Shown: positions 1 through 64,000 of the stretch, in pieces
How positions within the stretch are numbered: the stretch's first letter is position 1
Layout: every line of letters starts with the position of its first letter
NCBI GenBank assembly: GCA_001897535.1
Contig: MKTC01000007.1
Location: 124,001-188,000 of the forward strand
DNA: 64,000 bases
Origin: Bacteroidetes bacterium 37-13
GTDB lineage: Bacteria > Bacteroidota > Bacteroidia > Chitinophagales > LD1
Reading direction: 5' to 3'
The notes under the pieces: generated by a model
Databases searched by the model: none
What the model saw: the letters and a program-made list of their open reading frames with translations, nothing else
Told to the model about the DNA's origin: nothing
Program-made: the position numbers and the translations under genes

Positions 1-1
1 G

Positions 2-232
2 AAAAAGGTATCGGAAATTGTATTTGTTACCGATGGTAAAACTGTTCGTGCCGTAGAGGTGAAAACAGGCATTCAAGATGCAGGATACATTGAAATTAGC
101 GAAGGCTTGAAAGAAAATTGGGGGGTGGTAAAAGCACCATTCAAGGCCATTTCAAAAGATTTGAAAGATGGTGATTTAGTGAATATTGTTCCTGAAAAGC
201 AGCTATTCCAAGGCGATAGCGATGCGGAATAA
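2..232 (+). CDS. RND/HlyD efflux periplasmic adaptor, C-terminal fragment
   Basis: The gene enters from the left edge; 76 codons and a TAA stop (230-232) are visible in frame 2. The residues read as the membrane-proximal end of an AcrA/HlyD-type adaptor: a strand VRAVEVKTGI, then YIEISEGL, and a closing short strand with KDLKDGDLVNIV, the usual end of these proteins. Family members bridge an inner-membrane RND pump and a TolC-like channel. The pump gene is not downstream (an MFS gene follows after 95 bases), so it would have to lie upstream, outside the window. The call rests on a short C-terminal pattern only. Confidence 0.62.
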   Translation, partial: KKVSEIVFVTDGKTVRAVEVKTGIQDAGYIEISEGLKENWGVVKAPFKAISKDLKDGDLVNIVPEKQLFQGDSDAE

Positions 233-293
233 TATTTTACCAATATTGAATTTTGTGCAACATATTTTAGTGCAAACGTGAGTTATCTTCAAT

Positions 294-301
294 TACTTTT
301 G
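294..301 (+). promoter_or_regulatory. Bacteroidota -7 box (TACTTTTG) for the MFS gene
   Basis: Exact match to TAnnTTTG, 26 bases before the ATG at 328. No convincing TTG element 19-22 bases further upstream. Confidence 0.45.
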
Positions 302-327
302 GCTTTTGCTTTTAGTAGCATTAAAAG

Positions 328-1500
328 ATGAAAGATAAACTTTGGAGTAGCAATTTTATTATCGCGTGTTTAGCATATTTTCTTTTTTCATGCGCTTTTA
401 ATCTTTTAATGCCAACCATTCCAATTTATTTGGCGCAAGAGATGAATGTGCCAGCTTCTAAAATTGGAATTGTACTTTCTTCTTATGCTTTAGCACTTTT
501 GTTTGTTCGTCCTTTTTGTGGCTTTTTAGTGGATACTTATGCTCGAAAGCCATTATACTTAATTGGTATCACACTTTTTGTTGGGGCATTTATTGGTTAT
601 TACTTTGCTGCCACCATTTTATTTTTTGTTTTACTGCGCTTTGTTCATGGTGCATTTTGGGGTTTGGCAACAGTTTCGGCAAATACGGTTGCCATTGATA
701 TAATTCCTGCTTCGAGGCGCTCCGAAGGCATTGGTTATTTTGGTGTGAACTCAAATATTGCAATGGCAATTGCACCTTACATGGCAGTGAATATTTATGA
801 CACTTATGGTTTTCATGTTTTAATTTCTTGTGCGTTACTCATGGGAATTTTATCTGTTTTAGTAGTTGCGTTGCTTAAAGTTCCCTTGCGTAGAAAACCT
901 GAAAAAGTACAGCCAATTTCTTTCGATAGATTTATTTTGATAAAAGGTATTCCTATTTTAATCAATCAACTTTTTCTATCGTTTGGATGGGGAACTTTAG
1001 TTGCTTATGCAGTTTTATATGGCAAAGAAATTGGTATTCATAATTCGGGATTGTTTTTCTTGTTTTTGGCATTAGGTATTATTCTTTCACGAGTTACATC
1101 GGGAAAAATTGTAGATAAAGGTCATTTACACGTGGTGATGATGTTTGCGCTAATGCTTATTACCATTGGCTTTGTGTGTTTCGCTTTGCTGCATAGTATT
1201 TACTATTTCTGCTTTGCTGCATTTTTAATTGGTATTGGCTATGGAACCCTTTTTCCGGCACTGCAAACAATTTATATCAATATGGCACCCGCTTCAAAAC
1301 GGGGTACGGCTAACTCCACATATTTAACCGGTTTCGATTTGGGTATCGGAATCGGAATGTTGTTTGGTGCATACTTAGCCGATGGTTTCGGCTTTGCCAA
1401 TATGTATTTATTTACGGCTGCCGCCTGCTTTGTTTCCCTTTGGGTTTATTGGTTTAATTCCCGCAAAGTATTTGAGCGGAATAAGGTGGTAGCAATGTAA
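328..1500 (+). CDS. MFS transporter
   Basis: A 390-residue integral membrane protein with about twelve hydrophobic segments. The loop between helices 2 and 3 (residues 61-74, RPFCGFLVDTYARK) is the major facilitator signature G-x-L-x-D-x-x-x-R-K, and a related loop (SGKIVDK) occurs at the start of the second half, as expected from the family's internal duplication. Length and layout fit small-molecule efflux permeases of the AraJ/YfcJ/YhhS type; the substrate cannot be read from sequence. It is transcribed alone from its own promoter and converges on the acyl-CoA dehydrogenase gene with one base between the two stops. The preceding RND adaptor fragment makes an export role plausible, but that is inference. 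Confidence 0.88.
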   Translation: MKDKLWSSNFIIACLAYFLFSCAFNLLMPTIPIYLAQEMNVPASKIGIVLSSYALALLFVRPFCGFLVDTYARKPLYLIGITLFVGAFIGYYFAATILFFVLLRFVHGAFWGLATVSANTVAIDIIPASRRSEGIGYFGVNSNIAMAIAPYMAVNIYDTYGFHVLISCALLMGILSVLVVALLKVPLRRKPEKVQPISFDRFILIKGIPILINQLFLSFGWGTLVAYAVLYGKEIGIHNSGLFFLFLALGIILSRVTSGKIVDKGHLHVVMMFALMLITIGFVCFALLHSIYYFCFAAFLIGIGYGTLFPALQTIYINMAPASKRGTANSTYLTGFDLGIGIGMLFGAYLADGFGFANMYLFTAAACFVSLWVYWFNSRKVFERNKVVAM

Positions 1501-1501
1501 T

Positions 1502-3172
1502 TTATACTAAGCCTAAAACCTTTGCAGCATCTAAGCTTGCTTCGTTCATTTTGTATTTTGCCCAATAGGTAAGCGCTTGCTGGTAGTTTTTGTTTTCAGG
1601 ATTTTGTTTTAGAAAATCTAACCAAAGTAAAGCAATAGTAGCTTCTGCAATATAAAAGGCAATATCTCTTGATGCGGCAACCAATTCCTCTTTGTTTTTT
1701 ATTTGCTGCATAAAGTTGAAAAGTACATTTAATTTCTGCTGAATCAGTTCTTTTTGCGCGCTCAATTCAGAAGCGGTGCAATCGTTTAATTGCTGCTTTA
1801 CAAAAGCCTGAAAAACTTCAAAGCCATTTTCTTTTTCGGCTGCGCGAAGCATGTCTAACGAAAGCACATTGGTTGTGCCTTCCCAAATACTTAGTGTTTG
1901 CACATTGCGAAGCATCACAGGCACTTGGCTATCTTCTAAATAACCAACGCCACCAAAAACTTCAATATGTTCCGATGCGTATTTTATAGATTCTTTTGCG
2001 GTGAAAAGTTTGGCAACAGGTGTAAGAAAACGCAATAGTAATTTTTCATTTTCAGTAGCTTTATTACACTCTTCTTTACCTAAAAGTTGAGTAAGGAAAA
2101 AAGCCAATATTGTATTGCTTTGATATGCAATTTCCATATCGCGCAGTGTTTTTTTGTGCAACACGTGTTGGTCTATTTTTTTGCCAAAAGCTTCGCGCGT
2201 AGTGCTAAAAGTTTTAGATAGCGCATACGCTCTGCGCATATACGAAACGGCACTTACGGCATTGTAAATTCTGGTAACATTAAAGAGCGTAGCAATGCTG
2301 CGAACGCCTTTTCCTTTTTCGCTTACCAAGTGCGCACGAGTGCCTGTGAGCCTAAGTTGCGCTGTAGGCAAAGCGCGTGTGCCGAGTTTGTCTTTTAGCG
2401 CTTCAACTTCAATGCCATTTAGGCTTCCATCTTCATTTCTAATAGGCAAAAAGAAAAGCGAAAGTGGTGCGCGCTGCCCATTTTCGGGTTGTTCTGTTGA
2501 AGCTAAAGTGAAAGCTGAATTTGCAGTGATGGCAGAGGTAAACCATTTGTGCCCTCGCAAAATATATTCACCCGATTCTTGTTTTTCGCCAATGGTCATG
2601 GAGCGGGAAACATCTGAGCCTCCGGTGCGCTCGGTCATCCATTGCCCGCTGGTTTTAAATTGTTTTGGGTCGCGCGAGGTTAGGCCTTTAAAAATTTCAC
2701 CTTTCAAATATTCATCACCATAAACTTCTATCAATTTTGCACCGCCATCGGTCATTGCCAAAGGACAAGAATAAATTGCAGAAGAAGGAGTGTAGAGATA
2801 CAACTTTACAAATTGATAAAGCCGCGAATGTTCGCCAAACTCACGCTCGTAGCCTATTGCTACCAATCCTTCTTCGGCAGCTACACGTTCTAAATTTAAC
2901 CAGCCTTGCGAAACTTTTATTTCGTCAATTCGGTTTCCCCAAGCATCATATTGTGTAAGCTCAGGATTGTTTTGTTCTGCGTCCCAAGCCCACTCTAAAA
3001 ATTCTTTCGCTACCCTTTTGCCAAAATTATGGAGGTCGGGCGATATTTTATTTAAGGCATCGGCAGGTAAGTATCTTTTTAAGTAATCTTGAAGAAAAGT
3101 ATCGTCAGTAAATTGATTGTCGAGTTGTGGAATTACTTGGGTAAAATCTGAGTAAGGCGTATTTTTTGTCAT
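1502..3172 (-). CDS. AidB-type acyl-CoA dehydrogenase family protein
   Basis: A 556-residue FAD-dependent dehydrogenase, much longer than the roughly 380 residues of classical acyl-CoA dehydrogenases. The motif MTERTGGSDV (179-188), the segment GHKWFTSA (207-214) and IWEGTTNV (429-436) match the AidB/long-chain subfamily, where the equivalents are MTEkqGGSDV, GHKWFfS and SIWEGs/tN. An additional helical C-terminal region of about 120 residues follows. Family members oxidise acyl-CoAs at the alpha-beta bond, or, for AidB, bind DNA during alkylation stress; sequence alone does not decide. It is monocistronic and divergent from the OstA-like gene over a 93-base spacer. No electron-transfer flavoprotein gene is nearby. 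Confidence 0.87.
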   Translation of the reverse strand: MTKNTPYSDFTQVIPQLDNQFTDDTFLQDYLKRYLPADALNKISPDLHNFGKRVAKEFLEWAWDAEQNNPELTQYDAWGNRIDEIKVSQGWLNLERVAAEEGLVAIGYEREFGEHSRLYQFVKLYLYTPSSAIYSCPLAMTDGGAKLIEVYGDEYLKGEIFKGLTSRDPKQFKTSGQWMTERTGGSDVSRSMTIGEKQESGEYILRGHKWFTSAITANSAFTLASTEQPENGQRAPLSLFFLPIRNEDGSLNGIEVEALKDKLGTRALPTAQLRLTGTRAHLVSEKGKGVRSIATLFNVTRIYNAVSAVSYMRRAYALSKTFSTTREAFGKKIDQHVLHKKTLRDMEIAYQSNTILAFFLTQLLGKEECNKATENEKLLLRFLTPVAKLFTAKESIKYASEHIEVFGGVGYLEDSQVPVMLRNVQTLSIWEGTTNVLSLDMLRAAEKENGFEVFQAFVKQQLNDCTASELSAQKELIQQKLNVLFNFMQQIKNKEELVAASRDIAFYIAEATIALLWLDFLKQNPENKNYQQALTYWAKYKMNEASLDAAKVLGLV

Positions 3173-3265
3173 GATAAAATTTGCTTTAATGCAATCTGTA
3201 CAAATTAAAGATAAAGAAATGAAAACTCTTGCTGACTGCTGTCATATTTTTTTCAAATTTGCGGA

Positions 3266-4801
3266 ATGAAAATATTTCACGAGAGAAGGAAAGATTTGTT
3301 TTTTCTCTTTGCGCTTATTGTTTTCAATAGCATTGTTATCAACTGTGCAAACGCACAAGAGCAAACTAAAGAAGTAGAAATAATACATGCTGATTTGCTA
3401 CGCTATTTAGAAACCGATGGTAAAAAATATACCGTGCTTTCGGGCGATGTACAACTTAAACAAGATGACGTTTTAATGTTTTGCGACAGTGCAAAAATTC
3501 AGCGCGATTCCAACTCGGTTGATGCGTTTGGACATGTGCATATTCAACAAGATACGGTGAATGCTTATAGTGATGTATTGTTCTACACAGGGAATAATAG
3601 AACTGCGCGTTTACAGCGAAATGTGAAACTCACTACGCCAAACATGACTTTGCTTTCAAATGAACTTTTCTATAATTCGGCTACCAAAACTTCTTACTAC
3701 ACCACAGGTGGAAAAATCTTGCGAAATGAATCGGTGATTACGAGCCAAAAGGGTTACTTTTTTTCTGAAACAAACATGATTCACTTTCGCAATGATGTGG
3801 TGATAAACGACCCGAATTACAACCTTACTTCTGATACACTTCACTATGATATGCGAACGGATATTGCTTACTTTTTTGGCGCAACTAAAATTGTGAATAA
3901 AGAGAGCAATATTGAATGTACTTCAGGCTGGTTTGATAGTAAAAATGATATTGCCGCTTTCGGAAAAGGAACGGTGGTAAACAATGCTCCACAAGCGCTT
4001 TTTACCGATAGCTTATATTACGAACGTGGCAAAGGTTTTGGGCGTTGCTATAAAAATTTTGAATGGCGCGATAGCTCAATGGAAGTTTCAATAATTGGAA
4101 ACTATGGCGAGTACATTGAAGGACGACAATACATTAAAGCTACGCAGCATCCGGTTCTTATTTACAAATTAGAAAATGATTCGCTTTTCCTCACTGCTGA
4201 TACGCTCAAAAGCCTGACCGTTTCTGAAACAGACAGTACTCGAATTTTTTATGCTTATCACAAAGTGCGCATGTACATGAAAGGCATGCAGGGCGTGTGC
4301 GATTCGCTGTATTATTCGTTTGCCGATTCTATGTTTCGCTTTCACCAATCGCCTGTGATTTGGAACGACAGCATTCAAATGACTGCCGATACTATTTTTC
4401 TTGCGGTGAAAAATAAAAAGCCCGATGAGTTGAAGATGATGCGCAACGGATTTATTGTTTCTCCAAGTGCTCATGGTTTTTATGACCAGGTGAAAGGGAA
4501 AAATATTTTCGGCTATTTTGTAGAAACAGAATTGAGCAAAGTGAAAGTGGTTCAAAATGCAGAAAGCCTTTACTACGGCAAAGAAGATAATGGAAAAATA
4601 ATGGGCGCAAATCGCGCTACTTGCGCACTGATGTGGATGTATTTTGGAAATAAAAAAATGCAGAAAATAACTTTTGTAAAGAAACCGGAAGCTGTATTTA
4701 CACCAATCAAGCAGTTGCCACAAGACCAATATTATCTTAAAAGTTTTAAGTGGCAAATAGAAAGGCGACCACCAAATAGGGAAGCTATTCTAAAAAATTA
4801 G
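3266..4801 (+). CDS. OstA-like protein (LptA/OstA N-domain repeats)
   Basis: A 511-residue exported protein. The N-terminus has a basic stretch, a hydrophobic core (about residues 10-25) and a plausible signal-peptidase site near ANA-QEQ. The mature part is built of repeating short strands such as LSGDVQLKQDDVLMFCDSA, YNLTSDTLHYD and VICDSLYYS-like units, the taco-shaped beta-jellyroll used by LptA, LptC and the N-domain of LptD. In Bacteroidota such OstA-like proteins are thought to serve in lipopolysaccharide transport across the periplasm; a specific role here is inference. A near match to the -7 box (CAAATTTG, 3254-3261) ends four bases before the ATG. The gene converges on mrp. Confidence 0.82.
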   Translation: MKIFHERRKDLFFLFALIVFNSIVINCANAQEQTKEVEIIHADLLRYLETDGKKYTVLSGDVQLKQDDVLMFCDSAKIQRDSNSVDAFGHVHIQQDTVNAYSDVLFYTGNNRTARLQRNVKLTTPNMTLLSNELFYNSATKTSYYTTGGKILRNESVITSQKGYFFSETNMIHFRNDVVINDPNYNLTSDTLHYDMRTDIAYFFGATKIVNKESNIECTSGWFDSKNDIAAFGKGTVVNNAPQALFTDSLYYERGKGFGRCYKNFEWRDSSMEVSIIGNYGEYIEGRQYIKATQHPVLIYKLENDSLFLTADTLKSLTVSETDSTRIFYAYHKVRMYMKGMQGVCDSLYYSFADSMFRFHQSPVIWNDSIQMTADTIFLAVKNKKPDELKMMRNGFIVSPSAHGFYDQVKGKNIFGYFVETELSKVKVVQNAESLYYGKEDNGKIMGANRATCALMWMYFGNKKMQKITFVKKPEAVFTPIKQLPQDQYYLKSFKWQIERRPPNREAILKN

Positions 4802-4826
4802 AAAAAAAAATTCCAATTCCACTTCT

Positions 4827-5930
4827 TTAAGTTGTTGCTTCTTGCGGTTGTGCTTGTGCTCTTTCAGCAGCTTTTATTGAAATTATACGAGCTAATTCCG
4901 CAGCAATTTTATCAAACGATTCACGAATAATTGCAGGTGAATTAATATCGCGAACAGCGGGCAAACCCTCGTCTCCGGCTTCGCGAATGCTTGGTATTAA
5001 AGGAATTTCGCCCAAAAAAGGCGCTTCATATTCATCAGCAAGCCGCTTACCTCCGTCTTTCCCAAAAATGTAATATTTATTATCCGGCAATTCAGGCGGA
5101 GTGAAATATGACATGTTTTCAACTATTCCAAAAATAGGCACGTTTATCCCTTGCATTCTAAACATAGAAACTGCTTTTCTGGCATCGGTTAATGCTGCTT
5201 CTTGTGGAGTGGTAACAATTACAGCGCCTGAAACATTCACTGTTTGCGCCATGGTTAAATGCACATCACCGGTTCCGGGAGGCATATCTACAACCAAATA
5301 ATCTAATTTGCCCCAAAGGCAATCGGTAACAAATTGTTTTAAAGCAGAAGTTACCATCGGACCACGCCAAACCACAGCTTGCCTTTCATCAACCAATAAA
5401 CCGATTGAAAGTATTTTGATGCCATGCGCCTCCAAAGGAATAATATAGTGCTTGTCTTTCACCATGCGCACTTCCGGTCTTTTTCCTTTCACGCCCAACA
5501 TTAGCGGAATAGAGGGGCCATGAATATCAGCATCAATTAACCCAACTTTAGCACCTTGTGCGGCTAAAGTGAGCGCCAAACTTATGCTCACAGTAGATTT
5601 GCCTACACCACCTTTACCGGAAGCAACACAAATTATATTCTTCACACTTGGCAATATATTTATATTGGGGTTGCGCATACTTGTTACTTGCGCGTCCATC
5701 ACAATATCTATATCATAGCCTGGAGCAATTGCAGAAACCGCGTTCATGCAATCTTTTTTTATTTTCTCTTTTAGCGGACAAGCGGGCGTGGTTAAAGTTA
5801 CTCTAAAGCGAATATTATTTCCCACTACTTCTACATCGCTCACCATATTTAGCGTTACTAAATCCTTCTTAAAATCAGGATCATCAACTGTTCTAAGTGC
5901 GTCAATTACTTGTTCTTTTGTAATACTCAT
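4827..5930 (-). CDS. Mrp/NBP35-family iron-sulfur cluster carrier ATPase
   Basis: A 367-residue cytoplasmic protein. Residues 1-85 form a MIP18/DUF59 domain (with DDPDF and TTPACPLK), and the rest is a deviant-Walker-A P-loop ATPase: GKGGVGKST at 105-113, switch region LIDADIHGPS, Walker B-like VVDMPPGTGD. Family members assemble or deliver iron-sulfur clusters. The C-terminal region where many homologues carry CPxC reads NMSYFTPPELPDNKYYIFG and has no cysteine pair, so cluster binding cannot use that motif here; I recall the same loss in other Bacteroidota homologues. It lies 59 bases downstream of trmD on the same strand and may be cotranscribed with it. Confidence 0.9.
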   Translation of the reverse strand: MSITKEQVIDALRTVDDPDFKKDLVTLNMVSDVEVVGNNIRFRVTLTTPACPLKEKIKKDCMNAVSAIAPGYDIDIVMDAQVTSMRNPNINILPSVKNIICVASGKGGVGKSTVSISLALTLAAQGAKVGLIDADIHGPSIPLMLGVKGKRPEVRMVKDKHYIIPLEAHGIKILSIGLLVDERQAVVWRGPMVTSALKQFVTDCLWGKLDYLVVDMPPGTGDVHLTMAQTVNVSGAVIVTTPQEAALTDARKAVSMFRMQGINVPIFGIVENMSYFTPPELPDNKYYIFGKDGGKRLADEYEAPFLGEIPLIPSIREAGDEGLPAVRDINSPAIIRESFDKIAAELARIISIKAAERAQAQPQEATT

Positions 5931-5989
5931 ATTTGCTTGAATAATTAAAGTATAAAAATACTTTTTCTGTTTATTGTTTCTAAAAAATA

Positions 5990-6667
5990 CTAATCCTTTA
6001 ACAAATCTGGTCTTCTTGTTTTTGTTCGCTCAATTGCTTGCTCGTAGCGCCATTCTTGAATTTTTAATTCATGCCCCGAAAGTAAAATTTCCGGCACAGC
6101 TAAACCGTTAAAAACAGGCGGTCGCGTGTAAACCGGAGGCGACAATAAATTATCTTGAAACGAATCAGTGAGTGCAGAAGTTTCATCATTTAAAACACCT
6201 GGCAACAGGCGACCAATGCCATCAACAAGTATCGCAGCAGCTAATTCTCCACCAGACAACACATAATCACCAATAGAAATTTCTTTTGTGATATAAAGCT
6301 GCCGGATGCGCTCATCAATTCCTTTGTAATGTCCACAAAGAATAATAATATTTTTAAGTAGTGAAAAGCCGTTTAAGTTTTTCTGTGTAAGGGTTTCACC
6401 ATCGGGAGTCATGTAGATTATTTCATCGTAGTGGCGTTCGCTTTTCAGTTGTTCAATACACTTTGCAATTGGCTCACACATCATCACCATACCTGCTCCA
6501 CCTCCATATTGGTAATCATCAACCGTATTGTGTTTATCGGTTGTAAAATCTCTTAGCTGAATTAAATTCACCTCCAGCAAGCCTTTAGTTTTCGCCCTTT
6601 TCATAATGCTATGATTGAGCGGGCTTTCCAACAGTTCAGGCAAAACGGTAATAATATCAATCCTCAT
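5990..6667 (-). CDS. trmD: tRNA (guanine-37-N1)-methyltransferase
   Basis: A 225-residue SPOUT methyltransferase that modifies G37 next to the anticodon and prevents +1 frameshifting. The trefoil-knot motifs are clear: GGGAGMV (55-61), [10 protein letters not shown] (111-120) and [10 protein letters not shown] (132-141), the last two forming the S-adenosylmethionine pocket. Length is typical. The start codon overlaps the 3' end of rimM by 11 bases, giving the conserved order rpsP-rimM-trmD and implying translational coupling. Confidence 0.97.
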
Positions 6668-7199
6668 CGCGCTCTTCGTTATGTTGGGTGTAGGCTTCTA
6701 TTAAGCCTTCGGGCAAATTCAAAAATAACTTTTGATTTGTATAATCTACTTTTATTACAAAAGCATCAACCAAAGGGAACATCACTTCTTTACCATTCAC
6801 CAAAATTGACAATACGGTTTGAACTGTGTTATCTGTAGTTTCAATTACTTTGCCAAGATTTCCAAGTACTTTATCTTCTACCTCAAAACCATCAAAGTTT
6901 TCTTCTTCTTCTCGAATAAAATACTTATCAAAATCGGCTTCTTTAATCATTAACGAAGCATTTGCAAGCGCGGCAGATTGCTCTTTGGTTTCAATACCTT
7001 CAAAAAACATAAAACCAGAAGTATCGTTTTTGAAGTTTACTTCCATCGGGAAATAGGGCAAAATATCTTTGGCAGAATTTACATAAAAAGCAGGTGGCAA
7101 TTCATCGCTTGCCATTTCAAAATGTAGCGAAAAATTAAAAGCCCCACTTGTTCCGTGAGGCTTTCCAATTTTTCCTACTGTTGTGAAGTTATTTTCCAC
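6657..7199 (-). CDS. rimM: Ribosome maturation factor RimM
   Basis: A 180-residue protein needed for assembly of the 30S head. The N-terminal [14 protein letters not shown] segment (residues 8-21) matches the RimM barrel (usually xGrIxxphGlxGxv), and the C-terminal half is a PRC-barrel ending [19 protein letters not shown]. The best start is a GTG at 7197-7199, since no ATG precedes the conserved N-terminus. It sits 12 bases downstream of rpsP and overlaps trmD, so the three form one operon linking the S16 protein, its assembly factor and a tRNA methylase. Confidence 0.95.
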
Positions 7200-7211
7200 A
7201 AGGTAGTAATT

Positions 7212-7742
7212 TTATTCTGCAGGAGTTTCTGTTGCTTCTGCTGCTGTGTTTTCAGATGTTTCTTCAGCCGGAGCAGCTTGTGCAGCAGCTAATGCTTCTG
7301 CGCGTTTGCGATCGCGGTCTTCACGTTTTTTAGTTTCTTCACCTAAAAGCTTAGCTGCAATATCAGTTTTAGCTTTATGCTGTTTGCGTTGGTGGTCAAG
7401 CACCGCATTTTCGTGCGCTGCCAACCACTCTTGGAATTTTGTTTCAGCTACTTCAGCAGAAAAAATCCCTTTGGTTACACCGCGTAAAAAATGTTTCTTC
7501 ACAAAAGCACCTTTGTACTTTAAAATAGCGTAAACGGTATTGGTGTATTCTGCACCGTTTTGAAGCCATTTAACTGCTTTTTCAACGTCTAAGTTGATAG
7601 TTGCAGGTTGTGTAAGCGGATTGTAATCTCCGATACGTTCAATAAGTTTTCCATCGCGAGGCGAGCGGCTATCGGCTGCCACGATGTGGTAAAAAGGACG
7701 CTTTCCGCGACCATGTCTTTGCAATCTTAATTTTACTGCCAT
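7212..7742 (-). CDS. rpsP: 30S ribosomal protein S16 with C-terminal extension
   Basis: A 176-residue protein whose first 80 residues are canonical S16 (MAVKLRLQRHGRGKRPFYHIV, then DSRSPRDGKLIERIGDYNP). The remaining roughly 95 residues are an extension: a basic helical part (HQRKQHKAKTDIAAKLLGEE, EDRDRKRAEALAAAQ) that ends in an acidic Ala/Glu/Thr-rich tail. Extended S16 proteins are usual in Bacteroidota; the extension is probably exposed on the ribosome surface, which is inference. It is the first gene of the rpsP-rimM-trmD operon and has a promoter-like pair of boxes upstream. Confidence 0.97.
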   Translation of the reverse strand: MAVKLRLQRHGRGKRPFYHIVAADSRSPRDGKLIERIGDYNPLTQPATINLDVEKAVKWLQNGAEYTNTVYAILKYKGAFVKKHFLRGVTKGIFSAEVAETKFQEWLAAHENAVLDHQRKQHKAKTDIAAKLLGEETKKREDRDRKRAEALAAAQAAPAEETSENTAAEATETPAE

Positions 7743-7799
7743 TTCTTAAAGTCTAATTTAAGTGTTGGGAAATATCCGCGATTTTTAATTTGCGGGCTG

Positions 7800-7829
7800 C
7801 GAAAATAGCTTTTATTACTGAATTGCCAA
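7800..7829 (-). promoter_or_regulatory. Promoter of the rpsP-rimM-trmD operon
   Basis: Reading on the minus strand, a TTG element (7827-7829) is followed after 19 bases by TATTTTCG (7800-7807), one mismatch from TAnnTTTG. About 57 bases of leader separate the box from the rpsP ATG. Confidence 0.45.
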
Positions 7830-7847
7830 ATATTTATTCCGGACAAA

Positions 7848-10628
7848 TTACCCTCTCTTGCAAATTTGCTTGTACGGGCAATATTTACAGCGCTCAATAT
7901 CTTCCGCTTGCACAAATGGCTTATCGGGATTAAGCAAATCTTCCAATAGCTTTTTTAGTTCTGTTTCAAATGGTTGAAGAATATTTTCATTTAATAGAGA
8001 ATTGCTTTCTATGGTTAAATTATCAAAACCATCACTTGTTTTCTGCAACCAAAATATTCCAGATTGAATTGATTGTTTCAAATTCGGATTCATGCGCAAA
8101 TAAGTCCAGGCATAAATTAATAGTTGAAATTGAACCCGTAAAGCAGGCTCATTTGTTATTATGGCTACCTCTTCTTCCTTTAGAATTACATTTTTTGCCT
8201 TCCCACTTTTAAAATCAACTATAGTAAGCACATTATTCTGTGTTTCAATTCTATCGGCAAAACCTTTAATTTTTACCGGCATTCCGGCTACGCCAAAAGT
8301 AGTTTCTAAAGGTGTTTCAAGTGCTTCAATTTTTATCTTTTGTCCTTCTTCAATTCGTCTTTTTTCATTTGCCAAAAAGGAATAAATCATTTCTAAACTT
8401 AAACGGAATTGAAGGTTGTTTTTTCCATATAGCAAGGCTTCTTCATCAAACTTTTCGCTAAATCCTTCTTTCAATAAAGTAGTAATTAAGGCGCTATCCT
8501 TGCGAATTGTTTCAACCCATTCCGCAGAAATTTCTTTTCCGATATTTTCTTTATACAACACTTCCAAAACATGGTGAATAGCCGTTCCCATCGTGTTACT
8601 CTCCATATTCTCCTCAATATCTTCAGGTTCTTTTAAACCTGCTACATATCGAAAATAATACTGTAAGGAACAGTTGATATAGGTACTTAAACCAGAAGGC
8701 GAAAGTCCATAAGTTACATTGTCTTTAATTTTTTGTTGAAGTGCTTCATTCTTTTCTACAATAATCGGCTCAGCAATTTTAATTTCTGGTGGTGCAACAC
8801 TATACACCATTTCTTTAATTGAAAACTTGGTGTTTTGCTTTGCCAATTCATACTGGAGTTGAAGAATAAATCTGCTCTTTTCTCCGCCTCCCATTCTATT
8901 GCCTTCGGTATCGTAGAGCAGGAAAACATTTTCGGCTTTATGAAATAAGCGATAAAACAAATAAGCGGTTTTTGCATCTCTTTGCGTGTGAGAAAACAGT
9001 AACTCGTTTCGCAATGGATGCGGAATATAGCTTTGGGTTGATTTGCCCGATGGAATATTGCCTTCGTTTGTAGAAAGGATAATTACATTTTTAAAATCTA
9101 AGCAACGCGACTCCATCAGACCCATAATTTGCAAACCTTTTGCAGGCTCGCCTTCAAACGATACCCGATAATTTTTAAACTCATCGCTTAGCAACGCACG
9201 TATGGTTTTCGGTTGAATAGTTGCTCCCAACAAAGGTTTTGACACCGCAGCAACTGCATCAGAAATTTTCAACAAAAACTCTAACTCAATTTCTCTGCTT
9301 TCTACTCGTTTAAATTTATCAATGAGCAGATTTACAATCCTTGAAATTTGGCTTAAATAAACAGAAGTGTCGCTGCTGTGATAAATTGAATCCAAAATAT
9401 TTTCAATAAATAAATCTTCCTTCTTTTCAAAAAAAGACTTTGGAATAAAAACAATATTCTTTGCTCTAATTTCTTCGATTGTTTGGTGCAACTCATTTTC
9501 TTTTGCAAACACTTTTAAAAAAGGATGCTGAAAAAGTGCAACTACATCTTTAAAGTAAAGTTTATGTTTTTTAGTGCGAGTTGCTAGCCGCTCTGCGCTT
9601 TCGTGCAATTTAAAAAGCAACAGCATAAACTCACCGGAAACAGAGCGCGACACCGGCAAACCCATCGTTAAATTATAGCTTGATAAGGTTGAAGGCAAGA
9701 GATATTGCAATGGTTGCAGCAGTTTTTCATCGGGTAAAATAATCGCTGTATTTATAGCATTGTTATCAGTGAGTTTTAGCCGATTTGTAATTAGTTCCAC
9801 CGCTACTTTTGCTTGCCCAACGCTTCGTGCTACACTTATCACTTCAACATTTTTTTTAGCTATAAGCAAATTGTTTTCGCAGTAAGGCATATTGCCTTTC
9901 CAAGTTTTAAAATACTTTCTAAAAAAGTAACCAGCTTCGCGCTCCGCATCTTTCACATACCAAGCATCGGTATCCCAAAAAACTTGCGCTTTGTTATGAA
10001 TATGCAAATGCTTAATGATTGTTTCTTCAGCTTTGGTTAAGCCATCAAAACCAATAAAATAAAAGTTGTTTAATCCTTCTGAAATACTTTCAATTTTATC
10101 GGCTACCAATCGAAACATCATTCCTGAATTGGCTTTGTCTTCGGCTAAAAGTTGGGCTCTTAATTCAGTATATAATTTCTCGAATCTTTCCCAGAATTTT
10201 AAATAATCTAATTGTGAAGAAGTGAGTTCTGTTGCAGGTTCATACACTTTCATGGAAGCTAAATTTCGTAAGTCGCGAAAAAACTTTTCCATACGAACTG
10301 CGTGCATATCTAATTCTTCAAAGTCGCTACATAATGTTCTTCCTAATGGTAGAAATTCATCTAATGATTCTGCTCTTCCACTTTGTAAGTAAATACTGTG
10401 TAATAAAAATATTTCATCTAAAGTGGCTATTTTCTTTAGCCCCGACATTTTCTCCACCCAATCACTGAGTGTTGAAATTGTAGGAAGCCACAATAATTTA
10501 TTCTTTTCCACCAATGCTTTTCTAAAGAAATAGCAAGCGCGATTTGTTGGCAAAATAATATGAAGATTGCTAAGGTTTATGTCATTCTTAGCAACAATTT
10601 CATCGGCAACTGTACTTAAAAAATTCAT
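7848..10628 (-). CDS. AddB-like PD-(D/E)XK nuclease / inactivated helicase subunit
   Basis: A 926-residue protein of the AddB type. The N-terminal part is a degraded UvrD-like fold without Walker A. The C-terminal third is a RecB-family nuclease: GFADRIE (D792), the catalytic strand VDFKSG (804-809) and the following FQLLIYAW (QxxxY-type motif). Four cysteines sit where AddB binds a 4Fe-4S cluster: C653 in YINCSLQYYF and C914, C917, C923 in CKYCPYKQIC at the very C-terminus. It follows the helicase gene after one base, so the two subunits are made together. The expected role is processing of DNA double-strand ends for RecA loading; AddB-like calls in this phylum are usually annotated only as PD-(D/E)XK family. 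Confidence 0.86.
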   Translation of the reverse strand: MNFLSTVADEIVAKNDINLSNLHIILPTNRACYFFRKALVEKNKLLWLPTISTLSDWVEKMSGLKKIATLDEIFLLHSIYLQSGRAESLDEFLPLGRTLCSDFEELDMHAVRMEKFFRDLRNLASMKVYEPATELTSSQLDYLKFWERFEKLYTELRAQLLAEDKANSGMMFRLVADKIESISEGLNNFYFIGFDGLTKAEETIIKHLHIHNKAQVFWDTDAWYVKDAEREAGYFFRKYFKTWKGNMPYCENNLLIAKKNVEVISVARSVGQAKVAVELITNRLKLTDNNAINTAIILPDEKLLQPLQYLLPSTLSSYNLTMGLPVSRSVSGEFMLLLFKLHESAERLATRTKKHKLYFKDVVALFQHPFLKVFAKENELHQTIEEIRAKNIVFIPKSFFEKKEDLFIENILDSIYHSSDTSVYLSQISRIVNLLIDKFKRVESREIELEFLLKISDAVAAVSKPLLGATIQPKTIRALLSDEFKNYRVSFEGEPAKGLQIMGLMESRCLDFKNVIILSTNEGNIPSGKSTQSYIPHPLRNELLFSHTQRDAKTAYLFYRLFHKAENVFLLYDTEGNRMGGGEKSRFILQLQYELAKQNTKFSIKEMVYSVAPPEIKIAEPIIVEKNEALQQKIKDNVTYGLSPSGLSTYINCSLQYYFRYVAGLKEPEDIEENMESNTMGTAIHHVLEVLYKENIGKEISAEWVETIRKDSALITTLLKEGFSEKFDEEALLYGKNNLQFRLSLEMIYSFLANEKRRIEEGQKIKIEALETPLETTFGVAGMPVKIKGFADRIETQNNVLTIVDFKSGKAKNVILKEEEVAIITNEPALRVQFQLLIYAWTYLRMNPNLKQSIQSGIFWLQKTSDGFDNLTIESNSLLNENILQPFETELKKLLEDLLNPDKPFVQAEDIERCKYCPYKQICKRG

Positions 10629-10629
10629 T

Positions 10630-13600
10630 TTATACGCTTAAAATATGTTTGGTTTGGGTATAGAATAAAATCGCTCTTTCTGTTTCAAAACCAAGTTGCT
10701 CAAAAATACTTTTATAGTTTTCTAATTGAGCTTTGTGTTCTGCTTTTTCTTCGCCTGTTTTGTAATCAATAATACAAACTGAATTTTTTGTTCTATCTAA
10801 CATTACTCTATCTGCAAACTTCAAATCTCCACCAATACTCAAGCCTGTTTCATTAAATATTTCATAAGGTAATTTGAAATATTTTTGAATTTCAGGGTGT
10901 TGAACTATTGCGTTCATATCTTTGAGTAAACGCTCTTGTATTTCACTTGTTTGCGTTTCTGTTTCTAAAAATAACTGCACTGTTTTTTCTACTTCATCAG
11001 CATATTTTATTTTGCTAAGCAATGCGTGTAATAAATTGCCATAAGCAATATCATCTAACTTAGATTGTCGCCATTTCAATCGTGGATTTGTACGCACTTG
11101 TAAAACGGAATCGCCTGTTGCTACAACATTTTCACCAACTTGGAACAAAGTAATTTGGTCGTTCAAATCAGGCTCTTTGGTTAAGTTTTTGAGCGTGTTG
11201 TCTTCATAAAATTCAAAACTATTTTCTTCAACACTTTTGGGATTTTCTTGTTCTTTGAAATAATGAAACAAGCGACCTAAACTTGAAATTTCGCTATCTA
11301 CTTTTTTTACATTCTTAACTGCGGTAGTGATAATATACAGTAAATCAGTTGGGCGAGTTGTGGCAACATACATCAAGTTTAAGCGCTCCAGAAAACTGTC
11401 TTCTTTTTCTTTTTCGTACACCGAGGCAAGCGAAGTCTCACTAAGCTTTTTTTCAACTGGTAATAAAAATTCTTTTATGCCTTTGCAATATGGTTTGTCA
11501 ATTTTAACCCAAGCCTGTTTTCCTTTAGATATAGTGCTATAATCTGCATCTGGCAATATTACAACAGGGAATTCCAATCCTTTCGATTTGTGAATTGTCA
11601 TTACGCGAACAGCATCTAAAGTTTCAGGATAAACAATGCTTTTGTCCTTCTTTTCTTTTTCCCACCACTCCAAAAAGAGCTGAATATTTGCTGTGAATTT
11701 TTGAGTATATGCTAATACTTCATCTAAGAAAAACTGCACAAATGGATCGTTGCTTAGGTTTAAACTAAAGAGAGAAACAAGTTTATTTATCAAATCGTAT
11801 AACCGCAACTCTTGCAATTCAGAAGACTTAAATGGCTGGTGAATGACCTTACTAACACGCTCTTCAAAGGTAAATCTACTGCCATGTGTAGAGATTTTAG
11901 AAACATCAAATTCAGGACTAAAATTTCGCTGTAATGAAAAGAGCAAATTTGCACGAATAATTAAATCATCGTTGCGATGCAAATACATTAAAGCGGTAGT
12001 TAACAACTGTACGGAATTAGCTTCGGCAATTGATAAACTCTCTGGAGAAACCACATTTAATCCTTGCTCAATCAAGTACGATGCAATTTGGGCGCCTGTT
12101 TTATTATCTTCAACTAATACTGCAATATTGCGCTGGCTATACTGCTTTGCAAGTGCTTCTCTAATATATTTTTCTGTTTGAATAAGACGAATATCTACTT
12201 CAGCGTCTTTGTCCTTTTCAACAAAAGAAATGATAACATTTCCACCTGTTTTTTTCGATCCATTCTTTTGCTCATGATTGGCGTATGCGTCTTTATCTTT
12301 TAGTTCCGGTCGTGCTTTTGCAAACTCGTAAAAGCGGTTGTTGAAGTCTATAATATTTTCACGGCTGCGAAAATTATATTCCAAATTCTCCAATTCTGGT
12401 TGATGATTCAATATGTTTATCTCACGCTCTTTCAACACAGCATCTTTATCGCTTCCAAAAATGTATGGCAACATCGAAAATTGCTTCACCTCGCCACCTC
12501 TAAAACGATAAATTGCCTGCTTGGCATCGCCAACAATTAAACACTCATTCATATCTGCTACGGCATTATCAATAAGTGGCAAAAGATTGTGCCATTGCAT
12601 TACTGATGTGTCTTGAAACTCATCAATCATAATATTACTGTACTTGCTGCCAACACGCTCATAAATTACAGGAACAGGCTGGTCTTTCACTTCGCTAAAA
12701 ACAAGGTGTTGAAATTCGCCAATGAGCATCAAGCTATTTTCTTCTTTATAGCTCTTCAGCATCTTGCTAATTGCATGCAAAAGCATAAAAGGAAAAATAT
12801 TTTTCAAAATAAGTTGTGCTAAAAAAATCTCTTGTGCTTCTTTAGCATACATGGCAGTAAGTTGATTGAAATACTCTGTTAGTTTATCTTTAATAGCATG
12901 AAGATTTGGGTTATCGCCCCATTTATTGTCGTTAATTGTTTCTTGATGGAAAGAACTTCCATTTGTAATATTTTCATATTTAATTCCCTTTTCGTAAGCT
13001 TGTTTAAAATAGCCCATTAGGCCATTTTTCTTTCGCGGGAAATCCTGCTCGGTTAAACCATTGCTTTCTATTAGCTTAATAGCTGCAAGTGCAATATCAT
13101 CAGATCTCTTTTCAAAATCTTTAATAAAAGCGCGAATCTCCTTTTTTAACTTAGTAAGTGCTTCAATTGAAGTATTTTCAAGCACTTCGCGATGCATGAA
13201 AGTGTCATCGCGGAGTAGATTTTTTGAAAAATTGACTAAGTCATCTTCAATATGCCAACTCTTTCCATCTTCTAATTTATCTAATGCAAATTCAATTAGT
13301 GCTTTGCTTAAAGTTTTATTTTCTATATTGCTACTGTTGTTGTTTTCATCTTCAATTTCTTCTAATAAAAGTTCAACAACCTGTGTAAGTAAATTATCGG
13401 TATCCATCTCAATTTCCACATTCATATTTAGCTTTAGCTCATAAGCAAAACCGCGAATTACTTGATGTGTAAACTTATCAATTGTACTAATTCCAATATC
13501 GGCATAATGGTGCAACATGGCTTGGAGCATAGTTTCTGCGCGTATTTTCAACTCGTTAGTTTCTATATTTAGTTCTCTGCACAAAAAGTCAATCAAGTGT

Positions 13601-13803
13601 TTTTCTTTTTCAGAAAGCGTGGAGAGTGCTTCTAATTTTTCCAACACGCGCTGCTTCATTTCGTTGGCAGCTTTATTAGTAAAAGTAATGGCAAGAATAT
13701 TTTTAAAATGTTCTTTGGGATGGCGAAGTGCCAACTTTAAATACTCCATTACCAAGGTGTAAGTTTTGCCTGAACCGGCAGAAGCTTTTACAATTTTAAG
13801 CAT
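10630..13803 (-). CDS. AddA-like UvrD-family helicase-nuclease
   Basis: A 1057-residue superfamily 1 helicase. Motifs in order: Walker A ASAGSGKT (7-14), Ia ITFTNKAANEM, II IDEFQDTS, III GDAKQAIYRFRGG, IV NFRSRENI, V TIHKSKGLEFPVV and VI MYVATTRPTDLLY. The C-terminus holds a PD-(D/E)XK nuclease with GDLKFADRV and IDYKTG (1012-1017) followed by QLENYK. This helicase-plus-nuclease layout is that of AddA/RecB. It is the promoter-proximal gene of a two-gene operon with the AddB-like subunit and is divergent from the yihY gene. The pair should make a double-strand-break-resecting complex; Chi recognition cannot be judged. Confidence 0.9.
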   Translation of the reverse strand: MLKIVKASAGSGKTYTLVMEYLKLALRHPKEHFKNILAITFTNKAANEMKQRVLEKLEALSTLSEKEKHLIDFLCRELNIETNELKIRAETMLQAMLHHYADIGISTIDKFTHQVIRGFAYELKLNMNVEIEMDTDNLLTQVVELLLEEIEDENNNSSNIENKTLSKALIEFALDKLEDGKSWHIEDDLVNFSKNLLRDDTFMHREVLENTSIEALTKLKKEIRAFIKDFEKRSDDIALAAIKLIESNGLTEQDFPRKKNGLMGYFKQAYEKGIKYENITNGSSFHQETINDNKWGDNPNLHAIKDKLTEYFNQLTAMYAKEAQEIFLAQLILKNIFPFMLLHAISKMLKSYKEENSLMLIGEFQHLVFSEVKDQPVPVIYERVGSKYSNIMIDEFQDTSVMQWHNLLPLIDNAVADMNECLIVGDAKQAIYRFRGGEVKQFSMLPYIFGSDKDAVLKEREINILNHQPELENLEYNFRSRENIIDFNNRFYEFAKARPELKDKDAYANHEQKNGSKKTGGNVIISFVEKDKDAEVDIRLIQTEKYIREALAKQYSQRNIAVLVEDNKTGAQIASYLIEQGLNVVSPESLSIAEANSVQLLTTALMYLHRNDDLIIRANLLFSLQRNFSPEFDVSKISTHGSRFTFEERVSKVIHQPFKSSELQELRLYDLINKLVSLFSLNLSNDPFVQFFLDEVLAYTQKFTANIQLFLEWWEKEKKDKSIVYPETLDAVRVMTIHKSKGLEFPVVILPDADYSTISKGKQAWVKIDKPYCKGIKEFLLPVEKKLSETSLASVYEKEKEDSFLERLNLMYVATTRPTDLLYIITTAVKNVKKVDSEISSLGRLFHYFKEQENPKSVEENSFEFYEDNTLKNLTKEPDLNDQITLFQVGENVVATGDSVLQVRTNPRLKWRQSKLDDIAYGNLLHALLSKIKYADEVEKTVQLFLETETQTSEIQERLLKDMNAIVQHPEIQKYFKLPYEIFNETGLSIGGDLKFADRVMLDRTKNSVCIIDYKTGEEKAEHKAQLENYKSIFEQLGFETERAILFYTQTKHILSV

Positions 13804-13821
13804 GAAGGCAAGTTAAGTTTT

Positions 13822-13850
13822 TTGTTCATTCAATAATGCTTTTATTTTCG
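13822..13850 (+). promoter_or_regulatory. Promoter of the yihY gene
   Basis: TTG at 13822-13824, an 18-base spacer and TATTTTCG (13843-13850, one mismatch to TAnnTTTG). The box ends seven bases before the ATG at 13858, leaving almost no leader. Confidence 0.4.
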
Positions 13851-13857
13851 ACTACCG

Positions 13858-14796
13858 ATGAATGAGATTTATGAAAAATTAAAACGCAAGTTTCCTTTCA
13901 TTGCAAACTGGGAAAAGCTTGTAAAAACAATCACTCTGCCTGGCTTTGATGGAGTTGCGGTTTACGATGTGGCGCTCTTTTTTATCGCTGAAATAAAAAA
14001 GAATTCATTGCCCATGCGGAGCAAATCTATTGCGTTTAGTTTCTTTTTAGCACTTTTTCCCGCACTAATTTTTATCTTTTCTCTTATTCCGTTTTTAGGA
14101 ATTGAAGCCTTAAACGAAAAGAGTATTGAAAATTTGTTGCGCACTGTTTTACCATCGGGGGATTTTTACAATTTCATTTTTGGAACGCTTAATGAAACTT
14201 TAATAAAAAAGCGTGGCGACCTTTTGACCGGTTCATTTTTACTTTCGGGTTACTTAGCCACAAATGGTGTAATTGCCATGATGGCATCATTTGATAAATC
14301 GTATGAAAACTATACGAAGCGGTCTTCAATTCACGCTTATTTTGTGGCGTCTAAAATTGCACTTTTATTGGTAATAATGTTTCTGCTTTCTGTTGTGCTT
14401 ATTGTGGTTGGGCAAGAAGTATTTCGGTACGGATTTTCGTTTCTGCACATTGATAATTTCTTTACACACTTCCTGGTGAATTTCTTGCGATATTTTATTA
14501 TCGTAATGCTATTTTTCTTTTCTATTTCATTCATTTATTACTATGGTCCATCTACACAAAAAAAGTATCGGTTTATTTCTCCTGGTGCAACAGTAGCAAC
14601 CATTTTATCCATTTTAGCTTCGCTTGGCTTCTCCTATTATGTAACTCATTTAAGCCATTACAATACCATTTTTGGCTCTATAGGAACTATAATGTTATTG
14701 ATGATGTGGTTTAATCTAAATGCCTTTGTGCTACTTATCGGCTACGAACTTAATGCAAGCATTTATCTGCATAAAAATAATGTGAAGCGAATATAA
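13858..14796 (+). CDS. YihY/virulence factor BrkB family membrane protein
   Basis: A 312-residue inner membrane protein with about six transmembrane segments. The family signature around the first helix (RSKSIAFSFFLALFPALIFIFSLIPF) and the late segment SPGATVATILSILASLGFSYYV with IGTIMLLMMWFNLNAFVLLIGYELNA match YihY/BrkB proteins. These were once misannotated as ribonuclease BN; the function of the family is unknown, with transport suggested. It is a single-gene unit between the divergent addA-like gene and the convergent TauE/SafE gene, whose stop lies two bases away. Confidence 0.88.
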   Translation: MNEIYEKLKRKFPFIANWEKLVKTITLPGFDGVAVYDVALFFIAEIKKNSLPMRSKSIAFSFFLALFPALIFIFSLIPFLGIEALNEKSIENLLRTVLPSGDFYNFIFGTLNETLIKKRGDLLTGSFLLSGYLATNGVIAMMASFDKSYENYTKRSSIHAYFVASKIALLLVIMFLLSVVLIVVGQEVFRYGFSFLHIDNFFTHFLVNFLRYFIIVMLFFFSISFIYYYGPSTQKKYRFISPGATVATILSILASLGFSYYVTHLSHYNTIFGSIGTIMLLMMWFNLNAFVLLIGYELNASIYLHKNNVKRI

Positions 14797-14798
14797 AT

Positions 14799-15626
14799 TT
14801 AGTGAACAATAACCTCCCAAAGCATTTTAGCAGTAACAACTAAAATTAGTAGCAACATCAACATTTTAAGTTTAGTTTCAGAAATTCTATTTCCTGTTTT
14901 TACGCCCCATTTTGAAGCGATTAAAATTCCAATGCCAAGCGGCAGAATAAAGTGCGGAACAATATGTCCAATATGCAACAATTCAGGAAAACTATCCGGC
15001 TCACTTGCCATATAAAAAATAGTGAGCGGCAAGGCAAAAAACGGAATTACGCCTGTGGAAACAGATATCGCTTTTTTAATATCAATTTTAAGTATAGAAT
15101 TGAAAGCCGGCACCATAATTATGCCACCACCTAAGCCTGAAAGCGCTGTAACAATTCCTGCGCCAAAACCAACTATCGAAAATTTTGAAAGACTTATCTC
15201 CTTTAAATCAAAAGAAAACTCTTGAGGTTTTCGCTTTGAAAAAGTACGTAGCGAAACTGCCAAAAGTAGAGCGATAAATACGAACGAAAAAGCCTCTTTA
15301 TCATACCAATCGCCAACCGAAATTAAATAAGTGAGAAAGAGTGAAGAAACAACTCCTGCCGCTGCGGTTGCCAAAACCGGCTTAGGATAATATGTTCCTT
15401 GCCTATATTGGTTGTAACTTGCTGAAACACCTGTAAAAACTATGGTAAGCATTGAATTTGCTAATACGCATTTTACTAAAACATCGCCTTCAACACCTGC
15501 TTCGCGCAAAAAATGAGTAAAGAGTGGTACAAAAATAATTCCTCCGCCCACGCCTAACAAACTACTTAGAAAACCAACTGCTAAGCCAAGTAGTAAAAAT
15601 AAAGTTGGAGTAAGAAACTGTTCCAA
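14799..15626 (-). CDS. TauE/SafE family sulfite/anion exporter
   Basis: A 275-residue membrane protein with two homologous halves, each starting with the family's glycine-rich motif: GFLSSLLGVGGGIIFVPLF near the N-terminus and GIVTALSGLGGGIIMVP in the middle. TauE/SafE proteins move sulfur oxyanions or small organic sulfur or carbon acids. No ATG precedes the first helix; the start is a TTG at 15624-15626, three bases after the stop of the thioredoxin gene, so the two are coupled. Pairing with an exported thioredoxin hints at thiol or sulfur handling in the envelope, which is inference. Confidence 0.85.
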   Translation of the reverse strand: MEQFLTPTLFLLLGLAVGFLSSLLGVGGGIIFVPLFTHFLREAGVEGDVLVKCVLANSMLTIVFTGVSASYNQYRQGTYYPKPVLATAAAGVVSSLFLTYLISVGDWYDKEAFSFVFIALLLAVSLRTFSKRKPQEFSFDLKEISLSKFSIVGFGAGIVTALSGLGGGIIMVPAFNSILKIDIKKAISVSTGVIPFFALPLTIFYMASEPDSFPELLHIGHIVPHFILPLGIGILIASKWGVKTGNRISETKLKMLMLLLILVVTAKMLWEVIVH

Positions 15627-15629
15627 AAG

Positions 15630-16163
15630 TTATAGCTTACCTTTAAATGTATTTTGATACTGCTCCCAAGGAGTGGTTTTGTATGCTTCACTTGCAAAAA
15701 ATGTAAGTATCATTTCAAAAGTTGGCGCTTCCAAATAACCAGGAACAGGAGAGAGAATATTTAGTTTTTCATCAAGATAAACAGTAGTTGGATAGCTCAT
15801 TTTGTTGTTTAAAATAAAAGCTGCTAATTCGTGATAACCTCTGCTTCCCTGCCCTACAAATTTGTATTCCTTTCCATTAAATGTTATCGGAGTTTTTTGC
15901 TCTGCATTAAACTTTATTGCATAGTAGTTTTCGTTTACATACTTCACAATTTCCGGGTGAGAAAAAGTGGTAGCATCCATTTTTTTACACCAACCACACC
16001 AATCGGTGTAAACATCTACCACAATCTTTTTAGGCTTCACTTTTTGTGCTGCTTGCGCTTGTTCCCAAGTTATCCAATTTATTTCGCCTTTTTCGGTTTG
16101 AGGCGTTTTAAACGATGTGGCAGAAATAAAAACTACCAAGAGTAATAACAATGTATGCTTCAT
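15630..16163 (-). CDS. Exported thioredoxin-family protein
   Basis: A 177-residue protein with an N-terminal signal sequence (hydrophobic core at residues 4-16) and a thioredoxin fold. The active site is C56-G-W-C59 in TDWCGWCKKMD, and a cis-proline loop occurs in SYPTTVYLD. The sequence resembles Thioredoxin_7/DUF255-like proteins that reduce or isomerise disulfides in the periplasm. It is upstream of, and nearly fused to, the TauE/SafE gene. The upstream 159 bases to the Gfo/Idh gene are very AT-rich and hold divergent promoters; no exact -7 box was found for this gene. Confidence 0.86.
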   Translation of the reverse strand: MKHTLLLLLVVFISATSFKTPQTEKGEINWITWEQAQAAQKVKPKKIVVDVYTDWCGWCKKMDATTFSHPEIVKYVNENYYAIKFNAEQKTPITFNGKEYKFVGQGSRGYHELAAFILNNKMSYPTTVYLDEKLNILSPVPGYLEAPTFEMILTFFASEAYKTTPWEQYQNTFKGKL

Positions 16164-16322
16164 AATTTGTTGTCTGCTAAATTAAATAATTAAAAAATTC
16201 TTGGGCTAAACTTCTGCACATTGAATTTCTAATTTCACAAAAGTTTAATAGAATAAGGAAATTAGAATGTTGCTGAAATTCCAAAATTAAAATTTGAATT
16301 TTTATTGCACTTTTGAAACTTC

Positions 16323-17312
16323 ATGTCAAAGAAAATAAAAATAGGTCTTTTGGGTGTTGGGCATTTAGGTAAAATTCATGCAAAAATCCTTAAAGAAATT
16401 TCAGGTTTTGAATTAGTAGGGTTTTTCGATCCTGATAATGCGGCAGCTGCAAGTGCAGAAAATTTAGCCCTAAAAAGATTTGAAAACCTTGATGCACTCT
16501 TAGCTGAATCTGCTGCAATAGATATTGTTTGCAATACTTCTGCGCATTTTGAAATGGCAGTAAAAGCAGCTAAGCAAGGCAAACATTTTTTTGTTGAAAA
16601 ACCGGTAACGAAAACTGTAGAAGAGGCAAAAAAACTTTTAAAAATTGTAGAAGAAGCCGGAGTTAAAGCTATGGTAGGTCATGTTGAGCGCTTTAATCCA
16701 GCTTTGCTTTCTTTAGATTCTTCAAAAATAAAACCTGTGTTTATCGAAGTGCATCGCTTGGCACAGTTTAATCCACGCGGCACCGATGTGAGCGTAATTC
16801 ACGATTTAATGATTCACGACTTAGATATAATTCTGAGTTTAGTAAAAAGTAAAGTATATAGAGTTTATGCGAGTGGTGTAGCGATTGTGAGTGCTTCACC
16901 CGATATAGCAAATGCAAGAATTGAGTTTGAAAATGGCTGCGTGGCAAATGTTACCGCAAGTAGAATTTCGATGAAGAATATGCGCAAAATGAGGATTTTC
17001 CAAAAGAATGCTTATTTGGGAGTTGACTTTTTGAAAGGCAATACTGATGTTTTAAAAATGCACCAGCGCAAGCCTTCTTCAGATATTCCTGCATTTGAAA
17101 TTGACCTTGCAGAAGGTAAAAAATTTATTTCAATGCAAAGTTTTACCAAGCAAGATGTAAATGCCATTAAGTTGGAATTGGAATCTTTCCATAAAAGTAT
17201 AACACAAAACAAACCAAGCCCGATTAGTATAGAAGATGGCTACCGCGCATTGCAATTAGCACAACAAGTAGCAAATGCAGTTGAAAAGCACATAAAAGAA
17301 GTGAAAATTTAG
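16323..17312 (+). CDS. Gfo/Idh/MocA family oxidoreductase
   Basis: A 329-residue NAD(P)-dependent oxidoreductase. The Rossmann motif is GLLGVGHLG (8-16) and the family catalytic region VEKPVTK appears near residue 95. The C-terminal domain is the alpha/beta substrate sheet typical of the family. Members oxidise or reduce sugars, inositols, nucleotide sugars or biliverdin; the substrate cannot be told, and there are no sugar genes adjacent. A near match to the -7 box (CACTTTTG, 16308-16315) ends seven bases before the ATG. Transcription probably ends at the hairpin at 17332-17361. Confidence 0.88.
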   Translation: MSKKIKIGLLGVGHLGKIHAKILKEISGFELVGFFDPDNAAAASAENLALKRFENLDALLAESAAIDIVCNTSAHFEMAVKAAKQGKHFFVEKPVTKTVEEAKKLLKIVEEAGVKAMVGHVERFNPALLSLDSSKIKPVFIEVHRLAQFNPRGTDVSVIHDLMIHDLDIILSLVKSKVYRVYASGVAIVSASPDIANARIEFENGCVANVTASRISMKNMRKMRIFQKNAYLGVDFLKGNTDVLKMHQRKPSSDIPAFEIDLAEGKKFISMQSFTKQDVNAIKLELESFHKSITQNKPSPISIEDGYRALQLAQQVANAVEKHIKEVKI

Positions 17313-17331
17313 CTTCAAATTACCATAAAAA

Positions 17332-17361
17332 AGCCTCTGAAATTTTACAACTTCAGAGGCT
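17332..17361. terminator. Intrinsic terminator shared by convergent genes
   Basis: A perfect 10-base stem, agcctctgaa (17332-17341) and ttcagaggct (17352-17361), with a 10-base loop. On the minus strand it is followed by TTTTTTAT, so it is strongest for the OmpA gene; it lies in a convergent spacer and can also serve the plus-strand oxidoreductase gene. Confidence 0.85.
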
Positions 17362-17387
17362 AATATCAATTATACAATTTTGGGGTA

Positions 17388-19811
17388 TTACTTAAATACT
17401 ATCGTCATTTCAACTCTGCGGTTTTTTTGCTTGCCTTCTTTCGTTTTATTATCTGCTATTGGTTTAGTATCACCATAGCCTGCGGTTTCTAATTTAGATC
17501 CATCAACACCTTTTCCTATCAAATATCTTTTTACCGCTTCTGCACGTTTTTGAGAAAGCACTAAATTGTTTTCCGGCTTACCATCGCTATCGGTGTGTCC
17601 CTCAATTTGTAGCCCATAATTTGGCTTGCTAACTAATAGACTTGCTAAACTATTTAGAGAAATATAGCTCGTTTTCCGTATCACATCTTTCCCTGTTTCA
17701 AACTCTAAATTTTCAAAAGCATACTTAATAATTTCCAACTCTTTTTTAGCCAACTTGGGGCAGCCTTTATTGTCTTTATCTCCAAATACAGTTGGGCAAT
17801 CATCATCTTTATCTAATACACCATCGCCATCGGTATCTTTGTAAGGGCAACCTTTATTTTCACTTGGTCCTGCCTCACGAGGGCAATCATCTTCGTTATC
17901 ATACAAACCATCACCATCGCTATCAGGGCAGCCTTTGTGTGCAATATCGCCAGGCACATCAACACATGCATCATCTTTATCTGCCACGCCATCGCCATCT
18001 CTATCAGGACAGCCTATTAAAGCTACTGTTCCAGCTTCAGTTGGGCAATCGTCATCTTTATCTGCAATTCCATCGCCATCAGTATCGGGGCAGCCTTTAA
18101 GTTCTGCCAATCCTTTTTCGTCTGGGCAATCGTCATTCATATCGTAAACACCATCGCCATCTCTATCAGGGCAACCTTGCGTGGCTCTCGGACCAGGATT
18201 ATCAGGACATTTATCTTCTGTATCGGTAATGCCATCACCATCTTTATCAGGACAACCTCTTGTTTCCCAAGTTCCTTTCACTTTCTTACATTCATCTAAT
18301 CTATTAGAAACAAAATCTTTATCTCTATCGCGGTGTTTGCGTGGAAGAATCGGAATTTTTAAAGCCACATGTACATCTGCATTATACATAAACTTTTTAG
18401 CACCCATTAAACCTAATAAATCGCTTGTGCCAATAATAAGCGGTCCAATTCTTACAGTTGTTCCAAAACCTACATTACCCAGCACATCACAAGAAACCGG
18501 AAGATACAAACCAAAATAAGTCCAATCTAAATGTGGGGTGAATGAAAAAGTTGTAATGTGGTGAACACTTCTATCGGGATTCATTCTTGGAGCTACACTT
18601 GCCAATGCGTGAATACCAAAGAAATGAACCGGATTATAGTCTATCCAAAAATTAAAACGGGTTGGCAGCCACATGGTGTATGTAGATTTAGTTGGCTTTA
18701 AAATAAAACCCGGAGTTGAACGAATAGTATCTCCAATACTTTGCAAACCATCATTAGCATTAAAATCTTTCACATACCAATCTAATTTTTTTACCTCAAA
18801 ATTATAGCTGTATTCCGAACGCTTAAAACGTACTCTGCCTAAATCGGTCATTGAAAAACCAGCTTGGATAGTGTATAAACTTTTGCCTACATCATACCAT
18901 TCTTTACCATCCATTTTATATAAATACTTATCGCGCTTTGGTCGCCATTCATAAACTGCTGCAATATCACCAGCAGCAGAAAATCCTCCATCTTTTACTT
19001 TGAATAAATCTTTTACATAATTACCAACATCACCTCCTTTATCATCACTAAAATATTCTTTAGAAGTTGGCGCAAAAGAATTTACATCTAAATTAGCCGA
19101 AGTATTGTAGATAGAAAGTGTATCGTAGTTTTGCCAACGATAATTCAAATCTTTCATTACTACATTTCCACTAATTACTGCTTGAATAAACTTTAAAGTT
19201 CCGCCTACTTTTACATAATGATCGCCTTTGTTGTAAACTTCACGCGAGTAGGTTATGCCATAATCTAACCAGCTCATTGCTTGAATGCTTAAATTCTTCT
19301 CGTGCATTTCTAAATAATTGAAATGCGAAATAGAATCTGATTTATAGCCAACACCCCAATAAGCAATACGAGCAAATTTTTCACTCATATTATCGGCATT
19401 CACAACGGTGTTTATATTCCATGTAAAAGCTAAAGCATTTTTATGGTTTTCTTTCTTTTTACCAAAGGTGAACATAAAAGAAAGCGGTCCTTGAATTTGC
19501 GTACCTACATAAATGTTTTTCTTTTTGCCATTTACGCGCTCCCGCATATAAGTTTCCTGAAAATTAAGATCTGAATTGATGTAGTTCTTCTTCAAAAACG
19601 TTTTGGGATCTATACCTACATAGTTATTGCTGAGAGTAGTTCCTAAACCAATAATTGTCATATCAAAGCGATGGCGGTCTCCTGCAATTGCCGGATTGAA
19701 ACCAACATTGGTAACTCCACCATACTGGCTGGCTCTAAGCCCTAAAAAGTATTGAGAAAAGGAAAAAATAGACGAGCAAGTAATAATTACTGAAAGTAGG
19801 ACTTTCTTCAT
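17388..19811 (-). CDS. OmpA-family outer membrane protein with thrombospondin type-3 repeats
   Basis: An 807-residue exported protein. The start at 19809-19811 (MKKVLLSVIITCSS) is chosen because the upstream in-frame ATG at 19832 lies inside an exact -7 box (19830-19837) and the signal peptide begins here. After the signal peptide comes a beta-strand-rich region of about 480 residues (probably DUF5723-like, low certainty). Residues 495-685 hold seven 27-residue thrombospondin type-3 units of the form DxDGDGxxDxxDxCP, the first degenerate, which bind calcium. The last 120 residues are a peptidoglycan-binding OmpA domain (IEGHTDSDG, LSQKRAEAVKRYL, GYGDTKP, NRRVEM). It probably ties the outer membrane to the cell wall. 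Confidence 0.9.
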   Translation of the reverse strand: MKKVLLSVIITCSSIFSFSQYFLGLRASQYGGVTNVGFNPAIAGDRHRFDMTIIGLGTTLSNNYVGIDPKTFLKKNYINSDLNFQETYMRERVNGKKKNIYVGTQIQGPLSFMFTFGKKKENHKNALAFTWNINTVVNADNMSEKFARIAYWGVGYKSDSISHFNYLEMHEKNLSIQAMSWLDYGITYSREVYNKGDHYVKVGGTLKFIQAVISGNVVMKDLNYRWQNYDTLSIYNTSANLDVNSFAPTSKEYFSDDKGGDVGNYVKDLFKVKDGGFSAAGDIAAVYEWRPKRDKYLYKMDGKEWYDVGKSLYTIQAGFSMTDLGRVRFKRSEYSYNFEVKKLDWYVKDFNANDGLQSIGDTIRSTPGFILKPTKSTYTMWLPTRFNFWIDYNPVHFFGIHALASVAPRMNPDRSVHHITTFSFTPHLDWTYFGLYLPVSCDVLGNVGFGTTVRIGPLIIGTSDLLGLMGAKKFMYNADVHVALKIPILPRKHRDRDKDFVSNRLDECKKVKGTWETRGCPDKDGDGITDTEDKCPDNPGPRATQGCPDRDGDGVYDMNDDCPDEKGLAELKGCPDTDGDGIADKDDDCPTEAGTVALIGCPDRDGDGVADKDDACVDVPGDIAHKGCPDSDGDGLYDNEDDCPREAGPSENKGCPYKDTDGDGVLDKDDDCPTVFGDKDNKGCPKLAKKELEIIKYAFENLEFETGKDVIRKTSYISLNSLASLLVSKPNYGLQIEGHTDSDGKPENNLVLSQKRAEAVKRYLIGKGVDGSKLETAGYGDTKPIADNKTKEGKQKNRRVEMTIVFK
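17757..18329 (-). repeat. 81-bp tandem repeats encoding calcium-binding type-3 units
   Basis: Seven consecutive units of 81 bases (the last 87) encode the DxDGDGxxDxxDxCP repeats of the OmpA protein. Units differ by scattered substitutions, mostly at loop residues, while Asp, Gly and Cys codons are kept. Confidence 0.9.
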
Positions 19812-19829
19812 GCGCAATAGTTTGTTTGG

Positions 19830-19837
19830 CAAATATA
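19830..19837 (-). promoter_or_regulatory. -7 box (TATATTTG) of the OmpA gene
   Basis: Exact TAnnTTTG on the minus strand, 18 bases upstream of the ATG at 19811. It excludes the in-frame ATG at 19832 as a start. The remaining 270 bases up to 20108 are an AT-rich divergent spacer in which I see no further gene. Confidence 0.5.
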
Positions 19838-20039
19838 GATTTTAATTTCTTCGCCTTAAAAAATCATAATAAATAATTGGAGCAATTCTAATTTCAGTTT
19901 TCAATCGCGAAATTTACTCCATAAAGAAATTACTCAATTAGAAAATTAGAACAGTAGAAATTCATTTTATTAAGTTTGTATTAAACCCAAATCTGAAATA
20001 GAATTTTCGTTTCTAAAAAAAATAATTTCAATTTAGTTT

Positions 20040-20068
20040 TTGTAATTTTGAATAGAGTATTTCCTTTG
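20040..20068 (+). promoter_or_regulatory. Possible promoter of the acidic protein/B12-domain operon
   Basis: TTG at 20040-20042, 18-base spacer, TTCCTTTG at 20061-20068 (one mismatch to TAnnTTTG), 40 bases before the ATG. Confidence 0.35.
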
Positions 20069-20108
20069 CAAACAATACATTTTTAAGAACCAAATCAAAC
20101 ACAGTTTT

Positions 20109-20426
20109 ATGCCACGTAAAAAGAAACAAAAAGAAGAGGACGAAGAATTAGAATTAACCAACGAAGAAGAAGAAACAGAGGAGGATGTAGATTTTGAAGA
20201 TTCGTATGAAAATGCTTCGGAAGAAGAGGAAGAAGTTGATGAACCTTCGGAAGATGATTTAAAATCTATGGAAGGAATGGAAGAGTTTGATGATATGATT
20301 GAACAACGCTCTTCAAGCAGAGGTCGCGCAAAAAAATCTAAAGGCGATGATGACGATTTAGGTTTCGATGATTTCGGAAACGATTTCAACGATAGCTTTG
20401 ATGATGATTTTGATGACGATTACTAA
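20109..20426 (+). CDS. Acidic, disordered hypothetical protein
   Basis: A 105-residue protein of extreme composition. It begins with a basic patch (MPRKKKQK), continues as Glu/Asp runs to about residue 70, has a short basic linker (SSSRGRAKKSKG) and ends in an aspartate/phenylalanine-rich tail (DDDDLGFDDFGNDFNDSFDD). No fold or known family is recognised; it should be disordered. The plus frame is chosen over the overlapping minus-strand serine-rich frame because the plus ORF has its own leader and stops three bases before the B12-binding gene, forming an operon. Acidic tails of this kind often bind basic proteins or act as chaperone tails; that is speculation. Confidence 0.65.
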   Translation: MPRKKKQKEEDEELELTNEEEETEEDVDFEDSYENASEEEEEVDEPSEDDLKSMEGMEEFDDMIEQRSSSRGRAKKSKGDDDDLGFDDFGNDFNDSFDDDFDDDY

Positions 20427-20429
20427 ACT

Positions 20430-20837
20430 ATGAAAAGACCAATTCGGGTTTTAGTTGCAAAAGTTGGTTTAGATGGCCACGACCGAGGAGCAAAAGTAAT
20501 TGCTACGGCACTTAAAGATGCAGGAATGGAAGTGATTTATACCGGTTTGCGCCAAACACCTGAAATGGTTGTGAACACAGCTTTACAAGAAGATGTTGAT
20601 GCAATTGGAGTAAGTATTTTATCGGGAGCTCACATGACTGTTTTTCCAAAAATTCTTGACCAATTAAAAGAAAAACATCTTGAACATGTTTTAGTTACCG
20701 GAGGCGGTATTATTCCTGATAGCGATGCCGAAAAACTTTATGAAATGGGTTGTGGCAAATTATTTTCGCCAGGAACTCCAACCATAAAAGTTGCAGAATA
20801 CATTCAACAACAAGTTGCACAAAACAGAACTGCCTAA
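20430..20837 (+). CDS. Stand-alone cobalamin (B12)-binding domain protein
   Basis: A 135-residue protein equal to the C-terminal B12-binding domain of methylmalonyl-CoA mutase. The cobalt-ligating motif D15-G-H17-D-R-G20 (DxHxxG) is intact, as are the SILSGAH segment and the VTGGGIIP loop that wraps the nucleotide tail. As a separate subunit it would work with a large mutase subunit encoded elsewhere, or with another adenosylcobalamin enzyme. It follows the acidic protein gene after three bases and ends before a strong terminator (20877-20907). Confidence 0.88.
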
Positions 20838-20876
20838 AAAAAGATTAAACAACTTTCTTTCTACTAACTAAATAAG

Positions 20877-20915
20877 ATGCTCATTTCAACCTTTACGAAA
20901 TGAGCATTTTTGTTT
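20877..20915 (+). terminator. Intrinsic terminator after the B12-domain gene
   Basis: A perfect 11-base stem, atgctcatttc (20877-20887) and gaaatgagcat (20897-20907), with a nine-base loop and a following T-rich run. The next promoter's -7 box starts only about a dozen bases later. Confidence 0.9.
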
Positions 20916-20918
20916 TTG

Positions 20919-20926
20919 TACCTTTG
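20919..20926 (+). promoter_or_regulatory. -7 box (TACCTTTG) of the PNGase F-like gene
   Basis: Exact TAnnTTTG ending seven bases before the ATG at 20934, directly downstream of the terminator's T run. No TTG at the expected -33 distance; that position falls inside the terminator stem. Confidence 0.5.
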
Positions 20927-20933
20927 CCTTTGT

Positions 20934-23174
20934 ATGAAGAACTTATTTCCTCTACTTTTACTTTTATTCTTTACTGCAAGCACTTTTGCAGCAACCGGAG
21001 ATACCATTAAAATTAGCGCGCACAACAAAACTGCAATGACCTGGTATGGGAATTACGATACCGTTGCAGTGTTCCCATCGGCCACAAAAAAATATAACCG
21101 AATTATTATGCACTACACTTTGGGTTGCCCAAGCAGCGGTTGTTCACCTTGGGATTACACTACCCAAATTTTTTTGATGAAAAAAACCGGAGCTATTGAC
21201 TCTACTTTAAAACTAATTCCAAATTTTACGGTAAACGGAAACACCGTTGATACATTTATTTATAGCGCTACGCCAACTATTAAAACAGAATTTAATAACA
21301 CAAATAAGACAACCGATACACTTGCTGCCGATTCTTTTTTTGTGCGCGTTTTTTCTGATACTACTTCACCATTGGCACAAACAGATTCTTTTACAGCATG
21401 GAGCGCAAATTATTTCAACTACATATTTGATACCACAGGAACAAAAATAGATTCGTTTTGGGTTGCTGCAACTGATACAAAATATGTTTACAAAACAACT
21501 ACTTACAATAAATTTCAGGTGCTTGAACCTTATGAATTAGGTAGAGTAATTACTCCTTACGCCAATAATTTTCCAAAAACTTGGACTAACGAATACCGAT
21601 TCGATGTAACAGATTTTGCGCCTTTACTTCACGATACTGTTCAACTACGGGCATTTTACAGCGGTTGGAGCAGCGGCTTCACCGTTTCGCTTAGCTTCGA
21701 TTTAGTTGAAGGAACTCCCGCCCGCGAAGTGCGCTCAGTTCATAACTTATATAACAATAATTACAGTTTTGGAGATCCAAATAATCCGTTGGAAAATCAA
21801 TTGACTGCAAAGAATATTTCACTTGCAGGAAACGAAACCCAAGCTAAACTTCGCTTTACACCAACAGGACACGGTTTTGGTGCAGAAAATACCGATAACT
21901 GTGCCGAGTTTTGCGATAAAACTTATGATGTAATGATAAACAATGCCATGATTGCAACAGAACATATCTGGCGCGATGATTGCGGCATGAATCCAATTAT
22001 GCACCAACCCGGAACTTGGCTTATTGATCGCGCCAACTGGTGTCCGGGTGCAAAAGGTATAACTCAAGAATTTGAACTTACACCTTTCATAAACGGAAGT
22101 GGTTTTTCTATCCAAGTTACTCCCGAGCCATACACAGATTTAGACCCGGCAGGAATGAACCCAACTTATACCATTTATTCGCAAGTAATTACTTATGGAA
22201 GCAACAACTTTAATTTAGATGCTTCTATCGAAGATGTAATTGCGCCTAATTCTCACGATGCACACAAACGATTTAACCCAATTTGCGCCAACCCAAAAGT
22301 AATTATCAAAAACAACGGAAGCACAGCTCTCACTTCAGCACGCATTTATTATGGAATTGAAGGTAAAGAACTCTTTTTTTACGACTGGCAAGGCAGTTTA
22401 GATTTTGATAGAACTGAAACCGTTTCGCTGCCTTACAGAGTAATTAGCGATACTGCACACAAAACTTTTAAAGTTTGGATTGCCAAACCAAATAATGCCC
22501 CAAATGATGATTATAAATGGAACGACACACTTCATGTTGAAACATTGGTTGCTCCTCGCTACGACAGCACTTTCAACTTTGTTTTAAAAACTAATAAAGA
22601 TTATACCGAAACATCTTGGTTCATCAACGATGATATGGGAAATACTTTATTTCAAAACGATACACTTGCTGCAAGCAAAGTTTACACTTACCCAATTCAA
22701 CTTACAGAAGGTTGTTACCAATTTGTGCTAAACGATGCAGGAAAAGACGGACTCAGTTTCTTTGCAAACCAATCGGGAACTGGTTATGCACGTTTCACAA
22801 AGTATCCGTCAAATGCAGTTTTTAGAACTTTTGAACCAGACTTTGGCACTCAAATTTCGCAGCAATTTATTATTGGAAATCCACCTATTTTTGTGCGAAA
22901 TGCCATAAATGAAATTAAGCCAATTAAAACGCTGAATTTATTTCCAAATCCGACACAAAACATGTTCACTTTAGAACTTTCACTTCAAAAAAACATGCCG
23001 CTTCAAATAGATTTACAAAACAACTTAGGAGAAAAAGTAAAAACTGTATTTCGCGGAAATGGTGAAAATTTTGCCCTGCCGGTTGAAGTTGGAGAACTTG
23101 GACAAGGAATTTATTTCTTAATTATTTCTGGCAAAGATTTTAAGGAAGTGAGAAAAGTTACTATTATTAGATAA
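20934..23174 (+). CDS. PNGase F-like domain protein, T9SS type A cargo
   Basis: A 746-residue secreted protein. The start at 20934 (MKNLFPLLLLLFFTAS) is preferred; the upstream in-frame ATG at 20910 is inside the terminator tail. After the signal peptide the segments GCPSSGCSPWDY, ELGRVITPY, FDVTDFAPLL and RAFYSGWSSGF resemble the two jelly-roll domains of peptide-N-glycosidase F relatives, which include enzymes and non-catalytic surface proteins. The last 80 residues (NLFPNPTQNMFTLEL to GIYFLIISGKDFKEVRKVTIIR) form a type A sorting domain that targets the protein through the T9SS to the cell surface. Glycosidase activity is not established from sequence. Confidence 0.82.
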   Translation: MKNLFPLLLLLFFTASTFAATGDTIKISAHNKTAMTWYGNYDTVAVFPSATKKYNRIIMHYTLGCPSSGCSPWDYTTQIFLMKKTGAIDSTLKLIPNFTVNGNTVDTFIYSATPTIKTEFNNTNKTTDTLAADSFFVRVFSDTTSPLAQTDSFTAWSANYFNYIFDTTGTKIDSFWVAATDTKYVYKTTTYNKFQVLEPYELGRVITPYANNFPKTWTNEYRFDVTDFAPLLHDTVQLRAFYSGWSSGFTVSLSFDLVEGTPAREVRSVHNLYNNNYSFGDPNNPLENQLTAKNISLAGNETQAKLRFTPTGHGFGAENTDNCAEFCDKTYDVMINNAMIATEHIWRDDCGMNPIMHQPGTWLIDRANWCPGAKGITQEFELTPFINGSGFSIQVTPEPYTDLDPAGMNPTYTIYSQVITYGSNNFNLDASIEDVIAPNSHDAHKRFNPICANPKVIIKNNGSTALTSARIYYGIEGKELFFYDWQGSLDFDRTETVSLPYRVISDTAHKTFKVWIAKPNNAPNDDYKWNDTLHVETLVAPRYDSTFNFVLKTNKDYTETSWFINDDMGNTLFQNDTLAASKVYTYPIQLTEGCYQFVLNDAGKDGLSFFANQSGTGYARFTKYPSNAVFRTFEPDFGTQISQQFIIGNPPIFVRNAINEIKPIKTLNLFPNPTQNMFTLELSLQKNMPLQIDLQNNLGEKVKTVFRGNGENFALPVEVGELGQGIYFLIISGKDFKEVRKVTIIR

Positions 23175-23188
23175 AGTTTTAAAAGAAA

Positions 23189-23494
23189 ATGGTAAGCGAA
23201 AAAATTACGGTTGAAGACATCATAAAAAAAGCGCAACTCGTAAAAAAGCGATTTCAGGAAATGCAGTACAACATTTCTAAATTAGAAATTGAACTCGCCA
23301 ACGCAAAAAAACTTTTGAAAGAACAAGAAGAAATTAATTTCACTTTAGGTGAAGAAATAAAAATGTTTAAGTTAGCGCATCGTTTAACGGAAACAAGCGC
23401 AGAAGAAAAAGGAGAACTGAAGCAAAAAATAAACGAAATTATTCGCTCAGTTGACCTTTGCATAGCGCAGTTATCGGAAGAAAATGGAAACTAA
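23189..23494 (+). CDS. Short coiled-coil protein upstream of zapA
   Basis: A 101-residue, almost wholly helical protein with heptad-like spacing of Leu/Ile (ISKLEIELANAKKLLKEQEE, FTLGEEIKMFKL, ELKQKINEIIRSVDLCIAQL). No database family is recognised. It overlaps zapA by 11 bases, so the two are translationally coupled. By size, shape and context it could be a partner of ZapA at the FtsZ ring, playing the part ZapB plays in enterobacteria; that is inference from context, not homology. It follows the PNGase-like gene by 14 bases on the same strand. Confidence 0.8.
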   Translation: MVSEKITVEDIIKKAQLVKKRFQEMQYNISKLEIELANAKKLLKEQEEINFTLGEEIKMFKLAHRLTETSAEEKGELKQKINEIIRSVDLCIAQLSEENGN

Positions 23495-23783
23495 CGAAAC
23501 GTTGCAACATATTCAAGTGCTAATAGCCGGAAGGCAATATCCTTTAAAAATTCGTAAAGGAGAAGAGGAAAAAGTGCAGCGTGCCGTGAGTTTAATAAAT
23601 GATAAATTGAATGAATACCAAACAACCTTTGCCGGAAAAGACCGACAAGATTATTTGGCAATGTGTGTGTTAATGCTTGCCGTAGAGCACGAAACACAAA
23701 AATCGGTAAACATTCATCAAAAAATAGATGAGAGCAAGCAACTTTCTGAAATTAATGAACTGCTAAACGCAGTATTGTCATAG
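23484..23783 (+). CDS. zapA: Cell division protein ZapA
   Basis: A 99-residue protein of the ZapA family, which bundles FtsZ filaments at mid-cell. The N-terminal head has IQVLIAGRQYPLKIRKGEEEKVQRAVSLINDKL, and the segment DRQDYLAMCVLMLAVEH matches the conserved D-x-L-x-x-A-x-N/M-x-A region. The C-terminus is a short coiled coil for dimerisation. It overlaps the preceding coiled-coil gene and is followed after 177 bases by rny. Confidence 0.88.
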   Translation: METNETLQHIQVLIAGRQYPLKIRKGEEEKVQRAVSLINDKLNEYQTTFAGKDRQDYLAMCVLMLAVEHETQKSVNIHQKIDESKQLSEINELLNAVLS

Positions 23784-23863
23784 TCGTATTCTTCCCATTT
23801 CTGCATCTAAAAATGATGCTATTCTGCTTTTTTCTACGTTAATCTTTAGGGTAAACTATTTTA

Positions 23864-23896
23864 GCAAAACTGTAATTTTCAAAAAATTACTTTTGC
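23864..23896 (+). other. Hairpin in the zapA-rny spacer overlapping a -7 box
   Basis: A 13-base-pair interrupted stem: gcaaaa (23864-23869) with ttttgc (23891-23896) and gtaattt (23872-23878) with aaattac (23884-23890), a two-base bulge and five-base loop. TACTTTTG (23888-23895), an exact -7 box and candidate rny promoter, is inside the right arm. A second small hairpin (gcatc/gatgc, 23803-23819) lies upstream. The 177-base spacer could alternatively carry a small RNA. Confidence 0.4.
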
Positions 23897-23960
23897 CGTT
23901 TAGTTTAAATTAAAACAGAAAAACTATTTTATTATATAAATACAAACCAACAGAAACAAC

Positions 23961-25580
23961 ATGATGTACGTCATAGCCGCAATAGTAGCGGCATTAGCAG
24001 GTGTGGCAGTTGGCTTTTTTATAGGCAAATCGAGCAGCAAAAGCGCAGTTGAAAAAATTGAAGCCGAAGCAAAAGAATCAGCCTCTAAAAAGTTAGCTGA
24101 CGCAGAAAAGAAAGTAAGCGATGCCAAATCGCAAGCTGAAAAAATAATTTCAGATGCACAACGCAATGCTGAAAACAATAAAAAAGATAAAATGCTTGAA
24201 GCAAAAGAGCATTTTATACAACTAAAAACAAAGCACGAAAGTGAAGTTTTAGACCGAAACAAAAAACTTACCGAACGCGAAACCAGCCTAAAAAATCAAC
24301 AACAAGAACTTTCAAAAGCACAAGGCGAAGTATCAAAAAAAGAGAAAGAAGTTGAGCGCTACCGCGAAAATGTAATTGCACAACTTGAACAACTAAATAC
24401 TAAACGCGAACAATTAGAAAAAAGCCACGAAATATTTGTTCAAAAACTCGAACAAATAAGTTCTTTATCTAAAGAAGATGCCAAACGCGAGTTGGTAGAA
24501 AGCATGAAAAAAGCAGCAGAAACTGAAGCACTTGCTTTCGTGAAAAACTCAATGGATGAAGCTAAATCTAAAGCAAACAAAGAAGCAAAACGCATTCTAA
24601 TTCAAACCATACAAAGAACAGCTTCTGAGGTAACAATCGAAAATACGGTAAGCGTTTTCAACTTAGATAGCGATGAACAAAAAGGACAAATTATTGGTAG
24701 AGAAGGAAGAAATATTCGCGCATTAGAAGCCGCCACAGGTTGCGAATTTGTGGTGGACGATACACCTGAAGCACTTATTATCTCCGGCTTTGACCCAATA
24801 AGAAGAGAAATTGCACGACTAAGTTTGCAACGCTTAGTTACCGATGGCAGAATTCACCCAGCAAGAATAGAAGAAGTGGTAGGCAAAACCACTAAACAAC
24901 TGAACGAACATATCTTAGAAATTGGTGAAAGAACGGTGATAGATTTAGGTATTCAAGGTATGCACCAAGAATTGATTCGCTATGTTGGCAGAATGCGTTT
25001 TCGCTCATCTTATGGACAAAACTTATTGCAGCACAGCCGCGAAGTAGCCAATCTTTGCGCCACAATGGCATCGGAATTAGGATTGAACCCTAAGTTAGCA
25101 AAACGTGCCGGATTGCTTCACGATATTGGAAAAGTGCCTGATGAAGAAAGTGAATTGAGCCACGCTCTTTTGGGCGCAAAAATATGTGAGAAATATGGCG
25201 AACATCCTTCGGTGATAAACGCAGTTGGTGCGCACCACGATGAAATGGAAATGAAATTTGTAATTTCTCCATTAGTGCAAATTGCCGACTCTATTAGCGG
25301 AGCAAGACCAGGCGCACGCAGAGAAATAATGGAAGGCTATTTACAACGTATTAAAGATTTAGAAAGCCTTGCCATAAGTTTTGAAGGTGTAGAAAAAGCC
25401 TATGCTATTCAAGCCGGAAGAGAATTGCGCGTGATTGTAGAAGCCGATAAAGTTGATGATAAAAAGAGCGAAGAACTTTCATTTGTAATTTCTCAAAAAA
25501 TTGAGAAAGAAATGACCTATCCGGGGCAGGTAAAAGTTACTGTAATAAGAGAAAAGCGCAGTGTGAGTGTAGCTCGATAA
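23961..25580 (+). CDS. rny: Ribonuclease Y
   Basis: A 539-residue membrane-anchored endoribonuclease that starts mRNA decay. Order of parts: one transmembrane helix (3-21), a long charged coiled coil (25-210), a KH RNA-binding domain with GREGRN (246-251), and an HD phosphohydrolase domain with H358, the H387-D388 pair and HH425-426. Length is typical. The ATG at 23961 is followed directly by a second ATG; either could be used. A strong terminator follows 27 bases after the stop. Confidence 0.97.
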
Positions 25581-25606
25581 AAAATAAATTTTTTAAATTA
25601 AAAGAG

Positions 25607-25637
25607 AAAAGAGGCAATTTGCATTGCCTCTTTTTTT
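25607..25637 (+). terminator. Intrinsic terminator of rny
   Basis: A 12-base stem, aaaagaggcaat and attgcctctttt, around a four-base loop (ttgc), ending in a run of seven T. Confidence 0.9.
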
Positions 25638-25658
25638 GTTCAGAAAATCATTGAAAAA

Positions 25659-25991
25659 ATGAAAACAATTTTACTGCTCATTGCATCTAATATTTTTATG
25701 ACTTTTGCATGGTATGGGCATTTAAAGTTTAAAGAAGTTACGCTCTGGAAAGTAATTTTGGTGAGTTGGCTTATTGCATTTTTTGAATACTGCTTGCAAG
25801 TGCCGGCAAACAGAATCGGCTACGGAACTTTCACGGCAACACAACTTAAAATAATTCAGGAGGTGATTACACTAGGTGTTTTTGTGATTTTTAGTTTGCT
25901 CTACCTTAACGAAACTTTTAAATGGAATTATGCTGTTTCGTTTCTCTTTATCATTGGTGCAGTTTACTTTGCTTTTGCCAAGTTTGAGTGA
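25659..25991 (+). CDS. DMT-superfamily DUF486 membrane protein
   Basis: A 110-residue protein with four hydrophobic helices. The family pattern is clear: TFAWYGHLKFK in the first helix, then VSWLIAFFEYCLQVPANRIGYG and QLKIIQEVITLGVF. DUF486 proteins resemble small multidrug-resistance transporters but have no assigned substrate. The gene stands alone after the rny terminator. The 94 bases to the next gene show no recognisable promoter match. Confidence 0.88.
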   Translation: MKTILLLIASNIFMTFAWYGHLKFKEVTLWKVILVSWLIAFFEYCLQVPANRIGYGTFTATQLKIIQEVITLGVFVIFSLLYLNETFKWNYAVSFLFIIGAVYFAFAKFE

Positions 25992-26085
25992 GAAAATTCT
26001 CTTTACGAATGAAGCGGTGAAAAAGTTGCACTATTTTTTCAACATCTAAACACTTAGTGTTATATTCACGCTCCAATTTTAATAC

Positions 26086-27384
26086 ATGAACTTAAAGAAA
26101 ACACTTCCGATTATTACTGCTTTAGCATTTTCGCTTGGCGCTGCTGCCCAAAATATTTTTTACAATAATGGAGCAAACATCAGCATTACAGACGATGTAG
26201 ATGTTTATGTAGGTTTCGATTTGCAAAATGATGCGGCTTTAGGTTTTTTATCAAATGCAGGAAGACTTACCATAAAAGGCAATTTGATTAACAATGCTGA
26301 ACTCACCGGAGGAAGCTTTACCAATCAACCAATTGGCAGCGATACTGGCGTTTTTAACCTTTATGGAAATTGGGAAAATAATAAAACTTTTAAAGCTGAC
26401 GAAAGCACTGTGAAGTTGCTTAGTAATTTACAATTTGTAAAAGGAAATTCAATTACAAGTTTCTATAATTTAGAAACACAAGAAACTCCAAATTCGGTAA
26501 AAACATTAGATAATATTGATGCTAATGTTACAAACCTTTTCACTATAAAAAATGGTGTAGAGTTTGCAACAAGAACTAATAAATTAAACATTACTTCAAA
26601 CAATACTGGCGCTATTGCTTATGACGAAAATTCATTTGTGAGCAGTGAAGGTTTAGGCCGCTTAACACGCGCCACTGCTGCCGTTGGCGATTATTATTTC
26701 CCTTTGGGTTCAAGCACTTCCGGAACTGCTACTATTCGCCCAATTATTTTAAAACCTGCCGATAGCAAAAGTGCTGTTTACGATGCTCGTTTTGTTCACA
26801 GCGACCCAACAACCGATGGTTTTGATGTTGCGACAAAAGCAGCAAATGTAGATGTGGTGAACTCAAAATTTTACCACCTTGTTAAGCAATCTTTTGGCGA
26901 TAGCCTTGCTGCTGATTTAAGCATTTTATACAAGCAAAATAGCGATGGAAGTTTTAATAGCATCGGACGCTGGCAAGGAGTTCCACAATGGCAAGATTTA
27001 ATTGCAGAAAGCAACCAATCTTCAACTCCATTTGATTTTGTAACTAAAAAGGCATGGAAAAGCACCGATAATCAAGCACACGCGCTTATTACCAAAAAGA
27101 ATATTAAAGAGTATGAATTTCCATCTGTATTTACACCAAATGGCGATGGTAGAAACGACCGTTTTGGAATGGTACAGGGAAGTGTAGCTACTTTGCAATC
27201 TTTAAAAATCTACAACCGCTGGGGGCAGCTGGTTTTCGATAAACAAAAGGAAAACTCCGACACTTGGGATGGTTTTTACTTAGATAAATTACAACCAAAC
27301 GATACTTATATACTTTATGCAACAATTAAGTTATTGAATGGTGATATAAAAAATGAAACACTTCCATTTACCATAATTCGATAA
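26086..27384 (+). CDS. T9SS type B cargo protein (gliding-motility C-terminal domain)
   Basis: A 432-residue secreted protein with a signal peptide (LPIITALAFSLGAAAQ). The middle is beta-strand-rich and unassigned. The C-terminus carries the type B sorting domain: FPSVFTPNGDGRNDRFG, then LKIYNRWGQLVFD and WDGFYLDKLQPNDTYILYATI. Such proteins are exported by the T9SS and usually need a PorP/SprF-family protein for surface delivery; one is encoded immediately downstream, although a strong terminator separates the two. The stop is followed by that hairpin at 27413-27444. Confidence 0.88.
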   Translation: MNLKKTLPIITALAFSLGAAAQNIFYNNGANISITDDVDVYVGFDLQNDAALGFLSNAGRLTIKGNLINNAELTGGSFTNQPIGSDTGVFNLYGNWENNKTFKADESTVKLLSNLQFVKGNSITSFYNLETQETPNSVKTLDNIDANVTNLFTIKNGVEFATRTNKLNITSNNTGAIAYDENSFVSSEGLGRLTRATAAVGDYYFPLGSSTSGTATIRPIILKPADSKSAVYDARFVHSDPTTDGFDVATKAANVDVVNSKFYHLVKQSFGDSLAADLSILYKQNSDGSFNSIGRWQGVPQWQDLIAESNQSSTPFDFVTKKAWKSTDNQAHALITKKNIKEYEFPSVFTPNGDGRNDRFGMVQGSVATLQSLKIYNRWGQLVFDKQKENSDTWDGFYLDKLQPNDTYILYATIKLLNGDIKNETLPFTIIR

Positions 27385-27412
27385 CCAATCAACAAAACTT
27401 TTTCAGCTTAAA

Positions 27413-27452
27413 ATGCTCTTCAAAATATTAAATTTGAAGAGCATTTTTTTTT
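27413..27452 (+). terminator. Intrinsic terminator between the type B cargo and porP/sprF
   Basis: A perfect 12-base stem, atgctcttcaaa (27413-27424) and tttgaagagcat (27433-27444), eight-base loop and eight T. The next ATG is nine bases after the T run, so the downstream gene depends on read-through or on a promoter in the stem. Confidence 0.92.
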
Positions 27453-27460
27453 GAAACTGA

Positions 27461-28462
27461 ATGAAAAAGGTAATTCTCTTTTTGGGCTATGTTTTTTTAT
27501 ACTTCAGTATAACTGCTCAGGATATTCATTACACTCAATTTTTTAATGCGCCATTAACTTTAAACCCTGCTCTTACCGGACTCACCAGAGGCGACTACCG
27601 CTTGGGTGCAGCCTACCGCGGGCAATGGACAGATACCAGCCAAACATTATACTCTACTCCTTCATTATTTTTTGATATGCCGATACACATATTGAATGAT
27701 GCTATTGGCATTGGCGGAATTTTAAAAAGCAATGTTGTAAATACAAACTCATTACGTGCTTTTACCGGATGCTTTTCTGTTTCTTACATAAAATCTTTAG
27801 GGAAGAAAAATAATCATCAACTTTCGATAGGTGCGCAAATCGGCTACAGTAATAAGTTTATCAATGCAACTGAACTGCCATTCTCAACTCAATTTATTGG
27901 CAACACCAATATTCCAACACCAACAAACGGTATAGACTACATACCAACTTCATTTAGTGTTTTTAATGTGAATGCAGGAGTACTTTGGTTTGGAAGAATT
28001 GACCAGCGCATTAGCATGTATGCCGGAGCAAGTGTTTACAATGTGTTTTCAGCGCAAGCACAGCCTGCAAGTTTAGCTACACAACGATTTTTGAAATGGA
28101 ATGTGCACACAGGAATTGATATTACGCTTGGGCGAATAGTGCATTTGCTCCCAAGCTTCCTTTTCAATATGCAGCCCAATGCCAATGAACTTTTGCCCGG
28201 ACTTTCTATTGCTTATGATATAACTCCGGCTGCGACCCTAACACTGGGAAGTATTTTGCACACCCACAATTTTTATAGTAAAAACGCAAATATCAATGCT
28301 GCTGCGCTTTACACATCATTTGATTTTAAAGGATTTAAGTTAGGATTAAGCTATGACTTTCCTATTTCAAAAACACAGAAATTAGGAGCAATAGAAATTA
28401 CTGCAATTTATATCGGCAAAAAGAAAAACAGCAAAAGCATTATCTTTTGCCCAATGTTTTAG
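27461..28462 (+). CDS. T9SS membrane protein, PorP/SprF family
   Basis: A 333-residue outer membrane beta-barrel protein. After the signal peptide it opens with DIHYTQFFNAPLTLNPALTG, the family signature, and continues YRLGAAYRGQW. SprF-type members are needed to secrete and attach type B cargo such as SprB in gliding bacteria. The cargo gene directly upstream ends in a type B domain, so this is probably its dedicated partner (inference from gene order). The stop lies one base from the convergent serA stop. Confidence 0.9.
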   Translation: MKKVILFLGYVFLYFSITAQDIHYTQFFNAPLTLNPALTGLTRGDYRLGAAYRGQWTDTSQTLYSTPSLFFDMPIHILNDAIGIGGILKSNVVNTNSLRAFTGCFSVSYIKSLGKKNNHQLSIGAQIGYSNKFINATELPFSTQFIGNTNIPTPTNGIDYIPTSFSVFNVNAGVLWFGRIDQRISMYAGASVYNVFSAQAQPASLATQRFLKWNVHTGIDITLGRIVHLLPSFLFNMQPNANELLPGLSIAYDITPAATLTLGSILHTHNFYSKNANINAAALYTSFDFKGFKLGLSYDFPISKTQKLGAIEITAIYIGKKKNSKSIIFCPMF

Positions 28463-28463
28463 C

Positions 28464-29696
28464 CTAATACACCGCACGAACTTTTATTGTTTCATCAATT
28501 TCTTTCAAAACGCTTAGCGCTTCTTTAGATAGTTTTGTATCCACATCTAAAACCACATAGCCAATATCTTCATTGGTTTTAAGATACTGCCCGAGTATAT
28601 TTATTTTATGCTTAGAAAGCTGTGAGTTTATTTGCCCCAGCACGCCCGGCACATTTTTATGTACGTGTAAAATACGGTGGGTATTTGCTTGCGGGGTTAA
28701 ATTTAATGGCGGAATAGAGTGAGAACCGGTAGTAATACCACGCTCTAAATAGTTCAACAATTTTGAAGTTACATCTAAGCCAATATTATATTGTGCTTCT
28801 TCTGTGCTTCCACCAACATGTGGCGTTAAAATCACATTAGACAAGCCTGCCAATTCCGTTTTAAAAGAAGCTCCGTTTTTTTCGGGTTCAACAGGAAAAA
28901 CATCAATAGCAGCACCACTCAAATGACCACTTTCCAATGCTTTTTTTAATGCAGGAATATCTACTACATCACCGCGGCTGTGGTTAATTAAAATTGCCCC
29001 TTTCTTCATTTGAGTAAGCGTAGTTTCATTTAATAAGTTATGTGTGGTTTTATCGCTTGGAACATGCAGCGTTACAATATTTGATTTTGAAAGCAACTCT
29101 TTTAAAGTCCTTGCGCTGCTTGCGTTTCCTAAAGGCAATTTACTTTCTACATCATAAAATAAAACGTTCATGCCTAAAGCTTCTGCCATTACACTCACTT
29201 GCGAGCCGATATTTCCGTAGCCAATAATACCAAGTGTTTTGCCGCGCAGTTCAAAACTCCCTTTTGCATCTTTTTGCCACACACCTTTGTGCGCAGCATT
29301 ATTTTTATCAATCACTTTGCGAATAAGCATGATGCTTAAACCAATCACTAATTCCGCAACCGAGCGCGTGTTGGAATATGGAGAGTTAAAAACTGCAACA
29401 CCATTTGCCGATGCAGCTTTTAAATTTACTTGGTTGATGCCTATGCAATAGCAACCGATTGCTAAAAGTTTATTCGCTTTTTGAAGTACTTTCTCCGTAA
29501 TTTGAGTTTTGGAGCGAATGCCCAGTAAGTGTACATCTTTCAACTCTTTAATCAATTCTGCCTCAGATAATGCGCCAGAAACTTTGCGGATATTGATGTA
29601 GCCCGCATGTTGAATTTCTTCAACCGCGGCATCGCTAATGTTTTCGAGAAATAAAACTTTTATTTTTTCCTTTGGATAACTTGTGTTGTTGTTCAT
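28464..29696 (-). CDS. serA: D-3-phosphoglycerate dehydrogenase
   Basis: A 410-residue enzyme that starts serine synthesis by oxidising 3-phosphoglycerate with NAD. The ATG at 29696 is chosen over the in-frame TTG two codons upstream. The sequence follows the short E. coli-type SerA: GCYCIGINQV with FNSPYSNTRSVAELVIG, the NAD motif GYGNIG (159-164), the catalytic HVGGSTEEAQ region, and a C-terminal ACT domain (HKNVPGVLGQINSQL) for serine feedback. It lies 51 bases downstream of an FAD-linked 2-hydroxyacid dehydrogenase gene; a 6-base hairpin (cgtaag/cttacg, 29708-29725) occupies the spacer. Confidence 0.95.
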   Translation of the reverse strand: MNNNTSYPKEKIKVLFLENISDAAVEEIQHAGYINIRKVSGALSEAELIKELKDVHLLGIRSKTQITEKVLQKANKLLAIGCYCIGINQVNLKAASANGVAVFNSPYSNTRSVAELVIGLSIMLIRKVIDKNNAAHKGVWQKDAKGSFELRGKTLGIIGYGNIGSQVSVMAEALGMNVLFYDVESKLPLGNASSARTLKELLSKSNIVTLHVPSDKTTHNLLNETTLTQMKKGAILINHSRGDVVDIPALKKALESGHLSGAAIDVFPVEPEKNGASFKTELAGLSNVILTPHVGGSTEEAQYNIGLDVTSKLLNYLERGITTGSHSIPPLNLTPQANTHRILHVHKNVPGVLGQINSQLSKHKINILGQYLKTNEDIGYVVLDVDTKLSKEALSVLKEIDETIKVRAVY

Positions 29697-29747
29697 GCTC
29701 AATTGAACGTAAGCCTTTACTTACGCAGTTGCTTAAGATTGTTTTAT

Positions 29748-31151
29748 TTAAAATATTTTAGAAGGATTTAAAATTCCATTTGGGTCGAAAACAGCTTTCA
29801 CACCGCGCATTAAATTTAGTTGCTCCTCATCAAATTTAATATCCATGTATTGACGCTGAATCCAACCAATGCCGTGTTCACCGCTAATTGTTCCTTTGAG
29901 TTGGTGTACTTCTTCAAAAATTTCGCGCACTGCCTTTTTTTGAATTATATTTTTCCATGCTTCATCACTCAATTCACCTTTCACAATTCGCACGTGTACA
30001 TTGCCATCTCCGGCATGTCCATAACACACACTTTTAAAGCCATACTTAGCACCAATTCGCTTAATGCTTTTTAGAAGAATAGGCAAATCTGCGCGAGGCA
30101 CTACGGTATCTTCTTCGATGGTAACAGCCGTTTTCTTTATGGCATAAGCCGCGTTGCGCCTCATTCTCCACAAATCGTTTTTTTGCGCTTCGCTATCTGC
30201 AAAAAGAATTTCACCACAACCAAATTCACTAATTACTTCATATAGTTTCTCGCACTCCTTTTGTATTTGCGCCATGTCGTTTCCGTCCATTTCTATTAGC
30301 AAGTGAGCTTGTGTTTCATCATCAATAGCAATGGTTACATCGCCCAAAAATTTACAAACCCATTCAATAGCATCGCGCTCCATAAACTCTAAACACGAAG
30401 GCACAATTCCCGCCCGAAAAACCGCACTCACGGCTTCACTGGCTTTTTCCATGCTGTTGAAAGGTACTAACATCACTACATTTGTAGTTGGATGCGGAAT
30501 AAGTTTCAATACAATTTTTGTAATGATGCCAAGTGTTCCTTCGCTGCCCACAAAGAGTTGCGTAAAATTATATCCTGTTGAATTTTTAAGCACGTTTGCA
30601 CCTGTCCACATTATTTTTCCTGAAGGCAAAACCACTTCCAAATTCAATACATAATCTTTTACTACACCGTATTTTACTGCGCGCGGTCCTCCACTATTGC
30701 AAGCCACATTTCCTCCAATAAAACACGAGCCTCTGCTGGAAGGATCCGGGGGATAAAATAATCCTTTTTCTTTAAGCGTGTTTTGAAGAAATTCTGTTAC
30801 CACACCTGGCTCTGTTGTTACTTGCAGGCTGCGTTCGTCAATTTCTAGAATGTGGTTCATGCGCTCGATAGAAAGTGTAATTCCACCTTCAACCGGCAAG
30901 CTATTTGCACTTAAACCGGTGCCCGCTGCACGTGGCGAAACCGGAATTTTTTGTTGATTGCAGTAGCTCAATATTTTTGAAATTTCTTCAGCAGAAACAG
31001 GCTTTAGCACTACTTCCGGAGCAAAAGATGCATCAACAGTTTCATCAACAGAATACTTCTTTATAGAAGCCTCATCAGTGTAAACATACTCAACTCCAAT
31101 TGCTTGCTGAAAAAAGACAATATCTGCTGCATCAACCTTTTTAAAATTCAT
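29748..31151 (-). CDS. FAD-linked D-2-hydroxyacid dehydrogenase (GlcD/D2HGDH family)
   Basis: A 467-residue flavoprotein of the vanillyl-alcohol-oxidase fold. The ATG at 31151 (MNFKKVDAADIVF) is chosen; the upstream extension encodes a non-conserved hydrophobic stretch and crosses a promoter box. FAD-binding motifs RAAGTGLSANS, SSRGSCFIGGN and GSEGTLGIIT are followed by the metal-site motif GHAGDGNVHVRI and SGEHGIG near the C-terminus. Relatives oxidise glycolate, D-lactate or D-2-hydroxyglutarate. Its place just before serA favours D-2-hydroxyglutarate, a side product of SerA, but the sequence motifs alone do not decide. Confidence 0.87.
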   Translation of the reverse strand: MNFKKVDAADIVFFQQAIGVEYVYTDEASIKKYSVDETVDASFAPEVVLKPVSAEEISKILSYCNQQKIPVSPRAAGTGLSANSLPVEGGITLSIERMNHILEIDERSLQVTTEPGVVTEFLQNTLKEKGLFYPPDPSSRGSCFIGGNVACNSGGPRAVKYGVVKDYVLNLEVVLPSGKIMWTGANVLKNSTGYNFTQLFVGSEGTLGIITKIVLKLIPHPTTNVVMLVPFNSMEKASEAVSAVFRAGIVPSCLEFMERDAIEWVCKFLGDVTIAIDDETQAHLLIEMDGNDMAQIQKECEKLYEVISEFGCGEILFADSEAQKNDLWRMRRNAAYAIKKTAVTIEEDTVVPRADLPILLKSIKRIGAKYGFKSVCYGHAGDGNVHVRIVKGELSDEAWKNIIQKKAVREIFEEVHQLKGTISGEHGIGWIQRQYMDIKFDEEQLNLMRGVKAVFDPNGILNPSKIF

Positions 31152-31155
31152 AGGG

Positions 31156-31188
31156 CAAAGATAAAACGGGAAAATTAGATAGATGCAA
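31156..31188 (-). promoter_or_regulatory. Promoter of the 2-hydroxyacid dehydrogenase-serA unit
   Basis: On the minus strand: TTG (31186-31188), 22-base spacer, TATCTTTG (31156-31163, exact -7 box). The box ends four bases before the ATG, predicting a leaderless or nearly leaderless transcript. Confidence 0.5.
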
Positions 31189-31239
31189 TAAACTGCTAAA
31201 AAATACACCTATCAATGAAAAACTAAATTCTTTCGGTAC

Positions 31240-31371
31240 TTATCTTATTGAAGTTGGAATGCTATCTTGGAATACTAGGTCGAGAAAAGTATACTCTTTG
31301 CCAAATTTTGGCTGGTGTGACGGCTTGTGCGACTTGGCAATGTCGCCATTTGCGATATTATTAAAATAGAT
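31240..31371 (-). pseudogene. Possible short coding relic
   Basis: Within the 252-base gap between the dehydrogenase and arfB genes is a minus-strand open stretch of 43 codons bounded by stops and lacking any ATG. It reads like protein (NGDIAKSHKPSHQPKFGKEY, then TFLDLVFQDS) and its upstream part is visibly richer in G and C than the flanks. It also contains an imperfect palindrome (CGACATTGCCAAGTCG). It may be the remnant of a decayed gene or part of a dispersed repeat; I do not recognise a family. No start, promoter or operon link supports it as a working gene. Confidence 0.3.
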
Positions 31372-31403
31372 TTATACTAAAACTAACTAATGCAGTTGTT
31401 CTC

Positions 31404-31856
31404 TCATTCTTTCCCACCTGCTGTATAATTGTTGCTAAATTTTCGTAACTGTTTTGTTTCGCTGCGATGTTGTTTGTTTTTTCTTCGTTCAATTTTCGAT
31501 AGCTCGGTTGGCGTAGATTTTTTACGAGTTTTGGTTTTTTTTAAAGCCTTTTCAATTAGATACAAAAGCGTTTCGGTGGCAATTTCTTTATTGGTAAATT
31601 GTGAACGCGATATTTGGCTGCTGGCTGAAAGATAACCTGTTGTATTTATTTTTGAAGCTAACTTTACTTCGAGTATTTGTTTTTCTTCTTGTGTGAGCAA
31701 AATGGAATTCTGAATGTGAAACGATGCAATAACTTTTGAACTTACTTTATTCACGTTTTGCCCGCCTGCACCGCTGCTGCGCACGGCTTTATACTCAAAT
31801 TCACTTTGTAATTTGCTAAACGAAATTTTGCCGTAAGGAGTGAGTGTATAAAGCAT
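31404..31856 (-). CDS. arfB: Alternative ribosome-rescue factor ArfB (class I release-factor-like)
   Basis: A 150-residue protein that hydrolyses peptidyl-tRNA on stalled ribosomes. The release-factor motif is present as RSSGAGGQNVNKVSSKV (GGQ intact, with alanine where GPGGQ is usual), and the C-terminus is the lysine/arginine-rich tail (KKTKTRKK, ERRKNKQHRSETKQLRKF) that enters the mRNA channel. The ATG at 31856 is used; an upstream TTG (31877) lies inside an exact -7 box (31875-31882). It is a single gene, divergent from asnB. Confidence 0.9.
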   Translation of the reverse strand: MLYTLTPYGKISFSKLQSEFEYKAVRSSGAGGQNVNKVSSKVIASFHIQNSILLTQEEKQILEVKLASKINTTGYLSASSQISRSQFTNKEIATETLLYLIEKALKKTKTRKKSTPTELSKIERRKNKQHRSETKQLRKFSNNYTAGGKE

Positions 31857-31874
31857 ACTCCAATTTATAAAATA

Positions 31875-31882
31875 CAAAACTA
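31875..31882 (-). promoter_or_regulatory. -7 box (TAGTTTTG) of arfB
   Basis: Exact TAnnTTTG on the minus strand, 18 bases before the ATG. The neighbouring divergent spacer also has a small inverted repeat (gttgc/gcaac, 31943-31959) of unknown meaning. Confidence 0.45.
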
Positions 31883-31988
31883 ATTAGATTTTGCTTTCGC
31901 ACTTTTGCAAATAAAATTTTCTGCTCTAATTCTTTTAATAGAGTTGCTATATATGCAACCGATTTATTTGTTTGAATTGCGATAATTT

Positions 31989-33842
31989 ATGTGTGGAATT
32001 TCCGGTTATTTTTCAGTTGAAAAAAATATAAGTGAGCAAGATTTAAAGTGCATTACCGATGCCATGCCACATCGCGGACCAGATGCTTCCGGAATTTATC
32101 AAAATGATACAAAAAAAGTAGGTTTAGGTCATCGCAGATTGAGTATTATTGATTTGAGCAATGCGGCAAACCAGCCAATGTTTTCGGCTTGTGGACGATT
32201 TGCAATGGTGTTTAATGGCGAAGTTTTCAATTACCTGGAAATAAAGGAACAACTTCAACTCCAGTGCAAAACACATTCTGATAGTGAAGTGATTTTAGAG
32301 GCTTTTGCGAAGGAAGGCGTAAGTGCAATTCATCGTTTCAACGGCATGTTTGCTATTGCGATTTATGATACGGTTCAAGATTTACTTTATCTCATTCGCG
32401 ATAGGCTGGGAGTGAAGCCGCTGGTGTATTTTCAACTTGAAAAAACAGTTGCTTTTGCTTCTGAAATTAAAGGATTATTGCAAAGTAGTTTCATTAAAAA
32501 AAATGTAGAAGTAAATAAAGCAGCGCTATATAATTTTTTGTATTTAGGTTATGTACCGGAGCCGTACAGCGCATACACCAACATTTTCAAGCTGCCTGCC
32601 GGAAGCTATGCCGTTGTAAAAAATGGGAATCTTGAAATTTTTTCTTACTGGAAACCAGAAGAAAAAGTAACTGAAAATGTTGTTACTGATTTTAAAGATG
32701 CGAAAGCAAAACTGAAGGAATTATTACTTTCTTCAGTAAAATACCGAATGGTGAGCGATGTGCCGTTTGGCGCGTTTTTAAGTGGCGGAATAGATTCGAG
32801 TTTAGTAACTGCATTGGCGCAGATCAATAGCAAATCGCCTTTAAATACTTTCTCAATTGGTTTTCAAGAAGCTACACACAACGAATCTAAATTTGCAAAG
32901 CAAGTAGCCAATCATCTTGGTACCAACCACACAGAGTTTATGGTGAGCGAGCAAGATGCACTTGAGCTGGTTGATAAAATTTTCACTGCTTACGATGAAC
33001 CTTATGCAGATTCTTCTGCTTTGCCAACCATGCTGGTGAGTAAGTTGGCGAAAGAAAAAGTTACCATGGTTTTAACCGGTGATGGAGGCGATGAACTGTT
33101 TCACGGCTATGGCGCTTACCACTGGGCAAAGCGCTTGAATAATCCTTTTGTAAAAGTAGTTAGAAAGCCTTTGGCAGCAATACTTTCCATGAGTAATCCT
33201 GTTTTAAGAAGAGGGGCAAAAGTGATAAATTACCCAAGTGAAAGCACATTAAAAAGCCATATTTTTTCGCAAGAACAATATTTTTTTAGTCAATCGGAAC
33301 TGAAGGAAATGTTGCTTCCAGATATGCAACAAAATTTATTATTGCAAGAAGATGTAGCTACAAAGCGAAAACTATCGGCCGTTGAAGCGCAATCGCTTTT
33401 CGATATTCGCTACTATTTAAAAGATGATTTGTTGGTGAAAGTAGATAGAGCTACCATGCAGTTTTCATTAGAAGCGCGCACACCATTTTTAGATTACCGC
33501 GTTGTGGAATTTGCTTTGAACGTGCATGAAAATTTGAAGATAAATAATGGCGTAGCAAAGTATTTACTAAAAGAAGTTTTGTACGATTACGTGCCGCGCG
33601 AAATTTTTAATCGCCCGAAATGGGGATTTGCTATACCGCTGGCAAAATGGATGAAACGCGATTTGAATTATATACTCACCGACTGGCTGAGCAGCGAAAA
33701 TGTGGCGCAATTTAAAATAGCAAAACCAGAGTATGTGAAGCAGCTAAAACAGAGGTTTATGAATGGAGAAATTTTCCTTTACAATCGCTTGTTTGCTTTA
33801 GCACTTTTGCACCAATGGATGAAAAAATATGCAACAAAATAA
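31989..33842 (+). CDS. asnB: Asparagine synthase (glutamine-hydrolysing)
   Basis: A 617-residue two-domain amidotransferase. Cysteine 2 (MCGISGYF) is the glutaminase nucleophile, followed by HRGPDASG, GHRRLSIIDLS and the FNGEVFNY region. The C-terminal synthase has the PP-loop SGGIDSS (265-271) for ATP binding, TGDGGDELFHGY and the late segment RATMQFSLEARTPFLDYRVVEFA. The operon with a glycosyltransferase (14-base overlap) and a radical SAM protein resembles cell-surface polysaccharide loci, where AsnB-like proteins amidate sugar carboxylates; free asparagine synthesis is the alternative. Confidence 0.92.
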   Translation: MCGISGYFSVEKNISEQDLKCITDAMPHRGPDASGIYQNDTKKVGLGHRRLSIIDLSNAANQPMFSACGRFAMVFNGEVFNYLEIKEQLQLQCKTHSDSEVILEAFAKEGVSAIHRFNGMFAIAIYDTVQDLLYLIRDRLGVKPLVYFQLEKTVAFASEIKGLLQSSFIKKNVEVNKAALYNFLYLGYVPEPYSAYTNIFKLPAGSYAVVKNGNLEIFSYWKPEEKVTENVVTDFKDAKAKLKELLLSSVKYRMVSDVPFGAFLSGGIDSSLVTALAQINSKSPLNTFSIGFQEATHNESKFAKQVANHLGTNHTEFMVSEQDALELVDKIFTAYDEPYADSSALPTMLVSKLAKEKVTMVLTGDGGDELFHGYGAYHWAKRLNNPFVKVVRKPLAAILSMSNPVLRRGAKVINYPSESTLKSHIFSQEQYFFSQSELKEMLLPDMQQNLLLQEDVATKRKLSAVEAQSLFDIRYYLKDDLLVKVDRATMQFSLEARTPFLDYRVVEFALNVHENLKINNGVAKYLLKEVLYDYVPREIFNRPKWGFAIPLAKWMKRDLNYILTDWLSSENVAQFKIAKPEYVKQLKQRFMNGEIFLYNRLFALALLHQWMKKYATK

Positions 33843-35085
33843 AACACACGTTTTATATCTTTCTTACGATGGAATGACCGACCCACTTGGGCAAAGCCAA
33901 GTGCTTGCTTATTTAGAAAGATTGAGTAACCTAAATTATCGTTTCACACTTATTAGTTTTGAAAAAACTGAGCGCTTTGAAAATGGGAAAAAGAGCGTGG
34001 AAGAACGCTGCCAAAAAAGCAATATAAAATGGTTGCCACAGCGCTATACCAAAAAGCCGCCAATACTTTCAACCATATACGATATTTTTACGTTGGAGCA
34101 AAAGGTGTTAGATGTTTTAAAGAAAGATAGTTTTGAAATTATTCATTGCCGCAGCTACATTACAGCGATTGTTGGTTTACAGTTTAAGCGCAACTATGGT
34201 GTAAAATTTGTGTTTGATATGCGTGGATTTTATGCCGATGAAAGAGTTGATGGCAACATTTGGAGATTAAGCAACCCGATTTACAAAGCCGTGTATCTTT
34301 TTTTAAAACGAAAAGAACGGCAGTTTTTGAGTGAAGCAGATTATGTAATCAGCCTCACCGATGCAGGAGAAAAGATTATTCATTCATGGAAAAATATTTC
34401 TAATCAACCTATTCCGATTCAAGTAATTCCATGTTGTGCAAACTTGGAAATGTTTAGCAATGCAGGTATTGATGAGAAACAAAAAATAGAGTTAAAAAAA
34501 TCGCTTCAAATAAGTGAAAGTAGTTTTGTTTTAAGCTATCTCGGCAGCATCGGCACTTGGTATATGCTCGAAGAAATGCTCGATTGTTTTAAAGTTTTAA
34601 AAGAAGAAAATCCGCAATCAATTTTTCTTTTTATCACCAATGAATCTTCAGAATATATTGTTGAAAAGGCAAAGGCAAAAGGCATTGCTGTAAGTGATTT
34701 GCGCATTGTTTCATCGCCACATAATTTAGTACCACTTCACCTTTCAATTTCTGATGCCGGCATATTTTTTATCAAGCCGGTTTTTTCTAAGCAGGCTTCA
34801 TCTCCAACCAAACAAGCAGAGTTGATGGGCATGAATTTGCTTCATATTTGCAATAGCGGAGTTGGTGATGTTGATGCAATTGTGGCGCAAACAAATTGCG
34901 GTGTTGTAGTGGAAAAATTTTCGACAGAAGATTACAGAAGTGCAGTGAAAAAGTTACTGGTAAAAACAACGCAGCAGCATGAAACCATTAGGGAACAAGC
35001 ATTTGAAATTTATTCGTTGCAAAAAGGAGTAGAAAGGTATGCTGAAGTGTATGAAAAATTGCTTGCAATGAAGACAACTTCTTAA
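33829..35085 (+). CDS. Glycosyltransferase, GT4-like
   Basis: A 418-residue GT-B fold enzyme. The N-terminal half has the acceptor-domain pattern VLYLSYDGMTDPLGQSQVLAYLERL and FDMRGFYADER; the C-terminal half begins with the nucleotide-sugar domain (LSYLGSIGTWYMLEEMLDCF) and has the late loop SPTKQAELMGMNL, equivalent to the E-x7-E region of retaining enzymes. The donor and acceptor are unknown. Its start lies inside the end of asnB (33829-33842 overlap), so the two are coupled. Confidence 0.87.
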   Translation: MQQNKTHVLYLSYDGMTDPLGQSQVLAYLERLSNLNYRFTLISFEKTERFENGKKSVEERCQKSNIKWLPQRYTKKPPILSTIYDIFTLEQKVLDVLKKDSFEIIHCRSYITAIVGLQFKRNYGVKFVFDMRGFYADERVDGNIWRLSNPIYKAVYLFLKRKERQFLSEADYVISLTDAGEKIIHSWKNISNQPIPIQVIPCCANLEMFSNAGIDEKQKIELKKSLQISESSFVLSYLGSIGTWYMLEEMLDCFKVLKEENPQSIFLFITNESSEYIVEKAKAKGIAVSDLRIVSSPHNLVPLHLSISDAGIFFIKPVFSKQASSPTKQAELMGMNLLHICNSGVGDVDAIVAQTNCGVVVEKFSTEDYRSAVKKLLVKTTQQHETIREQAFEIYSLQKGVERYAEVYEKLLAMKTTS

Positions 35086-35088
35086 CTT

Positions 35089-35096
35089 TACTTTTG
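35089..35096 (+). promoter_or_regulatory. -7 box (TACTTTTG) before the radical SAM gene
   Basis: Exact TAnnTTTG, 13 bases before the ATG at 35110. A TTG occurs at 35063-35065, 23 bases upstream. It suggests an internal promoter in the asnB operon. Confidence 0.4.
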
Positions 35097-35109
35097 TATC
35101 TTTTAGTTC

Positions 35110-36132
35110 ATGTCGAATTTTACCGATAGCATTCATTTTTTATCGAAACTTACTTTTAAAAAAGTAGGAAATGCTTGTGGTATTTTTCTTTCTTATTATG
35201 TGAGTAGAATTGTTAGAAAGCCAATTGTTTGGGGCTATCCGATTACTATTTCTATTGAACCAACAACTACTTGTAATTTAGGCTGTCCGGAATGCCCAAG
35301 TGGTTTAAAATCTTTCACGCGCCCAACAGGAAATCTTGAAATAGAAAACTACAAGAAACTAATTGAAGAAATAAGTGATACTACGATTTACGGTTACTTT
35401 TATTTTCAAGGTGAGCCGTTTATGCACCCTAAATTTTTAGATTTAGTGCGCTTTGCTACGAGTAAAAATTTATATTCGGTAACTTCAACTAATGCGCATT
35501 TTTTAACTCAAAGAAAAGCTGAAGAAGTTGTGGAAAGTGGTTTGAGCAGAATTATAGTTTCTATTGATGGAACTACACAAGAAGTGTATGAGCAGTATCG
35601 CAGAGGTGGCAGTTTGGAAAAGGTGATTCAAGGAACAAAAAATTTGGTTGAAGCAAAGAAAAAGTTAAACAGTAAAACACCACACGTTATTCTACAATTT
35701 TTAGTTGTTCGCCCAAACGAACATCAAATTGAAGATGTGAAAGAATTAGGCGCAGCATTAGGTGTGAATGAGGTGAAATTTAAAACTGCACAGATTTATG
35801 ATTACGAAAATGGCAGCGATTTAATTCCTTTAAGCGAAAAATATTCGCGCTATAAAAAGCTGCCAAATGGTAAATATGCCATAAAAAATAAATTACAAAA
35901 TCACTGCTGGAAACTTTGGCACAGTGCCGAAATTACTTGGGACGGGAAAGTGCTGCCTTGTTGCTTTGATAAAGATGCGAAATACAAAATGGGAAACACA
36001 TTTTCCGAATCGTTTAAGCCAATTTGGAAGAATGGCAAATACCAAAATTTTAGGAAGCAAATATTGAAAGGAAGAAACCAAATTGATATTTGCAGAAATT
36101 GTAGTGAAGGATTGAAAGTTTGGGAGAAATAG
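35110..36132 (+). CDS. Radical SAM/SPASM domain protein
   Basis: A 340-residue enzyme. The radical SAM cluster motif is C55-x3-C59-x2-C62 (TTCNLGCPECPSG), and the expected FQGEPFMHP (GxxP-like, residue about 100) and ISIDGT strands follow. A C-terminal SPASM region has HCWKLW, LPCCFD and DICRNC cysteines for additional clusters. SPASM enzymes modify peptides, proteins or sugars; in polysaccharide loci such proteins are commonly associated with glycosyltransferases. No candidate precursor peptide gene is visible nearby. It is the last gene of the asnB-glycosyltransferase group. Confidence 0.9.
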   Translation: MSNFTDSIHFLSKLTFKKVGNACGIFLSYYVSRIVRKPIVWGYPITISIEPTTTCNLGCPECPSGLKSFTRPTGNLEIENYKKLIEEISDTTIYGYFYFQGEPFMHPKFLDLVRFATSKNLYSVTSTNAHFLTQRKAEEVVESGLSRIIVSIDGTTQEVYEQYRRGGSLEKVIQGTKNLVEAKKKLNSKTPHVILQFLVVRPNEHQIEDVKELGAALGVNEVKFKTAQIYDYENGSDLIPLSEKYSRYKKLPNGKYAIKNKLQNHCWKLWHSAEITWDGKVLPCCFDKDAKYKMGNTFSESFKPIWKNGKYQNFRKQILKGRNQIDICRNCSEGLKVWEK

Positions 36133-36137
36133 CGTAG

Positions 36138-37136
36138 CTATATCTTCGATTGTTTTTGCTTTTCATAATTTTCAAAAGCAGCAATTTCCATGGTTTCAGC
36201 ATGGCAGAAAACAACTTTTCCATTATTTATTTTAGTAAACTCCTGAATAAATTGCTTTAGATATTCCTCTTGGGAAAGCATGAAAGTAGTGATTGAGATT
36301 TGTTGTTTTCGAGCTTGTGCGGCAAGAGAAAAACAGTTGCTTGTAATTTTAGTATCAAGTCCAAAACTATTAGTATAGTTTATTCCGTTTACTTTTATGC
36401 AACTTGGTTTGCCATCGGTAATCATAAAAATTTGCTTCTGCGTATGGTGTTGTTTTCGCAATAGGTTCATTGCAAGTTCTATTGCCGCAGAAATGTTTGT
36501 GTGGCTTGCAGTAGCACTAATTTTAGAGATGTCATGTAGCATTATTTTTTTTGCTTCATTACCAAAAGTTACTATCTCTAAAGTATCTTCTTTGTAATTT
36601 TGGTGAATCCATTCAGCCAATGCTAATGCCATATTTTTTGCAGATGTAATTCTGTTTTCATCGCTCAAAATCATACTCTGCGAAACATCAATCAATAGCA
36701 CCGTTGCTACACTTACATGGAATTCTTTTTCGGTAATTACAATATCATTTTCATCAATGCTAAAAGATTTTATACCATGATTTATTTGCGCATTACGCAG
36801 CGTACTGAGCATGGAAATTTGTTGATCGGAATCTCCAAATGTAAATGAGCGTTCACTTCTGTTTATTTCGCCTTTGCTGCCGGTTTTTAATGTTGAGTGG
36901 CTGCCGGTTTTTCCATGCTTAGCTTTTTCAAGCATAGCTTTTAATATTGCTTTTTTTAAATGTTTCTGTTTGAATTTTTGGTCTGAAATATTGTATTCAC
37001 TATTGGGTAGAAATACTTTTTCATTCGTATGGGCTTTAGTATTTTGCACATTTGGAATTGATGTGAGGCACAACTTTTCTTGTTGAAAAAATGAAGTTTC
37101 TTTACCGAGAAATTTCTCAAATTTAATGCTTGCCAT
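36138..37136 (-). CDS. VWA-domain protein, magnesium-chelatase-D-like
   Basis: A 332-residue protein with a disordered, basic N-terminal region (KHLKKAILKAMLEKAKHGK) and a C-terminal von Willebrand A domain. The metal-ion-dependent adhesion site is complete: D150-V-S152-Q-S154, the threonine in SHTNISAAIELA, and the aspartate of ITDGKPS. The sequence follows the type that normally pairs with an AAA+ MoxR or chelatase-like ATPase, where ATPase and VWA proteins remodel a client. No such ATPase is adjacent. The ATG at 37136 (MASIKFEKF) is preferred to one five codons upstream. Confidence 0.85.
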   Translation of the reverse strand: MASIKFEKFLGKETSFFQQEKLCLTSIPNVQNTKAHTNEKVFLPNSEYNISDQKFKQKHLKKAILKAMLEKAKHGKTGSHSTLKTGSKGEINRSERSFTFGDSDQQISMLSTLRNAQINHGIKSFSIDENDIVITEKEFHVSVATVLLIDVSQSMILSDENRITSAKNMALALAEWIHQNYKEDTLEIVTFGNEAKKIMLHDISKISATASHTNISAAIELAMNLLRKQHHTQKQIFMITDGKPSCIKVNGINYTNSFGLDTKITSNCFSLAAQARKQQISITTFMLSQEEYLKQFIQEFTKINNGKVVFCHAETMEIAAFENYEKQKQSKI

Positions 37137-37297
37137 TGCATAAAAATACATTCAAGAATTTCAGATTGGAGTATGGAGTAAGAAATTGATGTTTTATGGC
37201 ATTGTACAAAATAGTAAAACATTTGCCTGCTTTTCTCCGAAACTTTTATGATAATCTTAGTTTATTGAACTTTTACTCAAAATGTTAATATAAGAAT

Positions 37298-37328
37298 TTG
37301 AAAAAATTAGGGCAAAATGCGACTTTTG
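37298..37328 (+). promoter_or_regulatory. Promoter of the DUF3078 gene with inverted repeat
   Basis: TTG (37298-37300), 20-base spacer, GACTTTTG (37321-37328, one mismatch). The box lies in the right arm of an inverted repeat gggcaaaa/ttttgccc (37310-37330), a possible operator. The remaining 215-base divergent spacer is AT-rich with no other feature seen. Confidence 0.4.
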
Positions 37329-37351
37329 CCCACAAGAAAAATATTTAAAGC

Positions 37352-38473
37352 ATGAAGAAACTCTTTACTATTTTAGTATTGGCAATTTCATTAACGGCAT
37401 TTGGTAAAGCCAAAGCGCCATATATCTTAGATGAAAAAGGCAATAAAATTTTAATAAGCAAAGACAGTACTTGGCGTTTTGCAGGATATGTTGGCTTAAG
37501 TGGATCGCAAGCCGCCTATTACCAATGGGTTCCGGGAAATCAATTTGCACTAAGCATAAATTTTAATGCTTTTGGCTATGCAAACTATAAAAAAGGAAAG
37601 TGGAGTTGGAACAATAACTTAGATGCCAAATATGGCGTAGTTGCTTTGGGTCGTTACCGTAGCGTTCCGGATAGAAAATATCCTTTTAAAAAGAGTGATG
37701 ATTTATTGCAATTGAACTCTTTGGCAGGTTACAATGTGGCTAAAAACTTAGATGTGAGTTTGGTTTTCAACTTTAAATCTCAGTTTGGCGCTGGTTATAC
37801 TTACAAATTAGATTCTACAGGAAAAGAATACAGCAAAACACTTTCATCAAAATTTGCAGCACCTGCATTTATGAAAATTGGTCCTGGTATCACCTATAAA
37901 CCAACTGATTATTTTACTTTGTTTTTCTCGCCAATTACGGCTGACTTTACGTTTGTAGATAGAAGCCTTACCAAAATTCCTAATGTGCCACTCGAAGACC
38001 AATGGCAAAGAGTAAATGAAAAAGATTACGGTTTAGAAACGGGGAAATCAGTTTTGGTAAATGCCGGAGCTTATTTGAAGATGAATTTTCAAAAAAATAT
38101 TGTGAAGAATGTGAACTATAAAACTCAGTTGGAATTGTATTACGATTACACTTATCCGAATGCAATTAAAGATTCAACAGGAGTAAGTTTGTATAAAGAA
38201 AGAATTATAGATAATGCTGCATTGCGCAAAGAAGCTCGCCAACAAGTAGATGTGGATTGGCAAAACGATGTAGTGTTTACTGTAAATAAATTTATTAGTG
38301 CCACTTTATTTTGGAGAATAAAATACCGCTGGCGCGAATTAGTTCCGGTTGATGGAAACAAAGACGGTTTCCAAGATACAGTAACAATGCCCGATGGAAC
38401 AAAAACACCTAAGGTGCGCAGAGGCGTGCAAATTGCCGAAGTATTTGGATTGGGATTTTCATATAAATTTTAA
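37352..38473 (+). CDS. DUF3078 outer membrane beta-barrel protein
   Basis: A 373-residue exported protein with a signal peptide (KKLFTILVLAISLTAFG). The family pattern is seen in WRFAGYVGLSGSQAAYYQW, NYKKGKWSWNNNLDAKYG and FTLFFSPITADFTFV, alternating beta strands of a porin-like barrel ending in an aromatic residue (GFSYKF). The function of DUF3078 proteins is unknown; they are typical of Bacteroidota. The following gene begins ten bases after the stop, so they may share a transcript. Confidence 0.83.
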   Translation: MKKLFTILVLAISLTAFGKAKAPYILDEKGNKILISKDSTWRFAGYVGLSGSQAAYYQWVPGNQFALSINFNAFGYANYKKGKWSWNNNLDAKYGVVALGRYRSVPDRKYPFKKSDDLLQLNSLAGYNVAKNLDVSLVFNFKSQFGAGYTYKLDSTGKEYSKTLSSKFAAPAFMKIGPGITYKPTDYFTLFFSPITADFTFVDRSLTKIPNVPLEDQWQRVNEKDYGLETGKSVLVNAGAYLKMNFQKNIVKNVNYKTQLELYYDYTYPNAIKDSTGVSLYKERIIDNAALRKEARQQVDVDWQNDVVFTVNKFISATLFWRIKYRWRELVPVDGNKDGFQDTVTMPDGTKTPKVRRGVQIAEVFGLGFSYKF

Positions 38474-38483
38474 TTTTACAACT

Positions 38484-38933
38484 ATGAGTTTAGAAGAAAA
38501 AATAAATGCAGATTTAAAAACTGCTATGCTTGCAAAAGATGAAGCAAGTGTGAGAGGTTTAAGAGCCATAAAAGCCGCAATCATAACCGCTAAGACTGAA
38601 AAAGGCGCGGGCGGTGTTTTGGCGGAAGACAAAGAAATGAGTTTGCTCCAAAAATTGGTGAAGCAACGCAAAGAAAGTATTGAAATTTTTGAAAAGGAAA
38701 GCCGTGCAGATTTAGCTACAAAAGAGAAAGAAGAAGTAGCTGTGATCGAAAAATATTTGCCTGCAATGTTAAGCGAAGATGAGGTGCGCGCTACCATTCA
38801 AAAAATTATTGCCGAAACTGGAGCAACTTCAGCAAAAGAAATGGGCAAAGTGATGGGCGCAGCCTCAAAAGCATTTGCCAGAAAAGCTGATAATAAAATG
38901 GTTGCCGATATTGTGAAAGCCTTGCTTTCGTAA
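38484..38933 (+). CDS. GatB/YqeY domain-containing protein
   Basis: A 150-residue helical protein starting at the ATG 38484 (MSLEEKINADLKTAML); an in-frame ATG at 38394 is inside the DUF3078 gene and is not used. It matches YqeY: MLAKDEASVRGLRAIKAAI, MSLLQKLVKQRKESIEIFEKESRADL, YLPAMLSEDEV and the C-terminal GKVMGA segment. The family shares its fold with the tail domain of the GatB amidotransferase subunit and may bind tRNA; its cellular role is not settled. Confidence 0.9.
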   Translation: MSLEEKINADLKTAMLAKDEASVRGLRAIKAAIITAKTEKGAGGVLAEDKEMSLLQKLVKQRKESIEIFEKESRADLATKEKEEVAVIEKYLPAMLSEDEVRATIQKIIAETGATSAKEMGKVMGAASKAFARKADNKMVADIVKALLS

Positions 38934-38952
38934 GGAACAAAATTTTATTTTG

Positions 38953-38975
38953 GGTTGTGCAAAAAGTGTGCAACC
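38953..38975 (+). terminator. Weak hairpin after yqeY-like gene
   Basis: ggttgtgca pairs with tgtgcaacc (two wobble pairs). There is no T run, so termination by this hairpin is uncertain. Confidence 0.3.
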
Positions 38976-39049
38976 AAACTATTTCTGATATTATCTATAT
39001 TATAGTTGAATAAAAAATATATTTTGAAATAGCCAACAACGACTATTGC

Positions 39050-42000
39050 ATGACAAAACATTACATATCCATTTGTTTATTATTTTCTGTGTTATTTTCT
39101 TCTGCGCAAAAAGAAGCAAATAATTGGTACTTTGGCGTAAATGCCGGAGTAACGTTTAATAGTGGCACTCCGGTTGCGCTTACCAACGGTGTACTTGTAA
39201 CCAGCGAAGGAAGTGCTGCTTTAAGTGATAAGAACGGCAATCTTTTATTTTATACAGATGGCATTTCTGTTTGGAATAAGAACCATGTTTTAATGCCTGG
39301 AGGCACAGGATTATTGGGCGATCCATCTTCTGCCCAATCAGCAATTATTGTTCCTAAGCCCGGAAGCAAAACATTGTTCTATATATTTACGGTAGCCGCT
39401 GAAGCAAAACCTGGAGGAGTTTGCTGGAGTATGGTAGATATGACTTTGCAGGGCGGACTTGGGGATGTAATTGCTGCTACCAAAAACACACAATTATTTA
39501 CGCCTTCTGCCGAAAAATGTGCCGCAGTAAAACATGCTAATGGTATTGATGTGTGGGTTGTAGCTCATGGACATAATAATAACTCATTCCATGCGTATCT
39601 TGTAGATTGCAATGGTGTGAATCCGCCAGTTACTACTAATATTGGAAATGTGGATCCGTGGCCGGGTTGGGGCGGAATAGCATTCTCTCCTGATGGTACC
39701 AAGTTGGCAAGTTCTATCAATTCAACCGGTTTTGATTTATTTGATTTTAATAATGCTACAGGAGTACTTTCTAATGCAATTTTATTGGGAAATGCGAGCG
39801 CTGCTTATAGTGTCTCTTTCTCACCCAATAGTAAGGTTTTGTATGGATTAAAAATTATTGGTGGAAGTGTAGTGCAGTGGAATTTACAAGCTGGAAGCCC
39901 TGCTGCAATTATTGCTTCTATGACACAGGTTGGAATTGCCGGAGGAACAGGCGCTAATTACAATGGCGGAACACTTCAACTTGGCCCTGATGGAAAGATA
40001 TATTTTCCTCAATTCTATCAGTCGTATTTAGGTGTAATAAATAACCCGGATGTTGTGGGTTTGGGTTGTGGGTTTGCAAATAACGCTGTTAGTTTGGCAG
40101 GAAGAAATGCTGTGCTGGGCCTACCACCTTTTATTCAAAGTTTTTTTGATACAACTTCTGTAATAATATTGGCAGATTCTGTTTGTACAAATAAGCCATT
40201 AAATTTTTCAATTGGTGGAAACGTAGCATACTTAGACTCTGTGAAATGGAATTTTGGCGATCCTGCTTCTGGTTCTCAAAACACCTCAACTTTAATTTCG
40301 CCAAGCCATTCTTTTGCAAGTGCAGGTAACTATTCGATACAATTAGTTCGCTATCATCAATGTGTTGCAGATACTTCTTTTGGTACTGTGAAAGTAATTG
40401 GACCATCTACTGCAACAAATAGTGTGGTGCTGTGCAGAAATTCATCTTATACAAGACCTGCTGGAGGTATTGCAACCGCTGCCGGAACTTATCTTGATAC
40501 TATTCCTGCAAAAAATGGCTGTGATAGTGTGATTACTACGTATATATCATATTCTACCGATACTATTAGTGCCGGGCGAGATACGGCAATTTGTAAAGGC
40601 GATTCCACTCGCTTAAATGGAAGTGGTGGTTTAATTTATACTTGGTCGCCTGCTACCGGATTGAGTAATCCAAATATTGCAAACCCAATTGCGAAGCCAA
40701 CAAACACAACGGTTTACCAACTTGTTTCCCAAATTGAAATTGATAATCTAATTGTGAATGGTGATTTCGAAGCCGGAAATACGGGGTTTAGCACAAGCTA
40801 TAATTATGCCGCACAAAATAACACTCAAAGTCAATATTCTATTGGAACTAATCCATACACATGGAACGCTGGGCATTTAGTTTGTAGCGACCATACCACA
40901 GGTAGTGGAAATATGATGTTTGTAGATGGTTCTCCTATTCCTAATAGAAGTATTTGGTGCCAAACAGTAAATGTAGTGCCTAATACTACTTATGCTTTTA
41001 GTTGCTGGATTTCGAGCAACAATTCTGTAAACCCTGCTATTTTGCAATTTAGCATTAATGGAAATTTGCTTTCTACTCCTTTTAATGCTTCGAGCACAGC
41101 TTGCTATTGGCAGCAATTCTATGCTACTTGGAATTCAGGTGCAAATACTTCTGCCAATATTTGTATTGTGAACCAAAATACTCAAGCAGGTGGTAACGAT
41201 TTTTCGCTTGATGATATAAGTTTCTCGGGCTTGTGTTCTGATACTGATTTTGTAACAGTTACCGTTAATCCCACTTATCTTGATACAATAAAACCATCAA
41301 TTTGTGCCAATAAAAATTATATGTTGCCCGATGGAAGTACAGTAAACACTGCTGGAACTTATACTTCTAATCTTTCTACAATGCATAATTGCGATAGTAT
41401 AATTATTACGAGTTTAACTGTAAATCCGGTATATTCATTTACCACACAACAAAGTATTTGCTCAGGAAACTCATATATTCTTCCCGATGGCAATGTGATA
41501 AGTACTCCTGGAAGTTATACCGTTACACTTCAATCTTCAAAAAGTTGCGACAGTGTGATTACTACGAATTTGAGTGTTACACAAAATACACTTGTTGCAA
41601 GTAATGATACAGCATTTTGTTTGGGCGATTCTACTCAGTTGATTGCAAGCGGAGGAACTTTTGGATATACATGGACTCCTGCAACCGGATTAAGCGCTAC
41701 AAACATTGCTAATCCAGTTGCTAAGCCAATCATTACAACGCAGTATGTAGTTCAATCTGTAGTAAAAGGTGAAAACCTAATTACTAATGGAGATTTTGAA
41801 GCAGGAAATACGGACTTTTCAACTAACTATCTTTATAGTATACCTAATCCAATGGCAGGTCCAGGGCATTACTATGTAGGCACATCAATTACCAATGGTT
41901 GGTTTCCGGGTTGTGCTGACCATACACCAACAGGTGTTGGAAATATGCTTATTGCAGATGGCGCAAATGGAAGTGATGGTGTTGCTCCGGGTAGTTTGGT

Positions 42001-43798
42001 TTGGTGTCAAACAGTAAATGTACAGCCTAATCAAGACTATGCTTTCTCTACTTGGCTTACGAATTTGAATAGTACAGGTTCTACATCTCAACTACAATTT
42101 TTCATAAATGGAACTCAAATTGGCACTACTCAAACAACTCCAATAGGTGTTTGTCAATGGAATCAGTTTTATGTTATATGGAATTCGGGTTTAAACACAT
42201 CAGTAACTATTTGTGTTGCTGAAGCAAGTGGTGCACAACCAGGCAATGATTTTGCTTTAGATGATATTGAATTTAATTTATTGTGTACCGTGCGCGATAC
42301 TGTGAATATTACCGTAAATCAACCTGCAACCACAACTTTAAATCCTGTGATTTGTGCGAACCAAACTTATACTCGCCCGAGTGGTTTAGTAGAAAATTTA
42401 GCAGGAGTTTATATTGATACTTTAGCAACTGTTTACGGTTGCGATAGTGTAATAACTTCTAACTTAACTGTGAATTCTGTTTTTGCAGTTACAGTGTATG
42501 ATACCATTTGTGCTAACCAAACATATACTTTGCCCAAAGGAAATATAGTGAATGCAAGCGGTACTTACATTGATACACTTGCTACTGTTGCAGGTTGCGA
42601 TAGTGTAATTACTACGGAACTTACAGTGAATCAGGTTGATGCTACTACTGTGTTTGATACGATTTGCAGCGGTGCAACTTATACCTTGCCCGATGGCAAT
42701 AATGTGCAAGCAACGGGCATTTATCCGGTTACATTGCCCAACCAGTTTGGTTGCGATAGTGTGGTAACAACTAACTTAACTGTAATTGATGTTGTGCTTA
42801 CTTCACTGCAAACTAACGTGCTTTGTTTTGGAGAAACCACAGGTGCTTTTACTGTTACTGCAAACGGTGGTGTTTCACCATATAGTTACAATTTGTTTAG
42901 TGCAGGAAATTTGTTGAATACCTCAACAACAGGAAGCTTTAATTCTATTGGTGCAGGAAATTACACGATTGTTGCTACCGATAATTTTGGTTGCTTTGAT
43001 TCTATCTCAACTGCCATTACAGAGCCAACTGCGCTAACTGCTGCTTCTACAAGCACAGCAGTAAAATGTTTTGGCGAAAGCAATGGTGAAGTTGTTATTG
43101 CTGCTGCTGGAGGTGTTGCACCATATTCATTTAATTTGAATAATCAGTCTATCAATTTAAGTGGAAACTTTACTGCATTACTTGCTGGTACTTATGCTTA
43201 CACTGTAACTGATACAAACGGCTGTGTATTTTCTTCGAGCCAAACAGTTACTCAGCCTCAAAATATAGTATTGCAAGTAGTGCCAGATTCTGCGTTTATA
43301 GATTTAGGTGCGAGTATTCAATTAAATATTACTTCTAATTACGATCCTGCCACCACTTATTTGTGGACACCAAACATGGGATTGAGTTGCTATAACTGTG
43401 CTAATCCTGTATTCAAAATGAATAACAATATTCAATATGAAATTACGGCTTCAGTAGATATAAACGGCAATATTTGCAAAGCACAAACCTCACTTCCAAT
43501 AGTAGTAATTCCTAATTACAATATTTATATTCCAAACTTGTTTACGCCAAATGGTGATGGTATAAATGACTTTTTTAGTGTGATGGGAAATTTGCAAGGT
43601 ATTAAGCTAATAGAGATTAAAATTTTCAATCGTTGGGGCGAAAAAGTATATCAAGGAAATGATATTCATTTTGCGTGGGACGGCACATTTAATGGTGAGC
43701 CGCTTGAGCCGGGCGTGTTTACTTACACCATGCGTGCGGTGTTTGTTGATAATCACGTAGAGAAACTGTTTAAGGGCAGTTTTACAATGCTGAAATAG
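39050..43798 (+). CDS. Large repeat-rich T9SS type B surface protein
   Basis: A 1582-residue secreted protein. In order: signal peptide; a beta-propeller-like N-terminus (NNWYFGVNAGVTFNSG, FYTDGISVWN); a PKD-like domain (VKWNFGDPASGS, HSFASAGNYSIQLV) near residue 400; six 45-50-residue repeats of the type ICANxTYTLPxG...GCDSVITTxLTVN; two jelly-roll modules starting NLIxNGDFEAGNT; Ig-like units with YTWSPATGLS; two SprB repeats (VLCFGETTGAFTVTANGGVSPYSY and its partner); and a type B sorting domain (NLFTPNGDGINDFF, IFNRWGEKVYQG). This is a cell-surface adhesin-like architecture. No PorP/SprF gene adjoins; the one at 27461 or another elsewhere would have to serve. Confidence 0.9.
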   Translation: MTKHYISICLLFSVLFSSAQKEANNWYFGVNAGVTFNSGTPVALTNGVLVTSEGSAALSDKNGNLLFYTDGISVWNKNHVLMPGGTGLLGDPSSAQSAIIVPKPGSKTLFYIFTVAAEAKPGGVCWSMVDMTLQGGLGDVIAATKNTQLFTPSAEKCAAVKHANGIDVWVVAHGHNNNSFHAYLVDCNGVNPPVTTNIGNVDPWPGWGGIAFSPDGTKLASSINSTGFDLFDFNNATGVLSNAILLGNASAAYSVSFSPNSKVLYGLKIIGGSVVQWNLQAGSPAAIIASMTQVGIAGGTGANYNGGTLQLGPDGKIYFPQFYQSYLGVINNPDVVGLGCGFANNAVSLAGRNAVLGLPPFIQSFFDTTSVIILADSVCTNKPLNFSIGGNVAYLDSVKWNFGDPASGSQNTSTLISPSHSFASAGNYSIQLVRYHQCVADTSFGTVKVIGPSTATNSVVLCRNSSYTRPAGGIATAAGTYLDTIPAKNGCDSVITTYISYSTDTISAGRDTAICKGDSTRLNGSGGLIYTWSPATGLSNPNIANPIAKPTNTTVYQLVSQIEIDNLIVNGDFEAGNTGFSTSYNYAAQNNTQSQYSIGTNPYTWNAGHLVCSDHTTGSGNMMFVDGSPIPNRSIWCQTVNVVPNTTYAFSCWISSNNSVNPAILQFSINGNLLSTPFNASSTACYWQQFYATWNSGANTSANICIVNQNTQAGGNDFSLDDISFSGLCSDTDFVTVTVNPTYLDTIKPSICANKNYMLPDGSTVNTAGTYTSNLSTMHNCDSIIITSLTVNPVYSFTTQQSICSGNSYILPDGNVISTPGSYTVTLQSSKSCDSVITTNLSVTQNTLVASNDTAFCLGDSTQLIASGGTFGYTWTPATGLSATNIANPVAKPIITTQYVVQSVVKGENLITNGDFEAGNTDFSTNYLYSIPNPMAGPGHYYVGTSITNGWFPGCADHTPTGVGNMLIADGANGSDGVAPGSLVWCQTVNVQPNQDYAFSTWLTNLNSTGSTSQLQFFINGTQIGTTQTTPIGVCQWNQFYVIWNSGLNTSVTICVAEASGAQPGNDFALDDIEFNLLCTVRDTVNITVNQPATTTLNPVICANQTYTRPSGLVENLAGVYIDTLATVYGCDSVITSNLTVNSVFAVTVYDTICANQTYTLPKGNIVNASGTYIDTLATVAGCDSVITTELTVNQVDATTVFDTICSGATYTLPDGNNVQATGIYPVTLPNQFGCDSVVTTNLTVIDVVLTSLQTNVLCFGETTGAFTVTANGGVSPYSYNLFSAGNLLNTSTTGSFNSIGAGNYTIVATDNFGCFDSISTAITEPTALTAASTSTAVKCFGESNGEVVIAAAGGVAPYSFNLNNQSINLSGNFTALLAGTYAYTVTDTNGCVFSSSQTVTQPQNIVLQVVPDSAFIDLGASIQLNITSNYDPATTYLWTPNMGLSCYNCANPVFKMNNNIQYEITASVDINGNICKAQTSLPIVVIPNYNIYIPNLFTPNGDGINDFFSVMGNLQGIKLIEIKIFNRWGEKVYQGNDIHFAWDGTFNGEPLEPGVFTYTMRAVFVDNHVEKLFKGSFTMLK
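40750..42289 (+). repeat. Duplicated jelly-roll modules in the large surface protein
   Basis: Two modules of about 165 residues (about 40750-41239 and 41775-42289) share NGDFEAGNT, the WCQTVNV strand, the QFxINGxxxxT strand and NDFxLDDIxF endings. Both are followed by similar GCDSV repeats, so a larger block seems to have been duplicated. Confidence 0.7.
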
Positions 43799-43809
43799 TG
43801 GCTGATTAC

Positions 43810-44268
43810 TTATCTAAATTGCTTTTTCAATCGGTCTAAAGAGCGCTTGGCATCGCGGTCTTTAATAGTGTTTCGCTTGTCGAAAGTTTTCTTTCCTCTA
43901 CCTAGTGCAACTTTAATTTTAAAGAAGCCACGTTCGCTCATAAATAATTCAACAGGAACTACGGTTAATCCTTTCTCACGAATTTTTGCATCAATTTTTT
44001 TGAGCTCTTTTTTGGTAAGTAAAAGCTTGCGCAAGCGTGTTGGTTCATGATTGTTTAAGTTGCCATGAGAGTATTCCGGTATGTGTAAATTCTTTAACCA
44101 AAGTTCTCCGCTTTTCATTAGGCAGTAAGCGTCATTAAAGCTTCCGCCACCGTTTCGTAAACTCTTGGTTTCAGTACCAAGAAGCATAATTCCGGCTTCA
44201 AATATTTCTAATAGTTCAAACCCAAATTTTGCATCGCGGTTCAGTATTTTAATTTCTGTTTTTTTCAT
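43810..44268 (-). CDS. smpB: SsrA-binding protein SmpB
   Basis: A 152-residue partner of tmRNA in trans-translation. It has the family's N-terminal strand ILNRDAKFGFELLEIFEAGIML, the motif GTETKSLRNGGGSFNDAYC, HIPEYSHGN, and the basic C-terminal tail (GKKTFDKRNTIKDRDAKRSLDRLKKQF) that occupies the decoding site. Its start overlaps the thioesterase gene by four bases. With arfB, the window holds two ribosome-rescue factors. Confidence 0.96.
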   Translation of the reverse strand: MKKTEIKILNRDAKFGFELLEIFEAGIMLLGTETKSLRNGGGSFNDAYCLMKSGELWLKNLHIPEYSHGNLNNHEPTRLRKLLLTKKELKKIDAKIREKGLTVVPVELFMSERGFFKIKVALGRGKKTFDKRNTIKDRDAKRSLDRLKKQFR

Positions 44269-44666
44269 ATTCCGCGCTTCAAGGTTTCAAAGTATTTTTT
44301 GAGCTTTTCTTTGTCGATTATTTTTTGCCCAGTTTTTCCACTTGCGATAGTTCTATCGCTTACGGTGGCTTTTATGTTGCAAATAATTTCGTTTTTGTGT
44401 AGCGATTCAATGGTTGCAGTGAATAAAACATTGTCGTTTAAAAATGCAGGAGCGTGGTGTTCAATATTTACAAATGTGCCAATTCCTTCTTCGCTCTCAT
44501 CTTTCAAGTCAAGCGCAAAAAGCCGACTACTCCATTCCGCATCGCGTGTAATGGCAAAAGTAGAATACACTTCGTGAACAGCTTCTCCATGAAATGCTGC
44601 AAAATCAGCAGTGCTAACTTTGTGTAAGTATGTTTTTTTATCGCCTATCGTAAATAAATCTTTCAC
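44265..44666 (-). CDS. FlK-like hotdog thioesterase
   Basis: A 133-residue single-domain hotdog protein. The order HEVYSTFAITRDAEWSS, GIGTFVNIEHHAPAFLND and TIASGKTGQKIID follows fluoroacetyl-CoA thioesterase FlK and relatives, in which a Thr, Glu and His act in catalysis; Thr, Glu (in DAEW) and His (in IEHHAP) are present, while the late histidine of GTHER is replaced by KTGQK. Substrate unknown. The start is a GTG at 44664-44666, four bases after an exact -7 box, and the gene is translationally coupled to smpB. Confidence 0.7.
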   Translation of the reverse strand: MKDLFTIGDKKTYLHKVSTADFAAFHGEAVHEVYSTFAITRDAEWSSRLFALDLKDESEEGIGTFVNIEHHAPAFLNDNVLFTATIESLHKNEIICNIKATVSDRTIASGKTGQKIIDKEKLKKYFETLKRGI

Positions 44667-44670
44667 GCCT

Positions 44671-44678
44671 CAAAGATA
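44671..44678 (-). promoter_or_regulatory. -7 box (TATCTTTG) of the thioesterase-smpB operon
   Basis: Exact TAnnTTTG on the minus strand, ending four bases before the GTG start, with the same spacing as in the 2-hydroxyacid dehydrogenase gene. Confidence 0.5.
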
Positions 44679-44716
44679 GCAGAGGAATGAATATTTACGA
44701 AGGCATTTTAAATGCT

Positions 44717-46102
<1,386 letters not shown>

Positions 46103-46153
46103 TTAAAAAATTAGTTATCGTTTAATAATGTATTGAATAATGAACTATAAAAT

Positions 46154-46192
46154 CATTTCTGTTTTATTGAATACAGAAATGCTTCAAACATA
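46154..46192 (-). promoter_or_regulatory. Promoter box and leader hairpin of the lyase gene
   Basis: An exact -7 box TATGTTTG (46185-46192, minus strand) is followed by a perfect 9-base inverted repeat, catttctgt (46154-46162) and acagaaatg (46173-46181), with a ten-base loop, in the predicted leader. No tnaC-like leader peptide is visible. The rest of the 253-base spacer up to the TonB receptor gene shows no gene. Confidence 0.45.
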
Positions 46193-46352
46193 GAGTGTGA
46201 ACTGCGATAGGTTTTATGATTAGGCGCTGTATTTTTCTCTAATCTACATTAAAGTAAAACTACAGTAGTAGTATTATACGAAAAGGTATTTCGTTTAAAA
46301 GGCAGGAAGATTTTACAAGCAAAAGAAGGTTTTTTAGAAACTCAATCTTTAC

Positions 46353-48395
46353 TTAGTAATTGTATTTAAAACCAACAAAACCTCTCGTACCTTGGTTAGG
46401 TGCGTAATTGTAAGTGGCATCAAAAACTAAACCGTTAGGTGTTACACTTTTATTGAAAGGGTCGAAGGGTCGCAGAATTGGCTGTGTAGGTTTAGTGTTG
46501 AATAAGTTTTGAATACCAAAGAAAAACTCAAATCCTTTTTTGAATTGTTTGGTACATTGAATATTTTGAATGGTGTACCAAGGTGAATATTCTCCACGTG
46601 GGTCGTTTTCTTGAATAGCCATGCGCATTGGTGAATTAAGGTAGCCGTTCCAATCTAATTTTACACCAGCTTTTTTAAACTCATATTGCAAACCAAAAAC
46701 AGCATTTAGAATAGGAGAGTTGACAAGCGGATTTAGTTCAATTTCATCTTCGCCTTCTTCTTTTTCCAGTTCAAAATTGCCTAATAAGTTTATACCAAGT
46801 TGAAAAGTTACAGGTTTCTCAAACTTCATTTCAACCATTGTGTTGAAGCCAAAATTCATGCCATAAGAATTTTCGTTTTCATAAGTTATGGTGTTTTCAT
46901 TGTAATCAATTTCTAATTCAACCATGTTAAAAAGAAAATTGTAGAACAAGCGCGATTCCCAAAAAATAGTAAACTTATCTGTCGAAATTTTTCTGATATA
47001 ATCTGCGTAGAAGCCGTAGCACGATTCGGTTTTTAAGTTTTCATCTAAAACAATTTTTCTACCGCTTGTGAAAGCATATTTGTTATCTATAAAAGCATTT
47101 GGTGTGCGGTAGCCGCTGCCAATTCCCACGCGTAATTCGTTCTTTTTATTTTTGCTAAGCCATTTGTAATCGAAGCGTGGAGCAAAAGCCACTCCCGTGA
47201 AAAGGGTGTTGTATTCTACTCTAATTCCGGCAAGTATTTCGTTGCTTTCGTTCACGTGAATCATGTCCTGAATAAAAATGGCAGGATAGTGATTGATGAT
47301 AGGGTGATTAAGGTATTTGCCGTTTGTGGTATCGGCAGTTGTAAGCAAATTATCATCATAGCGATTAAAACGATAAGCAACACCAAGCAAGAAATCGCTT
47401 TTGTTAGTTATCTTGTTATCGTAAACTAATTGTAAATAGCCATTTTGTTCGCTGTGGTTAAACAAAGTTGTTCCATATATGGCATTCGCTTGGTGATGGC
47501 TAAAACCCAGCATTACACCAAGATTTGCTTTGCGAATTGGCAGCAAAAAATTTCCAACTAATTCAAAGCGGTTGGTGCGTGCGCGTTCGCCATAAATACT
47601 ATCACTGCCATACCAATTTTTGTTATACTGCAATTCACCACCGCTGCGGTTGTCCCAAACATATCGCGCAATGATGCTCGAAAGTTTATTTACCTTATTT
47701 CTAAACGACCATTTATTGATAAACGCCAAGCGATTTTGTACCGGAATATCTGTAAAATTATCTTTGTTGAAATCCCACTTTTTATTCATGCCGAAATAAC
47801 TCACGCCAAGTAAACCATTTGCTTTACCTTCTTTAAAAGAAACAGTGGCACCAATTCCGGTTTCTAAGTATGAAGTAAGGCGCGTGTCAATAGCAACTTT
47901 ATCTGCGTGTTCAGGGTTTTTGGTAATGATATTTAGAACACCCGAAACAGCTTCGGTGCCATACAAAGTGCTTGCCGGTCCTTTTATCACTTCAATTCTA
48001 TCAATTATACTCATGGGAATTCCCATTAAGCCATAAAGATTTCCGGTGCCGCCTGTAATTGGTGCGCCATCTAAAAGCACTAAAGCGTAAGTGCCTTCCA
48101 TTCCGTTTATCTCAATATCGGCTGCGCCATCAATACCGCCATCAATATTTGCTTGCATTCCGCTGATAAAACGAATGGCATCTTGTAGGTTGAAAACATT
48201 TTTACTTTGAAAATATTCTTCCGTATAAATTTCAACCGGAATGGCGAAATCTTCTCTGCGCAGTTCTTTTAAAGTGCCGGTTACTACAACAGTTTTTAAA
48301 TTAAAAGTATCGTTTAGATGCTGTGCAAAAAGCGCATGGCATTTGAATAAAACGAGAGTTGAAGCCAAAATGAGTCTGAGTCGAAGTATCTTCAT
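46353..48395 (-). CDS. TonB-dependent outer membrane receptor
   Basis: A 680-residue receptor. After the signal peptide comes VVVTGTLKELRRED, then a plug domain with LQDAIRFISGM, INGMEGTYALVLLDGAPI and IDRIEVIKGPASTLYGTEAVSGVLNIITK, the standard order. A 22-strand-type barrel with alternating aromatic strands follows and ends in FVGFKYNY. There is no N-terminal carboxypeptidase-like domain and no SusD partner, so this is closer to siderophore, vitamin or metal receptors than to glycan-uptake SusC proteins. A near match to the -7 box (CAACTTTG, 48397-48404) ends one base before the ATG. Confidence 0.9.
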   Translation of the reverse strand: MKILRLRLILASTLVLFKCHALFAQHLNDTFNLKTVVVTGTLKELRREDFAIPVEIYTEEYFQSKNVFNLQDAIRFISGMQANIDGGIDGAADIEINGMEGTYALVLLDGAPITGGTGNLYGLMGIPMSIIDRIEVIKGPASTLYGTEAVSGVLNIITKNPEHADKVAIDTRLTSYLETGIGATVSFKEGKANGLLGVSYFGMNKKWDFNKDNFTDIPVQNRLAFINKWSFRNKVNKLSSIIARYVWDNRSGGELQYNKNWYGSDSIYGERARTNRFELVGNFLLPIRKANLGVMLGFSHHQANAIYGTTLFNHSEQNGYLQLVYDNKITNKSDFLLGVAYRFNRYDDNLLTTADTTNGKYLNHPIINHYPAIFIQDMIHVNESNEILAGIRVEYNTLFTGVAFAPRFDYKWLSKNKKNELRVGIGSGYRTPNAFIDNKYAFTSGRKIVLDENLKTESCYGFYADYIRKISTDKFTIFWESRLFYNFLFNMVELEIDYNENTITYENENSYGMNFGFNTMVEMKFEKPVTFQLGINLLGNFELEKEEGEDEIELNPLVNSPILNAVFGLQYEFKKAGVKLDWNGYLNSPMRMAIQENDPRGEYSPWYTIQNIQCTKQFKKGFEFFFGIQNLFNTKPTQPILRPFDPFNKSVTPNGLVFDATYNYAPNQGTRGFVGFKYNY

Positions 48396-48425
48396 GCAAA
48401 GTTGAAGATATAAAAAAACAATAAA

Positions 48426-49022
48426 CTATTTACCTCGCAAAGCTTCGTGAATAAAGCCAAGGATATTTTCTTTTCCTATTTTCTTTTCGGAAGAAGTAAC
48501 GAAATGTGGTGGCAGCTCTTCCCAGTTCTCGAGCAATTTGTTTTTGAAAGAGGCAATGTTTGATTGAATTTCGGGAGAAGAAATTTTATCGGCTTTAGTG
48601 AAAATAATTCCAAGTGGAATACCTTTGCTTCCCATCCAGTTGATGAACTCTAAGTCAATTTTTTGTGGCGAAATTCGGGCATCAATCAGTACGAAAACAT
48701 ATTGCAATGCTTCGCTTTTTAAAATAAAAGTACGAATCATGGTTTCCCATTTTTCGCGCATGGTTCTTGAAATTTTTGCGTAGCCGTAGCCGGGTAAATC
48801 CACCAAATGCCAATGGTTATTGATGTTGAAATAATTAAGTGTTTGTGTTTTACCAGGTGTAACACTCACTTTTGCCAAAGCCTTTCTACCACACAAATAA
48901 TTTACCAAAGAGCTTTTGCCCACATTCGATCTGCCAATGAAAGCAAATTCAGGTTGCTTGATGCTTGGGCATTGCGATAACTGCACATAGCTTCCAACAT
49001 ATTCGGCAGATTTAATTTCCAT
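48426..49022 (-). CDS. ysxC: Ribosome-assembly GTPase YsxC/EngB
   Basis: A 198-residue GTPase needed for 50S subunit assembly. G motifs: GRSNVGKSS (30-38, G1), TPGKTQ (G2), DLPGYGYAK (G3), TKADK (G4) and the TSSEK loop (G5). Length is normal. It is seven bases downstream of ribBA and probably belongs to the same transcript. Confidence 0.95.
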   Translation of the reverse strand: MEIKSAEYVGSYVQLSQCPSIKQPEFAFIGRSNVGKSSLVNYLCGRKALAKVSVTPGKTQTLNYFNINNHWHLVDLPGYGYAKISRTMREKWETMIRTFILKSEALQYVFVLIDARISPQKIDLEFINWMGSKGIPLGIIFTKADKISSPEIQSNIASFKNKLLENWEELPPHFVTSSEKKIGKENILGFIHEALRGK

Positions 49023-49028
49023 TTGTGG

Positions 49029-50279
49029 TTATTTTTTCTTCGCTTTTGTGGCGGTAGTTTTGGTGGCAGCAGTTTTTTTCTTTCCCATTATTTCGTGGCC
49101 CATGGTGTCGCGCTTTGCTTCTAAATATTTCTTGTTGAAATTGTTGTGTAAAATTTCAATTGGCACATTTTCTACTATTTCTAAACCATAGCCAATTAAG
49201 CCAACGCGTTTGGTTGGGTTGTTGCTCATTAAACGCATTTTGGTAATGCCTAAATCATTTAAAATTTGTGCGCCAACACCGTAGTCGCGTGCGTCCATCG
49301 GTAAGCCTAACGCGAGATTAGCTTGATATGTATCCATACCTTGCTCTTGCAGTTTGTAGGCTTTTAATTTATTTAATAAACCAATGCCTCTGCCTTCTTG
49401 CTGCATGTATAGTACCACACCTTTTCCGGCTTTTTCAATCATTTGCATTGATGCTTGCAGTTGGTCGCCACAATCGCAACGGAGTGAACCCAAAATATCG
49501 CCAGTTAAGCAAGAAGAGTGAACGCGTACCAAAATTGGTTCATTCGGTTTCCAAGTGCCTTTTATGATGGCTAAATGTGGTTCAGAAGTTCCTGCTTGTG
49601 AATAAGCGCGTAATGTAAAAGAGCCATATTTAGTTGGTAACTCTACTTCCACTTCGCGGTTGATGAGCCGCTCGGCTTTCATTCGGTATTCTATTAAATC
49701 TTTAATAGAAATTATTTTGAGCTTAAACTTTTTTGCAATCTTCATTAAATCGGGAAGGCGAGCCATTGAGCCGTCTTCATTCATGATTTCCACTAAAACG
49801 CCTGCAGGTTCAAATCCTGCTAAGCGAGCTAAATCAACAGTTGCTTCGGTGTGTCCGGCTCTGCGCAACACGCCACCATCTTTGGCGCGAAGCGGAAAAA
49901 TATGTCCGGGACGAGCAAATTCTTCAGGCTTAGTTTTGGGGTTGATGAGCGCACGAACAGTTTTGGCGCGGTCGTGTGCCGAAATTCCTGTGGTGCAGCC
50001 TTGCCCGGTTAAATCAACCGAAACAGTAAATGCAGTTTCGTTTACTGAAGTATTATCGCCAACCATCAATTTTAAATCAAGTTCCTCGCAGCGCTTTCCG
50101 GTCATTGGCATACAAATTAAACCGCGACCGTGCGTAGCCATAAAGTTGATAATTTCGGGTGTAATGTTTCGCGCAGCAGTTACAAAATCGCCTTCGTTTT
50201 CGCGGTCTTCATCATCTACTACAACTATTACTTTGCCTTTTTTAATATCTTCAAGTGCTTCTTCGATTGTGTTCAGCAT
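49029..50279 (-). CDS. ribBA: Bifunctional riboflavin synthesis protein RibBA
   Basis: A 416-residue fusion. The N-terminal 3,4-dihydroxy-2-butanone-4-phosphate synthase has [11 protein letters not shown] (22-32), GRGLICMPM and the [11 protein letters not shown] loop; the C-terminal GTP cyclohydrolase II has zinc cysteines C257, C268 and C270 ([14 protein letters not shown]), QEGRGIGL and [12 protein letters not shown]. Both active sites look intact. An odd lysine/alanine/threonine tail ([17 protein letters not shown]) of about 17 residues ends the protein. It lies 11 bases downstream of a glycosyltransferase gene; no FMN riboswitch is visible in so short a spacer. Confidence 0.96.
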
Positions 50280-50290
50280 TTCTATTGTTT

Positions 50291-51457
50291 TTATGTTTTC
50301 TGTTTTTTCAGAAGTTCGTTTAATAATTCTTCTACTTTATTCCAAGAATAGTTTTCGGTTACAAACCTAAATGCTTCGTTTGAAATAGTGTGATATAGTT
50401 CTTTATTTTCTAACAGATTAACGATATTAGTCGCAAATTCTTCTGGCTTTTTGGCAACTAATATTTGCGTTTGGTCTTGAGCTTTTAAGGCGTTGTTTGC
50501 CATTTCCGATGTTACGCAAGGCACACCGGCAGCCATAGCTTCAAGCAGTTTGTTTTGCAAGCCGATACTAATGAGCATTGGCGCTACCAATATTTTTGAG
50601 GTAGTAAAATATGCTTGAATATCGCTTACCCAGCCTGTTACTTCAATATTTTCAGAGGCTAATTTTTGAACCTGAACAGCTGGTTCTGCTCCTGCAATCA
50701 CTACTTTGGCAGCGGGTAGCTTTTGCCAAACCAAAGGCATGATTTTTTTTGCCAGAAACTGAACTGCTTCAATATTTGGCGGGTAATTCATGTTTCCTGC
50801 AAAAATAATATCGTATTTTTTTGTTGCGCTTTTATTCCAGTTGGTTTCAACTCCGTTTGGAATTACTGCAATACTTTGTTTTTCTGCAATGGGCAAAAAA
50901 TTTCGGTCTTGCTCCGAAATAATAGAGTGTGCTGAAAATAGCTTAAACACTTGCTGTTCGTAATGAATTAGCTTTTTGTATTCCCAGTTCCAAAGCCATT
51001 TGGTGAATATGTTTTCTGCGGCTGCTCTGCGTTTTACACCAATGGAAAAAGTGTCCATATAGTCAATTACTTTAGGAATATTTCCAACGCTCTCGGCAAG
51101 CTCTGCGGTGCGTATTAGGTGGAAAAAGGCTATATCAGCTTTAATGTTTTGTTGAAGCTCTTGTAGCTGTTTTTTTGCAGCTGCAAAAGTGAAATAAGAA
51201 ACTTGAAATGGCAGATTGGTAAATCCTGCTTTTAGTAAATTTATGGCAATTTGTATTTTGCTAAGTGAGGCAGTGGTGATGCTTTTACAGTATGGTTCTA
51301 AGGCTTTTATTTGTGCTAAAGTTGGAGTGCTTTCGGCAGTAGCAAATAAGTGGACTTCGTGCTGCTTACTCAAGCATTTTATGAAGTGATAAGCGCGAAG
51401 TTTATCGCCTTTTTCAAGAGGAAACGGAAAGCGGGAGGTTACAAATATTACTTTCAC
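50291..51457 (-). CDS. Glycosyltransferase, GT4-like (TIGR03087-like)
   Basis: A 388-residue GT-B enzyme. It opens [27 protein letters not shown], much like the group of transferases named with exosortase loci, has [35 protein letters not shown] at the start of the donor domain, and [17 protein letters not shown], the retaining-enzyme loop. The start is a GTG that overlaps the stop of the next upstream glycosyltransferase (GTGA, 51454-51457). Cell-surface glycan synthesis is likely; substrate unknown. Confidence 0.85.
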
Positions 51458-52662
51458 TTTTTTGCAGCAATAAGTGATTGGTAAAAGTTGGTAAGTCGCT
51501 GAACTACCTCGCTAATATCGTAATGTTGCTCGGCAAGTTTTCGCCCGTTTAACGCAATGTTTTTTCGCTTCTCATCATTTGTGAGCAATTCAACTACCAT
51601 ATTTGCAAACATATCAGAATCGTTTGCTTCTAACAAATGTACTCCGTTTTGATATTCAATTCCTTCTGCGCCAATAGCGGTAGAAACCATTGCTTTTTGC
51701 ATAGCAAAACCTTCAATAATTTTTACGCGTACACCGCCACCTGAAAAAAGTGGGACTACCATCACACTTTTAGATGCAATAAATTCCGAAGCATTTTTTA
51801 TTTCACCAAGCATTTCTACTTGCGGATATTTTTTTTGTAACCATTCGCTGTTCATGTTTCTGCCTGCTACATAAAATTTTGCTTGCGGCATTTGTGCTAA
51901 AACTTTTTGCCAAACATTATCTAAAAACCATTGTAGTCCTTCTAAATTTGGTTGCCAATCCATAGCAGCTAAAGAGAAAACGCTCCATTTTTCTTCTGCC
52001 TTATTCGATGGTGTTTTGCTTTTTACATCTAAAGCAAAAGGAATGTGGCAAAGTGGAATTTTGCAACCGGAATTTTTTAAAACTTCACCTTCGGTTTGGG
52101 TAATGTAAGTGATGCCGTTGTATTGGTTTAGCATACTTAGCTCATATTCTTTAAGCCGTTTTGCCAATAAATGTAAGTACCATTTTTTTAGTGGATTAGT
52201 TTCGTTAGCGGCTAATCTTTCCCAAATTTTATATTCAATATTGTGTGCGCGAAGCACAATTTTTGCACGGCTATATTTTCTAATTGTGGCAATGTATGGA
52301 GCCATAAAAATGCTTTCTAATTGCACTATATCAAAAAAATGTTTTGAAAGCACTTCAGCAAGTTTTTGGTGCATTGCTTCGGCATCAAAACGAATTACAT
52401 TATACGATTGATTGGTGAATAAATTTAGAAATGCATCTTTTGCTTTGATGCGGGTGTCAATTTCTACTGCCTCAAACTGTGTTTCTATTTTATAAGCTTC
52501 CGGAATTTGAGAAAGTGGGGTGTAGAGTTTAGGCGAATTTACGGCAATCACTTTTACAGTATTTCCTGCTTTTAGCAAACCATCGGTGAAAATGTGAATG
52601 CCCATTGCGCCACCGTCTTTTGGAGGATAAGGCATTTTATTAGCAAGCTGAAGAATATGCAC
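51454..52662 (-). CDS. Glycosyltransferase, GT4-like
   Basis: A 402-residue GT-B enzyme opening HILQLANKMPYPPKDGGAMGIHIF, with the donor domain starting FSLAAMDWQPNLEGLQWFLDN and the loop GGGVRVKIIEGFAMQKAMV near the end. The start is a GTG (52660-52662); no in-frame ATG precedes the conserved N-terminus. It is the promoter-proximal gene of a run with a second glycosyltransferase, ribBA and ysxC. The two transferases share layout but differ in sequence, so they probably add successive sugars. Confidence 0.85.
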   Translation of the reverse strand: MHILQLANKMPYPPKDGGAMGIHIFTDGLLKAGNTVKVIAVNSPKLYTPLSQIPEAYKIETQFEAVEIDTRIKAKDAFLNLFTNQSYNVIRFDAEAMHQKLAEVLSKHFFDIVQLESIFMAPYIATIRKYSRAKIVLRAHNIEYKIWERLAANETNPLKKWYLHLLAKRLKEYELSMLNQYNGITYITQTEGEVLKNSGCKIPLCHIPFALDVKSKTPSNKAEEKWSVFSLAAMDWQPNLEGLQWFLDNVWQKVLAQMPQAKFYVAGRNMNSEWLQKKYPQVEMLGEIKNASEFIASKSVMVVPLFSGGGVRVKIIEGFAMQKAMVSTAIGAEGIEYQNGVHLLEANDSDMFANMVVELLTNDEKRKNIALNGRKLAEQHYDISEVVQRLTNFYQSLIAAKK

Positions 52663-52789
52663 GGTTTCTTGAATGTTCTAAAGTGAAATAGGAGAGAAGT
52701 AGTGTTTTGTGCTACATTCTCGCAATGTAAAAATAATACTGATTTTGGGAATTGAGTTGTAATCTTAATTGCAGCAAATAACTAACGGT

Positions 52790-54235
52790 TTAGGAATTTG
52801 TTTTTTCAAACTCAAGTACTTTTACAGAGCCAACCACTCCGGTAAATTCCTTTATTATTTTATGTTTTCTATCTACAAACAAATACGCATCGTTGGGAAA
52901 TAATTGAAAGAAAACTCCGTATTTTACAGTATCAATGGCATTCTCGGAATAGATGATTGGGTGCTTGCTTAAATAACCGTTTCGTACATCTCTAATACCT
53001 TGGAAAATAGGAAAATTTGCTCCAATTTTTTCAGTAGCCCAAGGCTGTTGTTCTACCCATGATATTGCTTGCTGCTCTACAATAATCACATGTTTGTACG
53101 ACATATCTGCATCTCCTAAGTATCCTCCGTTTTTAGTGCTGTCCATTGTGTAAATTGCAGCAATGGCAATTCCAATACTTGCAGGAGCAGCAATGAGCAA
53201 CCATTTTTTTCGATTTCCCAGCAAATCTGAAACTTTTATTAGTTCATGCACTGCCATTATTACTATTAGCGGAATCATAAGCAGCATATACCGCATTAAA
53301 TAAAAATTTAAGGCAGCAAAAGCTAAACATAGAAGAAAGAAAAGTCCTACTATGAAGTAGCTTCTTTTTTCTATGTTGCTAAAGTTTCTGTTTTTCAGAT
53401 AAAAGAAAACAGGTAAGATAAATAGAAGTAAAGATAAGTATATGCGCCCTTGCCGATAAAATACTTCATCACAAATTTGTTTTACTTTATAGTATGTATT
53501 AATAGCCGAGTGTTCCATTAAATTTATATGTAACGGAAAAAAATACCAGCCGTTTTGTTCTTTTTGAATAAGTAGAAAAATACCGAAAACCAGAAGAGAT
53601 CCCAGTGCAAAAAACATTTTAATGGTATTTTGTAGCGAAAAGAATTTTTCACTTTTAAAAGCATCGGCAAATACAACCATTGCGGCTAAAGCCGGCAGCA
53701 CAATAGCCGATTCTTTAATCATAATAGCAACGGAACTTAATATAAAAAACAAAAACCATCGCTGCCGGATAATTGCCCAAACCGATAAAAGCACAAACAA
53801 GGCAAGCATCATTTCGGGAAGTATTAAGCCTGCTAAAGCATAAAAAATAGGCTGTACAGCCAGTAAAGTTGTTGCAAAAAGTGCAGTTCGTTTATCAAAT
53901 AAATTATTGGAAGTAAAATAAGTTGCAATTAAGGTGAGTACACCCAATAGAATGGAAAATGAATGACCGGAAACTACACTCTGCCCGAAAATATTCATCC
54001 ATACAGCTTGCGAGAAAACAAAAAACAGTGGATGCCCGCGTGAATATTCCGGTTCTAAATTTATAGGCAAAACTCCGATCGATTGATTATCAATCATTTT
54101 TAAAGCGCCCGGAGCATACACGCCTAACTCGTCCCAAAAATAGGGGAGCGAAATATCTTGAAGTTTAAAAAATACAAATACCAGTAATATAATTCCCAAT
54201 GGAATTTTATTGATGAGATATTTAGGTAAGGTCAT
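52790..54235 (-). CDS. GT39-like membrane glycosyltransferase
   Basis: A 481-residue integral membrane protein with about ten or more hydrophobic helices. The first extracytoplasmic loop has YFWDELGVYAPGALKMID, with the acidic pair expected of C-type, polyprenyl-phosphate-sugar-using enzymes (PMT_2/ArnT-like), and SRGHPLFFVFSQ follows. It should transfer a sugar outside the inner membrane onto lipid or protein. The gene follows a T9SS protein gene by 77 bases and is separated from the glycosyltransferase gene by 127 bases, in which no promoter was recognised. Confidence 0.82.
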   Translation of the reverse strand: MTLPKYLINKIPLGIILLVFVFFKLQDISLPYFWDELGVYAPGALKMIDNQSIGVLPINLEPEYSRGHPLFFVFSQAVWMNIFGQSVVSGHSFSILLGVLTLIATYFTSNNLFDKRTALFATTLLAVQPIFYALAGLILPEMMLALFVLLSVWAIIRQRWFLFFILSSVAIMIKESAIVLPALAAMVVFADAFKSEKFFSLQNTIKMFFALGSLLVFGIFLLIQKEQNGWYFFPLHINLMEHSAINTYYKVKQICDEVFYRQGRIYLSLLLFILPVFFYLKNRNFSNIEKRSYFIVGLFFLLCLAFAALNFYLMRYMLLMIPLIVIMAVHELIKVSDLLGNRKKWLLIAAPASIGIAIAAIYTMDSTKNGGYLGDADMSYKHVIIVEQQAISWVEQQPWATEKIGANFPIFQGIRDVRNGYLSKHPIIYSENAIDTVKYGVFFQLFPNDAYLFVDRKHKIIKEFTGVVGSVKVLEFEKTNS

Positions 54236-54312
54236 TTAATTTTTGATGTGAGATTGGATTTCAATTTGGGCAAAGTGTGATATATACTAAGAAAGAAAAT
54301 GCAAGAATAAAC

Positions 54313-55713
54313 TTAGTGAACAATAATTTTTTCATTTTTCAATAGTTTGTTATTAGCGGAAAAACGGGTAAAATAAATACCTGTAGTTAAATTAGATATA
54401 TCAATAAAATAATTACTTTCTGAAATATTTGCAGTTTTACAGAGCCTGCCATCAACAGAAAAAAACTCAACTTTTAGCTCTGTAATATCTGGAGTGGTAA
54501 TGGAAACAGAAATAAGTTGGGAGGCAGGATTAGGGAATAGTAAGAATCCGGTATTACTGTGAGTTTCGGTTATATTCACAGCATTGTCATCTACTTGAGT
54601 AAAAATTTTTGAAATATCAATTTTTACATCTGCACTTTGAGTGGTATCCACAACTATATAGGTTGTGGTTCTGTCGGTGAGCGAAGTTTTTAAAACGCCT
54701 TGTAGATGTTCACTACTAAATTGGGTGTATAAATAATTATCAGAGCCTAATATTAAACCGGCTTTGAAGTTTGAACCGGAATCTAAGCTGTTGGATATGA
54801 ATAACTTTTGAAATGTACCGTCATAATAGCTAAGTTCGAGTATAGAGCTTGTATATTGTATGGGGCTTACAAATGTACCATGATGGTCGCTGGTTAAGTA
54901 AATTCTATCATTTGTAAATACGGTATTTCTACCGGTGAATAAAGCACTGTTGTTACTAACTAATTCTAACTGAAATGAACCTGCTACCGGAAACTTTAGT
55001 AAGGAACTTGCTTTAAAGCAGGGGCCATGTCCGCCACAAGTTGATATAGACCCTGTGGTTAAAAAGTAAATGTCTTTACCCACTCTAAAAAGATTAGTGC
55101 TTGGAAACACATTGTCTAAAGTTTCCATTGTGGAGTTGATTGTATTTAACTTAAACAACTGTTTTAGTTTTTCATTAACTCCAAAAATAACACCATCAAC
55201 ATAAATAAGCTTTGATAAAGATGGCCAATAAAATCTTACAGAATCTTCAAAGTTGTAAATTACGGAAAGTGAACTATTCGTTAAATTATATTTGAAAATA
55301 GTTCCCATTCCCATTTGCCCTCCTCTGTTACAATATCCCAATAAGGTATCTTCCACTTGAGTAAGGCTACCGAAAATTCCTTGTCCTTGTTGAGAAGTAA
55401 AATTATTTAATAGTTGCACACTTTTATTACTTGTAGAAATACTATATAAGGTTGGAGTGCTATCTGATTTTAAAAAGGCAATTCCATAAGCATATCCATT
55501 TCGATAAACTAAATTAGTTGCAGGAGCTACTAACCCTACCGTATCAAAAGATAATATAGGTTCTAACCATGCGGGTGAAGTAGTTTGATTTAACTCGTAA
55601 ATAAGCCCATTTTTATTCAGCCCACTTTCAACTGAAATTCCCCATATCTTGGGTGTTTGTGCATAAAGTGAATAAACTGAAATAAGGATAAGTAAGGTAA
55701 TTATATTTTTCAT
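54313..55713 (-). CDS. T9SS type A cargo with GloVer-like tandem repeats
   Basis: A 466-residue secreted protein. The ATG at 55713 (MKNIITLLILISVYS) gives a signal peptide; the upstream TTG in frame is ignored. The body has repeated units of the kind PTLYSISTSNKSVQLLNNF and GTIFKYNLTNSSLSVIYNFED, as in choice-of-anchor GloVer proteins, which form beta-propeller-like structures. The C-terminus is a type A sorting domain (TGFLLFPNPASQLISVSI, VDGRLCKT, GIYFTRFSANNKLLKNEKIIV). The ligand is unknown. The gene lies upstream of the GT39-like gene on the same strand. Confidence 0.83.
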   Translation of the reverse strand: MKNIITLLILISVYSLYAQTPKIWGISVESGLNKNGLIYELNQTTSPAWLEPILSFDTVGLVAPATNLVYRNGYAYGIAFLKSDSTPTLYSISTSNKSVQLLNNFTSQQGQGIFGSLTQVEDTLLGYCNRGGQMGMGTIFKYNLTNSSLSVIYNFEDSVRFYWPSLSKLIYVDGVIFGVNEKLKQLFKLNTINSTMETLDNVFPSTNLFRVGKDIYFLTTGSISTCGGHGPCFKASSLLKFPVAGSFQLELVSNNSALFTGRNTVFTNDRIYLTSDHHGTFVSPIQYTSSILELSYYDGTFQKLFISNSLDSGSNFKAGLILGSDNYLYTQFSSEHLQGVLKTSLTDRTTTYIVVDTTQSADVKIDISKIFTQVDDNAVNITETHSNTGFLLFPNPASQLISVSITTPDITELKVEFFSVDGRLCKTANISESNYFIDISNLTTGIYFTRFSANNKLLKNEKIIVH

Positions 55714-55832
55714 AGTATGGCTTTGCAAAAGAAACTATTTTTTTTTAATAATAGCAAATAAAGCCTGTCAATAAGCGCTTCTTGCTTTCAAGAGATTAAG
55801 AATAGAAGTGGAAATATTTTACTAAGAAATAC

Positions 55833-55840
55833 TACTTTTG
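55833..55840 (+). promoter_or_regulatory. -7 box (TACTTTTG) of the GT2 gene
   Basis: Exact TAnnTTTG, 45 bases upstream of the ATG at 55886, in a 172-base divergent spacer that holds nothing else recognisable. Confidence 0.4.
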
Positions 55841-55885
55841 CAACCCGAAAAATATCTACCAATTTAAATATAGCCTTTTTTAGAA

Positions 55886-56626
55886 ATGTATAATAATAAA
55901 AAAATAGTAGTAGTGTTGCCGGCTTACAATGCAGCCAAAACATTGCCTCAAACTTACCATGAAATTCCTTTTGAATTTGTAGATGAAGTAGTTTTGGTTG
56001 ATGATGCAAGTAAAGATAATACCGTAGAAGTTGCTAAAGAGTTGGGTATAAAACATATTATTCGCCACGATACCAATAAAGGCTATGGTGGCAATCAAAA
56101 ATCGTGTTACAAAAAAGCATTGGAGCTAAATGCCGATATTGTAATTATGCTTCATCCGGATTATCAATACACACCCAAACTTTTGGTAGCAATGATTAGC
56201 ATAATTGGCAATGGTGTTTATCCCGTAGTTTTGGGCTCTCGCATTTTGGGCAATGGTGCATTAAAAGGTGGAATGCCTTTGTATAAATATATTTTCAACC
56301 GCATGCTCACTTTTACTCAAAATATTTTGGTAAACCAAAAGTTAAGCGAATACCACACTGGCTACCGTGCTTTTTCTAAAGAAGTAATTCAAAGTATTAA
56401 CCTTGCCGCCAATTCAGACGATTTTGTTTTCGATAACCAAATGCTTTCGCAAGTTATTTACAAAGGTTTTGAAATTGGGGAAGTTACCTGCCCCACCAAA
56501 TATTTTAAAGAAGCATCCAGTATCAATTTCAGTAGAAGTTTAAAGTATGGTTTTGGTTGTCTTTCAGTAAGTTTAACCCATCGGCTTTGCAAAATGGGCT
56601 TAGCTAAAAGCGAACTTTACAAATAA
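55886..56626 (+). CDS. Glycosyltransferase family 2 protein
   Basis: A 246-residue GT-A enzyme with VVLPAYNAAKTLPQTYHEI at the N-terminus, the nucleotide-sugar motif VLVDDASKDNT and the metal-binding region LHPDYQYTPK (where many relatives have DxD). The tail lacks long membrane helices, so it is a soluble dolichol-phosphate-mannose-synthase-like enzyme. It could make the polyprenyl-phosphate sugar used by the GT39-like protein across the divergent spacer, which is inference. It converges on the BASS gene with four bases between the stops. Confidence 0.88.
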   Translation: MYNNKKIVVVLPAYNAAKTLPQTYHEIPFEFVDEVVLVDDASKDNTVEVAKELGIKHIIRHDTNKGYGGNQKSCYKKALELNADIVIMLHPDYQYTPKLLVAMISIIGNGVYPVVLGSRILGNGALKGGMPLYKYIFNRMLTFTQNILVNQKLSEYHTGYRAFSKEVIQSINLAANSDDFVFDNQMLSQVIYKGFEIGEVTCPTKYFKEASSINFSRSLKYGFGCLSVSLTHRLCKMGLAKSELYK

Positions 56627-56630
56627 AATT

Positions 56631-57524
56631 TTATGATAAATGGCTCATAAATTTAGCCAAAGCAAAACCACTTACCAAGTGCCAAACTCCCCAGCAGGCA
56701 GCAATGAGCGCCATACCTCCAAGTCCATTAAAAAAGCTGAAAATTAAGATTAAACCCAAGCCGCTGTTTTGTATTCCGGTTTCAAAAGTAATGGTTTTAA
56801 TATCAGGTAAAGGCAAATGGAGTAAACGCGCAAAAGCATAGCCGGAACCAAGAGCCAAGCTATTGTGTGCAATTACCAGCGGTAAAATTACTACTGCTGT
56901 ATCAGCAAAAATTTTTGTATTGGCAGCAAATGCGGCAATTAAAAAAATAGCAAAAGCAGTGAGCGAAAATTTTTTCATGTATGGAACAATTTTTTCTGCA
57001 AAACTGTTTTGGTAATGTTTAAGCAACATACCTAAAACTAAAGGCAGCACAACTATTAAAACCACAGTTTGAAATACTTCACCCGCATTTAAGTGAATAG
57101 TTTTGAGTAGGTTTGCTGCGGGTGCGTATTTATTGCCATAAAAAGAAAAATTGAATGGCGTAAATACTACAGCAAGCAGATGCGAAATAGAGGTTATACT
57201 TACTGCCAGTGCGGTATTCCCTTTTGCAAGGTAAGTGAAATAGTTGCTGATGTTGCCTCCCGGGCAAGCGCCAACCAAAATCATGCCGAGTGCAATAGAA
57301 GCAGAAGGTTTTAAAATTAGCACCAGCAAGAATGTAATTAGCGGAAGTAAGATGAAGTGGGAAACTAAAGCAGCAATGGCACTTTTTTTATTTTTCCAAA
57401 GTGCAACAAAATCTTCTTTCTTTAATTCTAAAGCAATGCCAAACATTACCAGCGATAGAATGGCATTTAGAATGTTTAACCCTTGTGGACTAAAGTTAAT
57501 GTGCAACTGGTCGAGTTCGTTCAT
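56631..57524 (-). CDS. BASS-family sodium symporter
   Basis: A 297-residue membrane protein with nine or ten helices. The bile acid:sodium symporter motif GACPGGNISNY (85-95) and the second substrate-binding stretch ETGIQNSGLGL are clear. BASS proteins import organic anions such as bile acids, pyruvate, pantothenate or glucosinolates with sodium. The gene starts three bases after the stop of a TauD-like dioxygenase gene, so enzyme and transporter are made together and may handle the same or related organic acid. Confidence 0.88.
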   Translation of the reverse strand: MNELDQLHINFSPQGLNILNAILSLVMFGIALELKKEDFVALWKNKKSAIAALVSHFILLPLITFLLVLILKPSASIALGMILVGACPGGNISNYFTYLAKGNTALAVSITSISHLLAVVFTPFNFSFYGNKYAPAANLLKTIHLNAGEVFQTVVLIVVLPLVLGMLLKHYQNSFAEKIVPYMKKFSLTAFAIFLIAAFAANTKIFADTAVVILPLVIAHNSLALGSGYAFARLLHLPLPDIKTITFETGIQNSGLGLILIFSFFNGLGGMALIAACWGVWHLVSGFALAKFMSHLS

Positions 57525-57527
57525 AGG

Positions 57528-58565
57528 TTAAGCGCTCCAACTTACTAATATTTCGCGCTCACCTTTAAATGGCAAACGCCCGTGCGAAGTGCTGTAGTTA
57601 TCTATTGCTAATACATCACCTTTTTGCCATTTAAAAATGCTTAAGTTACCCCATATCACTTCTTCAATATGTTTAATGTAACTATCAGGAATGGCTGAAC
57701 CATCGCCAAAAAACATATTCATGCTTTGCGCATCGGCTGCTGCGGTTAGTTTTTTGGCTTGCACGGCAAAGGCTGAAAAGAGTTTGTAGAAAAAGGTTTC
57801 TAAGCGCTTTTGGTAGGCGTGAATATGTTGATATTCATAAGCTGATGCGCTTAAATGAAAAACTTGCGCATGGTTAAACCATGCTTTTTCTCCCGTAATA
57901 GGGTGTGCTTTCACGGCTTCGGTGCGGTTCAAAAGTTTTAGCCTGTCGTTGCTGTGCCATTCATATTCTATACCGTTTTCAATACACTTTTGCTCTACTA
58001 CTTTTTTATCGTTTGTAAGGAACATTTCATTCCATTTTTTTAGTTCAAACAGGTTTAAAAAAGGTTTGTGGTTTATGGCTGAATAATTTCGAACGGTGAT
58101 CACGCCTTTGGTTTCAAAATCGCTCAGTATTTTTTTATCTAATTGTTCATACACTTTTCTAAAATCGCAGAGTGGAGTTTCTCCGCCCAATTTGGGTTCT
58201 ACATGGCAATAGAAAAATAATTTGCGCGGAGGATGCTGCAAAAAACTCATTTCGCAGTGCTGCATAATTGGATAAAACGGAGGCAGTTCGCTGGCAGTGA
58301 AAACAAAGTTTGTTCCCGGCACTTGGTTGCGCGGTGAAGTTCCTAAATAATCGTTCTTTAAATCAGCATCAATAGTGGCGGCTATTTTCTCAAATTCTGC
58401 GGGTGTGTGAATGGGAAAACCTCTAAAAAGTACTGCGCCTTTGCTCAAAATCTCTTTTTGGTATCGGTTGTTTGTGGTAATATGTTCCATTAGCTCCGAA
58501 ATGTTTTCGCCAGTAGATTCTACAACTAATGGTGGTTTTTCGGAATTGATAAAATACTGTTTCAT
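57528..58565 (-). CDS. TauD/TfdA-family Fe(II)/2-oxoglutarate dioxygenase
   Basis: A 345-residue oxygenase. The iron ligands are H103 and E105 in QHCEMSF (HxE, as in clavaminate synthase, rather than the more common HxD) and H328 in STSHGRL; R337 in GEREI would bind the 2-oxoglutarate carboxylate. The N-terminal GAVLFRGFPI and KGDVLAIDNY segments fit the TauD fold. With HxE it should be a hydroxylase, since halogenases replace the acid with a small residue. Its substrate is unknown; the sodium symporter gene follows by three bases. Confidence 0.88.
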   Translation of the reverse strand: MKQYFINSEKPPLVVESTGENISELMEHITTNNRYQKEILSKGAVLFRGFPIHTPAEFEKIAATIDADLKNDYLGTSPRNQVPGTNFVFTASELPPFYPIMQHCEMSFLQHPPRKLFFYCHVEPKLGGETPLCDFRKVYEQLDKKILSDFETKGVITVRNYSAINHKPFLNLFELKKWNEMFLTNDKKVVEQKCIENGIEYEWHSNDRLKLLNRTEAVKAHPITGEKAWFNHAQVFHLSASAYEYQHIHAYQKRLETFFYKLFSAFAVQAKKLTAAADAQSMNMFFGDGSAIPDSYIKHIEEVIWGNLSIFKWQKGDVLAIDNYSTSHGRLPFKGEREILVSWSA

Positions 58566-58582
58566 ATTGTTTATCGTTTAAC

Positions 58583-58613
58583 CAAACTTAAAAGCAAAAT
58601 TTTATGAAAGCAA
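58583..58613 (-). promoter_or_regulatory. Promoter of the dioxygenase-BASS operon
   Basis: Best promoter in the window: TTTG with TTG at 58611-58613, a 20-base spacer and the exact -7 box TAAGTTTG (58583-58590) on the minus strand, 17 bases before the ATG. The rest of the spacer to 58794 is AT-rich and shows nothing else. Confidence 0.6.
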
Positions 58614-58794
58614 ATTTTTAGTAGTTTCATTGAAATAAATATGGTACATATTTTAAATATATTCTATTTGCTGCTTCATATTGTTGAAACATTGTTGAAA
58701 AGCTATCTGTTGAAAGTTAATTCTCAACAATTATTCCACAAGAGGTAGAAGCGGCTTTTCTTTCTGCATAAAAACTTCTTTTTTGCATTCACAA

Positions 58795-59805
58795 ATGAAT
58801 ATTGCTACACTCATTTTCGATTTATTGCAAACGCACGATTGTGTAATTGTGCCGGGTTTGGGTGGCTTTTTGGGTCAAAACCAAAGTGCGGCTTTTGATG
58901 CTACGGGTAATTTGTTTCCGCCCAAAAGAGTGCTTTCGTTCAATGCAAGATTAAATGGAAATGATGGTTTATTGGTTCATTCGCTTTCAAGTAAATTAGA
59001 AATTGGCTTTGCCGATGCGCAAAAAAAGGTTCATCAGTTTGTTGAAACAGCATATACTTTATTAAATCAAAACGAGGCGGTACATTTTGATAAAGTTGGA
59101 TCTCTAAATTTTGATAAAAACGGTAATCTGCAATTTGTTCAATATAAAGACCAAGAAGTTTTTTCAGATTATTTTGGATTAAAGCCAATTGCTCCGCTTC
59201 CGGTAGAAAGAGAAAAACCGGAGGAAAGTATTATTAAGGAAGCAAAAGTAATTCCAATTTCAAAAGAAAAACCGCACAAAAAATTTGCAATAGTTGCTCG
59301 CTACGCAGCCGCAGCTGTTTTAACTTTGGCAGTTGTGCTTTCCGGTGTAATTGGTTTTATTAGTTATGAAAATAATAAAGTTGCAGATACTGCTTCGCTT
59401 TCGCCAATTATGGATTCTTCGCACGAAGTGCAACAAGAAATTTTTAAACCTGAAACTACAATTTTAGAAGACACAATTGCAACAGTAACTACAAATGGAA
59501 ATGTAGAAACAGAAACTTTAAACGAAGTAATTACAACTGAAAATGAAGTTCAAGTTCCTGCTGAAAGTGTAGAAATAAAACACGGTTATTATATTGTGGT
59601 TGGAGCTTTTTCAAAAGAAGAAAATGCTGATGCTTTGTATTATCAATTACAAACTGAATTAGACGGCTCAACTACTGTGGCAAAATTTCCACGCAATGGC
59701 TTAACTGCTGTGGGTTTTTACACATCACCTAATTCTAATGAAGCCGCAGCAATGCTTGCTAAAGCAAAACAAAAAGATGCTTCAGTTTGGTTATTAAAGA
59801 TGTAA
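58795..59805 (+). CDS. HU-CCDC81 and SPOR domain protein
   Basis: A 336-residue protein known in Bacteroidota. The N-terminus holds two small HU-like domains of the CCDC81 type: NIATLIFDLLQTHDCVIVPGLGGFLG, the RVLSFNARLNGNDGLLV segment and DKVGSLNFDKNGNLQF. A transmembrane helix follows at about 170-190 and a SPOR domain occupies the last 75 residues (GYYIVVGAFSKEENADALYYQL), which binds denuded peptidoglycan at division sites. The HU part faces the cytoplasm and the SPOR part the periplasm. The ATG at 58795 is used; an upstream TTG in frame is less likely. Confidence 0.9.
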   Translation: MNIATLIFDLLQTHDCVIVPGLGGFLGQNQSAAFDATGNLFPPKRVLSFNARLNGNDGLLVHSLSSKLEIGFADAQKKVHQFVETAYTLLNQNEAVHFDKVGSLNFDKNGNLQFVQYKDQEVFSDYFGLKPIAPLPVEREKPEESIIKEAKVIPISKEKPHKKFAIVARYAAAAVLTLAVVLSGVIGFISYENNKVADTASLSPIMDSSHEVQQEIFKPETTILEDTIATVTTNGNVETETLNEVITTENEVQVPAESVEIKHGYYIVVGAFSKEENADALYYQLQTELDGSTTVAKFPRNGLTAVGFYTSPNSNEAAAMLAKAKQKDASVWLLKM

Positions 59806-59823
59806 TTTTTCCATATTTGGGAA

Positions 59824-60642
59824 ATGAAATCACTATTTTCTTTCGGACTTATTGTTTTGTTTTTCGCGAATATTAAAGCACAGTCTGTAAACTTTAAAGC
59901 CTTTCCTAACCCATTTTCTCAAACTATTTATTTTGAATTTAGTTTAGATAGCAATGCAACCGTTTCTATAAATATATTTGATATGATTGGTAGAAATGTG
60001 GCGTTGGCATTAGCCGATACAACTTTAAATGCAGGAAACTATCAATTTAAATCTACGCTGAATTTTTTACCGGTTGGCGTTTACTTAGCAAGATTAAATA
60101 TTAGCAATGTGAATTTTGTTTATAGGATATCGAAAGCAGATGGAGCTACTTTTGCTTGTCCATTACAAGCAAACAGCATTGCGGATACTGTTTTGCTAAA
60201 CTTTTCGGTAACAGATTCGGTAGGAGATTCTATAAAGTATGCTTTATACAATCGCTGGGGAACAGCAGAAGTAGAATTAGATACTTTTCTTGCTCAGGGT
60301 AATTATAGTTTTGCATTTCCACTCAGCGGATTACCTGCTGGAGTTTACGTTCAAGGTTTTTGGCAAGATACTTCCGATTGTAGAGGCACAATTGTGTTAG
60401 GCAATTTATCTGCAATAGAAAATAGATTAAATGCTGAAAACTTTTCAGTTATTTATTCTAATAATACAACAGAAATAAAAGCAAAAGAACCATATCAAGT
60501 TTCAGTAGTAGACTTATTGGGAGAAACAGTTTTGCAAACCCAAACCAATTCTCCCTTTCAGCTCAAATCGGGTTTGTATTTCTTTATAGTGAAAGATGAA
60601 AAACGAAATTCATTTTCAGTATTAAAACATTGGCAACAGTAG
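59824..60642 (+). CDS. Secreted protein made of T9SS sorting-domain-like modules
   Basis: A 272-residue protein with a signal peptide (SLFSFGLIVLFFANIKAQ) followed directly by a segment that looks like a type A sorting domain: FKAFPNPFSQTIYFEF, INIFDMIGRNV, LPVGVYLARLNI. A second similar unit follows (LLNFSVTDSVGDSIKYALY, LPAGVYVQGF) and a third ends the protein (VSVVDLLGETVLQTQ, LKSGLYFFIVKD). There is no separate functional domain. A near match to the -7 box (CATATTTG, 59812-59819) ends four bases before the ATG; the gene is also only 18 bases after the SPOR gene. Function unknown. Confidence 0.8.
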   Translation: MKSLFSFGLIVLFFANIKAQSVNFKAFPNPFSQTIYFEFSLDSNATVSINIFDMIGRNVALALADTTLNAGNYQFKSTLNFLPVGVYLARLNISNVNFVYRISKADGATFACPLQANSIADTVLLNFSVTDSVGDSIKYALYNRWGTAEVELDTFLAQGNYSFAFPLSGLPAGVYVQGFWQDTSDCRGTIVLGNLSAIENRLNAENFSVIYSNNTTEIKAKEPYQVSVVDLLGETVLQTQTNSPFQLKSGLYFFIVKDEKRNSFSVLKHWQQ

Positions 60643-60649
60643 CTTTTGA

Positions 60650-61762
60650 CTATTTAATCTTGTTTAGTTCTTGCCAGTTTTGTTGGTTCATATTTTCATC
60701 GGCATTTGGGTCGTAGTTTTGTTGTTGCGTGGCAATATATTCGCCATCGCTGTTCATCCAATAGCGGTTGTAACCATATTCAACTTTATGCTTTTCGCCT
60801 GTTTCTGCATTTTGTACATTTTGCCTTTCATAAACATAGTCTAAAAACTGGTCTTGGTTTTTATCCATTGCTTTACTGCGCTCATTCCAGCCACTCATAA
60901 TAGCATCGTTTATGGCATTTGTTCTGTTGATGTGCGCAGCTTGGTGTGCTTCAAACGCAGCTTGGTTGGCAGCCATTCTTTTATTAAAGGCAGCCCAGCT
61001 TTGCCCAGCTTTTTCGGCTTCGGAACGGTTATATGCCATAATTGGTTCTAAGTTGTAACGTGTATTGGTTACACCAAACAAATATTGCTTTTTTGCTTTT
61101 TCTAACTTACCGTTATCTGCTTCAAGTAGCGAAGCAAAATAACCCCAACTTTGCATACTTTGCGATTCGCTTCTGGTAGTGTGTAAGAGTAAGAATGCAG
61201 GATTTCCATTTCTATCTTCTAAATCTATACCATACACAAAAATATATGATTCGGAAGGCATGGCTTTGTATAATTGGTCGCTGTACCATTTATCAATTTT
61301 ACTCACCTCCGGCAATTCGTAGTGTTTAATGTATTTAAAGCCTAAACTTTGTGCCGAAGGAACAACATCTTCCTGAATAAGTTGCCCAATTTCGGGCATT
61401 GCACGCATGGGCGTTTGAGAGTAAGCGTATTGAAGATTTGGGTCGTAATTCATCATAAAACTATGGAGCGGGTAGTTGGTAACTTTAAGGTTGTTTGGTC
61501 CGGAAATTGAGCCATTGGCATTTATTTTCCATGAAGAAGGCAGCGGCACGGTAGCGCTTACCACGCCTCGATTATCTTTTATTTCGTGCATCACCAACTC
61601 TTCCCAAAAAGTATTGTTTGGGTTAGCTTTGTTATTAGTGCTGCCACTTGTATTTTCTGTAGTGCCGGTTGTGGCCGTTTGTCCATTGCTAGTTTCGGAG
61701 TTGCAAGCACTAAGTGCTAAAATTGCAATAACGGCAAATAGTTGAAGTTGTTTTGTTGCCAT
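60650..61762 (-). CDS. Hypothetical lipoprotein
   Basis: A 370-residue protein with a lipoprotein signal: hydrophobic core LFAVIAILALSAC, with C20 as the lipidated residue. A Ser/Thr/Asn/Gly linker follows, then a region with PLPSSWKINANGSISGPNNLKV and a C-terminal part with GWNERSKAMDKNQDQF, VYERQNVQN and EYGYNRYWMNSDGEYI. No known domain is recognised. It converges with the preceding gene, seven bases apart. The 110-base upstream spacer has a small inverted repeat (gtaatt/aattac) and no clear -7 box. Confidence 0.78.
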   Translation of the reverse strand: MATKQLQLFAVIAILALSACNSETSNGQTATTGTTENTSGSTNNKANPNNTFWEELVMHEIKDNRGVVSATVPLPSSWKINANGSISGPNNLKVTNYPLHSFMMNYDPNLQYAYSQTPMRAMPEIGQLIQEDVVPSAQSLGFKYIKHYELPEVSKIDKWYSDQLYKAMPSESYIFVYGIDLEDRNGNPAFLLLHTTRSESQSMQSWGYFASLLEADNGKLEKAKKQYLFGVTNTRYNLEPIMAYNRSEAEKAGQSWAAFNKRMAANQAAFEAHQAAHINRTNAINDAIMSGWNERSKAMDKNQDQFLDYVYERQNVQNAETGEKHKVEYGYNRYWMNSDGEYIATQQQNYDPNADENMNQQNWQELNKIK

Positions 61763-61872
61763 AGCTTTGTAATTTATGTTGATGAATTACATAAAACTTT
61801 CCACTATAAAACTCACTATAAAATAGAGAGTAGTGGTTACACACAAAACAAATATATTTTTTCGGAATTTAC

Positions 61873-63144
61873 TTATACATAAAGCGGAAATGCTTTCATG
61901 TATTCGTTTATTTCGGCTTTTACTTTTGCAATATTGGTTTCGTTTTCCACGTCTGCAATAATGCTATCAATCCAATTGGCAACTTGCAGCATATCTTTTT
62001 CTTTGAAACCTCTGGTAGTAATTGCCGGAGTTCCCAAGCGGATACCGGAAGTTACAAAAGGTGATTTGTCATCAAACGGAACCATGTTTTTATTGGCAGT
62101 AATATCGGCTTTTACCAAAGCATTTTCTGCTTGTTTGCCCGATACATTTTTATTATGAAGATCAATAAGCATCAAGTGGTTTACTGTTCCTCCCGAAATT
62201 ATTTTATAGCCCTTTTCAACTAAAGCATTTGCTAAAGCTTGTGCATTGGCTGCTACTTGCTTTTGGTAAGTTGTAAATTCCGGTGAAAGTGCTTCGCCAA
62301 AAGCTACTGCTTTTCCTGCAATTACATGTTCAAGCGGCCCGCCTTGTGTTCCAGGAAAAACTGCACTATCTAAAATAGCACTCATCATTTTCAATTCGCC
62401 TTTAGGAGTTTTTTCGCCAAAAGGATTTTCAAAATCGTTACCAAGCATAATAATGCCACCGCGCGGTCCGCGAAGTGTTTTATGTGTGGTAGAAGTTACA
62501 ATGTGGCAATGCGGCATTGGGTCGTTTAGCAATTTGGTTGTAATCATTCCGGCAGGGTGTGCAATATCTGCCATTAAAAGTGCTCCAACTTCATCGGCAA
62601 TGGCTCTAAAAGTTGGGTAATCCCAATCGCGCGAGTAAGCACTTGCTCCACAAATAATTAGTTTTGGTTTCTCTTTAAGTGCAGTTTCGCGCACTTTGTT
62701 CATATCAATAGTTCCAGTTGCTTCTTCTACGCCATAAAATACAGGGCGGTAAAGTTTTCCTGAAAAGTTTACGGGTGAGCCGTGCGTTAAGTGTCCGCCA
62801 TGCGATAAATTAAATCCCATGATGGTGTCGCCCGGTTTTATGCAAGCGAGCATTACTGCTGCATTTGCTTGTGCGCCACTGTGTGGTTGTACATTTGCCC
62901 ATGTAGCGCCAAATAGTTTTTTTAAACGCTCAATTGCAAGTGTTTCTATTTCATCAACAAACTGGCAACCTCCGTAGTAACGCTTGCCGGGTAAACCTTC
63001 TGCGTATTTATTGGTTAAACAACTTCCCATTGCCTGCATCACTTCAAGTGAAGTAAAGTTTTCTGAAGCTATCAATTCTATTCCTTCGCGCTGGCGATGT
63101 AATTCTTGTTCTATGAGTTTAAAAACTGCGGTATCTTTTTGCAT
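61873..63144 (-). CDS. glyA: Serine hydroxymethyltransferase
   Basis: A 423-residue PLP enzyme that converts serine and tetrahydrofolate to glycine and methylene-tetrahydrofolate. Conserved features: [11 protein letters not shown] near the N-terminus, [26 protein letters not shown], the PLP lysine in [13 protein letters not shown], and [15 protein letters not shown]. Length is standard. With serA in the same window it covers two steps of the serine-glycine route, though the genes are 32 kb apart. A near match to the promoter box (CAACTTCG, 63149-63156) ends four bases before the ATG. Confidence 0.97.
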
Positions 63145-63227
63145 GGTGCGAAGTTGGGAATTTCGCGCTAAACAGCAAGTAAAGAATCTCTAATTGTTGT
63201 GTATAAATTTCTACTGCAAAATTTGGG

Positions 63228-64000
63228 TTAAAATGGATAGCCGATGGCTAAGTTGAATTGCCCTTTTCTAATTGTCCATTTGTTATCTTTTTGTATTCGC
63301 GGGTCGCGGATTGGCACACCGTAATCTAAACGAATTACAAAGTAGTTGAAATCTAAGCGTAAACCAGCTCCAAAATCAACGCCAAATTCGTTGATAAAAC
63401 GTTTAAAATCAAAATTTCCTAAAGCACGAGTTGGGTCATTTTGCATTAGCCAAACGTTTCCTGCATCCATAAATGCTGCACCTTTCAGCCATTTGTAAAT
63501 ATCGAAACGCAATTCAATGTTCATTTCAAATTTTATATCTCCTGTTTGGTCAATAAAAAGTGTTGCCTGATTGCTGCTTGGGTTATCTAAATCAATGGTA
63601 GAATCACGATAGCTACCGGGACCAATTTCTCGAATTTGAAATCCGCGAAGGCTGTTTAATCCTCCTACAAAAAATTGTTTGGTGTAAGGCAATTGCTTAG
63701 AGTTTCCGTAAGGCAATCCCAAGCCGATATAATGCCGCATGGCAAATTGGCTGTGGCGGTTGAGCCTAAAATAATTTCTAAAATCGAATTCAAATCGCAT
63801 GTATTGGGAGAATGGACGATTTAGAATATTGAATGTTTGATTTGGAGAATAACCTTTGTTGGCAGCCATAAAACCAAGCTCTAAAATATTTCCTGCAGCT
63901 TCAATCGAACCTTTTAAGAGTGTACTCCAAAGGTCGTATTTGCCTGCTTTGTTTGATAGTACAAAGCTGTAATTGCTTCCCCAAATAATTTGTTCATTAT
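63228..64000 (-). CDS. BamA/TamA-family outer membrane protein, C-terminal part
   Basis: The gene is open from the right edge of the window to a stop at 63228; 257 residues of the C-terminal barrel are visible, continuing upstream of the first internal methionine without a stop. The Omp85 loop-6 motif is present as GGLNSLRGF, and the barrel ends IRKGQFNLAIGYPF with a C-terminal phenylalanine, the signal used by the assembly machinery. By comparison with other Bacteroidota it may be a TamL-type lipoprotein or another BamA paralogue; the N-terminal POTRA domains lie outside the window. Confidence 0.85.
   Translation of the reverse strand, partial: NEQIIWGSNYSFVLSNKAGKYDLWSTLLKGSIEAAGNILELGFMAANKGYSPNQTFNILNRPFSQYMRFEFDFRNYFRLNRHSQFAMRHYIGLGLPYGNSKQLPYTKQFFVGGLNSLRGFQIREIGPGSYRDSTIDLDNPSSNQATLFIDQTGDIKFEMNIELRFDIYKWLKGAAFMDAGNVWLMQNDPTRALGNFDFKRFINEFGVDFGAGLRLDFNYFVIRLDYGVPIRDPRIQKDNKWTIRKGQFNLAIGYPF

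Follow-up and report, generated by a model that had tools for sequence, protein, structure and literature searches.

Coupling of serine synthesis to the turnover of D-2-hydroxyglutarate (D-2-HG) has been published for Pseudomonas, in which SerA reduces 2-oxoglutarate and a D-2-HG dehydrogenase (D2HGDH) recycles the D-2-HG so formed; the first-pass annotation of the DNA studied here had invoked this system, in agreement with two reports (PMC9504171, PMC8651671). The reduction of 2-oxoglutarate to D-2-HG is reported as a trait that type II SerA enzymes commonly share, and Pseudomonas stutzeri required ETF-QO (PMC9504171). In A. denitrificans, D2HGDH is reported not to contribute to the turnover of endogenous D-2-HG, although both enzymes are present and active there (PMC8651671). 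Adjacency of the two genes is also a known pattern, serA being a published frequent neighbour of d2hgdh in other bacteria (PMC8651671). E. coli YdiJ acts strictly on D-2-HG, and neither D-lactate nor D-malate activity was detected (PMC9504171).

The locus that we compared with these systems lies in a window of 64,000 nucleotides, a stretch of the genome of the uncultured Bacteroidetes bacterium 37-13 that was analysed as a whole. On its minus strand, a flavoprotein gene (29748..31151) runs from an ATG at 31151 to a stop at 29748 and encodes 467 aa; on the basis of Pfam, the PDB match and an AlphaFold model, the product is an FAD-linked D-2-hydroxyacid dehydrogenase near LctD and GlcD. An intergenic gap of 51 bases (29697..29747, from the gene coordinates), the length given in the first-pass annotation, is followed by serA (28464..29696, minus strand), read from an ATG at 29696 to a stop at 28464. 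A longer ORF that begins with GTG and reaches to 31208 is also present for the flavoprotein, and we took the ATG at 31151 as its start because the gene in a second genome of the genus, G324, likewise begins with MNF after the same bases. The 410-aa product of serA is a type II (E. coli-type) D-3-phosphoglycerate dehydrogenase, as had been proposed. It scored 613 bits with the NCBIfam model PRK11790 (cut-off 404) and contains substrate, NAD and ACT domains (PF00389, PF02826 and PF22629 were present) without an ASB domain. Its PDB sequence matches were 1yba and 1psd (E about 1e-130), both of which we take to be E. coli SerA, and the sole other match to it in the genome was 26% identical. By eye, we also assigned motifs in it to the residues that PMC6300728 gives for catalysis and serine binding.

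The flavoprotein lies outside both the human-type D2HGDH and the YdiJ families. It matched PF01565 (FAD_binding_4; 135 bits, cut-off 26.4) and PF02913 (FAD-oxidase_C; 219 bits, cut-off 21.2) and stayed below cut-off for all 13 NCBIfam models matched, among which the best name was glcD (TIGR00387) with 426.2 bits. With the YdiJ model NF049975 it obtained 153.6 bits, far under the cut-off of 1350, and it lacks the second half of the 1018-aa E. coli YdiJ (full length of the family about 1018 aa). It was 31% identical to 3pm9 of R. palustris and did not group with human-type D2HGDH. The best PDB sequence match was LctD of the Acetobacterium woodii lactate dehydrogenase-EtfAB complex (7qh2_C, E 4e-102), which has the same N-terminal start, MN(F/Y)KKV. 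The AlphaFold model (pLDDT 90.4) matched the folds of 7qh2_C (Z 49.5, rmsd 1.8, 463 aligned), mouse LDHD (Z about 47) and human D2HGDH (Z 44.6), the Z differences among the three being small. In the tree, where the references sit on long branches, LctD was the reference nearest to the flavoprotein (support 82). The other three matches to the flavoprotein in the genome were partial: they span 153 to 217 residues, none going beyond residue 260. The earlier label of a GlcD/D2HGDH-family protein is therefore right in that this is an FAD-linked oxidase near LctD and GlcD, but too wide, because the NCBIfam scores, the PDB match and the tree do not place it in D2HGDH proper. We consider that it is best described as an LctD/GlcD-like D-2-hydroxyacid dehydrogenase, probable D-2-hydroxyglutarate dehydrogenase. 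In the literature on D-2-HG in Bacteroidetes, and on 2-hydroxyglutarate dehydrogenase together with Flavobacterium and phosphoglycerate dehydrogenase, the accessible portions contained no characterised enzyme of this family.

In human D2HGDH, T390, K401, Y432 and N443 hold the C5-carboxylate and Lys401 is essential, while the residues R386, H434, H441, E475 and H476 are also common to the paralogues D-LDH and GlcD (PMC7801405). We numbered the pocket positions by the human enzyme and took the residue numbers of the flavoprotein from its own translation and from invariant alignment columns. All five of these catalytic and metal residues are present in the flavoprotein, as in human D2HGDH (6lpn) and 3pm9, and Tyr432 is as in the human enzyme. 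The other three carboxylate positions differ, with Ala, Glu and Arg in place of Thr390 (Ser in 3pm9), Lys401 and Asn443. By the alignments, position 443 corresponds to Arg388 of the flavoprotein (codon 29988..29990, minus strand), and positions 400 and 401 to Ile345 and Glu346 (30114..30119, minus strand). Among the references, position 443 is Ile in mouse LDHD, Leu in E. coli GlcD and 9qgz, Tyr in LctD and Arg in E. coli YdiJ. LctD, the closest in sequence and fold, also differs from the flavoprotein at 390 and 400. YdiJ, in comparison, shares not only Arg443 but also a hydrophobic residue at 400 and E-D at 402-403, and differs in having Ala401. Arg or Lys was found at 443 in all nine YdiJ-type proteins aligned, namely those of E. 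coli, Halomonas and Lysobacteraceae and six of this order, of which the Halomonas protein was above the YdiJ cut-off and the Lysobacteraceae protein and the six of this order were below it. A basic residue there is not a mark of every long FAD/Fe-S-type fusion: the position was readable in two of three further proteins, GlcD-type fusions of 849 and 844 aa (the third has 777 aa), and is Thr in both. LDHD is reported to reject D-2-HG and to have a hydrophobic pocket of Val101, Trp351, Ser365 and Ile407 (PMC10589216). Its Ile407 aligns with position 443, and its Trp351 with position 390 in two alignments and not in a third.

The orthologues of the flavoprotein fall into two forms. Out of 94 unique sequences, 51 have Lys400 with Asn443 and 43 have Ile or Val400 with Arg443, and mixed combinations were absent (0). 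Columns 400 and 443 were the only two well-filled columns that separated the groups fully (93 rows), and 91 of the 94 have Glu at position 401. We read this switch, from the sequences, as the relocation of a positive charge that would bind the distal carboxylate. Were this segment a plain strand, residue 400 would point out of the pocket, which leaves its coupling to 443 unaccounted for. The Arg form occurs in two clades only; the tree needs two changes, yet a single clade was not rejected (AU p 0.268). In 72 relatives of 28-72% identity, Arg443 appeared twice (both taken as belonging to the window's family), Lys once, in a distant protein, and Asn 29 times, and at this position Arg and Lys were both absent from 20 still more remote relatives taken from the phylum sample, which mostly have Thr. 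Asn443 alone is common in relatives without an assigned substrate, and this, like the frequent Glu at 401, counts against the reading of a relocated charge.

A further likeness to the YdiJ D-2-hydroxyglutarate dehydrogenase of E. coli and Pantoea is the distribution of the flavoprotein, which is nearly exclusive with that of YdiJ-like proteins. Among 198 genomes of the order, the flavoprotein was found in 84, a YdiJ-like protein in 105 and type II SerA in 112; 11 genomes had both flavoprotein and YdiJ-like protein, 73 the flavoprotein only, 94 the YdiJ-like protein only and 20 neither (odds ratio 0.03, or 0.04 without the window's family; p 1.5e-23, with relatedness ignored). No YdiJ-like match was obtained in the 30 genomes of the window's family. 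The YdiJ search as a whole scored no more than three candidates for each genome, so that a miss is possible; for G000, the window's own genome, an independent search likewise showed no YdiJ-like protein. The breakdown by family covered 193 of the 198 genomes. Eight families had the flavoprotein and never a YdiJ-like protein (f1, f53, f55, f57, f58, f59, f60 and f65), with three incomplete genomes of f1 having neither, and nine had a YdiJ-like protein or neither (f3, f52, f54, f61, f62, f66, f67, f68 and f70). The state varied between genomes in f63 and f69, which indicates swaps inside the family; all 11 double carriers belonged to f2, and the single genomes of f56 and f64 had neither protein. 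In the genome search, none of the YdiJ-like matches in Bacteroidota exceeded 491 bits, and one had 550 when scored as a protein; with scores so far under the YdiJ cut-off of 1350, they can be taken only as putative D-2-HG enzymes. Relatives of human-type D2HGDH (3pm9 query, E < 1e-80) were found in 8 of the 198 genomes, all in f3, and the Lys401/Asn443 set was present in one of the four checked and absent in three. From these distributions, the flavoprotein is the most obvious candidate in this genome for an enzyme that oxidises D-2-HG.

We suggest that the flavoprotein is a metal- and FAD-dependent enzyme of the LctD/GlcD kind that would act mainly on D-2-HG, with Arg388 binding the distal carboxylate, and we hold this reading of the sequence with middling confidence. 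The first-pass annotation had inferred the same substrate. In its favour stand two observations that the annotation did not have, the near-exclusion with YdiJ-like proteins and the basic residue at 443; against it are Glu346 in place of Lys401, the failure to find ETF-QO and a fold closest to those of D-lactate enzymes. Alternatively, the protein may be a respiratory dehydrogenase for D-lactate (or for D-2-hydroxyacids broadly) that is linked to ETF and clears D-lactate from the methylglyoxal route, its adjacency to serA being accidental. The position of LctD as the nearest PDB relative by sequence and fold and as the nearest reference in the tree, together with Glu at the Lys401 position, argues for such an enzyme, and in 34 of the order's 84 genomes with the flavoprotein both YdiJ-like and type II SerA matches are missing, so that the function of the flavoprotein is not tied to type II SerA. 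However, Arg388 would be unneeded in a monocarboxylate pocket, the corresponding residues of LDHD, LctD, GlcD and 9qgz being Ile, Tyr, Leu and Leu, and the near-exclusion points to a YdiJ-like role, though D-lactate enzymes of the same FAD/Fe-S build as YdiJ exist; we regard the D-lactate explanation as rather unlikely. Less probable still is that the enzyme acts on a different dicarboxylic D-2-hydroxyacid, chiefly D-malate, or equally on D-malate and D-2-HG. Arg388 would suit any distal carboxylate, and human and Pseudomonas D2HGDH use D-malate too (PMC7801405, PMC9504171), but E. coli YdiJ, with the same Arg, showed no D-malate activity (PMC9504171), and by eye no evident D-malate gene stood among the 18 neighbour clusters shared most widely by 40 flavoprotein loci. 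A GlcD-type glycolate dehydrogenase subunit, which the domain architecture and the best NCBIfam name (glcD, 426 bits) would suit, is very improbable, given a score under the curated cut-off of 567.9, a pocket unlike that of E. coli GlcD (Phe390 and Leu443, with differences also at 401 and 432) and no evident GlcE or GlcF, by eye, in the same 18 clusters of 40 loci.

The gene pair had been taken to predict the substrate, with the proposal made to depend on conservation of the pair in relatives, and our surveys of 30 genomes of the family, 198 of the order and 296 of the phylum speak against this. In the phylum sample, 60 genomes had a match at 1e-60, of which 28 at >=49% identity were treated as orthologues and 32 at 33-42% were dropped. 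The flavoprotein was present in 27 and SerA in 28 of the 30 genomes of the window's family, and each in 22 of 22 among the better genomes. The two genes were adjacent in 2 of 56 genomes that have both (contig ends checked in part), which is close to a failure of conservation; these two, G000 and G324, belong to the window's genus, and their proteins of the pair are 90% and 84% identical. In G323, the third one in the genus, serA is preceded by different DNA, and in G307 adjacency is undecidable owing to contig ends. At 9 of 23 serA loci, the gene just upstream of serA, or the next one beyond it, is on the same strand and resembles a nitronate monooxygenase gene (named by eye). The commonest neighbour cluster was found at 8 of the 40 flavoprotein loci, with no obvious partner by eye among the 18 most shared clusters, and a SerA-like gene was found in the flanks of none of 80 further loci. 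The pair looks like a recent neighbourhood. Its adjacency is confined to one genus in our samples, and gene order was rejected as too weak a guide to function. The neighbourhood does not define the function of the flavoprotein, on which its pocket is more informative than the adjoining gene.

Co-occurrence gave a similar picture. In the order, the flavoprotein and type II SerA occurred together in 49 genomes against 47.5 expected (p 0.77), without excess over chance. In the phylum sample, type II SerA was found in 12 of 28 flavoprotein genomes compared with 43 of 268 others (p 0.0015), an excess that could be explained by relatedness. The idea of a D2HGDH candidate being required wherever type II SerA occurs was also rejected: one was found in 105 of the 112 genomes with type II SerA and likewise in 77 of the 86 that lack it (p 0.30). 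The form of the flavoprotein was read in 75 of its 84 genomes in the order, and type II SerA accompanied the Arg form in 41 of 43 and the Lys/Asn form in 6 of 32. We set this link aside as proof because the Arg form is limited to its two clades, whose nearest Lys/Asn-form sisters (G332; G451 and G453) have type II SerA too; outside the order, seven further Lys/Asn-form genomes have it. More tentatively, we propose a third D-2-HG dehydrogenase family, evolved from LctD-like lactate dehydrogenases in Bacteroidota and replacing YdiJ genome by genome, with two interchangeable carboxylate anchors (Lys/Asn and Arg), the Arg form having perhaps arisen twice and going with type II SerA.

Upstream of the flavoprotein gene, TATCTTTG (31156..31163, minus strand) lies 4 bases ahead of the ATG and is a candidate promoter -7 box, kept in G324 together with the ATG while the flanks diverged. 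It fits TAnnTTTG, which we take to be the Bacteroidota -7 consensus. TATCTTTGCCCTATGAATTT is identical in G324, and most other upstream sequence of the gene differs there. As evidence for a promoter of the gene's own, which the first-pass annotation had claimed, TATCTTTG is suggestive only, because 8 of the 36 gene starts checked have such a box in the 60 bases before them. A plain sigma-70 scan of 27500-32000 found 11 promoter-like sites compared with a shuffle mean of 13.2, thus no excess. The sequence of the gap ahead of serA was not kept in G324, which has 44 bases between the matches and its own -7-like box, TAACTTTG, so that co-transcription of the two genes can only be inferred.

If D-2-HG is the substrate, SerA would oxidise 3-phosphoglycerate to 3-phosphohydroxypyruvate and may use the resulting NADH to reduce 2-oxoglutarate to D-2-HG in a side activity; the flavoprotein would oxidise D-2-HG back to 2-oxoglutarate and would hand the electrons to EtfAB. 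ETF is a reasonable acceptor by analogy, because the nearest structure is the Ldh-EtfAB complex. A. woodii LctD is presumably encoded together with etfA and etfB, whereas here two ETF-family genes, taken as etfA and etfB, stand side by side on contig 16 and the flavoprotein gene is on contig 7. ETF-QO (PF05187) was not found in this genome of 100% completeness, leaving ETF as the one of the two components present; in a control, the model rang in 3 of 14 known genomes. There may be another ETF:quinone route beside ETF-QO. Thus, the locus resembles the SerA-D2HGDH couple of P. stutzeri and P. aeruginosa (PA0317) in having type II SerA, an FAD-linked D-2-hydroxyacid dehydrogenase and ETF genes, and differs from it in the subfamily of the flavoprotein, in ETF-QO and in an adjacency limited to one genus, the present couple being known from its sequence.

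The striking gene neighbourhood is the weakest part of the evidence and calls for caution. If our reading is true, a function could be assigned to a family of Bacteroidota flavoproteins for which 'glycolate oxidase subunit GlcD' is at present the best curated name, and the results suggest a possible sequence rule, in which positions 443 and 400 together tell D-2-HG enzymes from lactate enzymes. The turnover of D-2-HG in Bacteroidota would then be open to direct test.

The gene order on the serA side of the pair is retained in G324, the genome of the same genus that also carries the flavoprotein gene and serA side by side. In both, serA is convergent with a PorP/SprF-like gene and with a gene for a gliding-type C-terminal-domain protein, both named by eye (window 26086-28462; L061:13171-15577). 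Upstream of the flavoprotein gene, comparison of the neighbours revealed none in common between the window and G324. At a distance of about 31 kb from the flavoprotein, the window also holds a glyA-like gene (61873-63144), again named by eye; its presumed product, serine hydroxymethyltransferase, would catalyze the step following serine.

Among the flavoprotein orthologues, three (L095, L096 and L097) deviate, with Ser-Asp instead of Glu-Glu at positions 401-402 and Phe replacing Tyr at 432 (human D2HGDH numbering). The genomes of these loci (G049, G146 and G186) have type II SerA within long open frames of 631-653 aa. An in-frame TAA lies inside the flavoprotein matches of L083 (G091) and L198 (G245), and G091 additionally encodes a YdiJ-like protein.

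In other Bacteroidota, type II SerA was found at the C-terminal end of proteins of 629-638 aa that have a HAD-IB phosphatase as their N-terminal portion (L279:908-2797, L281:944-2860 and L283:1529-3430). Of the 55 SerA matches in the phylum sample, 19 fall within open frames 627-674 aa long. When two of the three fusions were scanned, both scored above the cut-off of TIGR01488 and under that of the serB model. These proteins are natural fusions, apparently of the enzyme that ends serine synthesis with the one that begins it.
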